From: Crossiella sp. SN42
GTDB taxonomy: Bacteria; Actinomycetota; Actinomycetes; Mycobacteriales; Pseudonocardiaceae
Assembly: GCF_023897065.1 (NCBI RefSeq)
Contig: NZ_JAMHIV010000035.1
Coordinates: forward strand, 1 to 64,000
Direction: 5' to 3'
Length of the DNA stretch: 64,000 nt
The notes beneath the pieces are model-generated. The model was not told the DNA's origin. It worked only from the letters and a program-made list of their open reading frames with translations, and did not search any database. Below, in pieces: positions 1 to 64,000 of this stretch. Numbering within the stretch: position 1 is the stretch's first letter; each line of letters starts with the position of its first letter. The position numbers and the translations under genes were made by a program.

Positions 1-39
1 GGCTACCGCGGGCGGGGCTTTGACGACACGGCCTATCCG

Positions 40-1140
40 TCAGCGCAAGCCGGTGCCGCGCGCGATCGCGGTGTCGATCAGGGTGCTCAGCAGGGTCGGG
101 TAGTCCACGCCGGTGACCGCCCACATCCGCGGGTACTGCGAGACCGGGGTGAAGCCCGGCATCGTGTTGACCTCGTTGACGATCAGCTGGTTGTCCTCGG
201 TGAGGAAGAAGTCCACCCTGGCCAGGCCCTGGCAGTCCAGCGCGTGGAAGGCGGCCACCGACTGGCGGCGGATCTCCTCGCAGACCTCGTCGTCGACCTT
301 GGCCGGGAAGTCGAACTCGCACGCCTTGTCCGCGTCGATGTACTTGGACTCGAAGTCGTAGAACTCCACGTCGCCGACCACCCGGATCTCCGAGGGCAGG
401 GACGCCTCCACCCGGCCGTCCGGGAACTCCAGCACGCCGCACTCGATCTCGCGGCCCGCGATCCCGGCCTCCACCAGCACCTTGGGGTCGGTCTCCCGAG
501 CCAGCGCGATGGCCGCCTCCAGCTCCTCCCAGTCGCTGACCTTGGACACGCCGATGGAGGAGCCCGCGCGGGCCGGCTTGACGAACACCGGCAGCCCGAG
601 CCGCTCCCGCTGTTCCTCGGTCAGGGTCTTGTCGCCGCGGCGCAGCACCACGTACTCGCCGTTGCGCAGCCCCTCGGCGGCGAGCAGCTTCTTGGCGAAC
701 TCCTTGTCCATGCCCGTCGCGCTGGCCAGCACGCCCGCGCCGACGTAGGGCAGCCCGGCCATCTCCAGCAGGCCCTGGATGGTGCCGTCCTCGCCGTAGG
801 CCCCGTGCAGCACCGGGAAGACCACGTCGACCGCGCTGAGCACCTCGCCGGCCCGGTCCGCGGACAGGTGCACCAGCTCAGGGCGAGTGGGGTCGGCGGG
901 CAGGGCGAGCGCGCCGCTGGAGCCGTCCACCTCGGGCAGCACCCGGCCCTTGATCTCCAGCGCCGTGGGGTCGCTGGCGCCGAGCACCCAGGCGCCGTCC
1001 CGGGAGATGCCCACCGGGATGACCTCGAACCGGTCCCGGTCCAGGTGGGTCAGGATGCTGCCCGCGGACACACAGGAGATGGTGTGCTCAGTGCTGCGGC
1101 CGCCGAAGACGACCGCAACCCTGGTCTTGCGCTGCGTCAT
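40..1140 (-). CDS. ddl: D-alanine--D-alanine ligase
   Basis: This cytoplasmic ATP-grasp enzyme joins two D-alanines for the peptidoglycan stem peptide. The 366-residue product is normal for the family. The N-terminal motif [18 protein letters not shown] carries the substrate Glu, and [14 protein letters not shown] is the ATP-grasp loop. YDFESKY and the C-terminal [20 protein letters not shown] supply the catalytic Tyr and the Mg-binding Glu/Asn. I chose the ATG at 1140 because it gives the standard N-terminus; the frame stays open upstream but is low-complexity there. In mycobacteria ddl lies next to gpsA. Here about 5.6 kb of other genes separate them. Bases 1-39 before the stop codon show nothing recognisable. 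Confidence 0.97.
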
Positions 1141-1163
1141 GGGCCCCGACCCTACCCGCGCAC

Positions 1164-2633
1164 TCAGGGCGACCGATCCGCCCACATCGCGTGCGGCTGA
1201 CTGAGCAGGTCGACCAGGGTGGGCAGGGCGGTGGTGAGCTGGGCGCGGGTGCAGTTGGTGTAGCCGACGGCCAGGCCGTGCCAGCGCGGGGTGGCCTGGT
1301 GGTGGCGGGCCAGGCCGTCCAGGGCCAGGCCGCGGGTGCGGGCCGCCGCGAGCACCGCGCGCTCGGTGTCCAGGGAGTCCAGCAGCACCACCACGTGACC
1401 GCCCGCGGAGTCGCCGAAGATCGGCGCGCCGGCCACGGAGAGTGCGGAGACCACCAGCTCGCGCCGCTCGGCCAGCTCCCGGCGCAGGCGGCGGAGGTGG
1501 CGGCCGAGGTCGCCGTTGCGGGCGAGCTGGACCATGACCTGCTGGCCGGCCGCGGCCGGGCAGATGCCGCACAGGTTGCGGTGGTCCAGCACCGCGCGGG
1601 CCACCTCGGGCGGGGCCACCATCCAGCCGACGCCCAGGCCGGCGGAGAGGATCTTGCTGGTGGTGCCCAGGTGCACCACCACGTCCGGGGCCAGCGCGGC
1701 CAGCAGCGGCAGCGGGGCCACGTCGTAGCGCAGCTCGCCGTCGTAGTCGTCCTCGATGACCAGCCAGCCCTCCGCCCGCGCCCGCCGGACCAGCTCCACC
1801 CGGCGCGCGGCCGGCAGCCGTCCGCCCAGCGGGTACTGGTGCGCGGGCGAGCAGTAGACCGCGCGGATGCCGCTGGGCAGCGCGTCCACCACCAGGCCGT
1901 CGGCGTCCACCTCGGCCGGGACCACCCGCATGCCCGCGGCGCGCAGCGCGCCGACCGCGCGCTGGTAGCCGGGTTCCTCGATGGCCACCGTGTCACCCGG
2001 CGAGAACAGCGCGCCGGCCAGCTCGGTGACCGCGGCCGAGGTGCCCAGGGTGGCCAGCACCGCCTCGGCGGGGGCGTCGCCCGCGCCGACCACCAGGCCG
2101 CGGTGCCGGAGCAGGTGCTCGGCCACGATCTCCCGGTAGGCGAGCAGGCCCGCGCGTTCCGGGCGCGGCATGACCGGCACATCCCCGGCGGCTCGCCAGG
2201 CGCGGCGCCAGGCCGCCCGGTCCACGCCACCGGCCAGCGAGGCGCCCGGCACCAGGTCGATCAGGCCGGCGTCCTCGGCCTCGGCCGCTCTGGCCGGGCC
2301 CGCGCTGGGGGTGACCGCGGGCGGGGTGGTGGTGACGTAGGTGCCGGAGCCGCGGCGGCCGCCGATCCAGCCCTCGGCGTGCAGCTGCTCGTAGGCGGCC
2401 GCGGTGACCGTGCGGCTGACCTGGAGGCGGCCGGCCAGCGCGCGGGTGGAGGGCAGCCGGTCGCCGTGCCGGAGCTGGCCGGTGGCCGCGGCCCTGCGCA
2501 GCGCGTCGGCCAGCTGCACGGCCAGCGGGGTGCCGTTGCCCCGGTCCAGCACGATGGGCAGTTCGGCGGGCAGCGCGGAGTCGAGCACGGTGAGTGGCCT
2601 CTCAGGTTCACCCGGTATTGGCACTGTGAGCAT
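1164..2633 (-). CDS. MocR/PdxR-type GntR regulator with aminotransferase domain
   Basis: This is a transcription factor built from an N-terminal GntR winged helix (about residues 30-100, with [19 protein letters not shown] and [13 protein letters not shown]) fused to a fold-type I PLP aminotransferase-like domain. The PLP-domain signatures [16 protein letters not shown] and the Lys of [15 protein letters not shown] are visible. The 489-residue length is typical. The gene is divergent from a pyridoxamine-phosphate-oxidase-like gene starting 28 bp away. By family precedent (PdxR and relatives), it probably senses PLP or an amino-acid adduct and controls that neighbour. The ATG at 2633 was chosen; a GTG 15 codons downstream is possible. 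Specific ligand unknown. Confidence 0.9.
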
Positions 2634-2637
2634 GCCA
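2619..2637. promoter_or_regulatory. candidate operator between the MocR gene and the PPOX gene
   Basis: TGGCA-N9-TGCCA is a perfect 5-bp inverted repeat in the 28-bp gap between two divergent start codons. It overlaps the MocR start. TACTAG at 2651-2656, six bases before the GTG at 2662, could be the -10 element of a leaderless + strand transcript. The arms are short, so this is a suggestion only. Confidence 0.3.
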
Positions 2638-2661
2638 GTTACGCCTCGAATACTAGGTGCC

Positions 2662-3327
2662 GTGACCACTGACGCGCTGTCCCCGACCGGCCGCAGCACC
2701 ATCCGCCGCGGCAAGGAGCGAGCCCGCACCGACCGCGCCGAGCTGCACGCCCTGCTCGACGGCGGCATGTTGTGCCACCTCGGCGTGGTGCTCGACGGCG
2801 CGCCGCTGGTGCTGCCCACCTGCTACGGCCGCGACGGCGACACCCTCTACCTGCACGGATCCTCCGGCGCGGCCAGCCTGCGCGCGGCTGAGGGCACCGA
2901 GGTGTGCGTGACCGTGACCGAGCTGGACGGCATCGTCTACGCCCGCTCGGTGTTCCACTTCTCGGTCAACTACCGCAGCGCGGTGATCCACGGTCGCGCG
3001 GTGCCGGTGACCGGGGACCAGGCCCGGCTGCACGGCCTGCGCACGCTCACCGAGCAGGTCGCCCCCGGCTCCTGGGACCACGCCCGCCTGCCGAACCGCC
3101 GGGAGCTGGCCGCCACCACGGTGCTCGCGCTGGACCTGGGCGAGGCCGCGGTGAAGATGCGCTCCGGCCCGCCCGGCGACGACGAGGCCGACCTGGGCAC
3201 GCCGGGGGTGTGGGCCGGTGTGCTGCCGCTGCGCCGCGCCTGGGGCGAGCCGGAGCCCTGCCCGCTGCTGTCACCGGATGCCGTGCCCCCGGCGCACGTT
3301 CAGTCCCGGACCGGGCCGATCGCGTAG
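2662..3327 (+). CDS. pyridoxamine 5'-phosphate oxidase-like flavin-binding protein (NimA-like)
   Basis: This 221-residue protein has the split-barrel fold of the FMN-binding PPOX superfamily, the branch often annotated as nitroimidazole resistance or pyridoxamine oxidase-related. The opening LSPTGRSTIRRGKERARTDR and the following AELHALLDGGMLCHLG are typical of this branch. I chose the GTG at 2662 over the in-frame ATG at 2632 because it gives that family start and has a -10-like TACTAG just upstream, as expected for a leaderless mRNA. The gene is divergent from a MocR regulator, which suggests a B6- or flavin-related role. True substrate unknown. Its last 28 bp overlap the end of the convergent cysteine dioxygenase gene. 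Confidence 0.85.
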   Translation: MTTDALSPTGRSTIRRGKERARTDRAELHALLDGGMLCHLGVVLDGAPLVLPTCYGRDGDTLYLHGSSGAASLRAAEGTEVCVTVTELDGIVYARSVFHFSVNYRSAVIHGRAVPVTGDQARLHGLRTLTEQVAPGSWDHARLPNRRELAATTVLALDLGEAAVKMRSGPPGDDEADLGTPGVWAGVLPLRRAWGEPEPCPLLSPDAVPPAHVQSRTGPIA

Positions 3328-3779
3328 TCCATCCGGTAGCGCGGCATGTCCCGGCGCCGGCCGTCGAAGACGTGGACGCTCACCGCGGGATCGGGCCCGT
3401 CGTTGATCACCTGGTGCACGTACTGCGGGCCGAAGACCCTGGTCTGACCGGCGGTGAGGGCGTGCACCAGCTCCACTGGGCGGCCGTTCTCGCCGAGCCG
3501 GGCGACCCGCTCCGCGAGCACCCCGGTGACCACGGTGAAGGCGCCGCTCGTGCCGCCGTGGTCGTGCAGCTCGGTGCGCTGGCCGGGCAGCCAGCTCATC
3601 AGCCAGATCTCGTGGTAGTCGGTGCGCTCCAGCAGCGCGGTGTAGCGCTCGATGGGGTCGTAGCGGAGCTGGTGTCCCCAGCGGGAGCGGTCGGCGGCCA
3701 CGTTCATGGCGATGCGGGCCGGGTGCGCGGCGGCGCGGGTGGCGTCAAGGGCAACGGTGTTGGGCGGAACAGCGAACAC
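3300..3779 (-). CDS. cysteine dioxygenase (cupin type I)
   Basis: This non-heme iron cupin should oxidise L-cysteine to cysteine sulfinate, starting cysteine breakdown. The Fe ligands are visible as ELHDHGGTSGAF (His-x-His) and a distal His in FGPQYVHQV. YHEIWLMSWLPGQ precedes them, as in other actinobacterial members. I prefer the GTG at 3779 (159 residues) because AAGGA lies at ribosome-binding distance. An in-frame GTG at 3833 would add 18 residues. A short leader peptide with Cys codons lies upstream (3862-3942), and a LysR gene lies further upstream in the same direction. The 3' end overlaps the convergent PPOX gene by 28 bp. Confidence 0.88.
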   Translation of the reverse strand: MFAVPPNTVALDATRAAAHPARIAMNVAADRSRWGHQLRYDPIERYTALLERTDYHEIWLMSWLPGQRTELHDHGGTSGAFTVVTGVLAERVARLGENGRPVELVHALTAGQTRVFGPQYVHQVINDGPDPAVSVHVFDGRRRDMPRYRMDYAIGPVRD

Positions 3780-3861
3780 GACGAGATCCTTCGAGCTGAG
3801 GGTGGTCGGCGGGCGGCAGACGGCCGCGATCACGCCGAGAAGTGCACTGCGGCGGGGTCTT

Positions 3862-3942
3862 TCAGCAGGAAGGACAGAGCGCGCTGGCTACCCGCAGGAG
3901 GTCGATGGGACCCCTCCGGTGCGAGGATGCGCGACTGGTCAC
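3862..3942 (-). CDS. putative cysteine-responsive leader peptide upstream of cysteine dioxygenase
   Basis: This 26-codon ORF begins with GTG and ends IDLLRVASALCPSC before TGA. From memory, many actinobacterial short ORFs annotated as putative leader peptides upstream of sulfur genes share a core of the form RR-x-x-IDLLRV-x-S-x-LC, and mycobacterial poly-Cys leader ORFs act as cysteine-responsive attenuators. The position, 82 bp before the dioxygenase start and in the same direction, fits. No strong Shine-Dalgarno precedes it and no classical terminator follows. The mechanism (ribosome stalling at Cys codons, or masking of the downstream start) is inference. Confidence 0.6.
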   Translation of the reverse strand: MTSRASSHRRGPIDLLRVASALCPSC

Positions 3943-3995
3943 GCGGAGAATGGAACCAGCAGGGCCGGAGCGGGGTCAAGCCGAACGACGGGATC

Positions 3996-4919
3996 TCACA
4001 GGGTGGGCCACAGTTTCGCCCGGTCGAGTAGCTGCCGGTAGGCCAGCGCCACCACCGGGTCGGCCAGCCCGCCCACCCTGGTGGCCAGGAACCCGGTGTT
4101 CAGCGGCGGCACCTCCGGCTCGTGCAGCAGCTCCACCGACCCGGCGGCCAGCGCGGGCTCGGCCACGTACCTGGGCAGCACCGAGACGCCCATCCCGGCG
4201 ACCACCGCGGTGAGCACCGCGCGCAGGTCGGGCACCACCACGGCCAGCTCGTTCGGCGGCCGCCTGCCGAAGGCACTGCGCCAGTACCGGCGGATGATCG
4301 GCAGTTCCTCGGCGTAGGCGACCAGCGGCAGGTGCGCCAGCGCGCGCACCGGGTCCTGCGCCAGCGCCTCCGCGCGCACCGTCCTGGCCAGCGCGGGCGG
4401 GCCCACCAGCAGGAACTCCTCGTCCACGAACGGGGTCGCGGCCAGGCCGCGCTGGGTCGGCCGGACCGCCGAGACCACCAGGTCCAGGCGTTCCTCCAGC
4501 AGCGCGGTGAGCAGGTCGGCGGCCAGCCCGAACTGCACCCGCAGCCGCAGGCCGCGAGTGGTCAGCGGGACCAGCGCGGGCAGCACCCGCAACGTGGTCA
4601 GCTCGGCCGGTCCGCCCAGCCGGAGCAGGCCGTGCCGGGCCAGGCAGGCCTCGTCGGCCGGGTCGAAGGCGCCGCGCAGCTTGTCCACGTGCGGCGCGAT
4701 CTGGCTGGCCAGGGTGTCCGCCCTGGCCGTGGCCCGCACGCCCTGGTTGGTCCGCTCGAACAGCTGCTCGCCGAGCTGCCGCTCCAGCCGGGCCAGCTGC
4801 CCGCTGACCGCGGGCTGGGACAGGCCGCGCCGGGCGGCGGCCGCGGTCAACGAACCGGTGCGGTGGATCTCCAGGAAGGTGGCCAGCAGGTCCAGTTCGG
4901 GCACGGCTCCTCCAGCCAT
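3996..4919 (-). CDS. LysR-family transcriptional regulator
   Basis: This is a one-component regulator with an N-terminal winged helix-turn-helix (LATFLEIHRTGSLTAAAARR followed by GLSQPAVSGQLARLERQLGE) and a C-terminal periplasmic-binding-like effector domain. It is about 307 residues from the ATG at 4919. A GTG at 4904 preceded by GGAGGA is an equally good start. The gene diverges from the DJ-1/PfpI gene, whose start is 58 bp away, so that gene is the likely target. It is also upstream of, and codirectional with, the cysteine dioxygenase. The effector cannot be told from sequence. Confidence 0.92.
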   Translation of the reverse strand: MAGGAVPELDLLATFLEIHRTGSLTAAAARRGLSQPAVSGQLARLERQLGEQLFERTNQGVRATARADTLASQIAPHVDKLRGAFDPADEACLARHGLLRLGGPAELTTLRVLPALVPLTTRGLRLRVQFGLAADLLTALLEERLDLVVSAVRPTQRGLAATPFVDEEFLLVGPPALARTVRAEALAQDPVRALAHLPLVAYAEELPIIRRYWRSAFGRRPPNELAVVVPDLRAVLTAVVAGMGVSVLPRYVAEPALAAGSVELLHEPEVPPLNTGFLATRVGGLADPVVALAYRQLLDRAKLWPTL

Positions 4920-4977
4920 AAGTTTCGTGATGGCGACAGCATGCGCGAGCAGGCGCTCCGGGCCTAACTTGGCGGGC

Positions 4978-5637
4978 ATGACGAAGAAGATCCTGATGGT
5001 GCTGACCGGCGCCGACACCCTCACCCTCGCCGACGGCTCCGCGCACCCCACCGGCTACTGGGTGGAGGAGGCCGCCGCCTCGCACCGGGTGTTCCGCGCG
5101 GCCGGGATCGAGGTGGACATCGCCACCCCCGGCGGCGTCACCCCGACCGCCGACCCCGGCAGCAAGGACGGCCAAGAGGAGCTGGTGGCCTACCTGGACG
5201 GCCTCGGCGAGGCGCTGACCAAGCCACTGGACCTGGCCGCGGTGTCCCTGGCGGACTACGACGCGATCTACCTGCCCGGCGGCCACGGCCCGATGACCGA
5301 CCTGGCCGCCGACAGCCACCTTGGCGCGCTGCTGACCCAGGCGCTGGCCGCGGACAAGCCGATCGGCGCGCTCTGCCACGGCCTGGCCGGACTGCTCAGC
5401 GCGGGCGAGGCCTTCGCCGGGCGGCGGCTGACCGTGTTCACCGACGCCGAGGAGCGGCAGGTCCTCGGCGAGCGCACCCCGTGGTGGCTGGAGAGCGCGC
5501 TGCGCGAGCGCGGCGCGGTGGTCGAGGCGGGCGAGCCGTGGAGCAACAACGTTGTGGTGGACGGCAACCTGGTCACCGGACAGAACCCGCAGTCCACTGT
5601 GGACACCGCGAAGGCGTTCGCCACGAAGCTGGCCTGA
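4978..5637 (+). CDS. DJ-1/PfpI-family protein (Hsp31/glyoxalase III-like class I glutamine amidotransferase fold)
   Basis: This 219-residue cytoplasmic protein has the nucleophile-elbow Cys in GALCHGLAGLLSAGEAF, preceded by YLPGGHGPMTDLAADS. A conserved Glu lies early in GYWVEEAAASHRVF. That is the Glu-Cys-His arrangement of the Hsp31/glyoxalase III branch, which detoxifies methylglyoxal or repairs glycated products in characterised members. It diverges from a LysR gene that probably regulates it. It ends in a strong hairpin shared with the convergent trans-sulfuration gene. Substrate not predictable. Confidence 0.88.
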   Translation: MTKKILMVLTGADTLTLADGSAHPTGYWVEEAAASHRVFRAAGIEVDIATPGGVTPTADPGSKDGQEELVAYLDGLGEALTKPLDLAAVSLADYDAIYLPGGHGPMTDLAADSHLGALLTQALAADKPIGALCHGLAGLLSAGEAFAGRRLTVFTDAEERQVLGERTPWWLESALRERGAVVEAGEPWSNNVVVDGNLVTGQNPQSTVDTAKAFATKLA

Positions 5638-5654
5638 TCCTCCACAAAGGATCA

Positions 5655-5683
5655 AGGTCGTGTCCGCGGAGCGGACACGACCT
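5655..5683. terminator. bidirectional hairpin between convergent genes
   Basis: A 13-bp perfect stem with a 3-nt loop lies between the ends of the DJ-1 gene and the trans-sulfuration gene. It reaches into the stop codon of the minus-strand gene. There is no clear U-run on either side, so it may be a Rho-independent-like or RNA-end-stabilising structure. Confidence 0.6.
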
Positions 5684-6794
5684 AGCTGGTCGCCATCTCC
5701 AGCGCCACCACGATGTCGGTGACCAGATCCGCGGTGTCCTCGCACCCCGCGGACAGCCGCACGAACCCCTCGGGCACGGCGTCGCCCCACTGGGCGCGCC
5801 GGTCCGCGGTAGTGTGCAGGCCGCCGAAGCTGGTGGTGGCCGAGACCAGCTCGCTGGCGGCCAGGAACCGGTGCACGGTCTCCTTGTCCGGCAAGGTGAA
5901 CCGGAGCACGCCGCCGAACCGGCTCATCTGCCGCTTGGCGATCTCGTGCGCGGGGTCCTCGGGCAGTCCGGGCCAGCGCAGGTCGGTGATCGCCGGGTGC
6001 GCGCGCAGCGCGGTCGCGATCGCGTGGGCGTTGTCGGCCTGCCTGCGCAGCCGGAGGTCCAGGGTGCCCAGGCCGCGGTGGGCCAGCCAGGTCTCGAACG
6101 GGCCCGGGATCGCGCCGCTGAGCTTGCGGCCCTGGGCCAGCCGGGCGTACAGCTCGGGGTCGTTGGTGGAGAGGTGGCCCAGCAGCAGGTCGCTGTGCCC
6201 GGACAGCGCCTTGGTGTCGCTGGCCACCACCACGTCCGCGCCCAGCTCCAGCGGGCGCTGGCCGAGCGGGGTGGCGGTGGTGTTGTCCACGGCCACGACC
6301 GCGCCGGTCTCGTGCGCCAGGTCGCTGAGCACGCGCAGGTCGCAGACGTCCAGCAGCGGGTTGGACGGGGTCTCCAGCAGCACCAGCCGCACGCCCTCGA
6401 ACACCTCGGCCGGCCACGGTCCCGGCGTGGCCACCTCGCGCACCCGCACGCCGAACTGGGCCAGCTCCGAGTGCACCAACTGCCGGGTGGCGTAGTAGCC
6501 GTCGGCGGGCAGGACCACCGTGTCGCCCGAGCGCAGGGTGGCGCGCAGCAGTCCGGCGATGGCGGCCATGCCCGAGGGGTAGACCAGGCTGCGGCCGCCG
6601 TCCAGCGCGCCGATGGCCTCCTCCAGCAGCTCCCAGGTCGGGTTCTCCGCGCGGCCGTAGGTGTTGCCGGACGGGGTGTCCGGCAGGTGGTAGACCGAGG
6701 AGAACACCGGTCCCGGCACCAACGGCTGACCCGGCACCGGCGTCGGCACACCCGCGTGCACACAGCGGGTCCCGTCCCCCCACTCTTCATTCAC
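5682..6794 (-). CDS. PLP-dependent trans-sulfuration enzyme (cystathionine gamma-lyase/synthase family)
   Basis: This 370-residue fold-type I PLP enzyme belongs to the Cys/Met metabolism family. [17 protein letters not shown] and [18 protein letters not shown] match the family N-terminus. [14 protein letters not shown] and [20 protein letters not shown] bind PLP, and [17 protein letters not shown] carries the Schiff-base Lys. The GTG start at 6794 overlaps the TGA of gpsA in a GTGA, so the two genes are translationally coupled, in the order plsC-gpsA-this gene. Whether it cleaves or makes cystathionine cannot be decided by eye. A cysteine dioxygenase nearby favours a cysteine-releasing role. 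Confidence 0.9.
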
Positions 6795-7798
6795 TGGCGT
6801 TCGTCCTTCTGCGCCCGGCCCAGCAACTCGGCTGCCATCTTCAGCGGTTCCAGGCCCTGGTGGCAGACCCGGTACACGCCATCGGTGATCGGCATGTCCA
6901 CCCCGTGCCGCGCGGCCAGCTCGCGGATCGAGGAGCAGGACTTCACGCCCTCGGCGACCTGTCCATGAGTGGCCTCCTGTGCCTGGACCAGGGTCTCGCC
7001 CCTGCCCAGCCGGTCGCCGAAGGAACGGTTGCGGGACAGCGGGGAGGCGCAGGTGGCGACCAGGTCGCCGAGCCCGGCCAGGCCGGAGAAGGTGAGCGGG
7101 TCCGCGCCCAGCGCCAGGCCCAGCCGCGCGGTCTCGGCCAGGCCGCGGGTGATCAGCGCGGCCATCGTGTTGTCGCCGTAGCCCAGACCGCCCGCCATGC
7201 CGCAGGCCAGCGCGATCACGTTCTTGCACGCGCCGCCCAGCTCGCAGCCCACCACGTCGGTGTTGGTGTAGGAGCGGAAGTAGTTGGTGAAGCAGGCCCG
7301 CTGGAAGGCCACCGCGCGCTCGGCGTCCGGGCAGGCCACCACGCTCGCGGTGGGCTGCTCGGCGGCGATCTCACGGGCCAGGTTCGGTCCGGACACCACC
7401 GCGACCTGCGAGGCGGGCACCTGCGCGACCTCGGCCACCACCTCGCTCATCCGCTTGAGCGTGCCCAGTTCCACGCCCTTGGCCAGGCTCACCAGGGTCG
7501 CGCCCGGCGGCAGCGCGGGCCGCCAGCCCGCCAGGTTCTCCCGCAGGGTCTGGCTGGGCACCGCCAGCACCACCGCCTGCGCGCCGTTCAGCGCGGCCAG
7601 CGGGTCCACAGTGGAGCGCAGCGTGGCGGGCAACGGGATGCCGGGCAGGTAGTCGGGGTTCTCACCGCGCTCGGTGATGGCCGCGGCCACCTCGGGGCGG
7701 CGGGCCCACAGCACCACGTCCCGGCCGGCGTCGGCGAGCACCTTGGCGAAGGTGGTGCCCCAGGATCCGGCGCCGAGCACCGCGATCCGCTGCGGCAT
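6791..7798 (-). CDS. gpsA: NAD(P)-dependent glycerol-3-phosphate dehydrogenase
   Basis: This enzyme reduces dihydroxyacetone phosphate to sn-glycerol 3-phosphate, the backbone for phospholipids. The 335-residue product starts [20 protein letters not shown] (Rossmann GxGxxG). It contains [25 protein letters not shown] with the catalytic region, and [22 protein letters not shown], which is diagnostic of GpsA. The ATG at 7798 overlaps the plsC stop as TGATG; a GTG one codon earlier is also possible. Its placement after an acyltransferase makes a small phosphatidate-synthesis operon. Confidence 0.97.
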
Positions 7799-8547
7799 CA
7801 CTTCTCGCCGTCCTGGGGCTCGTCGTCCTTCTTCTTGCGCACGGTGTAGAACTCCGTCGGCGCGGTCTCCCCGCGCACCTCGGCCAGCAGCGAGCGCACC
7901 TCGCCCATCAGGTGGTCGGTCACCTCGCGCAGCAGGTCCCCATCCACCTCGCGGCCCTGGTAACGGGACAGGTCCAGCGGCGGACCGGCCTTCACCGTGA
8001 CGGTCTTGCGCGGGAACAGGCTCAGCTTCTTCTTGTACCGGTCGAAGACCAGGTGGGTGTTCCAGTGCACCACCGGCACGCAGACCGCCTCGCCGTTGAG
8101 GCAGCGGTCCACCGCGAGCCGCCCGACGCCGACGTGCGAGTGCATCGGCCAGACCTCGGGGTCACGGGTGATGGTGCCCTCCGGGTAGATCACCACCACC
8201 TTGCCCTCGCCCAGGGCCTCCAGTCCGGACTGCAGGCTGCGGCGGGCGTCCACCGAGCCGCGGTGCACCGGGATCTGGCCGGAGCCCTTGAGGATCGCGC
8301 CGAGCACCGGGACCTTCCACAGGCTGGCCTTGGCCAGGAACCGGGGCACCCGGCGGGCGCAGCGCACGAACACCGCGGTGTAGACCGGGTCCAGGTAGGA
8401 GATGTGGTTGGCCACCACCAGCACCGGCTTGTCGAACGGGATGTGCTCGAGTCCGACGAACTTCCGCCTGGCCAGGATCCTGGTCAGCGGGAAGAAGATC
8501 GCCGCGGCCAGCCCGACCCAGAAGCCGCCCTTCTCCTTCTTGGCCAC
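7798..8547 (-). CDS. plsC: 1-acyl-glycerol-3-phosphate acyltransferase (PlsC family)
   Basis: This 249-residue membrane-associated acyltransferase has the NHxxxxD catalytic motif ([13 protein letters not shown]), the FLAKASLW block, and [12 protein letters not shown] for glycerophosphate binding. An N-terminal hydrophobic segment (about residues 8-22) probably anchors it. The GTG at 8547 begins the family-like [16 protein letters not shown]. It is the first gene of plsC-gpsA-trans-sulfuration, and its promoter region is shared with divergent fbiD. It acylates lysophosphatidate or a related acceptor; the precise acceptor is uncertain because actinobacteria carry several paralogs. Confidence 0.93.
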
Positions 8548-8647
8548 CCTGATGTCTCCTTCGTCTCACCGATGCCGTGTTGCCTCGTCTTGCTGCCGCG
8601 AGTCTTCCCCGCGAGGGTGGGGAAGGTCCAGTTGGGAGGATGGTGGG

Positions 8648-9280
8648 GTGTCCAACCGTGTCGATCTCGTGGTCCCGGTGAAGGTGCTGCTCCGGGCCAA
8701 GTCCAGGTTGCTGGGCGCCGCTGACAACGGCGCAGGCGACCGGACCGCGCATGAACGCCTGGCCCTTGCCCTGGTCACCGACACCATGACCGCGGCCCGC
8801 GCGGCCGAGCGGGTGCGCCGCCTGCTGGCCATCACCTCGGATCCGAACGTGGCCGAGGTGCTCACCGGCCTCGGCGTGGAGACCGTGCCGGACGTGCCGG
8901 GCGGCCTGAACGCGGCGCTGGCCTACGGCGCGGACCTGCTCCGCCAGGACCACCCCGGCGCCCGGATCGGCGCGCTCCAGGCCGACCTGCCCGCGCTGCG
9001 CCCCGAGGAGCTGGACGCCGCGCTGGCGGCCGCCCCGGAACGGGCCTTCGTGCCGGACCGGCAGGGCACCGGCACCACGCTGCTGCTGGCCGGTCTCGGC
9101 CCGCTGGACCCGCGCTTCGGCCCCGGTTCCGCCGCCGCGCACGCGGCCTCCGGCGCGGCGGAGCTGCTCGGCCCGTGGCCCTCGCTGCGCTGCGACGTGG
9201 ACACCGCCGAGGACCTGGTCGCCGCCGCCGCGCTCGGCCTCGGCGAGCACACCGCCCGCCTGCTGGCCCCGGCCGCATAG
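8648..9280 (+). CDS. fbiD: phosphoenolpyruvate (2-phospho-L-lactate) guanylyltransferase of F420 biosynthesis
   Basis: This 210-residue nucleotidyltransferase is of the CofC/FbiD family. It activates PEP, or 2-phospholactate in archaea, with GTP to start coenzyme F420 assembly. It shows DLVVPVKVLLRAKSRLLG at the N-terminus, LALALVTDTMTAAR, ALQADLPALRPEELDAAL with the metal-binding Asp, and the GSAAAH region near the C-terminus. GTG at 8648 is preceded by GGGAGGA. Its position next to gpsA/plsC and upstream of ppk and mutT1 matches the mycobacterial order in which Rv2983 is FbiD. Confidence 0.92.
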   Translation: MSNRVDLVVPVKVLLRAKSRLLGAADNGAGDRTAHERLALALVTDTMTAARAAERVRRLLAITSDPNVAEVLTGLGVETVPDVPGGLNAALAYGADLLRQDHPGARIGALQADLPALRPEELDAALAAAPERAFVPDRQGTGTTLLLAGLGPLDPRFGPGSAAAHAASGAAELLGPWPSLRCDVDTAEDLVAAAALGLGEHTARLLAPAA

Positions 9281-9283
9281 CCG

Positions 9284-9313
9284 CGAGGGCGGCCCCGGCC
9301 GGGACCGCCCTCG
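9284..9313. terminator. hairpin between fbiD and the LVIVD gene
   Basis: The arms CGAGGGCGG and CCGCCCTCG pair perfectly, with a further self-complementary core inside. It lies between convergent genes and can serve both. The 3' flank on the + strand is only weakly T-rich. Confidence 0.6.
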
Positions 9314-9327
9314 TCAGTGGTGACGCC

Positions 9328-10926
9328 TCAGCAGCAGCTGGCCGCGCCCTCGGTGCAGCCCTGGCCGCCGCGGCGCAGGACCATCGGGCAGGCCCAGCCG
9401 TAGTCCGGGTCCGGGGCCAGCGGCAGCCGGTTGGAGCGGTTGGTGGTGGTCAGCACCGCGTCGTCGACCGGCTTGGTGGTCTTGAGCACCACCTCCTGAC
9501 CGGCCTCGCGGGCTTGGTCCGCGCCCTTGGTCAGCTTGACGATCTCCACGCCGCGGGCGATGTCGGCGATGTAGGCCCGGCCCTTGTGCCAGTACGGCGA
9601 GAAGGAGACCGCAGCCTCCGGCCGGTAGTAGGCGATCTGGAACGGCCGCGCCGGGTCGCTGACGTCCAGGAACCGGGTGCCCTGGCCGTAGAAGGAGTAG
9701 GCCACCACGCGGTCGTGGATGTCGAAGTAGTGCGCGGAGCAGCCCGCGTCGGTGATGGTGCCCTCCTGGTCGTGCGGGCTCCACACGCTGACCGTCTCCA
9801 GGTGGAACGGCTTGGCCTCACTGGCCTGCCAGGACTCGCCCTTGCCGGAGCCCTTCAGCGAGGAGATCACGAACCGGCCCTGGTTGGCGCAGGTCGGCGA
9901 GCCGAAGGCCTCCTCGGTGTGCAGCAGCAGGCTGCCCGCCGGGTGCTTGGCCGAGGGCTTGGGGCCGTCGGCCAGCCGCGAGCCGACCGGGCGGATCGAG
10001 TTGTGGCTGAACGCGGTCGGCATGTCCTTGCTGGGCACGCCGCCACCGGCGTACGGGATCGGGTTGACCGCGGTCGCCTCGCGGAACTTCTTGGTCAGCG
10101 GGTCGAAGTGCCAGCCGGAGGTGCGGTAGCCGCGGGTGCCACCGGTGCCCGCGACCCAGGCGATGCCCGCGGCGTCCACCTGGACGTCGTGGGTCATGTG
10201 CGTCTTGCCCTGGTTGCGGTTCAGGTCGACGTAGGTGGTCGCGGTCTTGGGGTTGCGCGGATCCCTGATGTCGGTGACGAAGATCTTCCCGGACCGCTTG
10301 TACAGGTCGGGATCGGTCGGGGGCGTGCCGTCGTAGCCCGCGGTCCACAGGTACTGGCAGTCATTGATGCAGGTCGTGGTGTGCCCGGTGCCCATCTCGG
10401 CGAAGCTGACCAGCTTGAGGTCGGCCGGGTCCTTGGCATCCAGGATGTAGACCCCGGTCGGCCGCGGCCCGCTGGGCTGGCGCCCGAACGCGGTGCGCTC
10501 ACGGGCCATGAAGACCAGCTTGCGCTTGTGGTCGACGTCGACGTCCTCGTTCTCCCAGAACCGCTTGCTCACGTCGTCGCCGGGCAGCGCCAGCGCCGAG
10601 TTCTCCAGGTGGTCCAGGAACACCGGCTTGTCCGGATTGGACACATCGTAGGACTTGAGACCGAACTCACCACTGACGAACATCACCTCCCGCTGCCGCC
10701 AGCCGGTGCGGTAGGTGGAGTAGTTGATGGAGATCGCGCCCTTGGTCTCGGGCAGGCGGTCGACCACCTCGACGTTGGCCGAGGCGGCGGGCAGCTCTGG
10801 CAGGTCTTCGGCGGCGGACTGCGCGGCGGACGGCGGCGCGACCGGCGAAGCCGGGTTCGCGGCGGCGAATCCACCCCCGGTCAGCGCGGTCGCGAGCGCG
10901 GCGGTCAGCACCACGAGTGTCTTCAT
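9328..10926 (-). CDS. secreted LVIVD-repeat beta-propeller protein
   Basis: This 532-residue protein has a clear Sec signal peptide (MKTLVVLTAALATALTGGGF, then small residues) and is predicted to be exported. The body contains repeats of the LVIVD type, for example VMFVSGEFGLKSYDVSNPDKP, PTGVYILDAKDPADL and GTRFLDVSDPARPFQIAYY, consistent with a beta-propeller. Several Cys residues (TTTCINDCQYLW, SPTCANQG, DAGCSAHYFDIHD) suggest disulfides. The C-terminus is Cys-rich and ends GAASCC. No catalytic residues can be assigned; function unknown. It is not in an operon. ATG at 10926 chosen for the signal peptide. Confidence 0.85.
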   Translation of the reverse strand: MKTLVVLTAALATALTGGGFAAANPASPVAPPSAAQSAAEDLPELPAASANVEVVDRLPETKGAISINYSTYRTGWRQREVMFVSGEFGLKSYDVSNPDKPVFLDHLENSALALPGDDVSKRFWENEDVDVDHKRKLVFMARERTAFGRQPSGPRPTGVYILDAKDPADLKLVSFAEMGTGHTTTCINDCQYLWTAGYDGTPPTDPDLYKRSGKIFVTDIRDPRNPKTATTYVDLNRNQGKTHMTHDVQVDAAGIAWVAGTGGTRGYRTSGWHFDPLTKKFREATAVNPIPYAGGGVPSKDMPTAFSHNSIRPVGSRLADGPKPSAKHPAGSLLLHTEEAFGSPTCANQGRFVISSLKGSGKGESWQASEAKPFHLETVSVWSPHDQEGTITDAGCSAHYFDIHDRVVAYSFYGQGTRFLDVSDPARPFQIAYYRPEAAVSFSPYWHKGRAYIADIARGVEIVKLTKGADQAREAGQEVVLKTTKPVDDAVLTTTNRSNRLPLAPDPDYGWACPMVLRRGGQGCTEGAASCC

Positions 10927-11017
10927 CGTGCGGAACCCCTCTTCCTGAACAGCTGTCCTCGCACCCTCGCAGTGGCCCAGGCCAGCGGCAACAGCCGTTA
11001 GTCGTAGGCTGTTCGGC

Positions 11018-11218
11018 ATGGCGGAACAGGCCACCGTGCACACCAGGCACGCCGACGGCTCGCTCACCGTGCTGCGCGATGACGGCCTGCTGGTGGACGC
11101 CCCGGCCGCCGCGGTGCTGGCCGGCGGCTGGCTCGCCCCGCGCCCTGGGCAGCGGGTGACCCTGGAACGGGTGGACGGCCAGGTCGTCGCGGTACGCCCA
11201 CCGGTTCCGCCGGCTTAA
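11018..11218 (+). CDS. small conserved-looking hypothetical protein
   Basis: This 66-residue ORF begins [20 protein letters not shown] and has alternating beta-like segments ending in a Pro-rich tail. It sits 77 bp upstream of ppk in the same direction. The GC-biased third positions look coding and it reads as a small beta-barrel-like domain, but I recognise no family. Function unknown. Independent transcription from ppk is likely because ppk seems to have its own leaderless start. Confidence 0.6.
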
Positions 11219-11295
11219 TCGGAAGTTCACGCCGTAGCGGGCGATCCCGCCACGTGCGGGGCGCGACAACCGTCCCGGTCAGCGACAATGGCTGG

Positions 11296-13971
11296 GTGAG
11301 CACGGACCGCAGTGAGGACAAGCCGACCGAACCGACGGCACGGGCGGGTCGCCCCCGACCGTCCACTCGGAACACCACCGCGAAGGCCGCCACCTCCCGG
11401 CGCAGGGCCACCCCCGCCACGCCCCCCGACTCGCCTGCGCCCGAGACCGCCGCCCCGGCGGCCCGGCGCACCCGCAAGCCGGCCGAGGCGGCCGAGCCAC
11501 CACCGGCCAGCCAGCCCAGGAGGCGCAAGCAGCCCGCGCCCGCCGAGCCGGCCGTGAGCGCCCCGCAGGCCGAGCCCGCGCCGCCGCCCCCGGCCAAACC
11601 GGTCACCACGCGCCGCACGCCGTCCCCGCCCCGCAAGACCCCGGCCACACCGGCCAAGACCCCGGCCAAGGCCGCGGCCGCCAAGCCCACCACGGCCCGC
11701 CGCACCGCCGCCGCCCAGCGCCGCACCCCCAGCGCCACCGCCGCGGCGACCCCGGCCGAGGCGGCGCCGCAGCCGCCCGCGGAGACCGCGGTCCCGGCCG
11801 AGGGCCAGGCCACGCCCACCGAACCGCCTGCCCCACCCACCCGGCGCGCCGAGCCCGCGCCGCCCAAGGCTTCCCCGGCCGCGCCGCCCGCGGTGACCGC
11901 GCCACCCACGATCACCGACCTGCCGGACGACCGCTACTTCAACCGGGAACTGTCCTGGCTGGACTTCAACGCCAGGGTGCTCGCCCTGGCCGAGGACGTC
12001 TCCGAGCCGCTGCTGGAACGGGCCAAGTTCCTGGCCATCTTCGCCTCGAACCTGGACGAGTTCTACATGGTCCGGGTGGCCGGGCTGAAGCGCCGCGAGG
12101 AGACCGGGCTGTCCGTGCGCAGCGCCGACGGCCTGTCCCCGCGCGAGCAACTGGCCCGGATCACCACCCGCGCGCAGGACCTGGTGGAGCTGCACTCGCG
12201 CACCTTCCTGGACCAGATCCAGCCGGAGTTGGAGAAGTACCAGGTGCGCATCGTGGCCTGGGACGACCTGGACGACCCGGACCGGTTGCGGCTGACCAAC
12301 TACTTCAGCGACCACATCTTCCCGGTGCTCACCCCGCTCGCGGTGGACCCGGCGCACCCCTTCCCCTACATCTCCGGCCTGTCCCTGAACCTGGCCGTCA
12401 CGGTGCGGGATCCGCAGGGCGGGCAGGAGCGCTTCGCCAGGGTCAAGGTGCCGGACAACGTGCCAAGGCTGGTGCGGGTGGAGCTGGACCGGGACGCCGA
12501 CACCGCGACCTACCTGCCGCTGGAAGAGCTCATCTCCGCGCATCTGACAGACCTGTTCGCGGGCATGGAGGTGCTGGAGCACCACGTGTTCCGGGTGACC
12601 CGCAACGCCGACCTGGAGGTCGAGGAGGACCGGGACGAGGACCTGCTGCAGGCGCTGGAACGGGAACTGGCCCGCCGCCGCTTCGGCCCGCCGGTGCGGC
12701 TGGAGGTGGCCGACACCATGAGCGAGCACATGCTGGAGCTGCTGCTGCGCGAGCTGGAGGTGGACCCGCACGACGTGGTCGAGGTGCCCGGCCTGCTGGA
12801 CCTGTCCTGCCTGTGGCAGCTCTACGCCTTGGCCCGCCCCGAGCTGAAGGACAAGCCCTTCGTGCCCGCCACGCACCCGGCCTTCAGCGAGGGGGAGACG
12901 CCCAAGAGCGTGTTCGCCACCCTGCGCGAGGGCGACGTGCTGGTGCACCACCCTTACGACTCCTTCTCCACCAGCGTGCAGCGCTTCATCGAGCAGGCCG
13001 CGGCCGACCCGCACGTGCTGGCCATCAAGCAGACCCTGTACCGCACCTCGGGTGACTCGCCGATCGTGGACGCGCTCATCACCGCGGCCGAGGCGGGCAA
13101 ACAGGTGGTGGCGCTGGTGGAGCTGAAGGCCCGCTTCGACGAGCAGGCCAACATCAAGTGGGCCCGGCAGCTGGAACGCGCCGGCGTGCACGTGGTCTAC
13201 GGCCTGGTGGGCCTGAAGACGCACTGCAAGACCGCGCTGGTGGTGCGGCAGGAGGGCGCCACCATCCGCCGCTACTGCCACATCGGCACCGGCAACTACA
13301 ACCCGAAGACGGCCAGGCTGTACGAGGACATCGGCCTGCTCACCGCCGAACCCTCGATCGGCCAGGACCTCACCGACCTGTTCAACGTGCTCACTGGCTA
13401 CTCCCGCCAGCACACCTACCGCAGCCTGCTGGTCGCGCCCTACGGCGTGCGGCGGGGCATCGTGGAGCGGGTGGAGCGGGAGATCGCGCTGGCCCGCCAG
13501 GGCAAGCCGACCGGGATCCGGCTGAAGGTCAACTCACTGGTGGACGAACAGGTCATCGACTCCTTCTACCGCGCCTCCCAGGCGGGGGTGCCGGTGGAGG
13601 TGGTGGTGCGCGGCATCTGCGCGCTGAAGCCGAAGGTGCCCGGCCTGAGCGAGAACATCACCGTGCGCTCGATCCTCGGCCGCTTCCTGGAGCACTCGCG
13701 GCTGGTGCACTTCCGGGGCGCCGACGAGCACTGGGTGGGCAGCGCGGACATGATGCACCGCAACCTGGACCGCCGGATCGAGGTGATGGTCCGGGTGGCC
13801 GATCCCAAGCTCACCCACGACCTGGACGTGATGTTCGACTCCTGCATGGACCCGGCCACCCGCTGCTGGGAGCTGGAACCCAACGGGCACTGGAGTCCCT
13901 CGCCGCAGGCCGGCAGCAGGGTGCTGGACCACCAGGAGGAGATGCTGCGGCGGCACGGGGCCAAGGCATGA
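11296..13971 (+). CDS. ppk: polyphosphate kinase (PPK1) with long disordered N-terminal extension
   Basis: This enzyme reversibly polymerises the gamma-phosphate of ATP into inorganic polyphosphate. The catalytic core starts at about residue 205 ([22 protein letters not shown]). The phosphohistidine motif KTHCKTALV and the second essential His in [18 protein letters not shown] are present, as is [11 protein letters not shown]. The first roughly 205 of 891 residues are almost entirely Ala, Pro, Thr, Lys and Arg and must be disordered. The GTG at 11296 gives [12 protein letters not shown]; an ATG at 11254 would add 14 residues. GACAAT six bases before the GTG resembles a -10 for a leaderless mRNA. 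The stop overlaps the mutT1 start (ATGA). Confidence 0.95.
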
Positions 13972-14882
13972 CCCGGATCCACGCCGCGGGCGCGGCACTG
14001 TGGCGGGAGACCGCCGCGGGGGTGGAGGTGGCCGTCACGCACCGGCCGCGCTACGACGACTGGTCGCTGCCCAAGGGCAAGGTCGACCCCGGCGAGCCGT
14101 TGCCGGAGACCGCGGTCCGGGAGATCGCCGAGGAGACCGGCTACCGCGCGGTGCTGGGCAGGCTGCTGCCCGCCGCGCACTACGAGGTGTCCACAGAGGA
14201 CGGTGGCAGGCGGCCGAAGACGGTCACCTACTACAGCGCCGAGGCCGTCTCCGGCGAGTTCGCCGCCAACGAGGAGGTCGACGAGCTGCGCTGGCTGCCG
14301 CCCGCGCAGGCCCGCGAGCTGCTCTCCTACCCGCACGACCGCACCGTGCTGGACGCCTTCACCGAGCTGCCCGCCCGCACCAGGACGGTGCTGCTGGTGC
14401 GGCACGCCAAGGCGGGCAAGCGCGGCAAGTGGGACGGCCCCGACGAGCTGCGCCCGCTCACCGCCTCCGGACTGCACCAGGCACGCTGCCTGGCCGCCTG
14501 GCTGCCACCGTTCGCCCCGGCGCGGCTCTACGCGGCGCCCAGGGTGCGTTGCGTGCAGACCCTGGAGCCGTTGGCCGCCCGGCTGCCGCTGGCCATCACC
14601 GAGGAGTGGCTGCTGGCCGAGGAGGGCTTCTGGCCGGACCCGGACGCGGGCGTGCGCCGCTTCCTGGCCATCACCGCGGGCCAGGGCGTGGCGGTGGTCT
14701 CCAGCCAGGGCGGGGTCATCCCGGAGCTCGTGCAGCGGCTGGCGGTCAAGGCCGGGCTGCCGCTGACCGAGTTCCCCAGCCGCAAGGGCAGCATCTGGAT
14801 CCTCACCTTCGACGCGGACCCGGCCGCTCCCACCCTGCTGGCCGCCGACTACTGCGAAAGCCCGTTGCCCCCGCTGCGCTGA
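13968..14882 (+). CDS. mutT1: MutT1-type NUDIX hydrolase with C-terminal histidine-phosphatase domain
   Basis: This 304-residue two-domain protein has a perfect NUDIX box in residues about 35-60 (GX5E, then REIAEETG). A SixA/phosphoglycerate-mutase-like domain starts at [13 protein letters not shown]. In mycobacteria MutT1 hydrolyses 8-oxo-(d)GTP and diadenosine polyphosphates, cleaning the nucleotide pool. In the C-terminal domain the usual second catalytic His is replaced: the motif reads [11 protein letters not shown], as in mycobacterial MutT1 (TQGKVIPDL). It is coupled to ppk by an ATGA overlap, linking polyphosphate and nucleotide metabolism. Confidence 0.93.
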
Positions 14883-14910
14883 CCGCGTTTCGACCGCGAA
14901 GACAAAAAGA

Positions 14911-14940
14911 AAGGCCCCGCCGGCGTCCCGGCGGGGCCTT
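14911..14940. terminator. strong bidirectional terminator between mutT1 and hupB
   Basis: A 13-bp perfect stem (AAGGCCCCGCCGG) closes a CGTC loop, with TTTTC on the + side and an A-rich run on the other side that gives a U-tract for hupB. It serves both convergent genes. Confidence 0.92.
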
Positions 14941-14992
14941 TTCTCAGCCTTCCCGAAGCGGCCTGGGTGTCAGGGCCGCCTCAGGCGTGGCT

Positions 14993-15649
14993 TCACTTCT
15001 TGCGAGCGGCCGGCTTCTTGGCGGCCGGCGCCTTGGCGGCAGCGGGCTTCTTTGCCGCGGCCGCCGGCTTCTTCGCCGCGGCAGCCTTGGGGGCGGCTGC
15101 CTTGGCGGTGGTGGCCTTGGCCGTGGTGGCCTTGGCAGCGGCCGCCGGCTTCTTCGCCGCGGCGGCCTTGGGGGCGGCAGCCTTGGCAGCAGCGGGCTTC
15201 GCGGCCGCGGTCTTGCGGGTGGTCGCCGGCTTGGCGGCGGCCTTGGTGGCCGGCGCCTTGGTGGCGGCGGTCGCCCGCGCGGTGCGCGTGGCCGTGGTCT
15301 TGGCCGCGGCAGCGGTCTTCGCGGTCGCAGCGGCCTTCGGGGCAGCCTTGGGGGCCACCGCCTTGGGCAGCTTGGTGGTGCCGCTGATCACGTTCTTGAA
15401 CGTGGTGCCGGCGCGGAACGCGGGGACGTTGGTCTTCTTGACCTTCACGGTCTCACCGGTGCGCGGGTTGCGAGCGGTGCGGGCCGCGCGGGCCCGCTTC
15501 TCGAACACACCGAAGCCGGTGATGGTGACCTTGTCACCCTTGTGGACAGCGCGGACGATGACGTCGACGATGCCGTCGACTGCGGTGCCGGCGGTCTTCT
15601 TGTCGCCAAGACGCTCGGCGAGCGCATCGATGAGCTGGGCCTTGTTCAC
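14993..15649 (-). CDS. hupB: nucleoid protein HU with Lys/Ala-rich C-terminal tail
   Basis: This 218-residue DNA-binding protein is of the actinobacterial HupB/HupS type. Residues 1-90 form the HU fold ([55 protein letters not shown]). The rest is a histone-H1-like tail of AAKKPA, KAAAPK and ATKAP repeats that compacts DNA and can be acetylated in mycobacteria. The repetitive tail could vary in length between strains. The GTG at 15649 follows a GGGAGGG-rich leader. Position after mutT1 and before leuD matches mycobacteria (Rv2986c). Confidence 0.97.
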
Positions 15650-15827
15650 CTTCAGTCCCTCCCAGGACGCTTACGGCCCTACAACTCAGGCCGACTAGAA
15701 GGCAACGGTAAGGCCAAACGCCAATACTTTCCACGCGCCACGCCCGAAAATCCATTGCGACGCGCGGTGATCCGCCCGTCCGAGGTACGCCGAGCGGTGG
15801 AATGGGCGGGGTCCGGCCCCACCGTTT

Positions 15828-15869
15828 CCCGACCTGAATCCCCTTCTCTACCAGGGGATTCAGGTCGGG
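15828..15869 (-). terminator. long hairpin downstream of leuD
   Basis: A 16-bp perfect stem with a 10-nt loop begins 14 bases beyond the leuD stop codon. There is no U-run after it on the minus strand, so it may act as a factor-dependent terminator or an mRNA 3'-end stabiliser. Confidence 0.65.
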
Positions 15870-15883
15870 CGCAGTGAGATTCC

Positions 15884-16495
15884 TCAGCCGCTGCGGGCCG
15901 GAAGAGTCCTCGGCAGCCAACTTGGCCGCGATTTTTCGAACGCATCAACACTTTCGGCGTGTCGCAGGGTCAGACCGATGTCGTCGAGCCCCTCCAGCAG
16001 CCGCCAGCGGGTGTAGTCGTCCACCTGGAAGGGCGCTTGGAACTCCTTGGCTCGCACCGTCTTCGACTCCAGGTCCACAGTGACCTCGGTGCCCGGCTCC
16101 GCCTCCAGCAGCTTCCACAGCTGCTCGACGTCGCTTTGCTCACACTGGGCGGCCAGCAGGCCCTGCTTGCCGGAGTTGCCGCGGAAGATGTCGGCGAACC
16201 GGGAGGAGATGACCGCCCGGAAGCCGTAATCCCCCAGCGCCCACACCGCGTGCTCCCGGGAGGAGCCGGTGCCGAAGTCGGGTCCGGCCACCAAGACCGA
16301 CCCGTTCCGGTAGGGCTCCTGGTTGAGGATGAACTCCGGGTCGTTGCGCCAGGCGGCGAACAGCCCGTCCTCGAACCCGGTCCGGGTGACCCGCTTCAGG
16401 TACACCGCGGGGATGATCTGGTCGGTGTCCACGTTGGACCGTCGCAGCGGCACCCCGACACCCGTGTGCGTGGTGAACGGCTTCATCGCACCCAT
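15884..16495 (-). CDS. leuD: 3-isopropylmalate dehydratase small subunit
   Basis: This swivel-domain partner of LeuC isomerises 2- to 3-isopropylmalate in leucine synthesis. With CimA nearby it also handles citramalate/3-methylmalate on the route to isoleucine. The 203-residue product has [39 protein letters not shown] and [15 protein letters not shown], all diagnostic. ATG at 16495 or three codons later at MKPFTTHTG. It follows leuC by 13 bp in one operon. Confidence 0.96.
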
Positions 16496-16508
16496 GTCAG
16501 AACCCCTC

Positions 16509-17912
16509 TCAGTCCAGATCCGCGGGCGAGGACAGGTGTCCGGTCACGGCCGTTGCGGCGGCCACCAAGGGGGACACCAGGTGCGTCCGGCCGCCCTTGC
16601 CCTGCCGCCCCTCGAAGTTCCGGTTGGAGGTCGAGGCCGACCGCTCCCCCGGCTTGAGCTGATCCGGGTTCATGCCAAGGCACATCGAGCACCCGGCCTG
16701 CCGCCATTCGGCGCCCGCCGCGTTGAACACCTCGTGCAGCCCCTCGGCCTCGGCCTGCGCGCGCACCCGCATCGAGCCGGGCACCACCAGCATCCGCACG
16801 CCCTGGGCCACCTTGCGCCCCTTGAGCACGGCCGCCGCGGCCCGCAGGTCCTCGATCCGCCCGTTGGTGCAGGACCCGAGGAAGACGGTGTCCACGCCGA
16901 TCTCGCGCAGCGGCTGCCCCGCGGTCAGCCCCATGTAGGCCAACGCCTTCTCCGCGCTGGTCCGCTCCCCCTCATCGAGGATCTGCTCCGGATCCGGCAC
17001 CGACCCCGACAGCGGCAGTCCCTGCCCCGGGTTCGTCCCCCAGGTCACGAACGGCGACAACGAGCCCGCGTCCAGCACGATCTCCTCGTCGAAAACCGCG
17101 TCGTCATCAGTCCGCAACGACTTCCAGTACTCCACCGCCGCGTCCCACTCAGCCCCCTCCGGAGCGTGCGGCCGCCCCTTCAGGTACTCAAACGTCGTCT
17201 CATCCGGCGCGATCATCCCGGCCCGCGCGCCGGCCTCGATCGACATGTTGCACACGGTCATCCGGGCTTCCATGGACAACGCCGTGATCGCGCTCCCCCG
17301 GTACTCCAGGACATACCCCTGCCCCCCACCGGTACCGATCTGCGCGATGACAGCCAGGATCACGTCCTTCGCCGTGACCCCCTCCGCCAGCTCGCCCTCC
17401 ACCGTGATGGCCATGGTCTTGAACGGCCGCAACGGCAACGTCTGCGTGGCCAGCACATGCTCAACCTCAGAAGTGCCAATCCCAAAAGCAAGCGCGCCAA
17501 AGGCCCCGTGCGTAGACGTGTGACTGTCCCCGCACACCACAGTCATCCCCGGCTGGGTAAGACCCAACTGCGGCCCCACCACGTGCACGATGCCCTGATC
17601 CAGATCCCCCATGGGGTGGAGCCGAACCCCGAACTCCGCGCAGTTCTTCCGAAGCGTGTCCACCTGCGTCCGCGACACCAGGTCCGCGATCGGCTTGTCG
17701 ATGTCCACCGTCGGCACGTTGTGATCTTCAGTCGCGATCGTGAGATCCGGCCTCCGCACCGGCCTCCCCGCCAACCGCAGACCGTCAAACGCCTGCGGGC
17801 TAGTCACTTCATGCACCAGGTGGAGATCGATGTAGAGCAGGTCCGGCTCGGCCCCACTGCCACGACGCACAACATGCGCGTCCCACACCTTCTCCGCGAG
17901 CGTGCGTCCCAT
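16509..17912 (-). CDS. leuC: 3-isopropylmalate dehydratase large subunit
   Basis: This aconitase-family subunit carries the [4Fe-4S] cluster. Its three Cys ligands are seen in [15 protein letters not shown] and [11 protein letters not shown]. The 467-residue length is normal. The ATG at 17912 has GGAGGA at the right distance. The gene is divergent from an IclR regulator whose relatives (LtbR/NdgR) control leuCD. Codon use in the 5' half is unusual for the window (many T-ending codons such as CTT, GCT, TTT, ATT, ACT), part of a strand-asymmetric patch that also covers the regulator. Forms the operon leuC-leuD. Confidence 0.97.
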
Positions 17913-17947
17913 CGCTCCTCCGCGTCGAGGTAAGAAAACAATCCTGG

Positions 17948-17974
17948 ACTTCCCAAATACCGGGAAGTTAGTAT
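17948..17974 (+). promoter_or_regulatory. palindromic operator and -10 box of the IclR regulator gene
   Basis: ACTTCCC-N7-GGGAAGT (17948-17968) is a perfect 7-bp inverted repeat. It is followed at once by TAGTAT (17969-17974), six bases before the GTG at 17981. The arrangement predicts a leaderless mRNA starting at the GTG, and a repressor that would block it by binding the palindrome. The same site lies upstream of leuC on the other strand, so it could serve both genes. Confidence 0.65.
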
Positions 17975-17980
17975 CGGCTC

Positions 17981-18682
17981 GTGGGACAGCATAGCGGCAT
18001 CGGAGTACTCGACAAGGCAGTGGCAGTACTGCACGCAGTAGCCACCGACCCCTGCGGCCTGGCTGAGCTGTGCCAAAGAACAGGCCTGCCAAGGGCAACA
18101 GCCCACCGCCTCGCCGTAGGCCTGGAAGTCCACCGCCTACTCCAGAGAGGCCCCGACGGCCGCTGGCGCCCAGGCACCGCCCTGGCCGAACTAGCAGGAG
18201 GAGTCACCGACCCCCTCCTGGACGCCGCCAGCGCAGTCCTCCCCCGCCTCCGCGACATCACCGGCGAAAGCGTCCAGCTCTACCGCCGAGACGGAACCCA
18301 AAGAGTCTGCGTCGCCTCCGCCGAACCCCCCGCAGGCCTCCGCGACACGGTCCCCATCGGCTCCAGACTCCCCATGACCGCAGGCTCCGGCGCCAAGGTC
18401 CTAGCCGCCTGGTCCGACCCCACCACCCAACGCGCAGTCCTGGCCGACGCCGTCTACGGCGAACGAACCCTCCTGGACGTAAGACGCCGAGGCTGGGCCC
18501 AAAGCGTCGCAGAACGCGAGCCAGGCGTAGCCAGCGTCAGCGCCCCGGTCAGAGACAGCACCGGCCAGGTAGTGGCAGCAGTCTCAGTCTCCGGCCCAGT
18601 AGACCGAATCGGCCGCCGCCCAGGCGCCCGCTGGGCCGCCGACCTCCTAGCCGCCGCAGAAGCCCTCCAGTCCCGCCTCTGA
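17981..18682 (+). CDS. ndgR: IclR-family regulator of leucine biosynthesis (NdgR/LtbR-like)
   Basis: This 233-residue regulator has an N-terminal winged helix ([35 protein letters not shown]) and a C-terminal IclR effector domain ([40 protein letters not shown]). Orthologs divergent from leuCD regulate leucine genes: LtbR in Corynebacterium, NdgR in Streptomyces. The mycobacterial counterpart is Rv2989. A palindrome overlaps its promoter, suggesting autoregulation plus control of leuCD. A-ending codons (GCA, GTA, CTA, AGA, CCA) are unusually common here for such a GC-rich genome. Confidence 0.92.
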
Positions 18683-18754
18683 ACAAGAGACCCCAGGCCA
18701 CCCCGAAACACCCCACAGCGGCCAACACGCCGCCCAACAACGGCCAACACACGC

Positions 18755-18790
18755 CCCTGGCCCCAGCTGCCCTAGCAGCTGGGGCCAGGG
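18755..18790 (+). terminator. hairpin downstream of the IclR gene
   Basis: A 15-bp perfect stem (CCCTGGCCCCAGCTG) encloses a 6-nt loop 72 bp after the stop codon. No U-run follows. Confidence 0.6.
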
Positions 18791-18995
18791 CCGTCCGTGA
18801 CCCACATCACGCCCACGTTGCAAACCCACAACACCCCAGCGACGCGGCCCCCAGGCCGCAAGCCCACAGGTGACCATCCCCACAAGAGGAAGGAGAACAA
18901 TTAGCGAAGGCCAGCCCAAAGGGCGAGGCCAATACAAACGCGAAAGAAAGCGCAAAAGAACCCCGCTGGTTCAGCACCACCCGCACCGTGGGGGT

Positions 18996-19016
18996 CCGGG
19001 GGGCTCGGCCCCCCGG
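18996..19016. terminator. GC hairpin of a type scattered in actinomycete genomes
   Basis: CCGGGGGGC, loop TCG, GCCCCCCGG. It sits between the IclR gene and the tRNA pair and could end transcription from either side. Similar G/C-block hairpins are, from memory, common between actinomycete genes. Confidence 0.4.
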
Positions 19017-19027
19017 TGAAAATGCGA

Positions 19028-19065
19028 AAGCGGCCTGATCCAAGTTCTTCCGGATCAGACCGCTT
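19028..19065 (-). terminator. terminator of the tRNA transcription unit
   Basis: Arms AAGCGG-C-CTGATCC and GGATCAG-A-CCGCTT form a 13-bp stem with one mismatch. It starts 9 bases beyond the 3' end of the Glu tRNA. On the minus strand a short T-rich stretch follows. Confidence 0.75.
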
Positions 19066-19074
19066 CCACCGATG

Positions 19075-19147
19075 TAGCCCCGACGGGATTTGAACCCGCG
19101 CTACCGCCTTGAGAGGGCGGCGTCCTAGGCCGCTAGACGACGGGGCC
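19075..19147 (-). tRNA. tRNA-Glu (anticodon CTC)
   Basis: The minus strand folds into a full cloverleaf. The acceptor pairs GGCCCCG with CGGGGCT, the anticodon arm is CCGCC-CTCTCAA-GGCGG, and the T arm contains GGTTCAAATCC. Loop position 34-36 is CTC, reading GAG. The CCA end is not encoded. It is transcribed after tRNA-Gln, and both lie near gltX, as in mycobacteria. Confidence 0.96.
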
Positions 19148-19183
19148 TAGCTAAGAGGATTCCGATTGTTAGGCTTCCTCCTG

Positions 19184-19255
19184 CTGGGGTACCAGGACTC
19201 GAACCTAGACTAACGGAACCAGAATCCGTTGTGCTGCCAATTACACCATACCCCA
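19184..19255 (-). tRNA. tRNA-Gln (anticodon CTG)
   Basis: The minus strand gives acceptor TGGGGTA/TACCCCA, anticodon arm ACGGA-TTCTGGT-TCCGT and T loop GGTTCGAGTCC. The anticodon CTG reads CAG. It lies 36 bp upstream of tRNA-Glu in one unit. The gatCAB genes in this window explain how Gln-tRNA(Gln) is made when, as in most actinobacteria, there is no GlnRS. TAGTAT on the minus strand at 19322-19327 may be its -10 box. Confidence 0.96.
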
Positions 19256-19382
19256 TCAGCTGTCGGTCAACTCCAGGGGCCCCCGCGGGGGTCTCTGTCG
19301 CTGTCCTCCGTGCTGAGATGAATACTAGACCACGATCCCAGCGAATACCTAATCGACCCCCCGCGACCCCCTTTTGCCCAGC

Positions 19383-20132
19383 TCAACGCACCTCTACGGG
19401 CACCTCGGCGAGCTCGCACACCAACAGCTCCGGAAGCTCCTCCAGACCCCCGATGACCGACACCCGCTCGGGCAGCTCCGCCACCCCGGCGCCACTCCGA
19501 TCAAGCCACACGCCGTACATCCCGGCATCCCTGGCGCCGACCGCGTCAAGATCCAACCGGTCCCCGACGTGGACGGCCTGTTCCGGCGCGATCCCCAGCG
19601 CGGCACAGGTCGTGTGGAAGATCACCTCGTCCGGCTTGGCCACCCCGAGCTCACCCGCGATGACCACTTCCTCGAAGTACTCGGCCAGCCCGCAGTCGGC
19701 CAGCTTCACCCGTTGGAGGGCTCCGCTGGCATTCGTGATCGCGGCCATCCGCAGCCCGGCCCCGCGCAGCCACTCCAGGCAGGGTCCGGCGTCATCGAAG
19801 AGCCGCCAGGCGCGGCGCATGGCGGCCACCCGGCGTTCCTCGCGGGCAATTGCCTCGGTGTCGGAGATGAACTCACCGAGATCGGCGAAGAAGGTGCGGG
19901 AACGCTCCTTGCGCATGGTGTCGTAGTCGATCTCGCCGGCAATGAGGCGGGCCAACTGGCATTCGGTTGCGCGTTCCCAAGCGGCCCAGCCGTTGTCGTG
20001 ACCGAGTAACGCGGCCAAACCGAGCCGGGCCGAAGTCGCATAGTCGACCAGTGTGTCGTCGATGTCGAAGCACACTGCCCGGATTTGTCCAACCTTCTGT
20101 GAGGCAGGTTCGAACGCCAAGGCGGATGTCAC
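19383..20132 (-). CDS. HAD-superfamily hydrolase
   Basis: This 249-residue protein has the HAD nucleophile motif RAVCFDIDDTLVDYA, motif II AAITNASG, and motif III/IV AVHVGDRLDLDAVGARDAGM. The cap domain is alpha-helical (subfamily I), as in phosphoglycolate phosphatase-like or pyrimidine-nucleotidase-like (YjjG) enzymes. GTG at 20132. It is codirectional with, but 93 bp from, gltX. Substrate unknown. Confidence 0.88.
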   Translation of the reverse strand: MTSALAFEPASQKVGQIRAVCFDIDDTLVDYATSARLGLAALLGHDNGWAAWERATECQLARLIAGEIDYDTMRKERSRTFFADLGEFISDTEAIAREERRVAAMRRAWRLFDDAGPCLEWLRGAGLRMAAITNASGALQRVKLADCGLAEYFEEVVIAGELGVAKPDEVIFHTTCAALGIAPEQAVHVGDRLDLDAVGARDAGMYGVWLDRSGAGVAELPERVSVIGGLEELPELLVCELAEVPVEVR

Positions 20133-20225
20133 CCGGTGAGGTTAGACGCGTACCTGCCGTGTTCGATTCTGCTAAAGAGGTGACATTTGCCCGGCTGGCA
20201 CGGTCAAGTCAGTAATCCTGCGTAA

Positions 20226-21728
20226 TCAGGACGCGGTCGGCACGGCCTCCAGCGCCCGCTCCAGCCGCCCGAGCGAGCGGTCCCGGCCCAGCAGTTCGAG
20301 GGACTCGTACAGCGGCGGTGACACTGTGCGACCGCTCACGGCCACCCGCACCGGCGCGAACGCCTTGCGCGGTTTGAGCCCGAGCCCGTCGATCAGCGCG
20401 CCCTTGAGCGCGGCCTCGATCGCCTCGGTGCGCCACTCGGAAACCCCGGCCAGCGCCTCGACCGAGGCCCGCAGCACCGGCTCGGCGTCCGCGCCCAGCG
20501 CCTTGGCCGCGGACTCCGGCTCCACCGCGAAACTGTCTTCATCCGCAAAGAGGAACGCCAGCATCCCGGCCGCCTCGCCCAGCAACCCAACCCGCTCCTG
20601 CACCAACGGAGCAGCGCCGGCCAGCAGCTCCAGCTGCTCCGCGCTCGGCTCCGCCGGCAGCACGCCCGCCGCAACGAGATACGGCACCAGCCGCGCCCGG
20701 AAGTCCTCCGGCGCCAGCAGCCGCATGTGGCTGCCGTTGATCGCCTCGGCCTTCTTCAGGTCGAACCGCGCCGGGTTGGCCGAGACCTTGCCGATGTCGA
20801 AGGCCTCGATCATCTCGGCCATGGTGAACACGTCCCGGTCCTCGGCGATGGACCAGCCGAGCAGCGCCAGGTAGTTCAGCAGCCCCTCGGGCAGGAAACC
20901 GCGGTCCCGGTGGTGGAACAGGTTCGACGAGGGATCCCGCTTGGACAGCTTCTTGTTGCCCTCGCCCATGACGAACGGCAGGTGCCCGAACTCCGGCGTC
21001 CGCTCCGCCACCCCGATCCGCTTCAGCGCCGCGTACAACGCGATCTGCCGGGGCGTGGACGGCAGCAGGTCCTCGCCGCGCAGCACGTGCGTGATCCGCA
21101 TCAGCGCGTCGTCCACCGGGTTCACCAACGTGTAAAGAGGATCACCGTTGGCCCGCACCAGCACCTGGTCCGGAATGCTGCCCGCGGGGAAGGTGATCTC
21201 GCCGCGCACCAGGTCGGTGAAGGTGATGTCCGCATCCGGCATGGGCAGCCGCAGCACCGGCTCGCGGCCCTCGGCGCGGAAGGCGGCCTTCTGCTCCTCG
21301 GTGAGCGTCCGGTCGAAGTTGTCGTAGCCCAGCTTGGGGTCGCGCCCGGCCGCGCGGTGCCGCGCCTCGACCTCCTCCGGGGTGGAGAAGGACTCGTACA
21401 GCTCGCCGGCCGCGAGCAGCTTCTCGATCACCTCGCGGTAGATCTCGCGGCGCTGGCTCTGCCGGTACGGCGCGTGCGGGCCGCCCACCTCGGGGCCCTC
21501 GTCCCAGTCGAGGCCGAGCCAGCGCAGCGCGTCCAGCAGGGCCTCGTAGGACTCCTCGGAGTCGCGCGCGGCGTCGGTGTCCTCGATGCGGAAGACCAGC
21601 TTGCCGCCCTGGTTGCGGGCGTAGGCCCAGTTGAACAGGGCGGTGCGGACCAACCCCACGTGCGGGGTGCCGGTGGGGGAAGGACAGAAGCGAACGCGGA
21701 CCTCACTCACGGCGGAGAGGTTACTCAT
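20226..21728 (-). CDS. gltX: glutamyl-tRNA synthetase
   Basis: This class I synthetase charges tRNA-Glu and, being non-discriminating where GatCAB is present, also mischarges tRNA-Gln. The HIGH-like motif is in [20 protein letters not shown] and the KMSKS-like motif in [20 protein letters not shown]. The 500-residue length is normal. The ATG at 21728 and a GTG at 21710 ([10 protein letters not shown]) are both possible starts; neither has a Shine-Dalgarno. Placement by the Glu/Gln tRNAs and with gatCAB in the same window makes a coherent Glu/Gln charging set. Confidence 0.97.
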
Positions 21729-21807
21729 CCGATAGGTGGTTGACGAACCGGTTGCCCTGGAGGAAGCTGAGTTTATTCAACAGGCGTTGAAAAGAGGGGT
21801 GATCACC

Positions 21808-23043
21808 ATGACTGACACCAGGGACTGCGTCGTGATCGGCGGCGGCCCGGCCGGGATGGTGCTGGGGCTGCTGCTGGCCCGCGCGGGGGTGCGGGTGACG
21901 GTGCTGGAGAAGCACGGCGACTTCCTGCGGGACTTCCGCGGCGACACCGTGCACCCGTCCACGCTGACGCTGCTGGACGAGCTGGGCCTTGGCGAGGAGT
22001 TCGCCAAGGTGCCGCACCGCCTGGTGGACCGGCTGCAGGTGCAGCTGGACACCGGGCTGGTGCCCATCGGCGACCTGCGCCACCTGCGCCCGCACCCGCA
22101 CATCGCGTTTGTGCCGCAGTGGGACTTCCTCGACTTGATGGCCGAGGCGGGCCGCCGCGAGGCCGGGTTCGAGCTGCGGATGAACACCGAGGTCACCGGG
22201 CTGATCCGGGAGAACGGCCGGGTCACCGGCGTGCGCTACCGGGACCGGGACAGCGGCACGGCTGGCGAGTTGCGGGCCGGGCTGACCGTGGCCTGCGACG
22301 GCCGCAACTCCCTGGCCAGGACCGCGGCCGGGCTGAGGACCAGGGAGTTCGGCGTGCCGATGGACGTGTGGTGGTTCCGGCTGCCCCGCCACGAGGACGA
22401 CCCGGCCGGGGCGATGGGCCGGTTCAGCAGCGGCCAGGCCGGCGTGCTCATCGACCGCGGCGAGTACTTCCAGTGCGCCTACCTGATCCGCAAGGGCTCG
22501 GACGCCCAGGTCCGCGCCGAGGGCGTGCAGGCCTTCCGGGACCGGTTCGCCGCCCTGCTGCCCTGGCTGGCCGACCGGATGGACACGCTGACCGCACTGG
22601 AGGACGTGAAACTGCTCGACGTCCGGCTGAACCGCTTGCGCCGCTGGCACACCGACGGCCTGCTGTGCATCGGCGACGCCGCGCACGCCATGTCGCCGGT
22701 GGCCGGGGTCGGCATCAACCTGGCCGTGCAGGACGCGGTGGCCACCGCCCGGCTGCTCGCCGCCCCGCTGCGCCGCGGCCGGGTCAGCACCGCGGACCTG
22801 GCCAAGGTGCAGCGCCGCCGGTGGTTCCCGACGGCGCTGATCCAGGGCGCCCAGCGCTTCATCCACAAGCGACTGCTGGGCCGGGTGCTGGCCGGCCAGA
22901 TCAACCCCGGCGGCACCGTGCCCAAGCCGATCCGGCTGCTGCAACGCTTCCCGCGCCTGCAGCGGATCCCGGCCTACCTGATCGGCATCGGCCCGCTGCC
23001 CGAGCACGCCCCGGCCTTCGCCCGCCGACCGGCCAAGCGCTGA
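21808..23043 (+). CDS. FAD-dependent monooxygenase/oxidoreductase (PHBH/UbiH family)
   Basis: This 411-residue flavoprotein has the N-terminal FAD motif CVVIGGGPAGMVLGLLLARAG, a DG motif (VACDGRNSLARTAAGL) and the GD motif CIGDAAHAMSPVAGVGINLAVQDA. It belongs to the class A aromatic hydroxylase-like group. It is inserted between gltX and the FAH-family gene relative to mycobacteria and is convergent with the latter. The ATG at 21808 follows GAGGGG. TTGACG at 21736-21741 could be a -35 element. Substrate unknown; antibiotic-tailoring, aromatic and detoxifying roles are all possible. Confidence 0.88.
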   Translation: MTDTRDCVVIGGGPAGMVLGLLLARAGVRVTVLEKHGDFLRDFRGDTVHPSTLTLLDELGLGEEFAKVPHRLVDRLQVQLDTGLVPIGDLRHLRPHPHIAFVPQWDFLDLMAEAGRREAGFELRMNTEVTGLIRENGRVTGVRYRDRDSGTAGELRAGLTVACDGRNSLARTAAGLRTREFGVPMDVWWFRLPRHEDDPAGAMGRFSSGQAGVLIDRGEYFQCAYLIRKGSDAQVRAEGVQAFRDRFAALLPWLADRMDTLTALEDVKLLDVRLNRLRRWHTDGLLCIGDAAHAMSPVAGVGINLAVQDAVATARLLAAPLRRGRVSTADLAKVQRRRWFPTALIQGAQRFIHKRLLGRVLAGQINPGGTVPKPIRLLQRFPRLQRIPAYLIGIGPLPEHAPAFARRPAKR

Positions 23044-23049
23044 GGCGGT

Positions 23050-23832
23050 TTACCTGGCGGCCACGGGGTTGGTCAGCGTGCCCAGGCCCTCGACGGTGAC
23101 CGACACCGTCTGGCCGGGACGCATCGGGCCGACCCCGGCGGGGGTGCCGGTGAGGATCACGTCGCCGGGCAGCAGGGTCATGATGTGCGAGATGAACTCG
23201 ATCAGCGCGGGCACGTCGTGCACCATCTGCGCGGTGTGGCCGTCCTGCTTGAGCTCGCCGTCGAGCTCGGTGCGGATCTCCACGTCGGCGGAGTCCAGGG
23301 TGGTCTCCACCCAGGGGCCGAGCGGGCAGAAGGTGTCGTAGGACTTGGCCCGGCCAAAACCGCCGTCGGCCTTCTGCTGGTCGCGGGCGGTGACGTCGTT
23401 GGCGATGGTGTAGCCCAGGATCACGTCCTTGGCCCGCGCGGCAGGCACGTCCTTGCAGGGGCGGCCGATGACCACGGCCAGCTCGCCCTCGAAGTCCACC
23501 CGCTCGGAGCTGGCCGGCAGCTTGATCGGCACGTTCGGGCCGATCACCGTGGTGGAGGGCTTGAGGAAGATGATCGGGCTGGCCGGGGCCTCGCCGCCCA
23601 TCTCCTTGGCGTGGTCGGCGTAGTTGCGGCCGACGCAGACCACCTTGCTGGGCAGCATCGGCGCCAGCAGCCGGACATCGGCCAGCGGCCAGCGACGGCC
23701 GGTCAGCTGGACCTGGCCGAAGGGGTGTTCGGCGATCTCCGCCACGGTCAGCGACTCGGGCGATCCGTTCAGGTCACCTTCGATCGAGACGAAGGCCATG
23801 CCCTCGGGGTGGGCTATACGAGCAATACGCAC
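23050..23832 (-). CDS. fumarylacetoacetate hydrolase-family protein
   Basis: This 260-residue protein has the FAH fold. VVCVGRNYADHAKEMGG, ERVDFEGELAVVIGR (metal Glu residues) and GYTIANDVTARDQQ (metal Asp) are clear, with LLPGDVILTGTPAGVGPM at the end. Relatives are fumarylpyruvate hydrolases or oxaloacetate decarboxylases. The mycobacterial syntenic gene is Rv2993c, adjacent to gltX; here the flavoprotein gene lies between. GTG start at 23832. Physiological substrate unproven. Confidence 0.92.
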   Translation of the reverse strand: MRIARIAHPEGMAFVSIEGDLNGSPESLTVAEIAEHPFGQVQLTGRRWPLADVRLLAPMLPSKVVCVGRNYADHAKEMGGEAPASPIIFLKPSTTVIGPNVPIKLPASSERVDFEGELAVVIGRPCKDVPAARAKDVILGYTIANDVTARDQQKADGGFGRAKSYDTFCPLGPWVETTLDSADVEIRTELDGELKQDGHTAQMVHDVPALIEFISHIMTLLPGDVILTGTPAGVGPMRPGQTVSVTVEGLGTLTNPVAAR

Positions 23833-23841
23833 GCCCCAACC

Positions 23842-24543
23842 CTACGACGAGCCCGCCGCGCCCGTCGGGGGACGTAGCACGTAGCCGGTGCGCGGGATGG
23901 TGTGGATCATCGGCTCGCGCCGGGCGTCGACCTTGCGGCGGAGGTAGCTGATGTAGGTGGGCACCACCGAGTCCTCGCCCGCGTAGTCGTACTCCCACAC
24001 GTGGTCCAGGATGTGCTGCTTGGTGAGCACCCGGTTCTGGTGGGTGAGCAGGTGCCGCAGCAGCCGGAACTCGGTCGGGCTCAGGTCCACCCTGGTGTTG
24101 TCCCGGTGCACCAGGTGCGCGTCCTCGTCCAGCTCCAGCCCGGCGCAGCACAGCAGCGGCGAGCCGTGCCCGCTGCTGCGCCGCAGCTGCGCGCGGCAGC
24201 GGGCCACCAGCTCGCCGAGGCTGAATGGTTTGCCCAGGTAGTCCGCGCCGGGCACGGACAGTCCGGCGATCTTGTCCTGGGTGTCCTCCCGGCCCAGCAG
24301 GAACAGCACCGGCACCTGGCAGCCGAACCGGGCCAGCTCCTCGCCGACCGGCCCGCCCGGTCCCCTGGACAGCCGCAGGTCGAGCACCAGCAGGTCCGGC
24401 CGCCGACTCAGGCCCATGGCCAGCGCCGCGCCCGTGGTGCCCGCGACCTCGGCCTGGAACCCCGCCCGGCGCAAGGCGTTGGCGGCCAGGTCGGCCAGGT
24501 AGTGCTCGTCGTCGACGACCAGGATGCGCGCGCCCTCCGTCAT
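23842..24543 (-). CDS. orphan OmpR-family response regulator with an altered receiver
   Basis: This 233-residue protein has a receiver domain (ARILVVDDEHYLADLAANAL, phosphoacceptor Asp in LLVLDLRLS, Lys in YLGKPFSLGELVARC) and a winged-helix DNA-binding domain (LSPTEFRLLRHLLTHQNRVL, VPTYISYLRRKVD, IHTIPRTGYVLR). The conserved switch Thr/Ser seems to be lost: PVLFLLGRED stands where the family has FLTARD. No histidine kinase is adjacent. ATG at 24543 chosen. Target genes unknown; the serine protease remnant and cimA follow downstream in the same direction. Confidence 0.9.
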   Translation of the reverse strand: MTEGARILVVDDEHYLADLAANALRRAGFQAEVAGTTGAALAMGLSRRPDLLVLDLRLSRGPGGPVGEELARFGCQVPVLFLLGREDTQDKIAGLSVPGADYLGKPFSLGELVARCRAQLRRSSGHGSPLLCCAGLELDEDAHLVHRDNTRVDLSPTEFRLLRHLLTHQNRVLTKQHILDHVWEYDYAGEDSVVPTYISYLRRKVDARREPMIHTIPRTGYVLRPPTGAAGSS

Positions 24544-24629
24544 CCGGACAGTGTCGGCCAACCGGGGCCGGGAAAGCGAGCGCGCCGCACAATCCTGTGT
24601 GGACTGCGCGGCGCGCGCTGCCGGTCCGG

Positions 24630-25121
24630 CTACCGGTCCTTGACGTAGTTGCAGAGATCCCGTGCCTCCGGGCCGAGGTACGGCCCGCGGTTCACCTTCT
24701 CCACGTTGGAACTGGTCACACTGATCACGTCACCGAGCCCGCTGGGCTGGTAGTTCCGCACGGTGAAGGAGGGCAGCCGGTCACCCCGCTGGTAGCCGGG
24801 GTGGTAGACGAAGTTCGAGGGCTGCGGGCCGAGCCGGTGCACGCAGTGCGCCGCGGTCAGCACCACCCGGCCGCTCGGGCTGTTGACCGAGCTGGCCGAG
24901 CACGCGCCGTTGTTGCCGTCGGAGAGGTCGTAGGTCAGCTTGCCGTTGGTCGTGGAGTACAACGCTTGCTCGGCATCAGGCCCCTGCGCGGTGACCGGCG
25001 CGACCGGACTGGCCAGTCTTTCCGGTCCTGAGGGCGCACTCTGTCCTCCCCTAGCTCGACTGCCAGCCCTCCCCGGGCCGCCGCCGAATGCTAAGCAGAG
25101 GCAGAAGTCGTTGTCCCGCAA
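24630..25121 (-). pseudogene. remnant of a secreted trypsin-like serine protease
   Basis: The translated stretch contains CSASSVNSPSGRVVLTAAHC, the catalytic His region of secreted trypsin/V8-like proteases, then FVYHPGYQRG, which normally opens the body of the domain. About 45 residues later it stops. The segments that should hold the catalytic Asp and the GxSGGP Ser are absent, and the C-terminal part (SVTSSNV...GPYLGPEARDLCNYV) resembles the family end, which suggests an internal deletion. There is no signal peptide, and the only start is a TTG inside the cimA terminator hairpin. I call it a decayed gene, though a truncated expressed protein cannot be excluded. Confidence 0.65.
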
Positions 25122-25136
25122 CGGGATCCGACTTCT
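25103..25136 (-). terminator. terminator of cimA
   Basis: AGAAGTCG pairs with CGACTTCT, and an inner TCCCG/CGGGA stem continues it. It begins 24 bp after the cimA stop codon and covers the only possible start codon of the protease remnant. U-tract weak. Confidence 0.6.
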
Positions 25137-25160
25137 CCCTAGAGGCAGAACGCTAGGCCA

Positions 25161-26810
25161 TCAGTGTGCGGCCAGGGCCTGCACGCGCATCGACTTGTGC
25201 GCCAGCGCGTCGCAGAGGGCCAGCCAGCTGGCCTCCACGATGTTGCCGTGCACGCCCACGGTGGTCCACTCGGTCTCGCCGTCGGAGGACTCCACCAGCA
25301 CCCTGGTCACCGCGTCGGTGCCGTGCTGCTCGGTGAGGATGCGCACCTTGTAGTCGATCAGCTCCACCGACTCCAGCCAGGGCAGGTGCGGCAGCAGCGC
25401 CTTGCGCAGCGCGGCGTCCAGCGCGTGCACCGGGCCGTTGCCCTCCGCGGTGGCGATCACTCGCTCGCCGCACACGTGCACCTTCACCGTGGCCTCGGAG
25501 ATCACCACGCCGTCCGGGCGGTGGTCGAGCACAACCCGGTAGGAGTCAAGGGTGAACGGCGGCGAGACCGTCTCACGTGGACCGTCCGAAGTGGACATCT
25601 CGCCGCGCAGCAGCAGTTCCAGCGAGGCGTCCGCGGCCTCGAAGGACCAGCCGCGGGCCTCCAGGTCCTTGACCTTGCGCACCGCGCGGGTGACCGCTTC
25701 CCCTTGGCCGGCCAGGTCCAGTCCGAGCTCTTTTCCCTTGAGCTCGATACTGGCCCGGCCGGCCATCTCGGTGACCAGGACCCGCATGCCGTTGCCGACG
25801 GTGACCGGATCGATGTGGTTGTACAGATCCGGGTCCACCTTGATCGCGCTCGCGTGCAGACCCGCCTTGTGAGCGAATGCCGCAGTCCCTACGTACGCCT
25901 GGTGGGCGTTGGGTGCGATGTTGGCGATCTCGGCTAGGGCATGGGAAACGCGGGTCAGCTCGGACAGCGCTGCGGCGGGTAGCACCGGCATGTCGAGCTT
26001 GGTCACCAGGTTCGCCACCACGGCGAACAGGTCGGCGTTGCCTGCCCGTTCCCCGTAGCCGTTCGCGGTGCACTGCACGTGGCTGGCGCCTGCCTGTACC
26101 GCGGCGACGCTGTTGGCCACCGCGCAGGCGGTGTCGTCCTGGCAGTGGATGCCGACCCGGAAACCGGTCCGCGCCACCACCTCGGCGACGGTCTTGGCGA
26201 TGCCCAGCGGGAGCTGGCCACCATTGGTGTCGCAGAGCACCACCACGTCGGCCCCGGCCTCGACCCCGGCGCCGAGCACGCGCAGCGCGCAGTCCGGGTC
26301 GTAGGCGTAGCCGTCGAAGAAGTGCTCGGCGTCCAGGAACACCCGGCGGCCCTCGCCGGTGAGGAAGGACACCGTGTCGGCGACCATCGCGGCCGCCTCC
26401 GCCACGCTGGTGCGCAGCGCGCGCTCGATGTGCCGCCGGTCGGACTTGGCCACCAGCGTGACCACCGGGGCCTGGGAGTCCAGCAACGCGCGCACCTGCG
26501 GGTCCGACTCGGCCCGGTTGCCCGGCCGCCGGGTGGCGCCGAAGGCGACCAGCGCCGCGTGCCGCAGCTCCAGCTCACCGGCGGCGGCGCGGGCGAAGAA
26601 CTCGGTGTCCTTGGGCATCGCGCCCGGCCAGCCGCCCTCGATGAAACCCACCCCGAGCGAGTCCAGCAGCCGGGCCACCGCGAGCTTGTCGGTGGCCGAG
26701 TACGTGACGCCCTCGCGCTGCGCGCCGTCGCGCAGCGTCGTGTCGTAGACGTGGAAGCTGTCGCCGAGCGGGGTCTCGGCCGGGCTGGTGCGGGTCACGG
26801 GGCGCTCCAT
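25161..26810 (-). CDS. cimA: (R)-citramalate synthase
   Basis: This enzyme condenses pyruvate with acetyl-CoA to citramalate, the first step of a threonine-independent route to isoleucine. The 549-residue protein has the HMGL-like TIM barrel (FHVYDTTLRDGAQREGVTYS, metal site GIHCQDDTACAVANS, QCTANGYGERAGNADL) and a C-terminal LeuA-type allosteric domain from about residue 400. The spacing AESDPQVRALLDSQAPVVTL is typical of CimA rather than isopropylmalate synthase. An Ile-rich leader ORF and intrinsic terminator lie upstream, strongly supporting an isoleucine role. LeuCD and LeuB, needed for the next steps, are in this window. ATG at 26810. Confidence 0.93.
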   Translation of the reverse strand: MERPVTRTSPAETPLGDSFHVYDTTLRDGAQREGVTYSATDKLAVARLLDSLGVGFIEGGWPGAMPKDTEFFARAAAGELELRHAALVAFGATRRPGNRAESDPQVRALLDSQAPVVTLVAKSDRRHIERALRTSVAEAAAMVADTVSFLTGEGRRVFLDAEHFFDGYAYDPDCALRVLGAGVEAGADVVVLCDTNGGQLPLGIAKTVAEVVARTGFRVGIHCQDDTACAVANSVAAVQAGASHVQCTANGYGERAGNADLFAVVANLVTKLDMPVLPAAALSELTRVSHALAEIANIAPNAHQAYVGTAAFAHKAGLHASAIKVDPDLYNHIDPVTVGNGMRVLVTEMAGRASIELKGKELGLDLAGQGEAVTRAVRKVKDLEARGWSFEAADASLELLLRGEMSTSDGPRETVSPPFTLDSYRVVLDHRPDGVVISEATVKVHVCGERVIATAEGNGPVHALDAALRKALLPHLPWLESVELIDYKVRILTEQHGTDAVTRVLVESSDGETEWTTVGVHGNIVEASWLALCDALAHKSMRVQALAAH

Positions 26811-26850
26811 GTGGCGGGTCGCACTATGGGTTTCGACAGTCGGAAGGCCA

Positions 26851-26883
26851 AACAAAAAGACCCCCCGCGAATGCGAGAGGTCT
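26851..26883 (-). terminator. intrinsic terminator (attenuator) in the cimA leader
   Basis: The minus strand forms an 11-position stem with two mismatches and a 4-nt loop, followed directly by TTTTTGTT. It ends 41 bp before the cimA start, so it can only act as an attenuator. Directly upstream, 26913-26923 and 26884-26894 can form an 11-bp stem (one G-U) that overlaps the last leader codons. Confidence 0.8.
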
Positions 26884-26910
26884 GCGCGCCGGGTGCTGGA
26901 GAGGCAGGCA

Positions 26911-26955
26911 CTACCCGACGCGCTCGTCAATAATGATCACGAACCGTGAAGTCAC
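26911..26955 (-). CDS. isoleucine leader peptide of cimA
   Basis: The 14-residue ORF reads MTSRFVIIIDERVG, with three consecutive Ile codons (ATC ATT ATT) and a Val just before. An internal GTG would give MIIIDERVG. It stops 27 bases before a terminator hairpin that precedes cimA. This is the classic layout for ribosome-mediated transcription attenuation by isoleucyl-tRNA supply. No Shine-Dalgarno is visible, so initiation may be leaderless or nearly so. The call rests on codon content and context. Confidence 0.75.
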   Translation of the reverse strand: MTSRFVIIIDERVG

Positions 26956-27032
26956 GGCGTCGATGCTGCCACAACCCGGCCCTGAATATCCAGGACCCGG
27001 ACGAGTGCTCCCAGATCCCGGGAACCCCCAGC

Positions 27033-28517
27033 TCATTCCGTGGCCATGGCCAGCCGCCGGATGCCTTCCCTGACTCGATCGGGCGACAGCGAGTAACCGA
27101 CCCGCATGCATTCGCGCAGTCCCTCGGCCGCGGAGTAGGCCGGCCCCGGCACCACCAGCACTCCGCACTTGCGTGCGCGGGCGGCCAGCGCGACCGCGTC
27201 CCGGCCCGGCGCGCGCAGCCACAGCGCCGCGCCGCCCAGCGGCCGGGCGAACTCCCAGCCAGGCAGGTGGTCCCGCGCCGCCTGCTCGGCCGCGGCCAGT
27301 CCGGCGGCCAGCTGGGCCATCCGCAGCCGCCGCGCGTGGTCGCTGTGCGGCAGCAGCTTCAGCCCGAGCAGCTGGCTGGGCACCGAGCTGCCCAGGTCGG
27401 CCGCGTTCTTCACCCGGCTCAGCCTGGTGATCTGGTCGCTGGGCCCGTGCACCCAGCCGACCCGCAGCCCGCCCCAGAACAGTTTGGACAGTGAGCCGAC
27501 GGAGAACACGGTGGCGGCCACGCCGTGCTCGGCGGCCACCGCGGCCAGCGGCGCGGGCGGCGGCCAGCTCAGCGAGGTGTCCACAGTGGACCCGTCGTCC
27601 ACCACCGCGACCCCGGTGGCCGCGGCCGCGCGCACCACCCGCAGCCGGTCGGCCAGGCCGAGGGTGGCCCCGGTCGGGTTGTGCGCGGTGGGCAGCAGGT
27701 AGAGCAGCTTCGGGCGGCGGGAGTCCAGCAGCCGTTCCAGCACCTCGATGTCCACCCCGCCGGGCCCGCGCCGCCCGGTGCGCACCGGCACCGAGAGCAC
27801 CTTGGCGCCCCTGGCCCGGAAGGCCTCCAGCGCGCCGCGGTAGGTGGGCTCCTCCAGCACCACCTCATCACCGGGTTGCAGCAGGCCCTGGGCGAGCATG
27901 TCCACCGCCTGCTGCGAGCCGCTGGTGACGATCAGGTCCTCGGCCGCGGCGGGCACCCCGCGCTCGGCCAGCTGCCCGGCCAGCGCCACCCGCAGCTCGG
28001 GCAGCCCGCCGACGAAGTAGCCGTGGTGGTCCAGCAGCCCGGCGTAGTCCGCCGCGCCCAGGGTGGCCGCGACCTGGGCCACCATCGGCAGGCCGGGCAG
28101 CGCGCCGGTGGACAGGTCCACGGTGTCCGGCGGGTTGGGCAGGTGCGCGCCGGTGAGCGGGGCGGGCACCGCGCCACGGCGGCCGAGGCCGAGCGCGCCC
28201 GCCCTCGGCTCGGGCACCGGGTAGTCGATGCCGGGCCGCCGCACCCAGGTGCCGCTGCCCCGGCGGCTGGCCAGCCAGCCCGCGCTACGCAGGTCGTCGT
28301 AGGCGGCGACCACGGTGGACCGGCTCACCGCGAGCGCGACCGCCATCGCCCGTTCGGCGGGCAGCCGGGTGCCCTCCGGCAGCTCGCCGCTTTCCACCAA
28401 CTGCTTGACCGCCTTGGCGAGCCTGCGGTGCAGGGAACCGGACTCGTCTGTCCAGCCCTGGAGTAGTCCAGCCAGACGGGTGACGCTGATCGCCGATTTG
28501 CCCAGACGAGCGGACAC
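27033..28517 (-). CDS. MocR/PdxR-type GntR regulator with aminotransferase domain
   Basis: This 494-residue regulator has a GntR winged helix (LPEGTRLPAERAMAVALAVS, GWLASRRGSGTWVRR) and a fold-type I aminotransferase domain (VTSGSQQAVDMLAQGLLQPG, EEPTYRGALEAFRARGAKV, LPTAHNPTGATLG, Lys in SVGSLSKLFWGGLRVGW). It diverges from the Tm-1-like/PEP-hydrolase pair and probably controls it. The ligand is unknown. GTG at 28517. Its 3' end lies 78 bp before the cimA leader, in the same direction. Confidence 0.9.
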   Translation of the reverse strand: MSARLGKSAISVTRLAGLLQGWTDESGSLHRRLAKAVKQLVESGELPEGTRLPAERAMAVALAVSRSTVVAAYDDLRSAGWLASRRGSGTWVRRPGIDYPVPEPRAGALGLGRRGAVPAPLTGAHLPNPPDTVDLSTGALPGLPMVAQVAATLGAADYAGLLDHHGYFVGGLPELRVALAGQLAERGVPAAAEDLIVTSGSQQAVDMLAQGLLQPGDEVVLEEPTYRGALEAFRARGAKVLSVPVRTGRRGPGGVDIEVLERLLDSRRPKLLYLLPTAHNPTGATLGLADRLRVVRAAAATGVAVVDDGSTVDTSLSWPPPAPLAAVAAEHGVAATVFSVGSLSKLFWGGLRVGWVHGPSDQITRLSRVKNAADLGSSVPSQLLGLKLLPHSDHARRLRMAQLAAGLAAAEQAARDHLPGWEFARPLGGAALWLRAPGRDAVALAARARKCGVLVVPGPAYSAAEGLRECMRVGYSLSPDRVREGIRRLAMATE

Positions 28518-28678
28518 CCGCAGTCCACCTCCGCGGAATTGGCCTGCTCAGGCCCGATCGGACCGGAGCAGTCTCTGATCTGATGGGCCGCAACGTATCG
28601 GAATGATCATCTCGGTTGTCGCTCAGACCTCTTTCGACGTTACTTCACGCTGCTGTGCCCTGGAAGGAGCCGCCTGCC

Positions 28679-29956
28679 TTGGCGACCGTGGTGCTGGTCG
28701 GAACCCTGGACACCAAGGGGGCCGAGTACGCCTGGCTCGCTGAGCGGATCACCGCCGCCGGCTGCTCGGTGCTGCTGGTGGACGCCGGTGTGCTCGGCGA
28801 TCCGTTGACCCGCGCGGACATCAGCTCCAGAGAGGTCGCCTCGGCGGCCGGGGCGGAGCTGGCCCAGCTGCGCGCGGCAGGCGACCGGGGCGCGGCGCTG
28901 GCGGTGATGGCGCGCGGGGTGGCCGCGATCGTGACCTGCCTGCACCGGCAGAACCTGCTGCACGGCGTGGTCGGGCTGGGCGGCTCCGGCGGGTCGGCGG
29001 TGGCCAGCGCGGCCATGCGCGCGCTGCCGGTCGGCGTGCCCAAGCTGCTGGTCTCCACCATGGCCAGCGGGGACACCTCGCCGTACGTGGACGCGCTGGA
29101 CGTGACCATGATGTACAGCGTCGTGGACATCGCCGGGCTCAACTCGGTCTCCGAGCTGATCCTGCGCAACGCGGCCAACGGGATCGCCGGCATGGCCCAG
29201 GGGTACGAGCACGCGCTGAACAACCCCGACCCGGAGGCCGAGGCGCCCCGGCCGGTGGTGGCCGCCTCCATGTTCGGCGTCACCACCCCCGCGGTGGACG
29301 CGGCGCGGGAGCGGCTGACCGAGCTGGGCTACGAGGTGCTGGTCTTCCACGCCACCGGCTCCGGCGGCAAGTCGCTGGAAGCCCTGGCCGGTAGCGGACT
29401 CCTGGCCGGGGTGCTGGACCTGACCACCACCGAGCTGGCCGACGACCTGGTCGGCGGGGTGCTCTCCGCGGGGCCGCAGCGGCTGTCCGCGGCGGGCCGG
29501 GCCGGACTGCCCCAGGTGGTCAGCCTCGGCGCGCTGGACATGGTCAACTTCGGTCCCCGGGAGACCGTGCCGGAGCGCTTCGCCGAGCGGAACCTGTACG
29601 TGCACAACGCGACCGTGACGCTGATGCGGACCACGCCCGCGGAGAACCGGGAGCTGGGCCGTCGGCTCGCGGCCAAGCTGCGCGCGGCCACCGGGCCGAC
29701 CGCGCTGTTCGTGCCGCTGCGCGGGGTGTCCGCGATCGACACCGCGGGCGGGCCCTTCGACGACCGGGTGGCCGACGCCGCGCTGTTCGGGGTGTTGCGC
29801 ACCTCGCTCGCGGGCAGCACCGTGGAGCTGCACGAGCACGACGCGCACATCAACGACCCGGAGTTCGCCGTCGCGATGGCCGACCGGCTGCACGAGTTGA
29901 TCACAGCGGGCGCCCGGTCCGGGAACGCGGCGCTCGCGGGAGGGCCGCCCCGATGA
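28679..29956 (+). CDS. Tm-1-like ATP-binding domain protein (UPF0261)
   Basis: This 425-residue protein is of the Tm-1-like/UPF0261 family, named after the tomato antiviral protein Tm-1. Signatures are [54 protein letters not shown] and [16 protein letters not shown]. The biochemical role in bacteria is unknown. The best family start is a TTG at 28679 with GGAG upstream; the frame is open to 28616. It overlaps the next gene by ATGA, and the two form an operon divergent from a MocR regulator. Proteins of these two families are, from memory, often paired. Confidence 0.85.
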
Positions 29957-30774
29957 GCCGCAACGAGATCCTGGCCGCCTTGCGGTCCACTGTGGAGCGG
30001 GGCAGGCCGGTCATCGGCGCGGGCGCGGGCAACGGCCTCTCCGCCAAGTGCGCGGAGGCCGGAGGCGCGGACCTGCTGATCATCTACAACTCCGGCCGCT
30101 ACCGGATGAACGGCCGGGGTTCGCTGGCCGGGCTGATGCCCTACGGCGACGCGAACGCGATCGTGCTGGAGATGGCGGGCGAGGTGCTGCCGGTGGTCCG
30201 GCACACCCCGGTGCTGGCCGGTGTGTGCGGCACCGACCCGTTCCGGGTCATGCCGCACTTCCTGGACCAGCTGGCCGCGCTGGGTTTCGCCGGGGTGCAG
30301 AACTTCCCCACGGTCGGCCTGATCGACGGCAACTTCCGGGCCAACCTGGAGGAGACCGGGATGGGCTACGACCTGGAGGTCGAGCTGGTCCGCCTTGCCG
30401 CGCAACGCGACTTACTCACCGCGCCGTACGTCTTCGACCCGGACCAGGCGGCCGCGATGGCCGCGGCGGGCGCGGATGTGCTGGTGCCGCACATGGGGTT
30501 GACGACCAAGGGTTCGATCGGGGCTGCCACCGCGGTGTCCCTGGACGAGGCGGTCGAGCGGGTGCAGGCCATGCGGGACGCGGCGGTGGCGGTGAACCCG
30601 GAGATCCTGGTGCTCTGCCACGGCGGCCCGATCGCCGAGCCCGCGGACGCGGCCTACGTGCTCTCCCGCACCGAGGGGGTCGCCGGGTTCTTCGGCGCCT
30701 CCTCGATGGAACGACTACCCACCGAGCTGGCGATCACCGCGCGGGTGGCGGAGTTCAAGGGCATCGACCTCTAG
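29953..30774 (+). CDS. phosphoenolpyruvate hydrolase-family TIM-barrel protein
   Basis: This 273-residue TIM-barrel protein matches the PEP hydrolase/TIM-barrel signal transduction family. [60 protein letters not shown] and [12 protein letters not shown] are its hallmarks. The family resembles PEP mutase/isocitrate lyase-like enzymes, and real substrates are unsettled. It is translationally coupled to the Tm-1-like gene. The pair likely performs one catabolic or detoxifying step under MocR control; that is inference from context. Confidence 0.85.
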
Positions 30775-30867
30775 CCCGGCAAGCTCGGCCGTCGACGGTC
30801 ACCCCCAGGACTCGAGACGGCCTGCCCGTCGTCCGGTGCGGCCCGCCAGCCCGCCGGACGACCCCGG

Positions 30868-30900
30868 AGCCCCCCGTGTTGCCCGTCAATGCGGGGGGCT
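30868..30900 (+). terminator. terminator of the Tm-1/PEP-hydrolase operon
   Basis: AGCCCCCCG pairs with CGGGGGGCT across a 15-nt loop, 94 bp after the stop codon. Followed by a weak T-run. Confidence 0.6.
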
Positions 30901-30918
30901 TCACCCCAACCACGGCAA

Positions 30919-30953
30919 GGGCCCCGACCGTCCGAAGTGGACGATCGGGGCCC
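30919..30953 (-). terminator. terminator of leuB
   Basis: A 15-bp stem with one C-A mismatch and a 5-nt loop lies 11 bp beyond the leuB stop codon. Convergent use with the + operon is possible. Confidence 0.7.
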
Positions 30954-30964
30954 GTTGCGTGGTG

Positions 30965-32005
30965 TCAGGCTCCGGTGCGCTGGCCCGAGCTGACCAGTGC
31001 GGCCAGCCGGTCGCCGACCGCGTAGGTCGCGCCGGGCGCCGCGTGGTCCCTGGTGGCCAGGTCGAAGGCCACGGAGGCCTCGATCCGGCGGGCGGACTCG
31101 GTCTCGCCGAGGTGGTCGAGCATGAGCGCGACGGAGAGCACCGCCGCGGTCGGGTCGGCCACGCCCTGGCCCGCGATGTCCGGCGCGCTGCCGTGCACCG
31201 GCTCGAACATGCTCGGGTTGCGCCGGGTCACGTCCAGGTTGCCGCTGGCCGCCAGGCCGATGCCACCGGTGACCGCGGCCGCCAGGTCGGTGATGATGTC
31301 GCCGAAGAGGTTGTCGGTGACGATCACGTCGAACCGGCCGGGGTCGGTGACCATGTGGATCGTGGTGGCGTCCACGTGCTGGTAGGCCACGGAGACGTCC
31401 GGGTACTCCAGGGAAACCTCCTCCACCACCCGCGACCACAGCTGGCCGGCGTGGGTGAGGACGTTGGTCTTGTGCACCAGGGTCAGGTGCTTGCGCGGGC
31501 GGTTGGACGCCCTGGCGAAGGCGTCCCGCACCACCCGGTTGACCCCGAACTGGGTGTTGATGCTGACCTCGGTGGCGATCTCGTGCACCGTGTCCTTGCG
31601 CAGCAGGCCACCGTTGCCCGCGTACAGGCCCTCGGTGCCCTCGCGCACCACGACCATGTCGACCTCTGGCGAGTCGGCCAGCGGGCTGCGCACGCCCGGG
31701 TAGAGCCGGGCAGGCCGCAGGTTGACGTGGTGGTCGAGCTCGAACCGCAGGCGCAGCAACAGCCCTCGTTCGAGGATGCCGCTGGGCACCGACGGGTCGC
31801 CCACCGCGCCCAGCAGGATCGCGTCGTGCTGGCGCAGTTCGCCGAGCACGGATTCAGGCAACAGCTCCCCCGTGGCGTGCCAGCGAGCCGCACCGAGGTC
31901 GAAGCGGGTGATCTCCGCGGTCGGAAGGACCTCACCGAGCACCTTGAGCGCTTCAGCGATCACCTCGGGGCCGATCCCATCTCCTGGGATCACCGCGAGC
32001 CGCAT
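30965..32005 (-). CDS. leuB: 3-isopropylmalate dehydrogenase
   Basis: This 346-residue isocitrate/isopropylmalate dehydrogenase-family enzyme oxidatively decarboxylates 3-isopropylmalate. With CimA it also converts 3-methylmalate to 2-oxobutyrate. [54 protein letters not shown] and [19 protein letters not shown] are diagnostic. The short acidic-patch version is typical of actinobacteria. ATG at 32005 is preceded by AGGAGG. It stands alone as a transcription unit. Confidence 0.97.
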
Positions 32006-32331
32006 GCACACACCTCCTGGCTAGTTGCCCCACCTACAGGGACAAACCGTTGCGCGCAGGTTACCGGCTGAGGGGCCGGAAAACGCAGTCCGGACACGCT
32101 TTCCCACCGATCTCTCCCGTACTGCGGGACACCCGATCGGGTTTCCCCCGTCAAGGGAGCCCGATTTTGGCCGTTTCGAAGGGTGGAAAGCCCGTCTCAA
32201 CCGACGAAGTCCCGTCCTGGGGCGGGAGGATGGCAGCCTAACCGGGCTCACCGGGCCCAAACCGGCCGCCAGCGGGGCGTGGCCGGAAGTTGGGGAAAGT
32301 CCACCCGTCCGGGTGAACCGGAGACAAAGTC
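32006..32331. other. 326-bp intergenic region between leuB and the DUF6461 gene
   Basis: No credible gene or leader peptide is found on either strand. The leuB promoter should lie here, on the minus strand. A hairpin at 32136-32165 (ATCGGG/CCCGAT outer and TCCC/GGGA inner pairs) is followed by TTTT on the + strand, where no upstream + gene exists. A second small hairpin at 32318-32340 overlaps the end of the DUF6461 gene. Confidence 0.6.
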
Positions 32332-32937
32332 TCACTCCGGTTCTCGCGCGGAGAGGACCACCGTCGGCAGCGTTCCGGAGAGGGTCTCCTGGGTCAGCCG
32401 GACGCCGGTGACCCGCTCGGCCAGGGCCAGCGCGGCGGCGTCCGGGTCGGGCGCGGTCCCACCATCCGGATCCAGCCCGACGGCCAGCATCACCGGCAGC
32501 AGCGCGTCCGGCAGGCTGCCCCAGCGCAGGTACGGCACCAGCTGGTCGAAGGCGGTGCGCAGGGCGCCGTCCACCGCGTGGCTGATCTGCCCGACCGCGT
32601 CCAGGTTGCGGTAGACCGAGAGCACCTCGCCGCCGTGCGAGACCACCGAGAGCACCTCGTCCAAAGTGGACTGGAACCCGTTGGGCTCCACCACCAGCAC
32701 CCAGTCCCCCACCTTGGTCACCGCGGCCAGCAGCAGCGACTCGGGCAGCGCGTCCTGTTGCGCCCGGTCGATCTCCTCCAGCGTCATGGCCCGCGCGCTG
32801 TCCGGGTCGGCCCCGAACCGGCGCAGCACCTCGGCCTCGTCCACCCCGCGCACGAAGGCCAGCGCGAACGCCGCGCCCAGCGGCAGCTCGGCCAGCCACG
32901 CGTAGTCCCCGGCGCCGTCACCCGCGCCGGAGAGCAT
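32332..32937 (-). CDS. DUF6461-family hypothetical protein
   Basis: This 201-residue actinobacterial protein starts MLSGAGDGAGDYAWLAELPL. It contains VGDWVLVVEPNGFQSTLDEVLSVVS and VLSVYRNLDAVGQISHAVDG, matching the SMI1/immunity-like DUF6461 group as I recall it. Members are cytoplasmic with no known enzymatic role. The start at 32937 has an AGGGG-type ribosome-binding site; the frame is open to 33057. Function unknown. Confidence 0.75.
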   Translation of the reverse strand: MLSGAGDGAGDYAWLAELPLGAAFALAFVRGVDEAEVLRRFGADPDSARAMTLEEIDRAQQDALPESLLLAAVTKVGDWVLVVEPNGFQSTLDEVLSVVSHGGEVLSVYRNLDAVGQISHAVDGALRTAFDQLVPYLRWGSLPDALLPVMLAVGLDPDGGTAPDPDAAALALAERVTGVRLTQETLSGTLPTVVLSAREPE

Positions 32938-33033
32938 CCCGACCCCTGGAGATCCACATACGCCGAATGCTGCCACCAGAACCCCCAGGACTCCACGGCC
33001 ATCCGTCGGTCCCGCCCATATCGACCAACGCGA

Positions 33034-33067
33034 CGATGCCCCGGCGCGCTCGCGCACCGGGGCATCG
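33034..33067 (-). terminator. terminator of serA
   Basis: An 11-bp perfect stem (CGATGCCCCGG) continues into a smaller inner stem. It begins 14 bp beyond the serA stop codon. Confidence 0.75.
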
Positions 33068-33081
33068 TGGTCAGGATCGGC

Positions 33082-34680
33082 TCAGAAGGCGATGGCCTTC
33101 ACCGTGCGGGCGCCGACGGTGGCGCCGATGGGCTCCAGCACGCCGGCGTCGACCGGGCGGTCCACCCGGAGCAGCATGGTGGCGTCCTGGCCGTCGCGGG
33201 TCTGGGAGATCTGCGCGGCCTCCACGTTGACGCCGGCCTCGCCGAGCAGGGTGCCGACGGTGCCCATCACGCCGGGGCGGTCCGGGTACTCCAGCAGCAG
33301 CACGTGGCCCTCGGCGCGCAGGTCGAAGCTGCGGCCGTTGACCTCGACCAGCTTCTCCACCTGGTTGCGGCCGCTGAGCGAGCCGGAGACGCTGTGCGCG
33401 GTGCCGTCCGCGCCGACCGTGCGCACGGTGACCAGGCTGCGGTGGTTGGCGCTCTCGGACTCGGTGACCACGCGCACGTCCACGCCGAGGTCGGCGGCCA
33501 GCTTGGGCGCGTTGACGAAGGTGACCTGCTCGTCCACCAGGTGCGCGAACACCCCGCGCAGCGCGGCCAGCGGCAGCACCCGGACGTCCTCAGTGGACAG
33601 TTCGCCGCGCACCTCGACGGTGACCGAGACCGGCGCGCGGTTGGCGCCGAAGGCGGCCAGCACGGCGCCCAGCTTCTGGGTCAGCGGCAGGTACGGGCGG
33701 ACCTCCTCGCCGACCACGCCGCCACCCTGCACGTTCACCGCGTCCGGCACGAAGTCCCCGCGCAGCGCGAGCACCACGGACCGGGCCACGTCGGTGCCCG
33801 CGCGGTCCTGCGCCTCGGCGGTGGAGGCGCCCAGGTGCGGGGTCACCACGGCCTTGGGCAGCTCGAACAGCGGGCTCTCGGTGCACGGCTCGGTGACGAA
33901 GACGTCGATGCCGGCACCGCCGACCTGGCCCTCCCGGATGGCGTCGGCCAGCGCGGCCTCGTCGATCAGCCCGCCGCGGGCGGCGTTGACGATGAGCACG
34001 CCCTTCTTGGTCCTGGCCAGCTGCTCCTTGCCGATCAGACCGAGGGTCTCCGGGGTCTTGGGCAGGTGGATGGAGATCGCGTCGGCGCGCTCCAGCAGCT
34101 CCTCCAGGCTGACCAGCTCGATGCCGAGCTGGGCGGCGCGGGCCGGGGCCACGTACGGGTCGTAGGCGATCAGGTTGGTGCCGAAGGCGGCGATCCGCTG
34201 GGCGAACAGCTGGCCGATCTTGCCGAGGCCGACCACGCCGACGGTCTTGCCGTTGAGCTCCACGCCGCCGTAGGCGCTGCGCTTCCACTGGCCGTTGCGC
34301 AGGCTGGCGTCGGCGGGGGCGATGTTGCGGGCCACCGCGAGCAGCAGGGCCACCGCGTGCTCGGCGGCGGAGACGATGTTCGAGGTGGGCGCGTTGACCA
34401 CCATCACGCCGCGCGCGGTGGCGGCGGGCACCTCGACGTTGTCCAGGCCGACACCGGCCCTGGCGACCACCTTGAGCTTGCCCGCGGCGGCGAAGACCTC
34501 GGCGTCGACCTTGGTGGCCGAGCGCACGAGCAGCGCGTCGGCGTCCGCGACCGCGGACAGCAGTGCGGGGCGGTCGGTGCCGTCGACGTGACGGATCTCG
34601 ACGTCGTCGCCGAGCACGTCGAGCACCGAGGGCGCGAGCTTCTCCGCGATCAGCACGACGGGGCGGTTGGGGTTGGTCAC
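33082..34680 (-). CDS. serA: D-3-phosphoglycerate dehydrogenase (long form with ACT domain)
   Basis: This 532-residue enzyme commits 3-phosphoglycerate to serine synthesis. The NAD site is TVGVVGLGKIGQLFAQRIAA. Catalytic residues lie in NAARGGLIDEAALADAI and VTPHLGASTAEAQDRAGTDV. The long form has the allosteric substrate-binding domain and a C-terminal ACT domain (LLLEYPDRPGVMGTVGTLLG) that binds serine, as in M. tuberculosis SerA1. GTG at 34680 follows AGGAG. It is transcribed alone and ends in a strong hairpin. Confidence 0.97.
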   Translation of the reverse strand: MTNPNRPVVLIAEKLAPSVLDVLGDDVEIRHVDGTDRPALLSAVADADALLVRSATKVDAEVFAAAGKLKVVARAGVGLDNVEVPAATARGVMVVNAPTSNIVSAAEHAVALLLAVARNIAPADASLRNGQWKRSAYGGVELNGKTVGVVGLGKIGQLFAQRIAAFGTNLIAYDPYVAPARAAQLGIELVSLEELLERADAISIHLPKTPETLGLIGKEQLARTKKGVLIVNAARGGLIDEAALADAIREGQVGGAGIDVFVTEPCTESPLFELPKAVVTPHLGASTAEAQDRAGTDVARSVVLALRGDFVPDAVNVQGGGVVGEEVRPYLPLTQKLGAVLAAFGANRAPVSVTVEVRGELSTEDVRVLPLAALRGVFAHLVDEQVTFVNAPKLAADLGVDVRVVTESESANHRSLVTVRTVGADGTAHSVSGSLSGRNQVEKLVEVNGRSFDLRAEGHVLLLEYPDRPGVMGTVGTLLGEAGVNVEAAQISQTRDGQDATMLLRVDRPVDAGVLEPIGATVGARTVKAIAF

Positions 34681-34823
34681 CGGTGCGCTCCTGAGAGGAC
34701 GGATTGCCTTGGTCCGGGTCACCGCGTTGTGCCCCGAGCGGGAAAGCCGCAGTCTAGCTGCGGTGTTACCGCCATGTTTCAGGTGGCGGGGGCGAGCTTG
34801 GTCACCCCCGCTCCACCCGCTGT

Positions 34824-35102
34824 TCACCAGGGCTCGGTGAACTCCCCGTCCTTGGCCCCGGCCAGGAACGCCTCCCACTCGCTGGTGGTGAACACCAGGA
34901 TGGGTCCCTCGGGCTGCGCGCTGTTGCGCATCCCGATGTAGGTGGCGCCGCCGGAGTCGACGAAGGCGATCTCCACCTTGCCGGTGCCGTCCGGGTCGTC
35001 CTCGCTGGAGAGCCACCGGGCCCCGGAGAAGTCGAGCGTGTCCCTGATCTCCGCCTTGTCGTCGTAGACCGGGACCTTGGTGCTGGGGTGCTGCTCGGTC
35101 AC
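34824..35102 (-). CDS. DUF397-like protein (second copy)
   Basis: This 92-residue protein carries a DUF397-type core with FSGARWLSSEDDPDGTGKVEIAFVD and ends ILVFTTSEWEAFLAGAKDGEF. DUF397 proteins are small partners of XRE/DUF5753 regulators in mycelial actinomycetes, as in WhiJ-like loci. The GTG at 35102 overlaps the preceding DUF397 gene by GTGA. It is more acidic and diverged than its neighbour. Confidence 0.8.
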   Translation of the reverse strand: MTEQHPSTKVPVYDDKAEIRDTLDFSGARWLSSEDDPDGTGKVEIAFVDSGGATYIGMRNSAQPEGPILVFTTSEWEAFLAGAKDGEFTEPW

Positions 35103-35308
35103 TCGCCGGTCCCGCGCAAGGCAGGGGCCGCGGTGAGGAAACCGTGCCACTGGGCGCGGCTGAACACCAGCGCGCCGCCCGCGCGGTTCTTGGTGTCGCG
35201 GACCGCCGCGACGGCCGCGGGTAGAGCGACCTCGACGCAGTTGTTGCCGCCGCCGCTGTAGCTGCTGACCCGCCAGGACAGCGATTCGGTGTGGTTGCTG
35301 GCGAACAT
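35099..35308 (-). CDS. DUF397 protein (first copy)
   Basis: This 69-residue protein has the classic DUF397 pattern LSWRVSSYSGGGNNCVEVA ... VRDTKNRAGGALVFSRAQWHGFL. The ATG at 35308 follows AAGGAG. An in-frame ATG at 35380, overlapping the XRE stop as ATGA, would add 24 residues. It is the middle gene of an XRE-DUF397-DUF397 operon and probably modulates the regulator by direct binding, as proposed for WhiJ-associated DUF397 proteins. Confidence 0.88.
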   Translation of the reverse strand: MFASNHTESLSWRVSSYSGGGNNCVEVALPAAVAAVRDTKNRAGGALVFSRAQWHGFLTAAPALRGTGE

Positions 35309-35376
35309 GACTTGCTCCTTGCCGGATAACAGATGGTGCGATTCCTGAGCGCAGCGCCGGATGGCCTGCCTCCTGC

Positions 35377-36225
35377 TCATGCCAGTTCCTCCGCCATGGC
35401 GGCCATCAGGGCCACCGACTCCTCGGTGCCCAGCGCCGCGGCGCGGACATGGTCGAAAACGGTGCTGTACAACCGGATCTCCTCCGGCTTCTCCAGGTAG
35501 AGCGCGCTGGTGAGGCTCTCCACGTAGACCACGGTCGGGTCCAGCGGATCGGGGAAGCCGAGGATGACGAACGGGCCGTCGGAGGCCGCGTGCGCGCCCG
35601 CGGTGAACGGGAGCACCTGGATCTCCACGTTCGGCAGCGAGCTCATCTTCACCAGCCGGTCGAGCTGTTCGCGCATCACGTCGGCGTCGCCCACCCGCCT
35701 GCGCAACGCGCCCTCGTCCAGCACCGCCCAGTACTTGGGCCCGTGGTCGGCCGAGAGCAGGCCCTGGCGGGCCATCCGGGCGGAGACCCGGCGCTCGACC
35801 TCGTTGGGCGCGGCCTTGGGCCGCACCGCGCGGAAGACCGCCAGCGCGTACCGCTCGGTCTGCAGCAGACCCGGCACGACCAGCGACTCGAAGGTGCGGA
35901 TGGAGGACGCCTCCGCCTCCATCCCGGCGAAGCCACCGGTGAGCACGTCGCCGTAGTTGTGCCACCAGCCCTTGAGCTTGGCCATCCGGGCCAGGTCGAT
36001 CAGCGCGTTCTGCCGGTCGCCCTCGACGCCGTAGAGAACGAGCATGTCGCGCACGTCCCTCGGGTTGACCCCGGTGCGGCCGGTCTCGATCCGGCTGACC
36101 TTGGCCGCTGAGCATTCAAGATGGGCCGCCACCTCCTCACAGGTGAGGTTGGAGCTCTCACGGAGTCGTCGTAGTTCGGAGGCCAGTCGCCTTCTGCGCA
36201 CGGTCGGGCTGTGACTGGTGGACAT
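35377..36225 (-). CDS. XRE-family regulator with DUF5753 domain (WhiJ-like)
   Basis: This 282-residue DNA-binding protein has an N-terminal helix-turn-helix (LRESSNLTCEEVAAHLECSA, KVSRIETGRTGVNPRDVRDM) and a DUF5753 sensor-like domain (FESLVVPGLLQTERYALAVF, PNVEIQVLPFTAGAHAASDG, DPTVVYVESLTSALYLEK). Such proteins act with DUF397 partners in developmental or antibiotic regulation in Streptomyces. ATG at 36225 has GGAGG/AGGAG close by. It leads the operon; its ligand is unknown. Confidence 0.92.
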   Translation of the reverse strand: MSTSHSPTVRRRRLASELRRLRESSNLTCEEVAAHLECSAAKVSRIETGRTGVNPRDVRDMLVLYGVEGDRQNALIDLARMAKLKGWWHNYGDVLTGGFAGMEAEASSIRTFESLVVPGLLQTERYALAVFRAVRPKAAPNEVERRVSARMARQGLLSADHGPKYWAVLDEGALRRRVGDADVMREQLDRLVKMSSLPNVEIQVLPFTAGAHAASDGPFVILGFPDPLDPTVVYVESLTSALYLEKPEEIRLYSTVFDHVRAAALGTEESVALMAAMAEELA

Positions 36226-36342
36226 CTCCTGGCCTCCGGGCAAGTTCGCGAGATCGCGGCGTGTCCGCGGTGCGGTGCCGGCCGCCCGCCGTGACACGCA
36301 GTGAGAAGGAACTTGCGCAGTGTGCCCGTCCAGGCTAGCTAC

Positions 36343-36365
36343 CTGCAATCGCTTGTGGTTTGCAG
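36343..36365. promoter_or_regulatory. candidate operator upstream of the XRE gene
   Basis: CTGCAA at 36343-36348 and TTGCAG at 36360-36365 are perfectly inverted around an 11-bp spacer, in the 294-bp gap between the XRE gene and the divergent + gene. This gap is less GC-rich than its surroundings and holds no gene. Confidence 0.35.
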
Positions 36366-36519
36366 GACGACACTCTCACCCGATCGTGTCTTTCGCAGTA
36401 TGTACGTTGCATTTTCGATGGTCCGTCTTGCACGCTAGGTACCCGCGCCGTCGCTCTCCGAAATCGGGCGCAGACACCGACGGTAAGCGATCGGTGACAC
36501 AGTACTCACGTTAGGGGCG

Positions 36520-36969
36520 GTGGAGACCGTGTGGTCGTCAGGCAGGCCCATCCTGGATGTGCACGAGGCGCCCGACCGCTGCACGACCCGCGGCCGCGAG
36601 TGCTACCGCGCGGTGGCCTCCCGCCTCGCCGAACTGGCGGAGCTGGCCGAGGAGCAGACCGACCCGGCCGCCCGCAACGCGCTGCTGCGCACGGTCCGCG
36701 GCTGGCAGTTCCTGCTCGCCCAGCACCGCTCGGTGGGCCGCAAGAAGCGCAGGCGGTGCCGCCTGTGCAGGCCCAGCTGGGGCCTTGGCGGCGAGTGGCC
36801 CTGCCCGACCTGGCGGATCGCCTACGTCCAGCTGTGCCTGGTGGAGGACGCGCCGTCCCCTTCCCCTGAGCTGTCGTCCTGGTCTGGTAGCCCCCCGCCG
36901 GGCCAGGACGACATCCCCGTGCAGCGCGCCCGCCACCGGCTGCGGCTGGCGCCCGACCAGGTGGCCTAG
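36520..36969 (+). CDS. small protein with a C-x2-C-x11-C motif
   Basis: This hypothetical protein of about 149 residues has a helical N-terminal half (RLAELAELAEEQTDPAARNA), then a basic stretch and CRLCRPSWGLGGEWPC, a likely zinc-binding knuckle, and a Pro-rich tail. Similar short actinobacterial proteins are, from memory, common near XRE/DUF397 loci and have no known function. GTG at 36520. It shares the motif layout with the protein at 38013-38393. Confidence 0.65.
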   Translation: METVWSSGRPILDVHEAPDRCTTRGRECYRAVASRLAELAELAEEQTDPAARNALLRTVRGWQFLLAQHRSVGRKKRRRCRLCRPSWGLGGEWPCPTWRIAYVQLCLVEDAPSPSPELSSWSGSPPPGQDDIPVQRARHRLRLAPDQVA

Positions 36970-37022
36970 AACTCGCTGGCGGAACACGGTCGGCACGGAC
37001 CACGCTCAGGTCCGTGCCGATC

Positions 37023-37979
37023 ATGCTGCCTAGCCTGTCCACCGAAGAGGAATATGCCCAGGCATTGGGCGACCCGGCGGTCTGGTTACCCGTGCACCGG
37101 GCCGCGCTGGCCGCCGCTAACCTGCCGCCACCAGCGCGGATGTGGCTGGCCGGGCGCAGCACCTATCCCACCGCGCTGACCGGTTCGGGCCTGGTGGTGA
37201 AGCTGTTCACGCCGTTCTGGCACGGCCCGGACAGCATCGAGGCCGAGCGAGCCGCCTACCGCCTGCTGGCCGCGGACCCGGCGCTGCCGGTGCCGGAGCT
37301 GGTGGCCGACGGCGAGCTGGCTCCCGGCTGGAGCTACCTGGTCTGCCGCCGGATGCCCGGCCTGCCGCTGACTACGCTGAGTGACAGGTGGCAATTTTCT
37401 GCGGCCGAACGGACCAGGTTCGCTGAACACGTCGGAGCGGTCTTGTGCAGGTTGCATCAACTTGCGTTACCAAGTTCAGGGCGGCTGGCGGCCAGTTCAT
37501 CGACCATGACCGGGTTACTGCACCGGCGGCTGGCGGAGGCGCCCCGCGAACGACGAGCCGCGGTCCCGCTGCGCCGCAGCCTGCTCGATGAGCTGACCGA
37601 GTGGCAAGCGACCTTCGTCGGGTCCTGGCGGCCACCGGAACCGGTGCTGGTGCACGGGGATCTCAGCGGCGAGCATCTGTTGGTCTCGGCGGGCCTGCTG
37701 ACCGGGCTGATCGACTTCGGCGAGGCGCAGACCGGGGACCGCCGCTACGACGTGGCCTCACTGCACCTGGGCGCGTTCGAGGGCGACGTGCGGATGCTGC
37801 GGGCGTTCGCGGCCGGATACGGCGATCCAGGGCTGCTGGGGCCGCCGGAGGACCTGCTGGGGATGAGCCTGTGCCACGACTTCGAGCTGCTGGGCCCGCT
37901 GCTGGAGCGGCGGCCGGAGCTGGCGGCGGCGCGTGGCGCGGCCGAACTGGCGGAATGGCTCTGGGGGTTGGGGGCCTGA
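37023..37979 (+). CDS. aminoglycoside phosphotransferase-family kinase-like protein
   Basis: This 318-residue kinase-fold protein has GLVVKLFTPFW (ATP-binding Lys), a Brenner-type catalytic motif VLVHGDLSGEHLLV and the metal motif GLIDFGEAQTGDRRYD. The usual catalytic-loop Asn is His here (HGDLSGEH), a variation known in this family. Substrate could be an antibiotic, a sugar or another small alcohol; no resistance should be assumed. ATG at 37023; a GTG three codons earlier is possible. The gene ends inside a terminator hairpin. Confidence 0.82.
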   Translation: MLPSLSTEEEYAQALGDPAVWLPVHRAALAAANLPPPARMWLAGRSTYPTALTGSGLVVKLFTPFWHGPDSIEAERAAYRLLAADPALPVPELVADGELAPGWSYLVCRRMPGLPLTTLSDRWQFSAAERTRFAEHVGAVLCRLHQLALPSSGRLAASSSTMTGLLHRRLAEAPRERRAAVPLRRSLLDELTEWQATFVGSWRPPEPVLVHGDLSGEHLLVSAGLLTGLIDFGEAQTGDRRYDVASLHLGAFEGDVRMLRAFAAGYGDPGLLGPPEDLLGMSLCHDFELLGPLLERRPELAAARGAAELAEWLWGLGA

Positions 37980-37997
37980 CCGGACGCCCCCAACCCC
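37964..37997. terminator. hairpin overlapping the phosphotransferase stop codon
   Basis: GGGGTTGGGGGC pairs perfectly over 12 bp with GCCCCCAACCCC around a 10-nt loop. It lies between convergent genes and begins within the last codons of the phosphotransferase gene. Confidence 0.7.
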
Positions 37998-38012
37998 TGT
38001 CCCGGCCCGTGC

Positions 38013-38393
38013 TCAGTGCAGGGCGTGCCTCGGGCGGTGCTCGGCGAAGGCGGCCTGCTGGGCCTGCACCAGCATCTGCGGCAGGCCGCGTTCCACCGCC
38101 AGGAAGCGCTGGGCGCTGTCGTAGGCGCGGCAGGGCTCGAAGGGCAGCCGGTGGCGCCGTTTGCCGGGCTGGCACTGGCGGCAGTGGCCGTACTCGTCCG
38201 GCTCGTGCGCGTCCAGCACCAGCTTCAGCGCGGAGATCAGACGGGGCATCTCGGCCCTGGCCAGTTCGGCCACGTCCAGGTCGTCGAGGGTGTGGATCAA
38301 GGTGAACAACTTGGCCAGGTGGGTCCGGACCGACTCGTCCAGCCCACCGGTCATGTTGCCGGTCATGGCTTTGCACGCTCCCCGCGTCGTCAT
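38013..38393 (-). CDS. small protein with a C-x2-C-x13-C motif
   Basis: This 126-residue hypothetical protein (117 from the alternative ATG at 38366) has an amphipathic N-terminal half (ESVRTHLAKLFTLIHTLDDL). It then has HCRQCQPGKRRHRLPFEPC, a putative zinc knuckle with an extra His, then AYDSAQRFLAVERGLPQ. No known family is recognised with certainty. Motif order resembles the protein at 36520-36969 across the phosphotransferase gene. Function unknown. Confidence 0.65.
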   Translation of the reverse strand: MTTRGACKAMTGNMTGGLDESVRTHLAKLFTLIHTLDDLDVAELARAEMPRLISALKLVLDAHEPDEYGHCRQCQPGKRRHRLPFEPCRAYDSAQRFLAVERGLPQMLVQAQQAAFAEHRPRHALH

Positions 38394-38554
38394 GAGGCGG
38401 CGCTTCCGCCGTCTCCCTGCTGCCGAGCTGGGGTCCCAAGCCCCGCCGGCGGACCGCGGATCACTGTTAGGTCAATGCTAAATAGGCAAATTACTGAGTG
38501 AAATGAACCGATCGGGTGGGATCACGGATGACCCTCCGTAACCCCCTGAACAGC

Positions 38555-38590
38555 GCGAACGCCGCCCACTCCAGGGTGGACGGCGTTCGC
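38555..38590 (-). terminator. terminator of the ilvBNC operon
   Basis: Arms GCGAACGCCG-C-CCAC and GTGG-A-CGGCGTTCGC form a 14-bp stem with one mismatch, 19 bp after the ilvC stop codon. Confidence 0.75.
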
Positions 38591-38609
38591 TCTGTGCTGG
38601 TTGCAGACG

Positions 38610-39647
<1,038 letters not shown>

Positions 39648-40154
39648 CTAGCGAACCGCGGTCGCGGTGATGGAACGAGCGCCCCTGCCGATGGCCACCA
39701 TGCCGGACTGGACCATCTCCCTGATGCCGTAGGGCTCCAGCATGCGCAGCAGGGCGTCGAGCTTGTCGGTGGTGCCGGTGGCCTCGATGGTCAGCGCCTC
39801 CGGGGAGACGTCGACCACCTTGGCGCGGAAGAGCTGCACGGTCTCCAGCACCTGGCTGCGCACGGTGGCGTCCGCCCGGACCTTCACCATCAGCAGCTCG
39901 CGGCGCACGGACACCGAGGCGTCCAGCTCAACGATCTTGATCACGTGCACGAGCTTGTTGAGCTGCTTGGTGACCTGCTCCAGCGGCAGCAGCTCCACGG
40001 CGACCACGATGGTCATCCGGGACACCTCGGGGTGCTCGGTCGGACCCACCGCGAGGCTCTCGATGTTGAAGCCCCGCCGGGAGAACAGGCCCGCGACCCT
40101 GGCGAGCACACCGGGCTTGTTCTCCACCAGCACGCTCAGCGTGTGCCGAGTCAT
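39648..40154 (-). CDS. ilvN: acetolactate synthase small (regulatory) subunit
   Basis: This 168-residue regulatory subunit binds valine through its N-terminal ACT domain (TLSVLVENKPGVLARVAGLF, RRGFNIESLAVGPTEHPEVS) and activates IlvB. The C-terminal IlvN domain (RRELLMVKVRADATVRSQVL) is complete. The ATG at 40154 is 4 bp after the ilvB stop codon, indicating coupling. Confidence 0.97.
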   Translation of the reverse strand: MTRHTLSVLVENKPGVLARVAGLFSRRGFNIESLAVGPTEHPEVSRMTIVVAVELLPLEQVTKQLNKLVHVIKIVELDASVSVRRELLMVKVRADATVRSQVLETVQLFRAKVVDVSPEALTIEATGTTDKLDALLRMLEPYGIREMVQSGMVAIGRGARSITATAVR

Positions 40155-40158
40155 CGCC

Positions 40159-41985
40159 TCACACCTCGTCTTCGTCGAACAGCGGGCGGATGCCGCGCGC
40201 GGCCATGATCTCGTCGTTGCCGGTGCCCGCGGCCACCATGGGCCACACCTGGGCGTCCTTGCCGACCACGAAGTCGATGACCACCGGGCGGTCGTTGATC
40301 TCCATCGCCTGCTGGATGACCTTGTCGACCTCTTCCTTGGTCTCCGCGCGCAGACCGGCGCAGCCCAGCGCCTCACCGAGCAGCACGAAGTCCGGGATGC
40401 GGTGCTTGTGCGTGCCCAGGTCGGTGTTGGAGTAGCGCTCGGCGTAGAAGAGGTTCTGCCACTGCCGGACCATGCCCAGGTTGCCGTTGTTCATCACCGC
40501 GACCTTGATCGGGATGCCCTCGATCGCGCAGGTGGCCAGCTCCTGGTTGGTCATCTGGAAGCAGCCGTCGCCGTCGATCGCCCAGACCTGCTTGTCCGGC
40601 ATGCCCGCCTTGGCGCCCATGGCCGCCGGCACGGCGAAGCCCATGGTGCCCAGGCCGCCGGAGTTGATCCAGGTGGCAGGCTTCTCGTACTTGACGAACT
40701 GCGCGGCCCACATCTGGTGCTGGCCGACGCCCGCGGTGTAGATCGCCTCCGGGCCGACCAGGTTGCCGATCCGCTCGATCACGTACTGCGGGGACAGCGT
40801 GCCGTCGGCGGGCCAGTCGTAGCCCAGCGGGAAGGAGCCGCGGATGCCGTCGAGCATGGTCCACCACGCGGAGATGTCCGCGCGGACCCCGCCCTCGTAC
40901 TCCGCGCGCACCGCGGGCACCAGGTCGGCGATGATCTCCTTGACGTCGCCCACGATCGGCACGTCGGCCTTGCGGTTCTTGGAGATCTCGGCCGGGTCGA
41001 TGTCGGCGTGGATGACCTGGGCGTCCGGCGCGAAGGTGCCCAGTTGGCCGGTGACCCGGTCGTCGAAGCGCGCGCCCAGGGTGATCAGCAGGTCCGAGCG
41101 CTGCAGCGCGGCCACCGCGGCGACCGTGCCGTGCATGCCCGGCATGCCCAGGTGGCTGCGGTGGGAGTCGGGGAAGGCGCCGCGGGCCATCAGCGTGGTG
41201 ACCACCGGGATGCCGGTCAGCTCGGCCAGCTCCAGCAGCTCGGCGGATGCCTTGCCGCGCACCACGCCGCCGCCGACGTAGAGCACCGGGCGCTTGGCCG
41301 AGGCGATCAGCTTGGCCGCCTCGCGCACCTGCTTGCCGTGCGGCTTGGTGGTCGGCCGGTAGCCGGGCAGCCGCATCTCCGGCGGCCAGCTGAAGGAGGT
41401 GGTGGCCTGCAGGATGTCCTTGGGCAGGTCCACCAGCACGGGGCCGGGCCGGCCGGTGCTGGCGATGTGGAAGGCCTCGGCGATCGCGCGCGGGATCTCC
41501 GCGGCGTCGGTCACCAGGATGTTGTGCTTGGTGATGGGCATGGTGATGCCACAGATGTCGGCTTCCTGGAAGGCATCCGTGCCGATCGAGGAGCGCGCCA
41601 CCTGGCCGGTGATCGCGACCATCGGGATGGAGTCCATGTAGGCGTCGGCGATCGGGGTGACCAGGTTCGTCGCGCCGGGACCCGAGGTGGCCATGCACAC
41701 CCCGACCCGGCCGGTGGCGTGCGCGTAGCCGGAGGCGGCGTGGCCCGCGCCCTGCTCGTGCCGGACCAGGATGTGCCGCACCTTGGTGGAGTCCAGCAGC
41801 GGGTCGTAGGCGGGCAGGATGGCCCCGCCGGGGATACCGAAGACGATCTCGCAGCCCACCGACTCGAGCGAGCGCACGAGCGACTGCGCGCCGGTCACCC
41901 TGACCGGAGCGCCGGCAGGCGGGGTCGGGCGGGGTCTTGCCCCCTGGGACGGCTGGGGCGGCGGCGTGGGCCTCACCTGGGTCAT
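40159..41985 (-). CDS. ilvB: acetolactate synthase large (catalytic) subunit
   Basis: This TPP- and FAD-dependent enzyme makes acetolactate and acetohydroxybutyrate. The 608-residue protein has [19 protein letters not shown], the catalytic Glu in [34 protein letters not shown], and the TPP/Mg motif [15 protein letters not shown]. The first 30 or so residues are a Pro-rich tail. ATG at 41985 follows GAGG. The gene is preceded by a leader peptide and a terminator, so its transcription is attenuated by branched-chain aminoacyl-tRNA supply. Confidence 0.98.
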
Positions 41986-42025
41986 CGGGTCTGCCTCGTG
42001 TTCGGTGTGAGCAAGCTACGGGCAA

Positions 42026-42065
42026 CAAAAAACCCTCGTCGGCCTAGGTTGGCCGTACGAGGGTT
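42026..42065 (-). terminator. intrinsic terminator (attenuator) in the ilvB leader
   Basis: A 14-bp stem with one bulged base is followed on the minus strand by TTTTTTGTTG, 40 bp before ilvB. Two competing pairings are visible: an 11-bp perfect stem between 42066-42076 and 42090-42100, overlapping the last leader codons, and CTCGTCG (minus strand of 42073-42079) with CGACGAG in the distal terminator arm (42035-42041). Together they make a pause/antiterminator/terminator switch. Confidence 0.9.
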
Positions 42066-42084
42066 GCGCGTCGACGAGTGCTTC

Positions 42085-42135
42085 CTAGGCGTCGACGCGC
42101 CTGGGAAGTACGAGGAGGAAAGTCTTGCGCTGCAC
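42085..42135 (-). CDS. branched-chain leader peptide of ilvBNC
   Basis: This 16-residue ORF reads MQRKTFLLVLPRRVDA, with the run CTC CTC GTA CTT (Leu-Leu-Val-Leu) as sensor. Its GTG start coincides with the transcription start predicted from the promoter at 42143-42172, so it should be a leaderless mRNA. It stops 19 bases before the terminator. Leader peptides before ilvB are established in actinobacteria. Confidence 0.85.
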   Translation of the reverse strand: MQRKTFLLVLPRRVDA

Positions 42136-42142
42136 CCTGCCG

Positions 42143-42172
42143 ACGCTAGCCCTTGGCCGGGACAGGCGTCAA
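42143..42172 (-). promoter_or_regulatory. promoter of the ilvBNC operon
   Basis: On the minus strand TTGACG (42167-42172), an 18-nt spacer and TAGCGT (42143-42148) form a good sigma-A promoter. Seven bases separate the -10 box from the GTG of the leader peptide, which fits a leaderless start. Confidence 0.8.
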
Positions 42173-42264
42173 CTCTGCGGGACGGTACTCCCGGATGTTG
42201 GACACGACCGAGGGACACCGCACCGTCGCGAACACCCGTTCGCGCAAGTGGAAGGATCGAGGAC

Positions 42265-42681
42265 GTGAGCGGACTGATTTTCCGGATCCCCACTGCGGCT
42301 ATGATTCCGGCGGCGCTGCTGTTCGTGTGCGCGACCCCACTCGCCTTCGGCGCGCCCGGTCTCCAGGTGGTCTACCTGGTGCCGCTCGCACTGGTCCTGT
42401 GGGTGATCCGCACCAGGACCGTGGTCGACGCCGAACAGGTGCGCATCCGCACGCTGTTCGGCGCTCGCAGCATCGCCTGGTCGGACATCGCCGCGCTGCG
42501 CCTGACCAAGGCCTCCGGGGTGAAGGCGGTGCTCACCGACGACTCCGAGGTCACGCTGCCCGCGGTGCGGGTGCGCGATCTCGACGCGCTGGCGCGGGCC
42601 AGCGGCGGCCGCTTCGGCGAACCCGAGGCCGCCGCCGAGACCGGGCCCGCCAAGCCGGACCCCACTGACGAACCCCGTTAA
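42265..42681 (+). CDS. membrane protein with bacterial PH domain (Rv3004-like)
   Basis: This 138-residue protein has two hydrophobic segments (AAMIPAALLFVCATPLAF and LQVVYLVPLALVLWVI) followed by a small bacterial PH domain (RTVVDAEQVRIRTLFGARSI, AWSDIAALRLTK, LTDDSEVTLPAVRVRDL). Position opposite ilvB matches mycobacterial Rv3004 (CFP-6), a PH-domain protein. GTG at 42265. The stop is 9 bp before ilvD, so the two may be cotranscribed. Function unknown. Confidence 0.85.
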   Translation: MSGLIFRIPTAAMIPAALLFVCATPLAFGAPGLQVVYLVPLALVLWVIRTRTVVDAEQVRIRTLFGARSIAWSDIAALRLTKASGVKAVLTDDSEVTLPAVRVRDLDALARASGGRFGEPEAAAETGPAKPDPTDEPR

Positions 42682-42690
42682 GGAGGAGCT

Positions 42691-44535
42691 GTGCCCCCGC
42701 TCCGCTCCCGCGTGACCACCCACGGCCGCAACGCCGCGGGCGCCCGTTCACTCTGGCGCGCCACCGGTATGACCGACTCCGACTTCGGCAAGCCGATCGT
42801 GGCCATCGCCAACTCCTACACCCAGTTCGTGCCGGGGCACGTGCACCTTCGTGACCTCGGTGACATCGTGGCCGAGTCGGTGCGCGAGGCCGGTGGCGTG
42901 GCCCGGGAGTTCCACACCATCGCGGTGGACGACGGCATCGCCATGGGGCACGGCGGGATGCTCTACTCGCTGCCCTCCCGCGAGCTGATCGCGGACGCGG
43001 TGGAGTACATGGTCAACGGCCACGCCGCGGACGCGCTGGTCTGCATCTCCAACTGCGACAAGATCACCCCCGGCATGCTGATGGCCGCGCTGCGGCTGAA
43101 CATCCCGGTGGTCTTCGTCTCCGGCGGGCCGATGGAGGCAGGCAAGGCCGTGGTGGTGGACGGGGTCGCGCAGGCGCCCACCGACCTGATCACCGCGATC
43201 GCCGCCTCGGCCAGCCCGGACGTCGACGACGAGGGCCTGTCCATCGTGGAGCGCTCGGCCTGCCCGACCTGTGGCTCCTGTTCCGGCATGTTCACCGCGA
43301 ACTCGATGAACTGCCTCACCGAGGCGCTCGGGCTTTCCTTGCCGGGCAACGGGTCCACCCTGGCCACGCACGCCGCCCGCCGGGCGCTGTTCGAGCGGGC
43401 GGGCACCACCGTGGTGGAGCTGGCCAAGCGCTACTACCAGCAGGACGACGAGTCCGCGCTGCCGCGCAACATCGCCAACCGGGCCGCGTTCGAGAACGCG
43501 ATGGCGCTGGACGTGGCCATGGGCGGCTCGACCAACACCGTGCTGCACGTGCTGGCCGCCGCGCACGAGGCGGAGCTCGACTTCACCATGGCCGACATCG
43601 ACGCGGTCAGCCGCCGGGTGCCCTGCCTGGCCAAGGTGAGCCCGAACTCCGACTACCACATGGAGGACGTGCACCGGGCCGGTGGCATCCCGGCCATCCT
43701 GGGCGAGCTGGACCGGGCCGGGCTGCTCAACCGGGACGTGCGCACCGTGCACAGCGCGAGCATGGACGAGTGGCTGGGCACCTGGGACATCCGGGCGGAG
43801 TCGCCCTCGGCGGAGGCGGTCGAGCTGTTCCACGCCGCGCCCGGCGGGGTGCGCACCACGCAGGCCTTCTCCACCAGCAACCGGTGGTCCTCGCTGGACA
43901 CCGACGCGGCGGGCGGCTGCATCAGGGACCGCGCGCACGCCTACACCGCTGACGGCGGCCTGGCGGTGCTGCACGGCAACCTGGCCGAGGACGGCGCGGT
44001 GATCAAGACCGCCGGGATCGACGAGGAGCTGTGGGTCTTCCGCGGCCCGGCCAGGGTGGTGGAGAGCCAGGAGCAGGCGGTCTCGGCGATCCTGGGCAAG
44101 CAGGTGCAGCCGGGTGAGGTCGTGGTGGTCCGGTACGAGGGCCCGGCAGGCGGCCCCGGCATGCAGGAGATGTTGCACCCCACCGCGTTCCTCAAGGGCG
44201 CGGGCCTGGGCAAGGTGTGCGCGCTGATCACCGACGGCCGGTTCTCCGGCGGGTCCTCGGGCATCTCGGTCGGGCACATCTCGCCGGAGGCGGCCGAGGG
44301 CGGGCTGATCGGGCTGGTGCAGGACGGGGACGAGATCGTCATCGACGTGCACCGGCGCAAGCTGGAGCTGCTGGTGGACGAGGCGGTGCTGGCCGAGCGG
44401 CGGGCCAAGATGGAGGCCAGCGAGAACCCGTGGCAGCCGGTGGACCGCCAGCGCCCGGTGTCCAAGGCCCTGCGCGCCTACGCCCGCCTGGCCACCTCAG
44501 CGGCCACCGGCGCGGTCCGCGACCCGAACAAGTGA
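42691..44535 (+). CDS. ilvD: dihydroxy-acid dehydratase
   Basis: This iron-sulfur enzyme dehydrates the dihydroxy acids of isoleucine and valine synthesis. The 614-residue protein has cluster Cys residues in [13 protein letters not shown] and [58 protein letters not shown] and [20 protein letters not shown] confirm the family. The long form with several Cys suggests a [4Fe-4S] cluster. GTG at 42691 follows AGGAGGAG. In this lineage ilvD lies beside ilvBNC rather than elsewhere, completing the pathway. Confidence 0.98.
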
Positions 44536-44540
44536 CACAG

Positions 44541-44579
44541 CAGCGCGGGCCCGGCTCGTGGTGAGCCGGGCCCGCGCTG
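44541..44579. terminator. strong terminator between ilvD and doxX
   Basis: A 17-bp perfect stem with a 5-nt loop begins 5 bp after the ilvD stop codon, and TTGTTG follows on the + strand. It also serves the convergent doxX gene. Confidence 0.88.
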
Positions 44580-44591
44580 GTTGTTGTGGCG

Positions 44592-45224
44592 TCAGCGCAG
44601 GACCACCAGGGTGATCACCGCGGCGCCCGCCGCGACCAGGAGGAAGAGCACGCCCCACGGGAGTGGGACGCGCGCCCAGGAGCGCCTGTTGTCGAGGGCG
44701 GCGCGGCCGGGCCCGAGGAACAGCAGCGCGGCCGCCAGGGCGCCGAGCACGAGGTCGAACTCGAAGCCGTTCTGGCCGAGGAAGAAACCGTTGTTCCACT
44801 TGAGCGTGACCGCGTTGATCATCACGCCGAGCAGGCCTGCCGCGCCGAGCGGGGTCAGGAAGCCCAGCACGACCAGCACGCCGCCGCCCAGTTCGGCGAT
44901 CCCGGCGACGTAGGCCAGGATCCGGGTCTGCTGGAACCCGAAGGACTCCAGCACCTTGGCGAACCCGTTGATGCCGGGTCCGTTGAACACACCGAAGAGC
45001 TTCTGCGCCCCGTGCGCGATGAACGTGCCACCGAGCACCAGCCGCAGGACGAGCAGGCCGAGGTCGGTGCCACCGTTCCAGGCGAAGGGCTTGCGCCGCA
45101 CGGTGTCCGCACCGTCGGCCTGGTCAACGGGCAGTGCCGCCGTGGTGCCGGTGGCGGAATACCCCGCGTCGTCGAAGTGGTGCGCGCCCCCGCTGGTGCC
45201 GGGGCCGCTGTCGTGAGTGCTCAC
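44592..45224 (-). CDS. doxX: DoxX-family membrane protein
   Basis: This 210-residue integral membrane protein has a soluble N-terminal tail of about 55 residues and four hydrophobic segments. DoxX signatures are LRLVLGGTFIAHGAQKLFGV, NGFAKVLESFGF and GIAELGGGVLVVLGFLTPLG. The M. tuberculosis syntenic gene Rv3005c encodes DoxX, which works with SodA and SseA in a membrane oxidoreductase complex against thiol and oxidative stress. GTG at 45224. Partners SodA and SseA are not in this window. Confidence 0.9.
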   Translation of the reverse strand: MSTHDSGPGTSGGAHHFDDAGYSATGTTAALPVDQADGADTVRRKPFAWNGGTDLGLLVLRLVLGGTFIAHGAQKLFGVFNGPGINGFAKVLESFGFQQTRILAYVAGIAELGGGVLVVLGFLTPLGAAGLLGVMINAVTLKWNNGFFLGQNGFEFDLVLGALAAALLFLGPGRAALDNRRSWARVPLPWGVLFLLVAAGAAVITLVVLR

Positions 45225-45295
45225 GCCCACGCAGGCTAGGTGATCCGAGCCACTTCGGCGACCCGGGCGGCGTGGCGGCGCGCCTTTCCCGGCGG

Positions 45296-46219
45296 TCAGT
45301 AGCTGCCGCGGATCAGGTTCTCCGGGTCCTTGCCGGCGGCGAACTGGGCGATCTGCCTGGCCACGATGCGGAAGGCGCGCTGGTGCTGACCAGCCACGCT
45401 GCCTGCCACGTGCGGAGTCAGCAGCAGGTTCGGCGCGCGCCACAGCGGATGGCCCTCGGGCAGCGGTTCCGGGTCGGTGACATCCAGCGCGGCGCGCAGC
45501 CTGCCGCTGGTCAGCTCGGCCAGCAGCGCGTCGGTGTCCACCACCGGGCCGCGGGCGCCGTTGACGAAGATCGCGCCGTCGGCCATCCGGGCCAGGAACT
45601 TAGCGTCCACCAGGTGCCGGGTGTCCTCGGTCATCGGCACCACCACGACCACCGCGTCGTACTCGCCGAGCAGCTCGGGCAGCTCCTCCTCGCCGCGCAC
45701 CCCCTCCCGCGCGCTGCGCCCGACCAGGGTGACCTCGGTGTCGAACGGGATGAGCCTGCGCTCCAGCTGCCTGCCCAGGTCACCGGCGCCGACCACGAGG
45801 ATCCGCTTGCCCTGGAGGGTGTCGGTCTGGTGGTAGGCCCACTTCCCGGCGCGCTGGGCGGCGTCGAACTCGCGGAAGTCGCGGTAGATCGACAGCAGCG
45901 CGCCGACCACCCACTCCGCGGTGCTGCCGCCGTGCGCGCCCCGGCAGTTGGACAGCTTGACCCGCTCGGGCAGCGCGCCGATCCAGGCCTCCGCGCCCGC
46001 GCTGAGCAGCTGCACCAGCTGGAGCCTTGGCAGCGACTCGGCCAGCGGCACCAGGTCCCGAGAGGCCAGGAACGGCGGCACGAACACCTCGGCCTCCACC
46101 GCCTCGGCCGGCATGTTGAGCTGGTCGTGCGGGTCGTAGGTGACCACCCGCACACCTTCGATCGCGGACACCAGGTCGGCGGCCCCTGGGTAGTCGGGCA
46201 GCAGCACAGTCAGGCTCAC
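45296..46219 (-). CDS. D-isomer-specific 2-hydroxyacid dehydrogenase-family protein
   Basis: This 307-residue NAD(P)-dependent dehydrogenase has RILVVGAGDLGRQLERRL (dinucleotide site), the Arg in FVNGARGPVVDTDAL, the Glu in DVTDPEPLPEGHPLW and the His in LLLTPHVAGSVAG. It lacks the ACT domain of SerA. Substrate could be glyoxylate, hydroxypyruvate or another 2-keto acid. GTG at 46219. It is divergent from the lipoprotein gene. Confidence 0.9.
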   Translation of the reverse strand: MSLTVLLPDYPGAADLVSAIEGVRVVTYDPHDQLNMPAEAVEAEVFVPPFLASRDLVPLAESLPRLQLVQLLSAGAEAWIGALPERVKLSNCRGAHGGSTAEWVVGALLSIYRDFREFDAAQRAGKWAYHQTDTLQGKRILVVGAGDLGRQLERRLIPFDTEVTLVGRSAREGVRGEEELPELLGEYDAVVVVVPMTEDTRHLVDAKFLARMADGAIFVNGARGPVVDTDALLAELTSGRLRAALDVTDPEPLPEGHPLWRAPNLLLTPHVAGSVAGQHQRAFRIVARQIAQFAAGKDPENLIRGSY

Positions 46220-46268
46220 ATCGGCACTCTAACCTCGGGTTCACCTGCGGCCACCTACCCTGGAGCCC

Positions 46269-47435
46269 ATGCCAGCCCCGGGTTCGAAGCGACGGACGTC
46301 CCTCATCGGGATGGTGGCGCTCGCCCTGCTGGTCTCCGGGTGCGCCAGCTTCCCCGAGGTGCGGCAGGCCGACTGGACCGAGCAGCCCCGGCTACAGCCC
46401 CAGGGCGCGCCGCCACCCGGTGGCGGTGGCGGCGGTGGGGGCGGCGGCCAGCAGCCCCCGACCCGGCCGAACACCCCGGTGCCGCCGCCGGACGGCTGCA
46501 AGGACTTCGACCCCTCGGTGGTCGCGACCTGCCTGGACCAGGTGGCCGCGGTCGCGGTGCTGCCAGACGGGCAGTCCGCGCTGGCCGCCGAGCGGGTCAG
46601 CGGGAAGATCCTGAAGGTGCAGCCGGGCAAGTCGCCGGAGGAGTTCGCCCGGATCCCGGTGGACGGGGCCGGCGGCGGCGGGCTGACCGGGCTCGCGCTC
46701 TCGCCCAGCTACGCCGAGGACGGGCTGGTCTTCGCCTACGTCACCACCGGCTCGGACAACCGGGTGGTGCGCATCGCCAAGGGCGACGGCCCCAAGCCGG
46801 TGCTCACCGGCATCCCGCGCGGCGGCCGCAACAACGGCGGCGCGCTGGCCAGGGACCGGACCGGGGCGCTGCTGGTGGCCACCGGCAACGCGGGCAACGG
46901 CGGCGCGGCGAGCGATCCGAACTCCCTGGCCGGGAAGGTCCTGCGGATCACCACCTCCGGCAAGCCCGCCGACGGCAACCCCAACGCCGGCAGCACGGTG
47001 GTGGCCACCGGCCTGACCAGCCCCGGCGGCATCTGCAGCACCACCGACCACCGCACCACCTGGGTCACCGACCGTACGGACAAGCAGGACGTGGTCTACA
47101 AGTTCGCCCTGGGCAAGCCCCTGGGCACCCCGGCCTGGACCTGGCCGGACCGCCCCGGCGTGGCAGGCTGCGCCGCCTACAGCGACCGCCTGTCAGTCGC
47201 GCTGACCACCGGCGCCGGCATGTTCAACCTGGCCGTGAGCAACACCGGCGCCTTCACCGGCCGCCCGGAAACCACCCTGAAGGGCACCTACGGCCAACTC
47301 GGCGGCGTGGACCTGGGCCCGGACGGCAACGCCTGGGTGGGCACGCTGAACAAGGCCGGCGGCAAGCCGGTGAGCAGCGACGACCGGGTGTTCGTGCTGC
47401 CGCCGCAGGGCGGTGGCACCGGCGGGAACGACTAG
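46269..47435 (+). CDS. lipoprotein with sugar-dehydrogenase-like beta-propeller (LppZ-like)
   Basis: This 388-residue exported lipoprotein has the lipobox ALLVSGC (Cys near residue 25), a Pro/Gly-rich linker with a long Gly run, and a glucose/sorbosone dehydrogenase-like propeller (LTGLALSPSYAEDGLVFAYV, GGRNNGGALARDRTGALLVA, LAGKVLRITTSG). The mycobacterial syntenic gene Rv3006 is lppZ, which has the same architecture. ATG at 46269 follows GGAG. Enzymatic activity is not established for LppZ; PQQ binding is only possible. Confidence 0.88.
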   Translation: MPAPGSKRRTSLIGMVALALLVSGCASFPEVRQADWTEQPRLQPQGAPPPGGGGGGGGGGQQPPTRPNTPVPPPDGCKDFDPSVVATCLDQVAAVAVLPDGQSALAAERVSGKILKVQPGKSPEEFARIPVDGAGGGGLTGLALSPSYAEDGLVFAYVTTGSDNRVVRIAKGDGPKPVLTGIPRGGRNNGGALARDRTGALLVATGNAGNGGAASDPNSLAGKVLRITTSGKPADGNPNAGSTVVATGLTSPGGICSTTDHRTTWVTDRTDKQDVVYKFALGKPLGTPAWTWPDRPGVAGCAAYSDRLSVALTTGAGMFNLAVSNTGAFTGRPETTLKGTYGQLGGVDLGPDGNAWVGTLNKAGGKPVSSDDRVFVLPPQGGGTGGND

Positions 47436-47440
47436 CCGGG

Positions 47441-47956
47441 TCAGTCCCACCACAGCACGACGGCAAGTCCGCGACGTGCGGCCTCGCCGTAGAAGTCGCG
47501 CAGGATGGCGTGCTGCCTGGCCAGTTGTCCAGCCAGATCGCCGACTGCTTCGCGCGCGATCCCACCCAGCGCGGCTTCGGCCTCCTCCGCGTTCGACGGC
47601 ACCGCGGCCTGGACCGTCGTGGGTGGCACGGCGCGCAACGCCTCGGCAACCTCGCCAACCCTCGATGCCTCCAGCGCCACAACCGGGTGTTCCCAGATCG
47701 TGCCGGGATGTTCCCGGTAGGCCGGGTTCACTTCTCCGTCACCGTCGAACCCGCGCCGGAGAACCGCCAGGGTCCGGGCATCGACCCCGGCCAGCGCCCA
47801 CGCTCGTGTCAGCGCGCCCGGCCACCAGTTCAGATCCAGGCGGTCCTCATCCGGCGTCGACGTGAACGAGCAGAGCTCATCCAGCGCCGCCACCGACTGG
47901 CGGCAGGCGGCCAGTCGCGTGGCGGGGATGCGGACCAGTTGCTGGGTGATGGCCAT
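47441..47956 (-). CDS. DUF1877 (YfbM-like) protein
   Basis: This 171-residue protein matches the YfbM/DUF1877 family. It has MAITQQLVRIPATRLAACRQ, a W-rich LDLNWWPGALTRAW, NPAYREHPGTIWEHPVVALE and the typical end GEAARRGLAVVLWWD. Function unknown in all members. The ATG at 47956 was chosen because upstream codons come from a 7-bp tandem repeat and are not protein-like. It is convergent with the lipoprotein gene with only 5 bp between. Confidence 0.85.
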   Translation of the reverse strand: MAITQQLVRIPATRLAACRQSVAALDELCSFTSTPDEDRLDLNWWPGALTRAWALAGVDARTLAVLRRGFDGDGEVNPAYREHPGTIWEHPVVALEASRVGEVAEALRAVPPTTVQAAVPSNAEEAEAALGGIAREAVGDLAGQLARQHAILRDFYGEAARRGLAVVLWWD

Positions 47957-48010
47957 ACGGTGCAGTATGGCGGGGGCTGCGCCGGCCAAGCGCGCGGTCG
48001 CGCGAGTCGA

Positions 48011-48142
48011 GCGGGCAGCGGGCAGCGGGCAGCGGGCAGCGGGCAGCGGGCAGCGGGCAGCGGGCAGCGGGCAGCGGGCAGCGGGCAGCGGGCAGCGGGC
48101 AGCGGGCAGCGGGCAGCGGGCAGCGGGCAGCGGGCAGCGGGC
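48011..48142. repeat. 7-bp tandem repeat, GCGGGCA x about 19
   Basis: Eighteen full perfect copies of GCGGGCA and six bases of a nineteenth form 132 bp without interruption, between the DUF1877 start and the gatB terminator. The period of 7 is not a multiple of 3, and translations give meaningless repeats in every frame, so it is noncoding. Such arrays usually vary in copy number by replication slippage. Confidence 0.98.
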
Positions 48143-48150
48143 GAGTATGG

Positions 48151-48198
48151 CGCGGCCCGTGTCGCCCGGGGTGGATGTCCCGGGCGGCACGGGCCGCG
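48151..48198 (-). terminator. long hairpin downstream of gatB
   Basis: A 20-bp stem with a single T-G pair and an 8-nt loop lies 24 bp past the gatB stop codon and immediately beside the 7-bp tandem repeat. Confidence 0.75.
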
Positions 48199-48222
48199 GT
48201 GCTGCTGTTGTCGCTGGTGGCG

Positions 48223-49734
48223 TTACTGCCCGCAGCGTTCCAGGACCAGTTCGCGGACGCGTTTGGCGTCGGCTTGGCCCTTGGTGGCCTTCATGACCGC
48301 GCCGACCACGGCGCCTGCCGCGGCGACCTTGCCGGAGCGGATCTTCTCGGCGATGTCGGGCTGGGCGGCCAGGGCCTCGTCGACCGCGGCGAGCAGGGCC
48401 GAGTCGTCGGAGACCACGACCAGGCCGCGGGCCTCGACCACGGCGTCGGGCTCGCCCTCGCCTGCCAGCACGCCGTCGACGACCTGGCGGGCCAGCTTGT
48501 TGGTCAGCTTGCCCTCGGTGACCATGGCGATCACCCTGGCCAGCTGGGCCGGGGTGATGGCCAGGTCAGCCAGCTCGACGCCCTGGGTGTTGGCCTGCTG
48601 GGAGAGGTAGGCCACCCACCAGGAGCGGGCCTCGTCCGGGGCGGCGCCCGCCTCGACGGTGGCCGCGACCAGCTCCAGCGCGCCCGCGTTGACCAGGTCG
48701 CGCAGTTCCGGGTCGGACAGCTTCCACTCGGCCTGGATCCGCTTGCGGCGCTGCCAGGGCAGCTCGGGCAGGGTCTGCGCGAGCTCGGCCACCCACTCCC
48801 GGGACGGGGCGATCGGCACCAGGTCGGGCTCCGGGAAGTACCGGTAGTCCTCGCTGGTCTCCTTGCGCCGTCCCGGCCGGGTGCTGCCGGTGGACTCGTC
48901 GAAGTGCCTGGTCTCCTGGACGACCTCGCCGCCGCTGGTCAGCACCGCGGCGTGCCTGCGCATCTCGAAGTGCACGGCCCGCTCGACGCTGCGCAGCGAG
49001 TTGACGTTCTTGGTCTCCGAGCGGGTGCCGAGCACGCTGCTGCCCTTGGGCATCAGCGAGACGTTCGCGTCGCAGCGCAGCGAGCCCTGGTCCATCCGCA
49101 CGTCCGAGACGTCCAGCGCCTTGAGCAGGTCGCGCAGCGCGCTGACGTAGGCGCGGGCCACCTCGGGCGCGCGTTCGCCGGTGCCGTGGATCGTCTTGGT
49201 GACGATCTCGATCAGCGGCACGCCCGCCCGGTTGTAGTCCAGCAGGGAGAACTCGGCGCCGTGGATGCGCCCGGTCGCGCCGCCCACGTGCAGCGACTTG
49301 CCGGTGTCCTCCTCCATGTGCGCGCGCTCGATCTCCACCCGGAAGATCTCACCGTCGTCGAGCACCACGTCCAGGTAGCCGTTGAAGGCGATCGGCTCGT
49401 CGTACTGCGAGGTCTGGAAGTTCTTCGGCATGTCGGGGTAGAAGTAGTTCTTCCGCGCGAACCGGCACCACTCCGCGATCTCGCAGTTGAGCGCGAGACC
49501 GATCCGGATGGCCGACTCGACCGCCTTGCCGTTGACCACCGGCAGCGCGCCGGGCAGGCCGAGGCAGGTCGGGCAGACCTGGGTGTTGGGCTCGGCCCCG
49601 AACTGTGTGGGGCAGCCGCAGAACATCTTGGTGTTGGTGTGCAGTTCGACGTGCACCTCCAGCCCCAGCACCGGGTCGAAGCGCTCGACCACGTCGGAGT
49701 AGGGCAGCAGTTCTGCCGTGACGTCAGTCGTCAT
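48223..49734 (-). CDS. gatB: Asp-tRNA(Asn)/Glu-tRNA(Gln) amidotransferase subunit B
   Basis: GatB phosphorylates the mischarged aminoacyl-tRNA so that ammonia from GatA can convert it. The 503-residue protein has [20 protein letters not shown], the zinc Cys pairs (CGCP and CPTCLGLPG), [29 protein letters not shown] and a C-terminal YqeY-like tail domain. ATG at 49734. It overlaps the end of a small 89-residue gene by 11 bp, forming the operon gatC-gatA-small gene-gatB. Confidence 0.97.
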
Positions 49735-49993
49735 CGCCGTCGTCCTCCCAGTCGGACAGGATGTCCCGCTTGAGCAGCTCGGACTGGAGCACCATCGTGC
49801 CGAGCAGTTCCTCGTCGTTGATCCCGGCGGTGCGCCGGGTGCACCAGGTGGGCGTGCCACTGGCGTCCAGGCACTTCACCACGGCGAGTGCCTCGATCGG
49901 GGTCCAGCCGTCGGGCAGCGGGAACAGTTCGAGTCCCCGCAGCACCTGGCCGACCGATTGGCGGGTGTCCTCCCGCTCACTGCGTTCGCTCAC
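49724..49993 (-). CDS. uncharacterised 89-residue protein inside the gatCAB operon
   Basis: It is translated between gatA and gatB, overlapping gatA by GTGA and gatB by 11 bp, so its synthesis is tied to the amidotransferase. The sequence has a compact middle ([40 protein letters not shown]), a helical segment [20 protein letters not shown] and an acidic end WEDDGDDD. No domain is recognised. It has a length and reading-frame quality consistent with a real protein. The mycobacterial operon has pfkA at this place instead. Confidence 0.75.
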
Positions 49994-51513
49994 CGCACGC
50001 CCGCCGCGAGGTCCGGCACCCGGTGGATCTGCGCACCGCCCTCGGCGTCGTTGCGCGCGACCTCGTAGGCCGCGGCCACCCGGTACATCCGCTCGTCGGC
50101 CAGCGCGGGCGCCATGATCTGCAAGCCGACCGGCAGCCCGTCCTCGTCGGAGAGGCCGCTGGGCACGCTCATCGCCGCGTTGCCCGCCAGGTTGGACGGG
50201 ATGGTGCACAGGTCGGCCAGGTACATCGCCATCGGGTCGGCGGTGCGCTCGCCGAGCCGGAACGCCGTGGTCGGCGTCGTCGGCGAGATCAGCACGTCGA
50301 CCTGCTCGAACGCGCTGGTGAAGTCGCGCGAGATGAGGGTGCGGACCTTCTGCGCCGAGCCGTAGTAGGCGTCGTAGTACCCGGCGGAGAGCGCGTAGGT
50401 GCCCAGGATCACCCGGCGCTTGACCTCGGGGCCGAAGCCGGCCTCACGGGTGAGCGACATGACCTGCTCGGCGTCCAGCGCCGGGTCCTCGCCGCCGACC
50501 CGCAGGCCGTAGCGCATGGCGTCGAAGCGGGCCAGGTTGGAGGAGCACTCGCTCGGCGCGATCAGGTAGTAGGCGGGCAGCGCGTAGGTGAAGTTCGGGC
50601 AGGAGACCTCCACGACCTCCGCGCCCAGCTTCTCCAGGGTGGCCACCGCGGCCTCGAAGGAGCGCAGCACGCCGGGCTGGTAGCCGTCGCCGCTGAACTC
50701 GCTGACCACGCCGATGCGCAGGCCGCTGAGGTCACCGTTGGCGCCCTGGCGGGCGGCCGCGACCACCGGCGGGACCGGCACGTTCAGCGAGGTGGAGTCG
50801 AGCGGGTCGTGCCCGGCGATGACCTCGTGCAGCAGCGCCGCGTCCAGCACGGTGCGGGCGCAGGGCCCCGCCTGGTCCAGTGAGGAGGAGAAGGCGACCA
50901 GGCCGTAGCGGGACACGCCGCCGTAGGTGGGCTTGACGCCGACGGTGCCGGTGACCGCGCCCGGCTGGCGGATCGAGCCGCCGGTGTCGGTGCCGATGGC
51001 CAGCGGGGCCTGGAAGGCGGCCAGCGCGGCCGAGGAGCCGCCGCCGGAGCCGCCGGGGATGCGGTCGAGGTCCCACGGGTTGTGCGTGGGGCCGTAGGCG
51101 GAGTTCTCGGTGGAGGAGCCCATCGCGAACTCGTCCATGTTGGTCTTGCCGAGGATGACCACGCCCGCCTCGCGCAGCCGCCGGGTGACGGTGGCGTCAT
51201 ACGGCGGGATCCAGCCCTCCAGCATCTTGGAGCCGCAGGTGGTGGGCACGCCCTTGGTGGTGAGCACGTCCTTGAGCGCCAGCGGCACCCCGGCCAGCGG
51301 CGAGGCCGGGGCCTCACCCGCGGCGATGGACTTGTCCACGGCCTCGGCTGCGGCCAGCGCGCCCTCGGAGTCCACGTGCAGGAAGGCGTGCACGGCGCCG
51401 TCGACCGCGGCCACGCGGTCCAGGTGCGCCTTGGCGACCTCCACCGCGGAGACCTCACGCGAGTGGATCTTGCCGGCCAGTTCGGCCGCGGTGAGCCTGG
51501 TCAGGTCGGTCAT
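49990..51513 (-). CDS. gatA: Asp-tRNA(Asn)/Glu-tRNA(Gln) amidotransferase subunit A
   Basis: This 507-residue amidase-signature subunit hydrolyses glutamine. The Ser-cisSer-Lys triad lies in [20 protein letters not shown] (Lys), [20 protein letters not shown] (cis-Ser) and [16 protein letters not shown] (nucleophile Ser). It follows gatC by one base. With GltX and tRNA-Gln in this window it supplies Gln-tRNA(Gln) by transamidation. Confidence 0.98.
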
Positions 51514-51514
51514 G

Positions 51515-51811
51515 TCAGGCCTCCCCGAGGATGCGCGGCACGCGGAACCGGCCGTCCTCGGCCGCGGGCGCCGCGGCGAGCGCGTCCTCCCTGGGCAGCG
51601 AGGGGGTGATCTCGTCGGCGCGGAAGACGTTGGTCAGCGGCACGGAGTGCGAGGTCGGCGGGACGTCCTCGGCGGCTACCTCGCCGACCTTGGCCACCGC
51701 CTGGATGATGCCGTCCAACTGGCCGGCGAACAGGTCCAGTTCGGCATCGGTGACGGCGAGCCTGGCCAGCCTGGCCAGGTGCGCTACCTCGTCGCGCGAG
51801 ATGGTGGGCAC
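51515..51811 (-). CDS. gatC: Asp-tRNA(Asn)/Glu-tRNA(Gln) amidotransferase subunit C
   Basis: This 98-residue scaffold subunit stabilises GatA-Gat[41 protein letters not shown] and [18 protein letters not shown] match GatC along its whole length. GTG at 51811. First gene of the operon. Confidence 0.96.
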
Positions 51812-51999
51812 TGGTGGACTCCCTGAAAGTTGCTGCCCGGATGCGGGGCTTCGTTGCGGGCTGAGTCTATGGCGCGGGCCGTCACGGCCCCGAACGGGTT
51901 GTTGGTCTGGCCGTCACGCTGTGGATAACTGGACGGGTTCTCTCGACATGTGGACGGCGGAGTCGGTGTTGTCGGCCGGGTCTGCGACAATCGGCGGCC

Positions 52000-52653
52000 G
52001 TGTCCTTCCTGATCCGCGTGCAGCTTCCCGACCGTCCCGGCACTCTGGGGGCGGTCGCGTCGGCGCTCGGTGAGATCGGGGCCGACATTCTGAGCGTGGA
52101 CGTGGTCGAACGCGGTGTCGGCGTGGCCATCGACGACCTGGTGGTGGAGCTGCCCTCGGGCCGGTTGCCGGACGTGCTGATCACCGCGGCCGAGTCGGTC
52201 GAGGGCGTCGAGGTGGACGCGGTGCGGCCCTACGCCGGCATCCTCAACACCCACCGCGAGCTGGAGCTGGTGGAGGAGATCGCCGCCGAGCCGCGCAAGG
52301 GCCTTGAGGTCTTCACCGAGGGCGTGCCGCGGATCATCCGGGCCGGCTGGGCCGTGGTGGTCGGCAACAACGGCGACGGCCCGTACCGGCTGGCCGCCAG
52401 CAGCGCGGCCCCGGAGACCAAGGCGATCGACCTGCCCTGGCTGCCGCTGGCCAAGGCGACCATCCTGGACGGCGAGGAGCCGTGGGTGCCCGAGACCTGG
52501 CAGGAGCTGGGCACCGAGCTGGCGGCCACCCCGCTGGGCAACCCGGACCGGGTGCTGCTGGTGGGGCGGCCGGGCGGGCCGATGTTCCGGGCGGCCGAGG
52601 TGGCGCGGCTGGCGCACCTGGCCGGGATCGTCGCGGTGGTCCTGCCCGACTAA
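52000..52653 (+). CDS. ACT-domain protein (Rv3013-like)
   Basis: This 217-residue protein has an N-terminal ACT domain (FLIRVQLPDRPGTLGAVASA, LGEIGADILSVDVVERG) and a C-terminal region with GPYRLAASSAAPETKAIDLP. ACT domains bind amino acids, so a sensing role is plausible but unproven. The gene is divergent from gatC, as Rv3013 is in mycobacteria. GTG at 52000 has GACAAT eight bases upstream, as in ppk, suggesting a leaderless transcript. Confidence 0.88.
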   Translation: MSFLIRVQLPDRPGTLGAVASALGEIGADILSVDVVERGVGVAIDDLVVELPSGRLPDVLITAAESVEGVEVDAVRPYAGILNTHRELELVEEIAAEPRKGLEVFTEGVPRIIRAGWAVVVGNNGDGPYRLAASSAAPETKAIDLPWLPLAKATILDGEEPWVPETWQELGTELAATPLGNPDRVLLVGRPGGPMFRAAEVARLAHLAGIVAVVLPD

Positions 52654-52758
52654 CGCGGGCTGACCGGCGGTCACGCGGCCCGGTAGCGCCTGCGGCGCGG
52701 CTTGGCGTCTGCCGGATTGCAGACGCGGCGGGCCGGTCCCCGGCGCGAGCCTGGGCCG

Positions 52759-54177
52759 GTGACCAAGACACTTCGCCTGCTCGCGGTGGCGGCCGGTGCG
52801 GCCGTGGCCGTCCTGCACGCCCCGCCCGCGACCGCCACACCCGCGCTGACCTGGCGGGACTGCGACTCCGGCGTCCAGTGCGCCGAGCTGTCCGTACCTG
52901 CTGACCACGCCAACCCGCGCGGGTCCCGCTTCGACCTCGCGCTGGCCCGCTATCCCGCCAAGGACCCGGCCACCCGCCTCGGCTCCATCGTGGTCAACCC
53001 CGGCGGACCGGGCGCCTACCTGCACCTGTTGCCGCAGCTGGGCGGGCAGTTCGCCGAGCTGACCCAGTGGTTCGACGTGGTGCTGTTCGACCCGCGCGGG
53101 ATGGGGCGCAGCGCCGGGATCACCTGCCCGACCGGCGCGCCGATCCCGCTGGAGTGGGCCTTCCCGGACGAGGCCGCCTACCGCGCGCAGGTGGCGCGCA
53201 GCCGGGAGTTCGGCGCGGGCTGCGCCGAGGCCGCCGGGCCGCTGGCCGGGAAGCTGGACAGCAGGCAGGTCGCGCACGACCTGGACGCGATCAGGGCCGC
53301 ACTGGGCGAGTCCAAGCTGCGGTACCTGGGCAACTCCTACGGCACCGTGTTCGGCCAGGCCTACCTGTCCCTGTTCCCGCACCGGTCCGGGCGGTTCTTC
53401 CTGGACAGCGTGTACGACCACACCAACCGCTCGCAGCGGGACTGGGTGAGTTCGCGGGCCGAGGTGGCCGAGCGGAACCTGCACCGCTTCGGCGACTGGT
53501 GCGCGCGCACGCCGGACTGCGCGCTGCACGGGCGCGACCTGGTCAAGGTGTGGACGGACCTGGTGGCGCGGGCCGAGCGGCAGCCGATCCCGGCGCCCGG
53601 CGCGAAGTTCGGCGGGCCAGGCACCGCGGCGCGGATCGTCTCCAGCACGCACTCGGACTTCGAGCGGGACTGGCCGCGACTGGCCCAGGCGATCGCCGAG
53701 GCGGACGCCGGTGATGCCAGCAAGCTGGTCGGCGTGCCCGAGATCCCGGTGGAGACCGATGTGAACCGGCAGATCAACTGCGCGGACTTCCCCTACGCCA
53801 CCGACTACCGCGAGGTGAGCCGGATCGTGGCCGGGATCAGGGCCACCGTGGCCCCGCTGCTGGGCTGGCGGCACGCCTGGGTCAACGTGCTCAAGTGCGC
53901 CGGGCTGCCCGAGGTCAGCGGCTTTGCCCCGCAACCGATCCCGCCCGCGCACCGGCCGCCCGCGCTGCTCGCCGACGGCATCCACGACTCGGTGACCACG
54001 GTGGACTACGGGCGGCGGGTGACCGCGCAGCTGCCCGGTTCCCGGCACATCGCGGTGGTGGGCGGGCACGCCAACTACCTCTACGCGGGCAACCACTGCC
54101 TGCGCGGGCACGTGCACCGCTACCTCACCACCGGCGCGCTGCCGCCGGCCGGCCTGACCTGTCCGGCGAACACCTGA
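52759..54177 (+). CDS. secreted alpha/beta-hydrolase peptidase (S33, tripeptidyl-aminopeptidase-like)
   Basis: This 472-residue protein has a Sec signal peptide (LRLLAVAAGAAVAVLHAPPA) and the fold of SlpD/Tap-like exported peptidases. VVNPGGPGAYLHLLPQLGGQ, VLFDPRGMGRSAG, the nucleophile Ser in RYLGNSYGTVFGQAYL, and an Asp and His near the C-terminus (LLADGIHDSVTTVDYG, VGGHANYLYAGNH) form the triad. Characterised relatives remove tripeptides from secreted proteins. GTG at 52759. The histidine kinase gene starts 11 bp downstream. Confidence 0.9.
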   Translation: MTKTLRLLAVAAGAAVAVLHAPPATATPALTWRDCDSGVQCAELSVPADHANPRGSRFDLALARYPAKDPATRLGSIVVNPGGPGAYLHLLPQLGGQFAELTQWFDVVLFDPRGMGRSAGITCPTGAPIPLEWAFPDEAAYRAQVARSREFGAGCAEAAGPLAGKLDSRQVAHDLDAIRAALGESKLRYLGNSYGTVFGQAYLSLFPHRSGRFFLDSVYDHTNRSQRDWVSSRAEVAERNLHRFGDWCARTPDCALHGRDLVKVWTDLVARAERQPIPAPGAKFGGPGTAARIVSSTHSDFERDWPRLAQAIAEADAGDASKLVGVPEIPVETDVNRQINCADFPYATDYREVSRIVAGIRATVAPLLGWRHAWVNVLKCAGLPEVSGFAPQPIPPAHRPPALLADGIHDSVTTVDYGRRVTAQLPGSRHIAVVGGHANYLYAGNHCLRGHVHRYLTTGALPPAGLTCPANT

Positions 54178-54188
54178 AGACTGGCCGC

Positions 54189-55211
54189 ATGAACGACGCC
54201 ACGCTGGCCGGCATCGCCTTCCTCGCCCTGCTCGGCGGGGTGCTGCTGGAACGCGGCGAGCTGTCCTGGCCGCCGGTGCTGCTCAGCCTGGCACTGAGCC
54301 TGCCGCTGGTGCTGCGCCGCCGGTACCCGGTGGCGGTGGCGGTGGCCTGCGCGGCGGTGGCCTTCGTCGGCACCGGGCTGCCCGGCTGGTCGGGACGCAC
54401 CGTGGCCGCGGCCGCGTTCTGCTCGGCGGTCTACCACCGCGGCGAGCGGTTCGGGCCGGTGGTGGCGCTGTCGGTGGGCTGGACGGTGCTCTACGGGCTC
54501 AGCGCGCCCGCGCCGCCCAGCACACCGGTGCTCACCGAGGCGGTGCTGCTGGGCCTGGCGCCGGTCGCGGCCGGGGTGGCGCTGCGGCTGCACCGGGAAC
54601 GGGTGCGCTCGGCGGTCGCGCTGCGGCAGGCGGAGCTGGCCAGGGTGGTGGCGGACGAGCGGCTGCGCATCGCCAGGGACGTGCACGACGCGGTCGGCCA
54701 CCACCTGACCGCGATCCGGTTGCAGGCCATGGCGGCCCGGCGGGTGCCCGAGGCCGCGCCCGCCGCGCTGACGCTGATCACCGACCTGTCCGCCACCGCG
54801 CTGACCGAGACCAGGGGCCTGCTGGCCGAGCTGCGCGAGGACCCGGGGCTGGGCCAGGTGACCGAGCTGGCCGCCCGGCTGGCCAGGGGCGGGCCGCGGA
54901 TCACCGTGCGGGGCTTGGAGATCGGAGTGCCGGAGCTGGTGGGGCGGCACGCCTACCGGATCGTGCAGGAGGCGCTGACCAACGTGCTGCGGCACGCCGC
55001 GGCCACGGAGGTCGAGGTGGAGCTGCGCCGGACCGGGACGGAGCTGGTGATCACGGTGCGCGACAACGGCCGGAGCGCGGGCGAGCCCCGGCCCGGCCAC
55101 GGTCTGCGCGGGCTGACCGAGCGGGCCGCACTGCTCGGCGGCACCTGCACCGCCGGGCCGACCGGCGACGGCTGGCTGGTGCGGGCCGTATTGCCCTGGG
55201 AGCCGCGATGA
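54189..55211 (+). CDS. NarL-type sensor histidine kinase
   Basis: This 340-residue membrane kinase has a hydrophobic N-terminal half with several membrane segments (LAGIAFLALLGGVLLERG, PPVLLSLALSLPLVL, VAVACAAVAFVGTG). A HisKA_3 dimerisation motif follows (ERLRIARDVHDAVGHHLTAI, phosphoacceptor His in DVHD), then a HATPase domain (RIVQEALTNVLRHA, ITVRDNGR, GHGLRGLTERAALLGG). It overlaps its response regulator by ATGA. The signal is unknown. Confidence 0.94.
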   Translation: MNDATLAGIAFLALLGGVLLERGELSWPPVLLSLALSLPLVLRRRYPVAVAVACAAVAFVGTGLPGWSGRTVAAAAFCSAVYHRGERFGPVVALSVGWTVLYGLSAPAPPSTPVLTEAVLLGLAPVAAGVALRLHRERVRSAVALRQAELARVVADERLRIARDVHDAVGHHLTAIRLQAMAARRVPEAAPAALTLITDLSATALTETRGLLAELREDPGLGQVTELAARLARGGPRITVRGLEIGVPELVGRHAYRIVQEALTNVLRHAAATEVEVELRRTGTELVITVRDNGRSAGEPRPGHGLRGLTERAALLGGTCTAGPTGDGWLVRAVLPWEPR

Positions 55212-55840
55212 TCCGGGTGCTGCTGGCCGACGACCAGCAGCCGGTGCGCGCGGCGCTGCGCCTGCTGCTGGACGCCGAGCCCGACATCGAGGTCGTCGGC
55301 GAGGCGGCCAACGGCGCGGAGGCGGTGCACCTGACCCGCTGGCGGCGGCCGGACGTGGTGCTGATGGACATCCGGATGCCGCACCAGGACGGCCTGACCG
55401 CGATCGAGGAGCTGGCCGGGAGTTCGGCGCGCATCCTGGTGCTCACCACCTTCGACCTGGACGACTACCTCTACCGCGCGCTGCGGGCAGGCGCGGCCGG
55501 ATTTTTGTTGAAGGACAACGATCCCGAGCTGCTGACCACGGCGATCCGGGCCGTGCACGGCGGGCACGGGCTGATCGACCCGAAGGTCACCAGCGGGCTG
55601 ATCCGGCGCTTCGCCGAGCTGGCCCCCGCGCCGCCCGGCCCGGAGCTGGCCACGCTGACCGACCGGGAGCGGGAGGTGCTGCGGGCGCTGGCGCGCGGGC
55701 TGAGCAACGCCGAGATCGCGGCCGAGCTGGCGGTGGGCGAGGGCACGGTGAAGACCCACGTGGCCAGGGTGCTGGCCAAGCTCGGGCTGCGCACCAGGGT
55801 GCACGCGGTGATCTACGCGCACGAGCACGACCTTGGCTAG
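55208..55840 (+). CDS. NarL-type response regulator
   Basis: This 210-residue regulator has a receiver (RVLLADDQQPVRAALRLLL, phosphoacceptor Asp in VVLMDIRMPHQDGL, Thr in VLTTFDLDDY, Lys in GFLLKDN) and a LuxR-type helix-turn-helix (LTDREREVLRALARGLSNAE, VGEGTVKTHVARVLAKLGLR). All phosphorylation residues are intact. It is coupled to the kinase and overlaps the convergent NmrA-like gene by 4 bp. Confidence 0.95.
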   Translation: MIRVLLADDQQPVRAALRLLLDAEPDIEVVGEAANGAEAVHLTRWRRPDVVLMDIRMPHQDGLTAIEELAGSSARILVLTTFDLDDYLYRALRAGAAGFLLKDNDPELLTTAIRAVHGGHGLIDPKVTSGLIRRFAELAPAPPGPELATLTDREREVLRALARGLSNAEIAAELAVGEGTVKTHVARVLAKLGLRTRVHAVIYAHEHDLG

Positions 55841-56613
55841 AACTCCGCCGCGTGGTCGGCCACCCACTGCCGGAAGGTCCGCGCGGACGAACCGGTCACA
55901 GCCGCCACCGTGTCGGTGATCTCGGGACTGGGCTGGGCCGACATCGCGGCGTAGGCGTCCAGCAGGACGTCCACAAAGGACAGTGGCAGGCCGTCGGCGA
56001 GCAGCTGCCGCCGGGCGGCAGGGCGGTCCAGCTCGACCCAGCGCAGCGGGCGGCCGAGCACCTCGCCGATGATCCGCACCTGCTCGGCCTGGCTGAGCAC
56101 CTCGGGCCCGGTCAGCCGGTACACCTGGCCGTGGTGGCCTTCGCCGGTGAGCGCGCGCACCGCCACCGCCGCGATGTCCGCCTCGTGCAGCATGGCCATG
56201 CCCAGCCCGCCGTAGGCGCCGCGCACCTCGTTCCCCGCCCTGATCTGCCCGGCCCACCACCGGGCGTTGACCGCGAACGTGCTCGGCCGGATGACCGTCC
56301 ACTCCAGACCGGACCGCCGGATCAGCTCCTCCTGCGCGTCCATGCTCAGGTCGCGGACCCCGCCGGAGCCGAGGAAGACCACCCGGCGCGCGTGCCTGGC
56401 GATCTCCGCGAGCACCCCGGGGAGCGCCTCGCCGCTGTGCAGCGGCCAGATCAGGAACACCGCGTCCACCCCGCGCAGGCTGTCGGTCAGGCTCTCCGGG
56501 CGGGCCAGGTCCGCGCGATCTCGGGGCAGGGCAACGGCTTGCGCGCCAAGCTGAGTCATCACCTGGCGGCCGACGTTGCCGGTCGCCCCGGTCACCAGAA
56601 CTCGTGTCGTCAT
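55837..56613 (-). CDS. NmrA-like NAD(P)-binding protein
   Basis: This 258-residue short-chain-dehydrogenase-like protein begins TTRVLVTGATGNVGRQVMTQ (GxxGxxG) and has AVFLIWPLHSG, VVFLGSGGVRDLSMDAQEEL and GLEWTVIRPSTFAVNARWWA. It lacks the YxxxK catalytic motif, as in NmrA and quinone-oxidoreductase-2 relatives, and may be a redox sensor or reductase. It is divergent from the AsnC-type regulator, a probable controller. Confidence 0.86.
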   Translation of the reverse strand: MTTRVLVTGATGNVGRQVMTQLGAQAVALPRDRADLARPESLTDSLRGVDAVFLIWPLHSGEALPGVLAEIARHARRVVFLGSGGVRDLSMDAQEELIRRSGLEWTVIRPSTFAVNARWWAGQIRAGNEVRGAYGGLGMAMLHEADIAAVAVRALTGEGHHGQVYRLTGPEVLSQAEQVRIIGEVLGRPLRWVELDRPAARRQLLADGLPLSFVDVLLDAYAAMSAQPSPEITDTVAAVTGSSARTFRQWVADHAAEF

Positions 56614-56667
56614 GGCTTCACAGTCGGGTCCGGATGCGGATTACCGCCCGTGAACTACGGTGATCCG

Positions 56668-57552
56668 GTGGAATCCGTCATCCTGGACGAGCTGGAGCGG
56701 GAAATCGTCACCGCGCTCCAGCAGGACGGCCGGGCCCCGTTCAGCCGGATCGCCGGGGCGCTGGGCGTCTCGGAGAACACGGTGGCCCGCCGGTACCAGC
56801 GGCTGCGCTCGGCCGGGCTGCTGCGGGTGGTGGGTTCGGTGTACGGCCCGCTGGCCGGCTACACCTCGTGGACCCTGCGCATCCGCTGCACCCCGGACGC
56901 GGCCACCCCGATCGCCACCGCGCTGGCCCGCCGCCCGGACACCTTCTGGGTGCACCTGCTCTCCGGCGGCACCGAGATCTCCTGCCACGTCCAGGCCCGC
57001 ACCGACGCCGACCGGGACACCCTGCTGATGGACAAGCTGCCGCGCACCGCCAGGGTGCTGGACCTCAGCGCGCACGCCCTGCTCGGCCCGAGCGGCCCCG
57101 CGGTCACCCTGGACGACGGCGACCACGCCTTGCTGGCGGTCCTGGCCACCGACGGCCGCGCCCGGCACACCGAACTGGCCGCGGCCACCGGCTGGTCGGA
57201 GTCCACGGTGAAGCGGCGGGTCGACGCGTTGCGGGACAGCGGAGTGCTGGTGTTCGAGGTGGACGTGCCGCCCGCGGCGCTGGGCCTGCGCGCCGAGGCC
57301 CGGCTGTGGCTGACCGTGCGGCCCTCGGCGCTGCGCCGGGTCGCGGCGGCGGTCGGCGGGCACCCGGAGGTGAGCTTCGCCGGGGTGACCACGGGGCGGA
57401 CCAACCTGACCGCGATGGTGGCCTGCCGCGACGCCGGGGAGCTGTACCGGTACCTGACCGAGCGGGTGGGCGGGCTGGCCGGGGTGCACTCGATGGAGAC
57501 CGCGCCGGTGGTGCGGACGGTGAAGCGGTCCGGGGCGCTGCTGCCGCGCTGA
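56668..57552 (+). CDS. Lrp/AsnC-family regulator with two helix-turn-helix units
   Basis: This regulator of about 294 residues has an AsnC-type helix-turn-helix (LQQDGRAPFSRIAGALGVSE, NTVARRYQRLRSAGLLRVVG), a first RAM-like region, a second helix-turn-helix (DGRARHTELAAATGWSESTV, KRRVDALRDSGVLVFEV) and a second RAM-like end (TTGRTNLTAMVACRDAGELY). This double architecture is common in actinobacteria. GTG at 56668 gives the family-like ESVILDELEREI; a GTG at 56650 is possible. It is divergent from the NmrA-like gene and convergent with the BKACE gene. Confidence 0.88.
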   Translation: MESVILDELEREIVTALQQDGRAPFSRIAGALGVSENTVARRYQRLRSAGLLRVVGSVYGPLAGYTSWTLRIRCTPDAATPIATALARRPDTFWVHLLSGGTEISCHVQARTDADRDTLLMDKLPRTARVLDLSAHALLGPSGPAVTLDDGDHALLAVLATDGRARHTELAAATGWSESTVKRRVDALRDSGVLVFEVDVPPAALGLRAEARLWLTVRPSALRRVAAAVGGHPEVSFAGVTTGRTNLTAMVACRDAGELYRYLTERVGGLAGVHSMETAPVVRTVKRSGALLPR

Positions 57553-57556
57553 GGGG

Positions 57557-58285
57557 TCAGGTGGCCTGGGCGGCGCGGACCAGGGCGGCGTTGTCCGGGG
57601 CCGGGGTGCCGTCGGGCAGCACCAGGGTGTCCTCCAGGCCGATCCGGCGGTGCAGGCCCAGGCGGACGGCCTCGGCGAGCACCGGCCAGGCGCCGCCCTC
57701 CTCGCCGTGCAACAGGATCGGCAGGTCCGGTGGCAGGAAGTCCAGCGCGGCGAGCAGGTCGGCGGCGGCGGGCTGGGCGCGGTCGGGGTTGGTCTCCTGG
57801 ACCTCGGCCAGCACCCGGATGGTGCCCGCAGGCACGCCCTCGGCGCGCAGAATGGCCGCGGCCTTGGTGGTGAACACGCCGAGCTCGATGCCGACGCCCG
57901 CGCGGTGCAGGGCGGCGCAGACCGACAGCCAGCCGGGCTCGTGCACGTTCACCGAGGCCACGTCCGGGCGGCCGGCGGCCAGGCCGGACCAGCCTTCGAC
58001 CAGTTCGGTGCGGCGCACCGGGTCCGGGGTGATCCAGGCGCCGGTGCTGACGCCGATCTCCACGCCGGGGGCGGCGGCCCGCACGGTGGCGACCACGGTG
58101 GCCAGCTCGGGACCGGCCAGGGTCTCCAGGCCGACCGCGTCCCTGGGGTGCAGGTGCACCGAGGTGACGCCCAGCTCGGCGACCTCGGCGACCGCGGTGG
58201 CCAGCTGCCAGGGGGTGATGGGCACGGTGGGGTGGGCCTCGGCGGGCCGGCTGCCGTTGGGGCAGCACTGAAGCAGCGGCAGCAT
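57557..58285 (-). CDS. beta-keto acid cleavage enzyme (BKACE) family protein
   Basis: This 242-residue TIM barrel shows the BKACE/3-keto-5-aminohexanoate cleavage pattern. NGSRPAEAHPTVPITPWQLA is at the N-terminus, the metal motif is SVHLHPRDAVG, and VSTGAWITPDP, VNVHEPGW and the C-terminal GLEDTLVLPDGTPAPDN follow. It is shorter than the usual 270-310 residues. Members cleave a beta-keto acid with acetyl-CoA; the substrate here is unknown. ATG at 58285 follows AGGAG. Confidence 0.88.
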   Translation of the reverse strand: MLPLLQCCPNGSRPAEAHPTVPITPWQLATAVAEVAELGVTSVHLHPRDAVGLETLAGPELATVVATVRAAAPGVEIGVSTGAWITPDPVRRTELVEGWSGLAAGRPDVASVNVHEPGWLSVCAALHRAGVGIELGVFTTKAAAILRAEGVPAGTIRVLAEVQETNPDRAQPAAADLLAALDFLPPDLPILLHGEEGGAWPVLAEAVRLGLHRRIGLEDTLVLPDGTPAPDNAALVRAAQAT

Positions 58286-58296
58286 TGCGGGCGCTC

Positions 58297-61619
<3,323 letters not shown>

Positions 61620-61647
61620 GGCCGCCAATCCTCATCCAGTGCGGGGC

Positions 61648-61809
61648 AGGACCTGTGCGAGAAGTCTCGTGTGCGAGAGCCGTGATCGAGGTGGTCCCTG
61701 GCGGTGCGGCCGGGCCACCCTCATACCGGACGTAGTCGGGTGGCCCGGCCGTGCCGCCAGGGGCCGCCTCGGCGCGGGTATCGTGCGCGAGACTTCTCGC
61801 ACAGGTCCT
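61648..61809 (+). repeat. 162-nt near-perfect inverted repeat (candidate structured RNA or palindromic element)
   Basis: Left arm 61648-61720 and right arm 61738-61809 pair over 73 positions around a 17-nt loop. The outer 22 bp (AGGACCTGTGCGAGAAGTCT followed by CG) are perfect. Of the remaining differences, nine are transitions, and every one is a U-G or G-U pair when the + strand is read as RNA. Two true mismatches (61677, 61679) and one bulge (61685) remain. Read on the minus strand the same nine sites would be A-C or C-A mismatches. No gene or transposase is inside. It lies between the hypothetical gene upstream of ligA and the end of a LysR gene. Confidence 0.9.
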
Positions 61810-61833
61810 TCAGTACCCACCGTAGCGTCGAAG

Positions 61834-62745
61834 TCACCGGGCCGGGCGAGAAGCTCTGGTCGCGACTGCCAGCAGGGCTGCCGCCGGTGGCGCGAGCGCC
61901 CGCCCGGCGGGCCACACGGCGCGCAGCTGCCGCCGCAGGTCGATCCCGCTGACCGGCACCTCGACCAGCCGTCGGTCGGCCAGGTCGGCCTCGACCGCGA
62001 GCACGCTGAGCACCGCCGGGCCGGACCCGGCCGCGACCGCGCCGCGCACGGCCGTGGTGGAGCCCAGCTCGACCAGTGCCCGGACCTTACCCACTCCGGT
62101 GCGTTCCATCGCCCGTTCGAGGGTTTCCCTGGTGCCCGAACCCCGTTCCCGGACAACCAGCGGAGTACCCACGAGCTCGGCCGGGCCAACCGGTCGTCGC
62201 CGTTTCGCCCACGGATGGCCGGGCGCGACCACCACGGCCAGCCGGTCCTCGGCCACCCGGCGGGTGCGCAGACCGCGCGGGACCGACGGCGACTCGACGA
62301 AACCGAGGTCGACCTCGCCGCGCCGGGCCAGCTCGGCCACCGCGGCCGAGTTGGTCACCTGCAAGCCCACGTACAGCCCGGGGTTGCCGCGGCGCAGCTC
62401 GGTGATCCAGCCGGGCACCAGGTGCTCGGCCACGGTCATGCTGGCCGCCACGCTCAGCTCGGCCACCCGGCGGGCGCGCAGGGCCTCCGCGCCGTGCAGC
62501 AGCACGTCCAGTTCGGCGAGCACCCGTTTGGCCCATTCGGTGACCATCTGGCCGGACTCGGTGAGCGTGGATCCCCTGGTGCTGCGGTCGACCAGGGCCA
62601 GCCCGAGCCGTTTCTCCAGGGTGGCCAGGCGTTTGCTGGCCGCGGGCTGGCTGATGCCCAGCCGCGCGGCGGCCTGGCCCAGACTGCCCAGCTCGGCGAG
62701 CCGGACGAGCAGGTCGAGTGACTCGGGGTCCGGCGGTTTGCTCAT
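61834..62745 (-). CDS. LysR-family regulator (YeiE/CysB-like position)
   Basis: This 303-residue regulator has an N-terminal helix-turn-helix (GSLGQAAARLGISQPAASKR, LATLEKRLGLALVDRSTRGS) and a LysR effector domain. It diverges from a YeiH-type putative sulfate exporter gene, the same pairing as yeiE/yeiH in Enterobacteria, where YeiE responds to sulfite. That parallel makes control of the exporter likely. ATG at 62745. CATAA-N7-TTATG overlaps the start. Confidence 0.92.
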   Translation of the reverse strand: MSKPPDPESLDLLVRLAELGSLGQAAARLGISQPAASKRLATLEKRLGLALVDRSTRGSTLTESGQMVTEWAKRVLAELDVLLHGAEALRARRVAELSVAASMTVAEHLVPGWITELRRGNPGLYVGLQVTNSAAVAELARRGEVDLGFVESPSVPRGLRTRRVAEDRLAVVVAPGHPWAKRRRPVGPAELVGTPLVVRERGSGTRETLERAMERTGVGKVRALVELGSTTAVRGAVAAGSGPAVLSVLAVEADLADRRLVEVPVSGIDLRRQLRAVWPAGRALAPPAAALLAVATRASRPAR

Positions 62746-62759
62746 AACCAAACATTATG
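62743..62759. promoter_or_regulatory. candidate LysR operator
   Basis: CATAA-N7-TTATG is a 5-bp inverted repeat in an AT-rich island overlapping the LysR start codon, 56 bp from the divergent exporter gene. The arms fit autoregulation but are short. Confidence 0.3.
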
Positions 62760-62814
62760 ACGGCCTAGCCAACTCGGCCTACCGAAGTGTCACACGCGGG
62801 CCGATGCTGGTGTG

Positions 62815-63834
62815 GTGAGGACATTTACGCGGGGCTCGGCAACGGCGCCGGGCTTGCTGGTGGTCGCCGCCGCGGTGGCGGTCGCGCTCGGGGTCGCGGC
62901 GGTGGCGCCTTCGGTGAGCGCGCTGACCGTGGCGGTGCTGCTGGGGATCGCGGCAGGGAACCTCGGCCGGTGGCGGACCGGGACGGCGGTCCAGCGGGCC
63001 ACGCGCCCGGCGAGCGCGGCCGGGTTGCTGCCAGCCTCCTGCTCCCCCGGGCTGAGCTGGGCCGCGCGGCGGCTGGTGCGGGCGGGTGTGGTGCTGCTCG
63101 GACTCCAGCTCGCGGTCAGCGACGTGCTCGACCTGGGCGGCGGCATGCTGCTGGTGGTGCTGGCCACGGTGGCCGGGACCTTCCTCGGCACCCGGCTGCT
63201 CGGCCGCTGGCTCGGCCTGCCGGAGGGCCTGAGCACGCTGGTGGCCACCGGCTTCTCGATCTGCGGCGCGGCCGCGGTGGCCGCGATGGAGGGCGTGGTG
63301 CCCAGGCGGGACCGGGACGTGGCCACCGCGGTGGCGCTGGTGACGCTGTTCGGCAGCCTCTGGATGCTGCTGCTGCCGGTGCTCGCCGAGCTGCTCGGCC
63401 TGTCCGCGCGGGCCACCGGCGGCTGGGCGGGGGCGAGTGTGCACGAGGTGGCGCAGGTGCTGGTCGGCGCGGCCCCCGCGGGCGCGGCGGCGGTGTCGGC
63501 GGCGGTGGTGGTGAAGCTGAGCCGGGTGGTGCTGCTCGCGCCGCTGGTGACCATCGTGGGCCGACGTCAGGGGCAGTGGCTGCCGCCGGTGTTCGTGCTC
63601 GGCTTCGTGGCGATGATCCTGGTGCGCAGCACCGGGTTGCTGCCGGACCCGGTGCTGGCGGTGGCGAAGGTGGCGGCCACCGTGCTGATGGCCGGGGCGC
63701 TGTTCGCGCTGGGCACCGCGGTGCGGCTGCGGGAACTGCTCGCCACCGGGCCGAGAGCACTGGTGCTGGGCACCGCCTCCACCGCGCTGGCGGCCGGGAT
63801 CTCGTTGGCGGGCTTGGCCTTGGTGGGCTGGTGA
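62815..63834 (+). CDS. YeiH/UPF0324-family putative sulfate exporter
   Basis: This 339-residue integral membrane protein has about ten hydrophobic segments. The family hallmark FSICGAAAVAAMEGVV is present, with HEVAQVLVGAAPAGAAAVSA and ARRLVRAGVVLLGLQLAVSD. It is annotated as a sulfate exporter by family inference; transport has rarely been tested. GTG at 62815, or one codon earlier. Divergent from and probably regulated by the LysR gene. Confidence 0.9.
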   Translation: MRTFTRGSATAPGLLVVAAAVAVALGVAAVAPSVSALTVAVLLGIAAGNLGRWRTGTAVQRATRPASAAGLLPASCSPGLSWAARRLVRAGVVLLGLQLAVSDVLDLGGGMLLVVLATVAGTFLGTRLLGRWLGLPEGLSTLVATGFSICGAAAVAAMEGVVPRRDRDVATAVALVTLFGSLWMLLLPVLAELLGLSARATGGWAGASVHEVAQVLVGAAPAGAAAVSAAVVVKLSRVVLLAPLVTIVGRRQGQWLPPVFVLGFVAMILVRSTGLLPDPVLAVAKVAATVLMAGALFALGTAVRLRELLATGPRALVLGTASTALAAGISLAGLALVGW

Positions 63835-63835
63835 C

Positions 63836-63860
63836 GGCCCCCGGTCGGGGTCAGGGGGCC
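63836..63860 (+). terminator. terminator after the exporter gene
   Basis: GGCCCCC pairs with GGGGGCC across an 11-nt loop, starting right after the stop codon. It can serve both this gene and the convergent gene that follows. Confidence 0.6.
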
Positions 63861-63877
63861 GCCACCAGCACGTTGGT

Positions 63878-64000
63878 TCAGCGCAGGGCGGTCAGGCCCA
63901 GCGCCAGTGTTCCCGTTGCGGTGTAGTCGATCGCGGGCTCGCTGCTCGGCCAGGCCCGCACGTCGTCGACGAACCGGGAGCCCTGGCCGTCGAAGGCCGC
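63878..64000 (-). CDS. C-terminus of a gene cut by the window edge (glycoside hydrolase-like)
   Basis: Forty codons precede a TGA on the minus strand. The end reads FVDDVRAWPSSEPAIDYTAT followed by GTLALGLTAL. Ends of this form occur in family 9 glycoside hydrolases (cellulase-like), where a VDD...E...A(I/L) pattern contains the catalytic Glu. The gene runs off the right edge, so the call is tentative. Confidence 0.45.
   Translation of the reverse strand, partial: AAFDGQGSRFVDDVRAWPSSEPAIDYTATGTLALGLTALR

Follow-up and report, generated by a model that had tools for sequence, protein, structure and literature searches.

The 64-kb stretch of Crossiella sp. SN42 DNA analysed here (64,000 nucleotides, referred to as the window) carries a 162-nt hairpin at 61648..61809. 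The hairpin sits between two minus-strand frames and its plus strand is antisense to both, as the original prediction had stated. To its left, a minus-strand reading frame with no Pfam match (60948..61619) begins with an ATG at 61619, 28 nt from the element; to its right is a LysR-type regulator gene (61834..62751, minus strand), which has a TTG start at 62751 in the ORF list and a stop 24 nt from the element. No TA was seen on either flank of the window copy. The whole element copy (61648..61809, plus strand, 162 nt) begins with A and ends with T, is aligned end to end by the covariance model, and measures 160 nt when its terminal A and T are assigned to the target duplication. A scan of the window for inverted repeats with arms of at least 25 nt and a spacing of up to 400 nt ranked the two halves of this one stem at the top.

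RNA folding yields a single stem of 73 pairs, 64 of them Watson-Crick and nine G-U, and every position listed in the original prediction was recovered. The G-U pairs involve a left-arm T at 61670, 61672, 61683, 61686, 61692, 61695 and 61705 and a left-arm G at 61673 and 61706; mismatches occur at G61677/A61780 and G61679/G61778; there is one bulge and a 17-nt tip; and none of the 73 pairs is A-C. With short flanks, the plus strand folds at -161.8 kcal/mol (z = -18.7) and the minus strand of the hairpin at -135.2 kcal/mol (z = -12.85), with 0 of 200 shuffles as good in either case. The left outer arm (61648..61669, 22 nt, plus strand) lies where an IS5-type element has its terminal inverted repeat (TIR), and the right outer arm (61788..61809, plus strand) is its exact reverse complement. 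The inner left arm (61670..61720, plus strand), delimited by the fold and by aligned conservation, contributes the left-hand partner of every one of the nine G-U pairs and is followed by the tip (61721..61737, plus strand), a three-pair UAC/GUA stem with the loop CGGAC, and by the inner right arm (61738..61787, plus strand), delimited by the fold. The UAC...GUA of the tip is among the most conserved columns of the family alignment. Fold and alignment also agree on a bulged A in the left arm (61685, plus strand) and on the G of the G-A mismatch (61677, plus strand), the partner of which (A61780, plus strand) is nearly invariant among 50 copies; a standard pair is absent from these two columns in 24 of 26 aligned copies, and they hold G-A in 20 of 25. 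Against Rfam the hairpin scored at best 30 bits, below the gathering score of 90 bits of the microRNA model concerned, and five copies gave 0 matches.

A DNA search with the window hairpin returned 39 matches in its own genome (9.72 Mb, 82 contigs). At 27 of these places, lying in both orientations, folding gave long hairpins with family cores of 162-164 nt, most starting with AGG and ending with CCT, and with 6-16 G-U pairs each on the stronger strand, neighbouring pairs included. A covariance model (R1) built from 26 own-genome copies (alignment A1, 26 of the 49 own places) gave 90 rows in this genome with both strands counted, from which 49 places were collected, short variants included and L006 (truncated where its contig stops), L028 and L029 left out. 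The original prediction had looked to the terminus as well as to the full element as a means of finding relatives; the full element leads to the 49 places, whereas the exact 21-nt terminus of the outer arm, with up to three mismatches allowed, matches only the window copy in its own genome, so that the family would have gone unnoticed in a search by terminus only. Together with 90 places from relatives the collection comprises 139 places, including 135 near-full-length copies of 156-167 nt; the element is without a transposase. All twelve contig ends read in the own genome (G000; L237-L246, L253 and L254) break 28-81 bases into a copy; the repeat breaks up the assembly, and more than 49 copies probably exist.

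The family extends well outside this strain, as a repeat of soil actinobacteria. R1 gave 41 rows in a genome of the same species (G055), 34 in G016 and 29 in G086, and within the host family, with the own genome counted, it has matches in at least 51 of 150 genomes and at least 18 of 46 genera. A second model (R2), built from 50 diverse copies, has matches in at least 10 of 396 genomes sampled from the phylum, again counting the own genome; these figures are lower bounds, 19 candidates per genome having been scored in the host-family scan and seven in the phylum scan. An exact-pattern scan of named genomes returned 89 stretches, and the hosts among 80 of them are Lentzea, Pseudonocardia, Streptomyces, Crossiella sp. 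S99.2, Rhodococcus rhodnii and Actinocrispum. Of these 80, 65 hold a whole R2 match (in L315 away from the pattern), seven are cut by the stretch end, one is partial and seven are without a match at the threshold. Variants were also encountered: a second subfamily has ends like AGTGTCCTGAGTCGG (L127-L133, L135, L140, L141 and L143), and shortened hairpins of 80-115 nt occur at L155, L144, L143:2910-3002 and L148, with the outer stem kept and the tip region absent in L155. At L134 (G000 C14:108356-112489) two oppositely oriented hairpins stand about 1.4 kb apart.

Mobility of the family is supported by comparison of insertion sites. When the joined flanks of 27 own-genome copies were searched in congeners, 23 of the 27 sites (10/14 plus 13/13) were contiguous without the full hairpin in the same-species genome G055, one of them at 100% identity over 221 nt; L008, L024 and L025 were half matched there and L020 was unmatched. 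The window site itself is without the hairpin in all four congeners searched (G055, G086, G108 and G016), with small local differences (small indels). These hairpin-free sites, and the many copies, bear out the mobile palindromic family that had been proposed. The target is in most cases a TA, frequently within CTAG. Insertion is clearly between T and A of CTAG at L005, L011, L012 and, as read in G108, G086 and G016, L024; other clear targets are CTAA (L007 and L013) and CTAC (L003), with an ATAA target at L002. A 2-bp TA target duplication, which is equivalent to an A...T unit placed between T and A, is clear at L003, L005, L007, L011, L012, L013 and L024, and no TA was found at the G055 junction of L004 (also in G086), L021, L026, L116 and L118. 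Over the 139 places, the commonest bases to the left of the core are C (98) and T (89), and those to the right A (82) and G (78).

CTAG reads as a stop codon on both strands and the TA is duplicated, so insertion leaves neighbouring stops intact. By simple GC3-based gene calls, a flanking gene ends exactly at the boundary TAG at 56 of the 139 places, on both sides in 11, and the restoration of stops by insertion suggests an explanation for the accumulation of copies at CTAG stop codons. A vertically inherited intergenic palindrome or bidirectional terminator would account for the many copies at gene ends and for the 36 of 139 places that lie between convergent genes. We regard this reading as extremely improbable: 23 of 27 sites are hairpin-free within the same species, which disfavours vertical inheritance, homologous copies stand at scattered sites across genera, and the window copy lies between two same-direction frames.

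Several sites carry further traces. At the G055 site of L014 (L233, 5620720-5620939) 16 nt are left, equal to 6 nt from the start of the element and 10 nt from its end; this remnant can be folded as a small hairpin and marks the deletion of a hairpin. The G055 sites of L016 and L017 hold 12 and 19 extra nt, respectively. In three cases (L130/L065, L019/L164 and L156/L095, the last with a shorter aligned flank) one site carries hairpins of different subfamilies across species, a pattern suggestive of repeated insertion there or of replacement. The sequence TAGGGCGTGTCCTAG occurs outside any hairpin at L248 (G000 C1:377400-378800) and L252 (G000 C56:261300-262500), perhaps as the footprint of a lost element or as single ends.

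The outer arms resemble the ends of IS5-type elements. The pattern TAGGNCNTGTC finds many hairpin ends and, in addition, one pair 951 bp apart on contig 45; its 44 and 54 matches are exceeded by those of the reversed control (78 and 81), so single matches to it mean little. Enclosed by this pair is a 947-bp element, L236, which lies between TA and TA, has the ends GGGCGTGTCCTCAAAG and GGGCCTGTCCTCAAAG, and contains two overlapping reading frames that match DUF4096 (PF13340; IS4/5-type transposase) and DDE_Tnp_1 (PF01609) above the cut-off. Relatives of its first frame are present in four of five genus genomes, own included. In G016 there are 11 equal-scoring transposase matches, and the copies read have the TIR GAGCCTGTCCTGTAAGTC in CTAG. 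Thirty-five DUF4096 loci were examined for TA-bounded inverted repeats, 30 from 13 genomes and five from the genus (three of the 30 repeat G016 copies already in the genus set), and 15 of the 35 have them. In the 933-947-bp elements, 12-15 of the first 16 TIR positions are identical to hairpin outer arms, where shuffled ends average 8.4-9.9; the observed agreement was reached by 0-1 of 300 shuffles except on one side of L276 (28 of 300). Six of the 15 ends (L382, L393, L395, L401, L261 and L259) are without a match to hairpin arms, and some of these six may not be genuine ends of an IS. In many cases the arm that matches best is in another genome than the IS, so any correspondence between a given IS and a given hairpin type stays putative.

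It might be argued that the hairpins are MITEs of another TA-target family of the IS630/Tc1-mariner type, which inserts at TA and would account equally for the TA insertion. The matching TIRs, however, belong to DUF4096/DDE_Tnp_1 elements, IS5-type elements being those searched, and we consider an IS630/Tc1-mariner origin very unlikely. The original prediction had also offered movement as hairpin RNA or single-stranded DNA; TA-type insertion and outer arms matching IS5 elements are explained by ordinary DNA transposition, and that part of the proposal is not supported.

Pairing within the family is constrained, and the constraint is strand-specific. In the 26-copy alignment, 97.4% of 1975 cells are paired and 40 of 76 pairs have changed on both sides, values reached by 0 of 500 shuffles, and pairing falls to 36-42% if the partner is shifted by 1-3 columns; the hairpin family is a case of covariation beyond column composition, on one strand. 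It had been reasoned that a plus-strand structure should not leave A-C differences as frequent as G-U ones in other copies. Between the left and right arms of 135 copies (135 of the 139 places, four shorter than 155 nt being left out), with the strand of each copy set by the better model score and pairs set by RNA folding, we counted 1265 differences of G-U type and 64 of A-C type, besides 557 other mismatches, so that the refuting condition does not hold. The G-U type is the more frequent of the two in 133 of the 135 copies and the A-C type in 0. The same asymmetry holds among 42 disjoint close pairs of copies (84 of the 135; equal length, at least 80% identity): the one-sided changes comprise 183 Watson-Crick/G-U and 14 Watson-Crick/A-C, a comparison in which A-C cells without a pair in both copies may be missed and Watson-Crick to A-C changes are not, together with 44 Watson-Crick/other mismatch and 17 G-U/other mismatch, and the double changes comprise 150 from Watson-Crick to Watson-Crick and 14 others. 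The two parts of the stem behave differently. The outer 22 pairs have 112 double changes against 25 one-sided changes to G-U (the other one-sided changes there being 14 other mismatch, five A-C and one G-U/mismatch), while the inner pairs have 38 double against 158 G-U changes, with nine A-C. Arm positions 1-22 are mostly Watson-Crick paired despite varying letters, position 10 in 135 of 135 copies.

Could these patterns arise without selection on a folded strand? If the plus strand underwent directed deamination (C to U, A to I) in an exposed hairpin state, and symmetry were restored by template switching between the arms, G-U pairs would accumulate as a mutational bias. Both types of change expected from one-strand deamination are present, as 132 of the 183 Watson-Crick/G-U changes involve G-C and 51 involve A-U (92 and 91 on the two arms), and the excess of double Watson-Crick changes over one-sided ones in the outer 22 pairs is what arm copying would leave. 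Against this stand the 150 compensated double changes, 70 of transversion type, that preserve pairing, and arm copying would also wipe out the inner G-U pairs. The G-U excess, moreover, varies little with gene orientation: where a gene reads into the plus strand (65 copies) there are 608 G-U and 25 A-C differences, and where the left gene points away (51 copies) there are 498 and 27. We therefore hold a mutational origin of the bias to be unlikely. Sense readthrough by the host was rejected as a cause of the strand bias, which is independent of gene orientation.

Folded single-stranded DNA is recognised in the IS200/IS605, REP/RAYT and integron attC systems, and one strand of the present hairpin might be recognised in the same form, the bias then reflecting G-T tolerance in a DNA hairpin. 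The conservation of a bulge and a mismatch in a strand-specific hairpin would fit such recognition. The flank preference, however, is symmetric (CT on the left, AG on the right), unlike that of any single-strand transposon known to us, and the matching autonomous partners are DDE-type IS5 elements; this explanation is, in our judgement, quite unlikely.

The constraint acts in place. By flank comparison, hairpins were found at the same site in different genomes, and seven such shared sites, with L155/L114 (unequal lengths) and sites of different subfamilies left out of the count, hold 19 Watson-Crick/G-U changes, two A-C, two other mismatch, one G-U/mismatch and four compensated changes; two of the seven pairs have no change in any pair. 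A same-species pair has a clean compensated change at position 44/120, T-A versus G-C. The ratio of 19 to two implies that the constraint acts after insertion, with gene conversion between copies as a possible alternative source of the pattern. The plus-strand structured RNA of the original prediction gains statistical support from strand-biased covariation in the aligned copies, and its transcript stays putative.

We consider it probable, on sequence comparison, that the family is a non-autonomous IS5-family (IS427-like) MITE whose inner hairpin is under strand-specific, RNA-like constraint; it very probably moves in the form of DNA, through the action of IS5-family transposases. IS5-family transposases would act in trans on the outer ~22 bp, which would be terminal inverted repeats drifting with the transposase, both ends changing together, since TIRs have to match one another as they track it. 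The plus-strand fold of the inner hairpin of ~118 nt would be maintained after insertion in either orientation to genes; the plus strand would be transcribed at least at a low level, and the folded RNA would be the selected form. Our best guess is that the putative RNA is double-stranded, either processed or bound by protein, and insulates neighbouring transcripts. The G-U pairs would keep the RNA stem and make the DNA palindrome less perfect, maybe, we would guess, less unstable. More tentatively, and with somewhat less than even confidence, the element can be regarded as a mobile RNA gene, a structured RNA of ~118 nt that spreads in actinobacteria inside exchangeable IS5-type ends and whose fold is selected at each site independently of the neighbouring genes.

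Small bacterial repeats are often taken as inert transposon leftovers for which RNA folding is merely predicted. In the present family a large number of independent comparisons between paired copies indicate a one-strand fold that is kept after insertion within a mobile element, and functional RNA inside MITEs becomes a directly testable question. The change of both ends around a kept core further suggests that the element could follow different transposases.

Among known systems, the IS427 group of the IS5 family is the closest in its ends. Group members tabulated for Paracoccus are 832-865 bp long, with inverted repeats of 13-21 and direct repeats of mostly 2 bp, some elements of the group having two overlapping ORFs and a programmed frameshift (PMC3281130). 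TIRs, a 2-bp duplication and, in the partner IS, two overlapping ORFs are shared with the group; the hairpin differs in being without a transposase and palindromic throughout, and the partner IS is longer (933-947 bp). ERIC/IRU, Correia/NEMIS, RUP and YPAL/RU-2 are MITEs of ~100-200 bp, often with TA ends, whose transcripts are predicted as long stems (PMC2229807, PMC10969869), and they agree with the present family in size, TA ends and long predicted stems. Arm covariation and a strand-specific G-U bias are not described for them in the portions of these two papers available, and the present family, unlike those MITEs as portrayed there, combines outer arms that vary in step with an inner hairpin conserved across genera. 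From ERIC/IRU, a 127-bp unit of enterobacteria, it is set apart by its length (~162 nt) and its actinobacterial hosts. QMITE1 and QMITE2 of Coxiella burnetii, according to excerpts of their description, are likewise MITE families of ~50 members with stable predicted transcripts, three of which are known as sRNAs (PMC5896051); they are set apart by that description, in an unrelated host and, within those excerpts, with no covariation test. REP elements share the character of dispersed extragenic palindromes, and the excerpted account gives them 20-40 bp and, in most cases, a GTAG or CGTC tag (PMC3733652), whereas the present unit is ~160 bp long with TA-type insertion and IS5-like ends. Among the matches listed in open-licence text on MITEs, palindromes, IS427/CTAG and Crossiella, the excerpts returned do not describe the family. 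It is of a known kind, a bacterial MITE, to which it adds one-strand covariation, coordinated change of the two outer arms and a core shared across genera.
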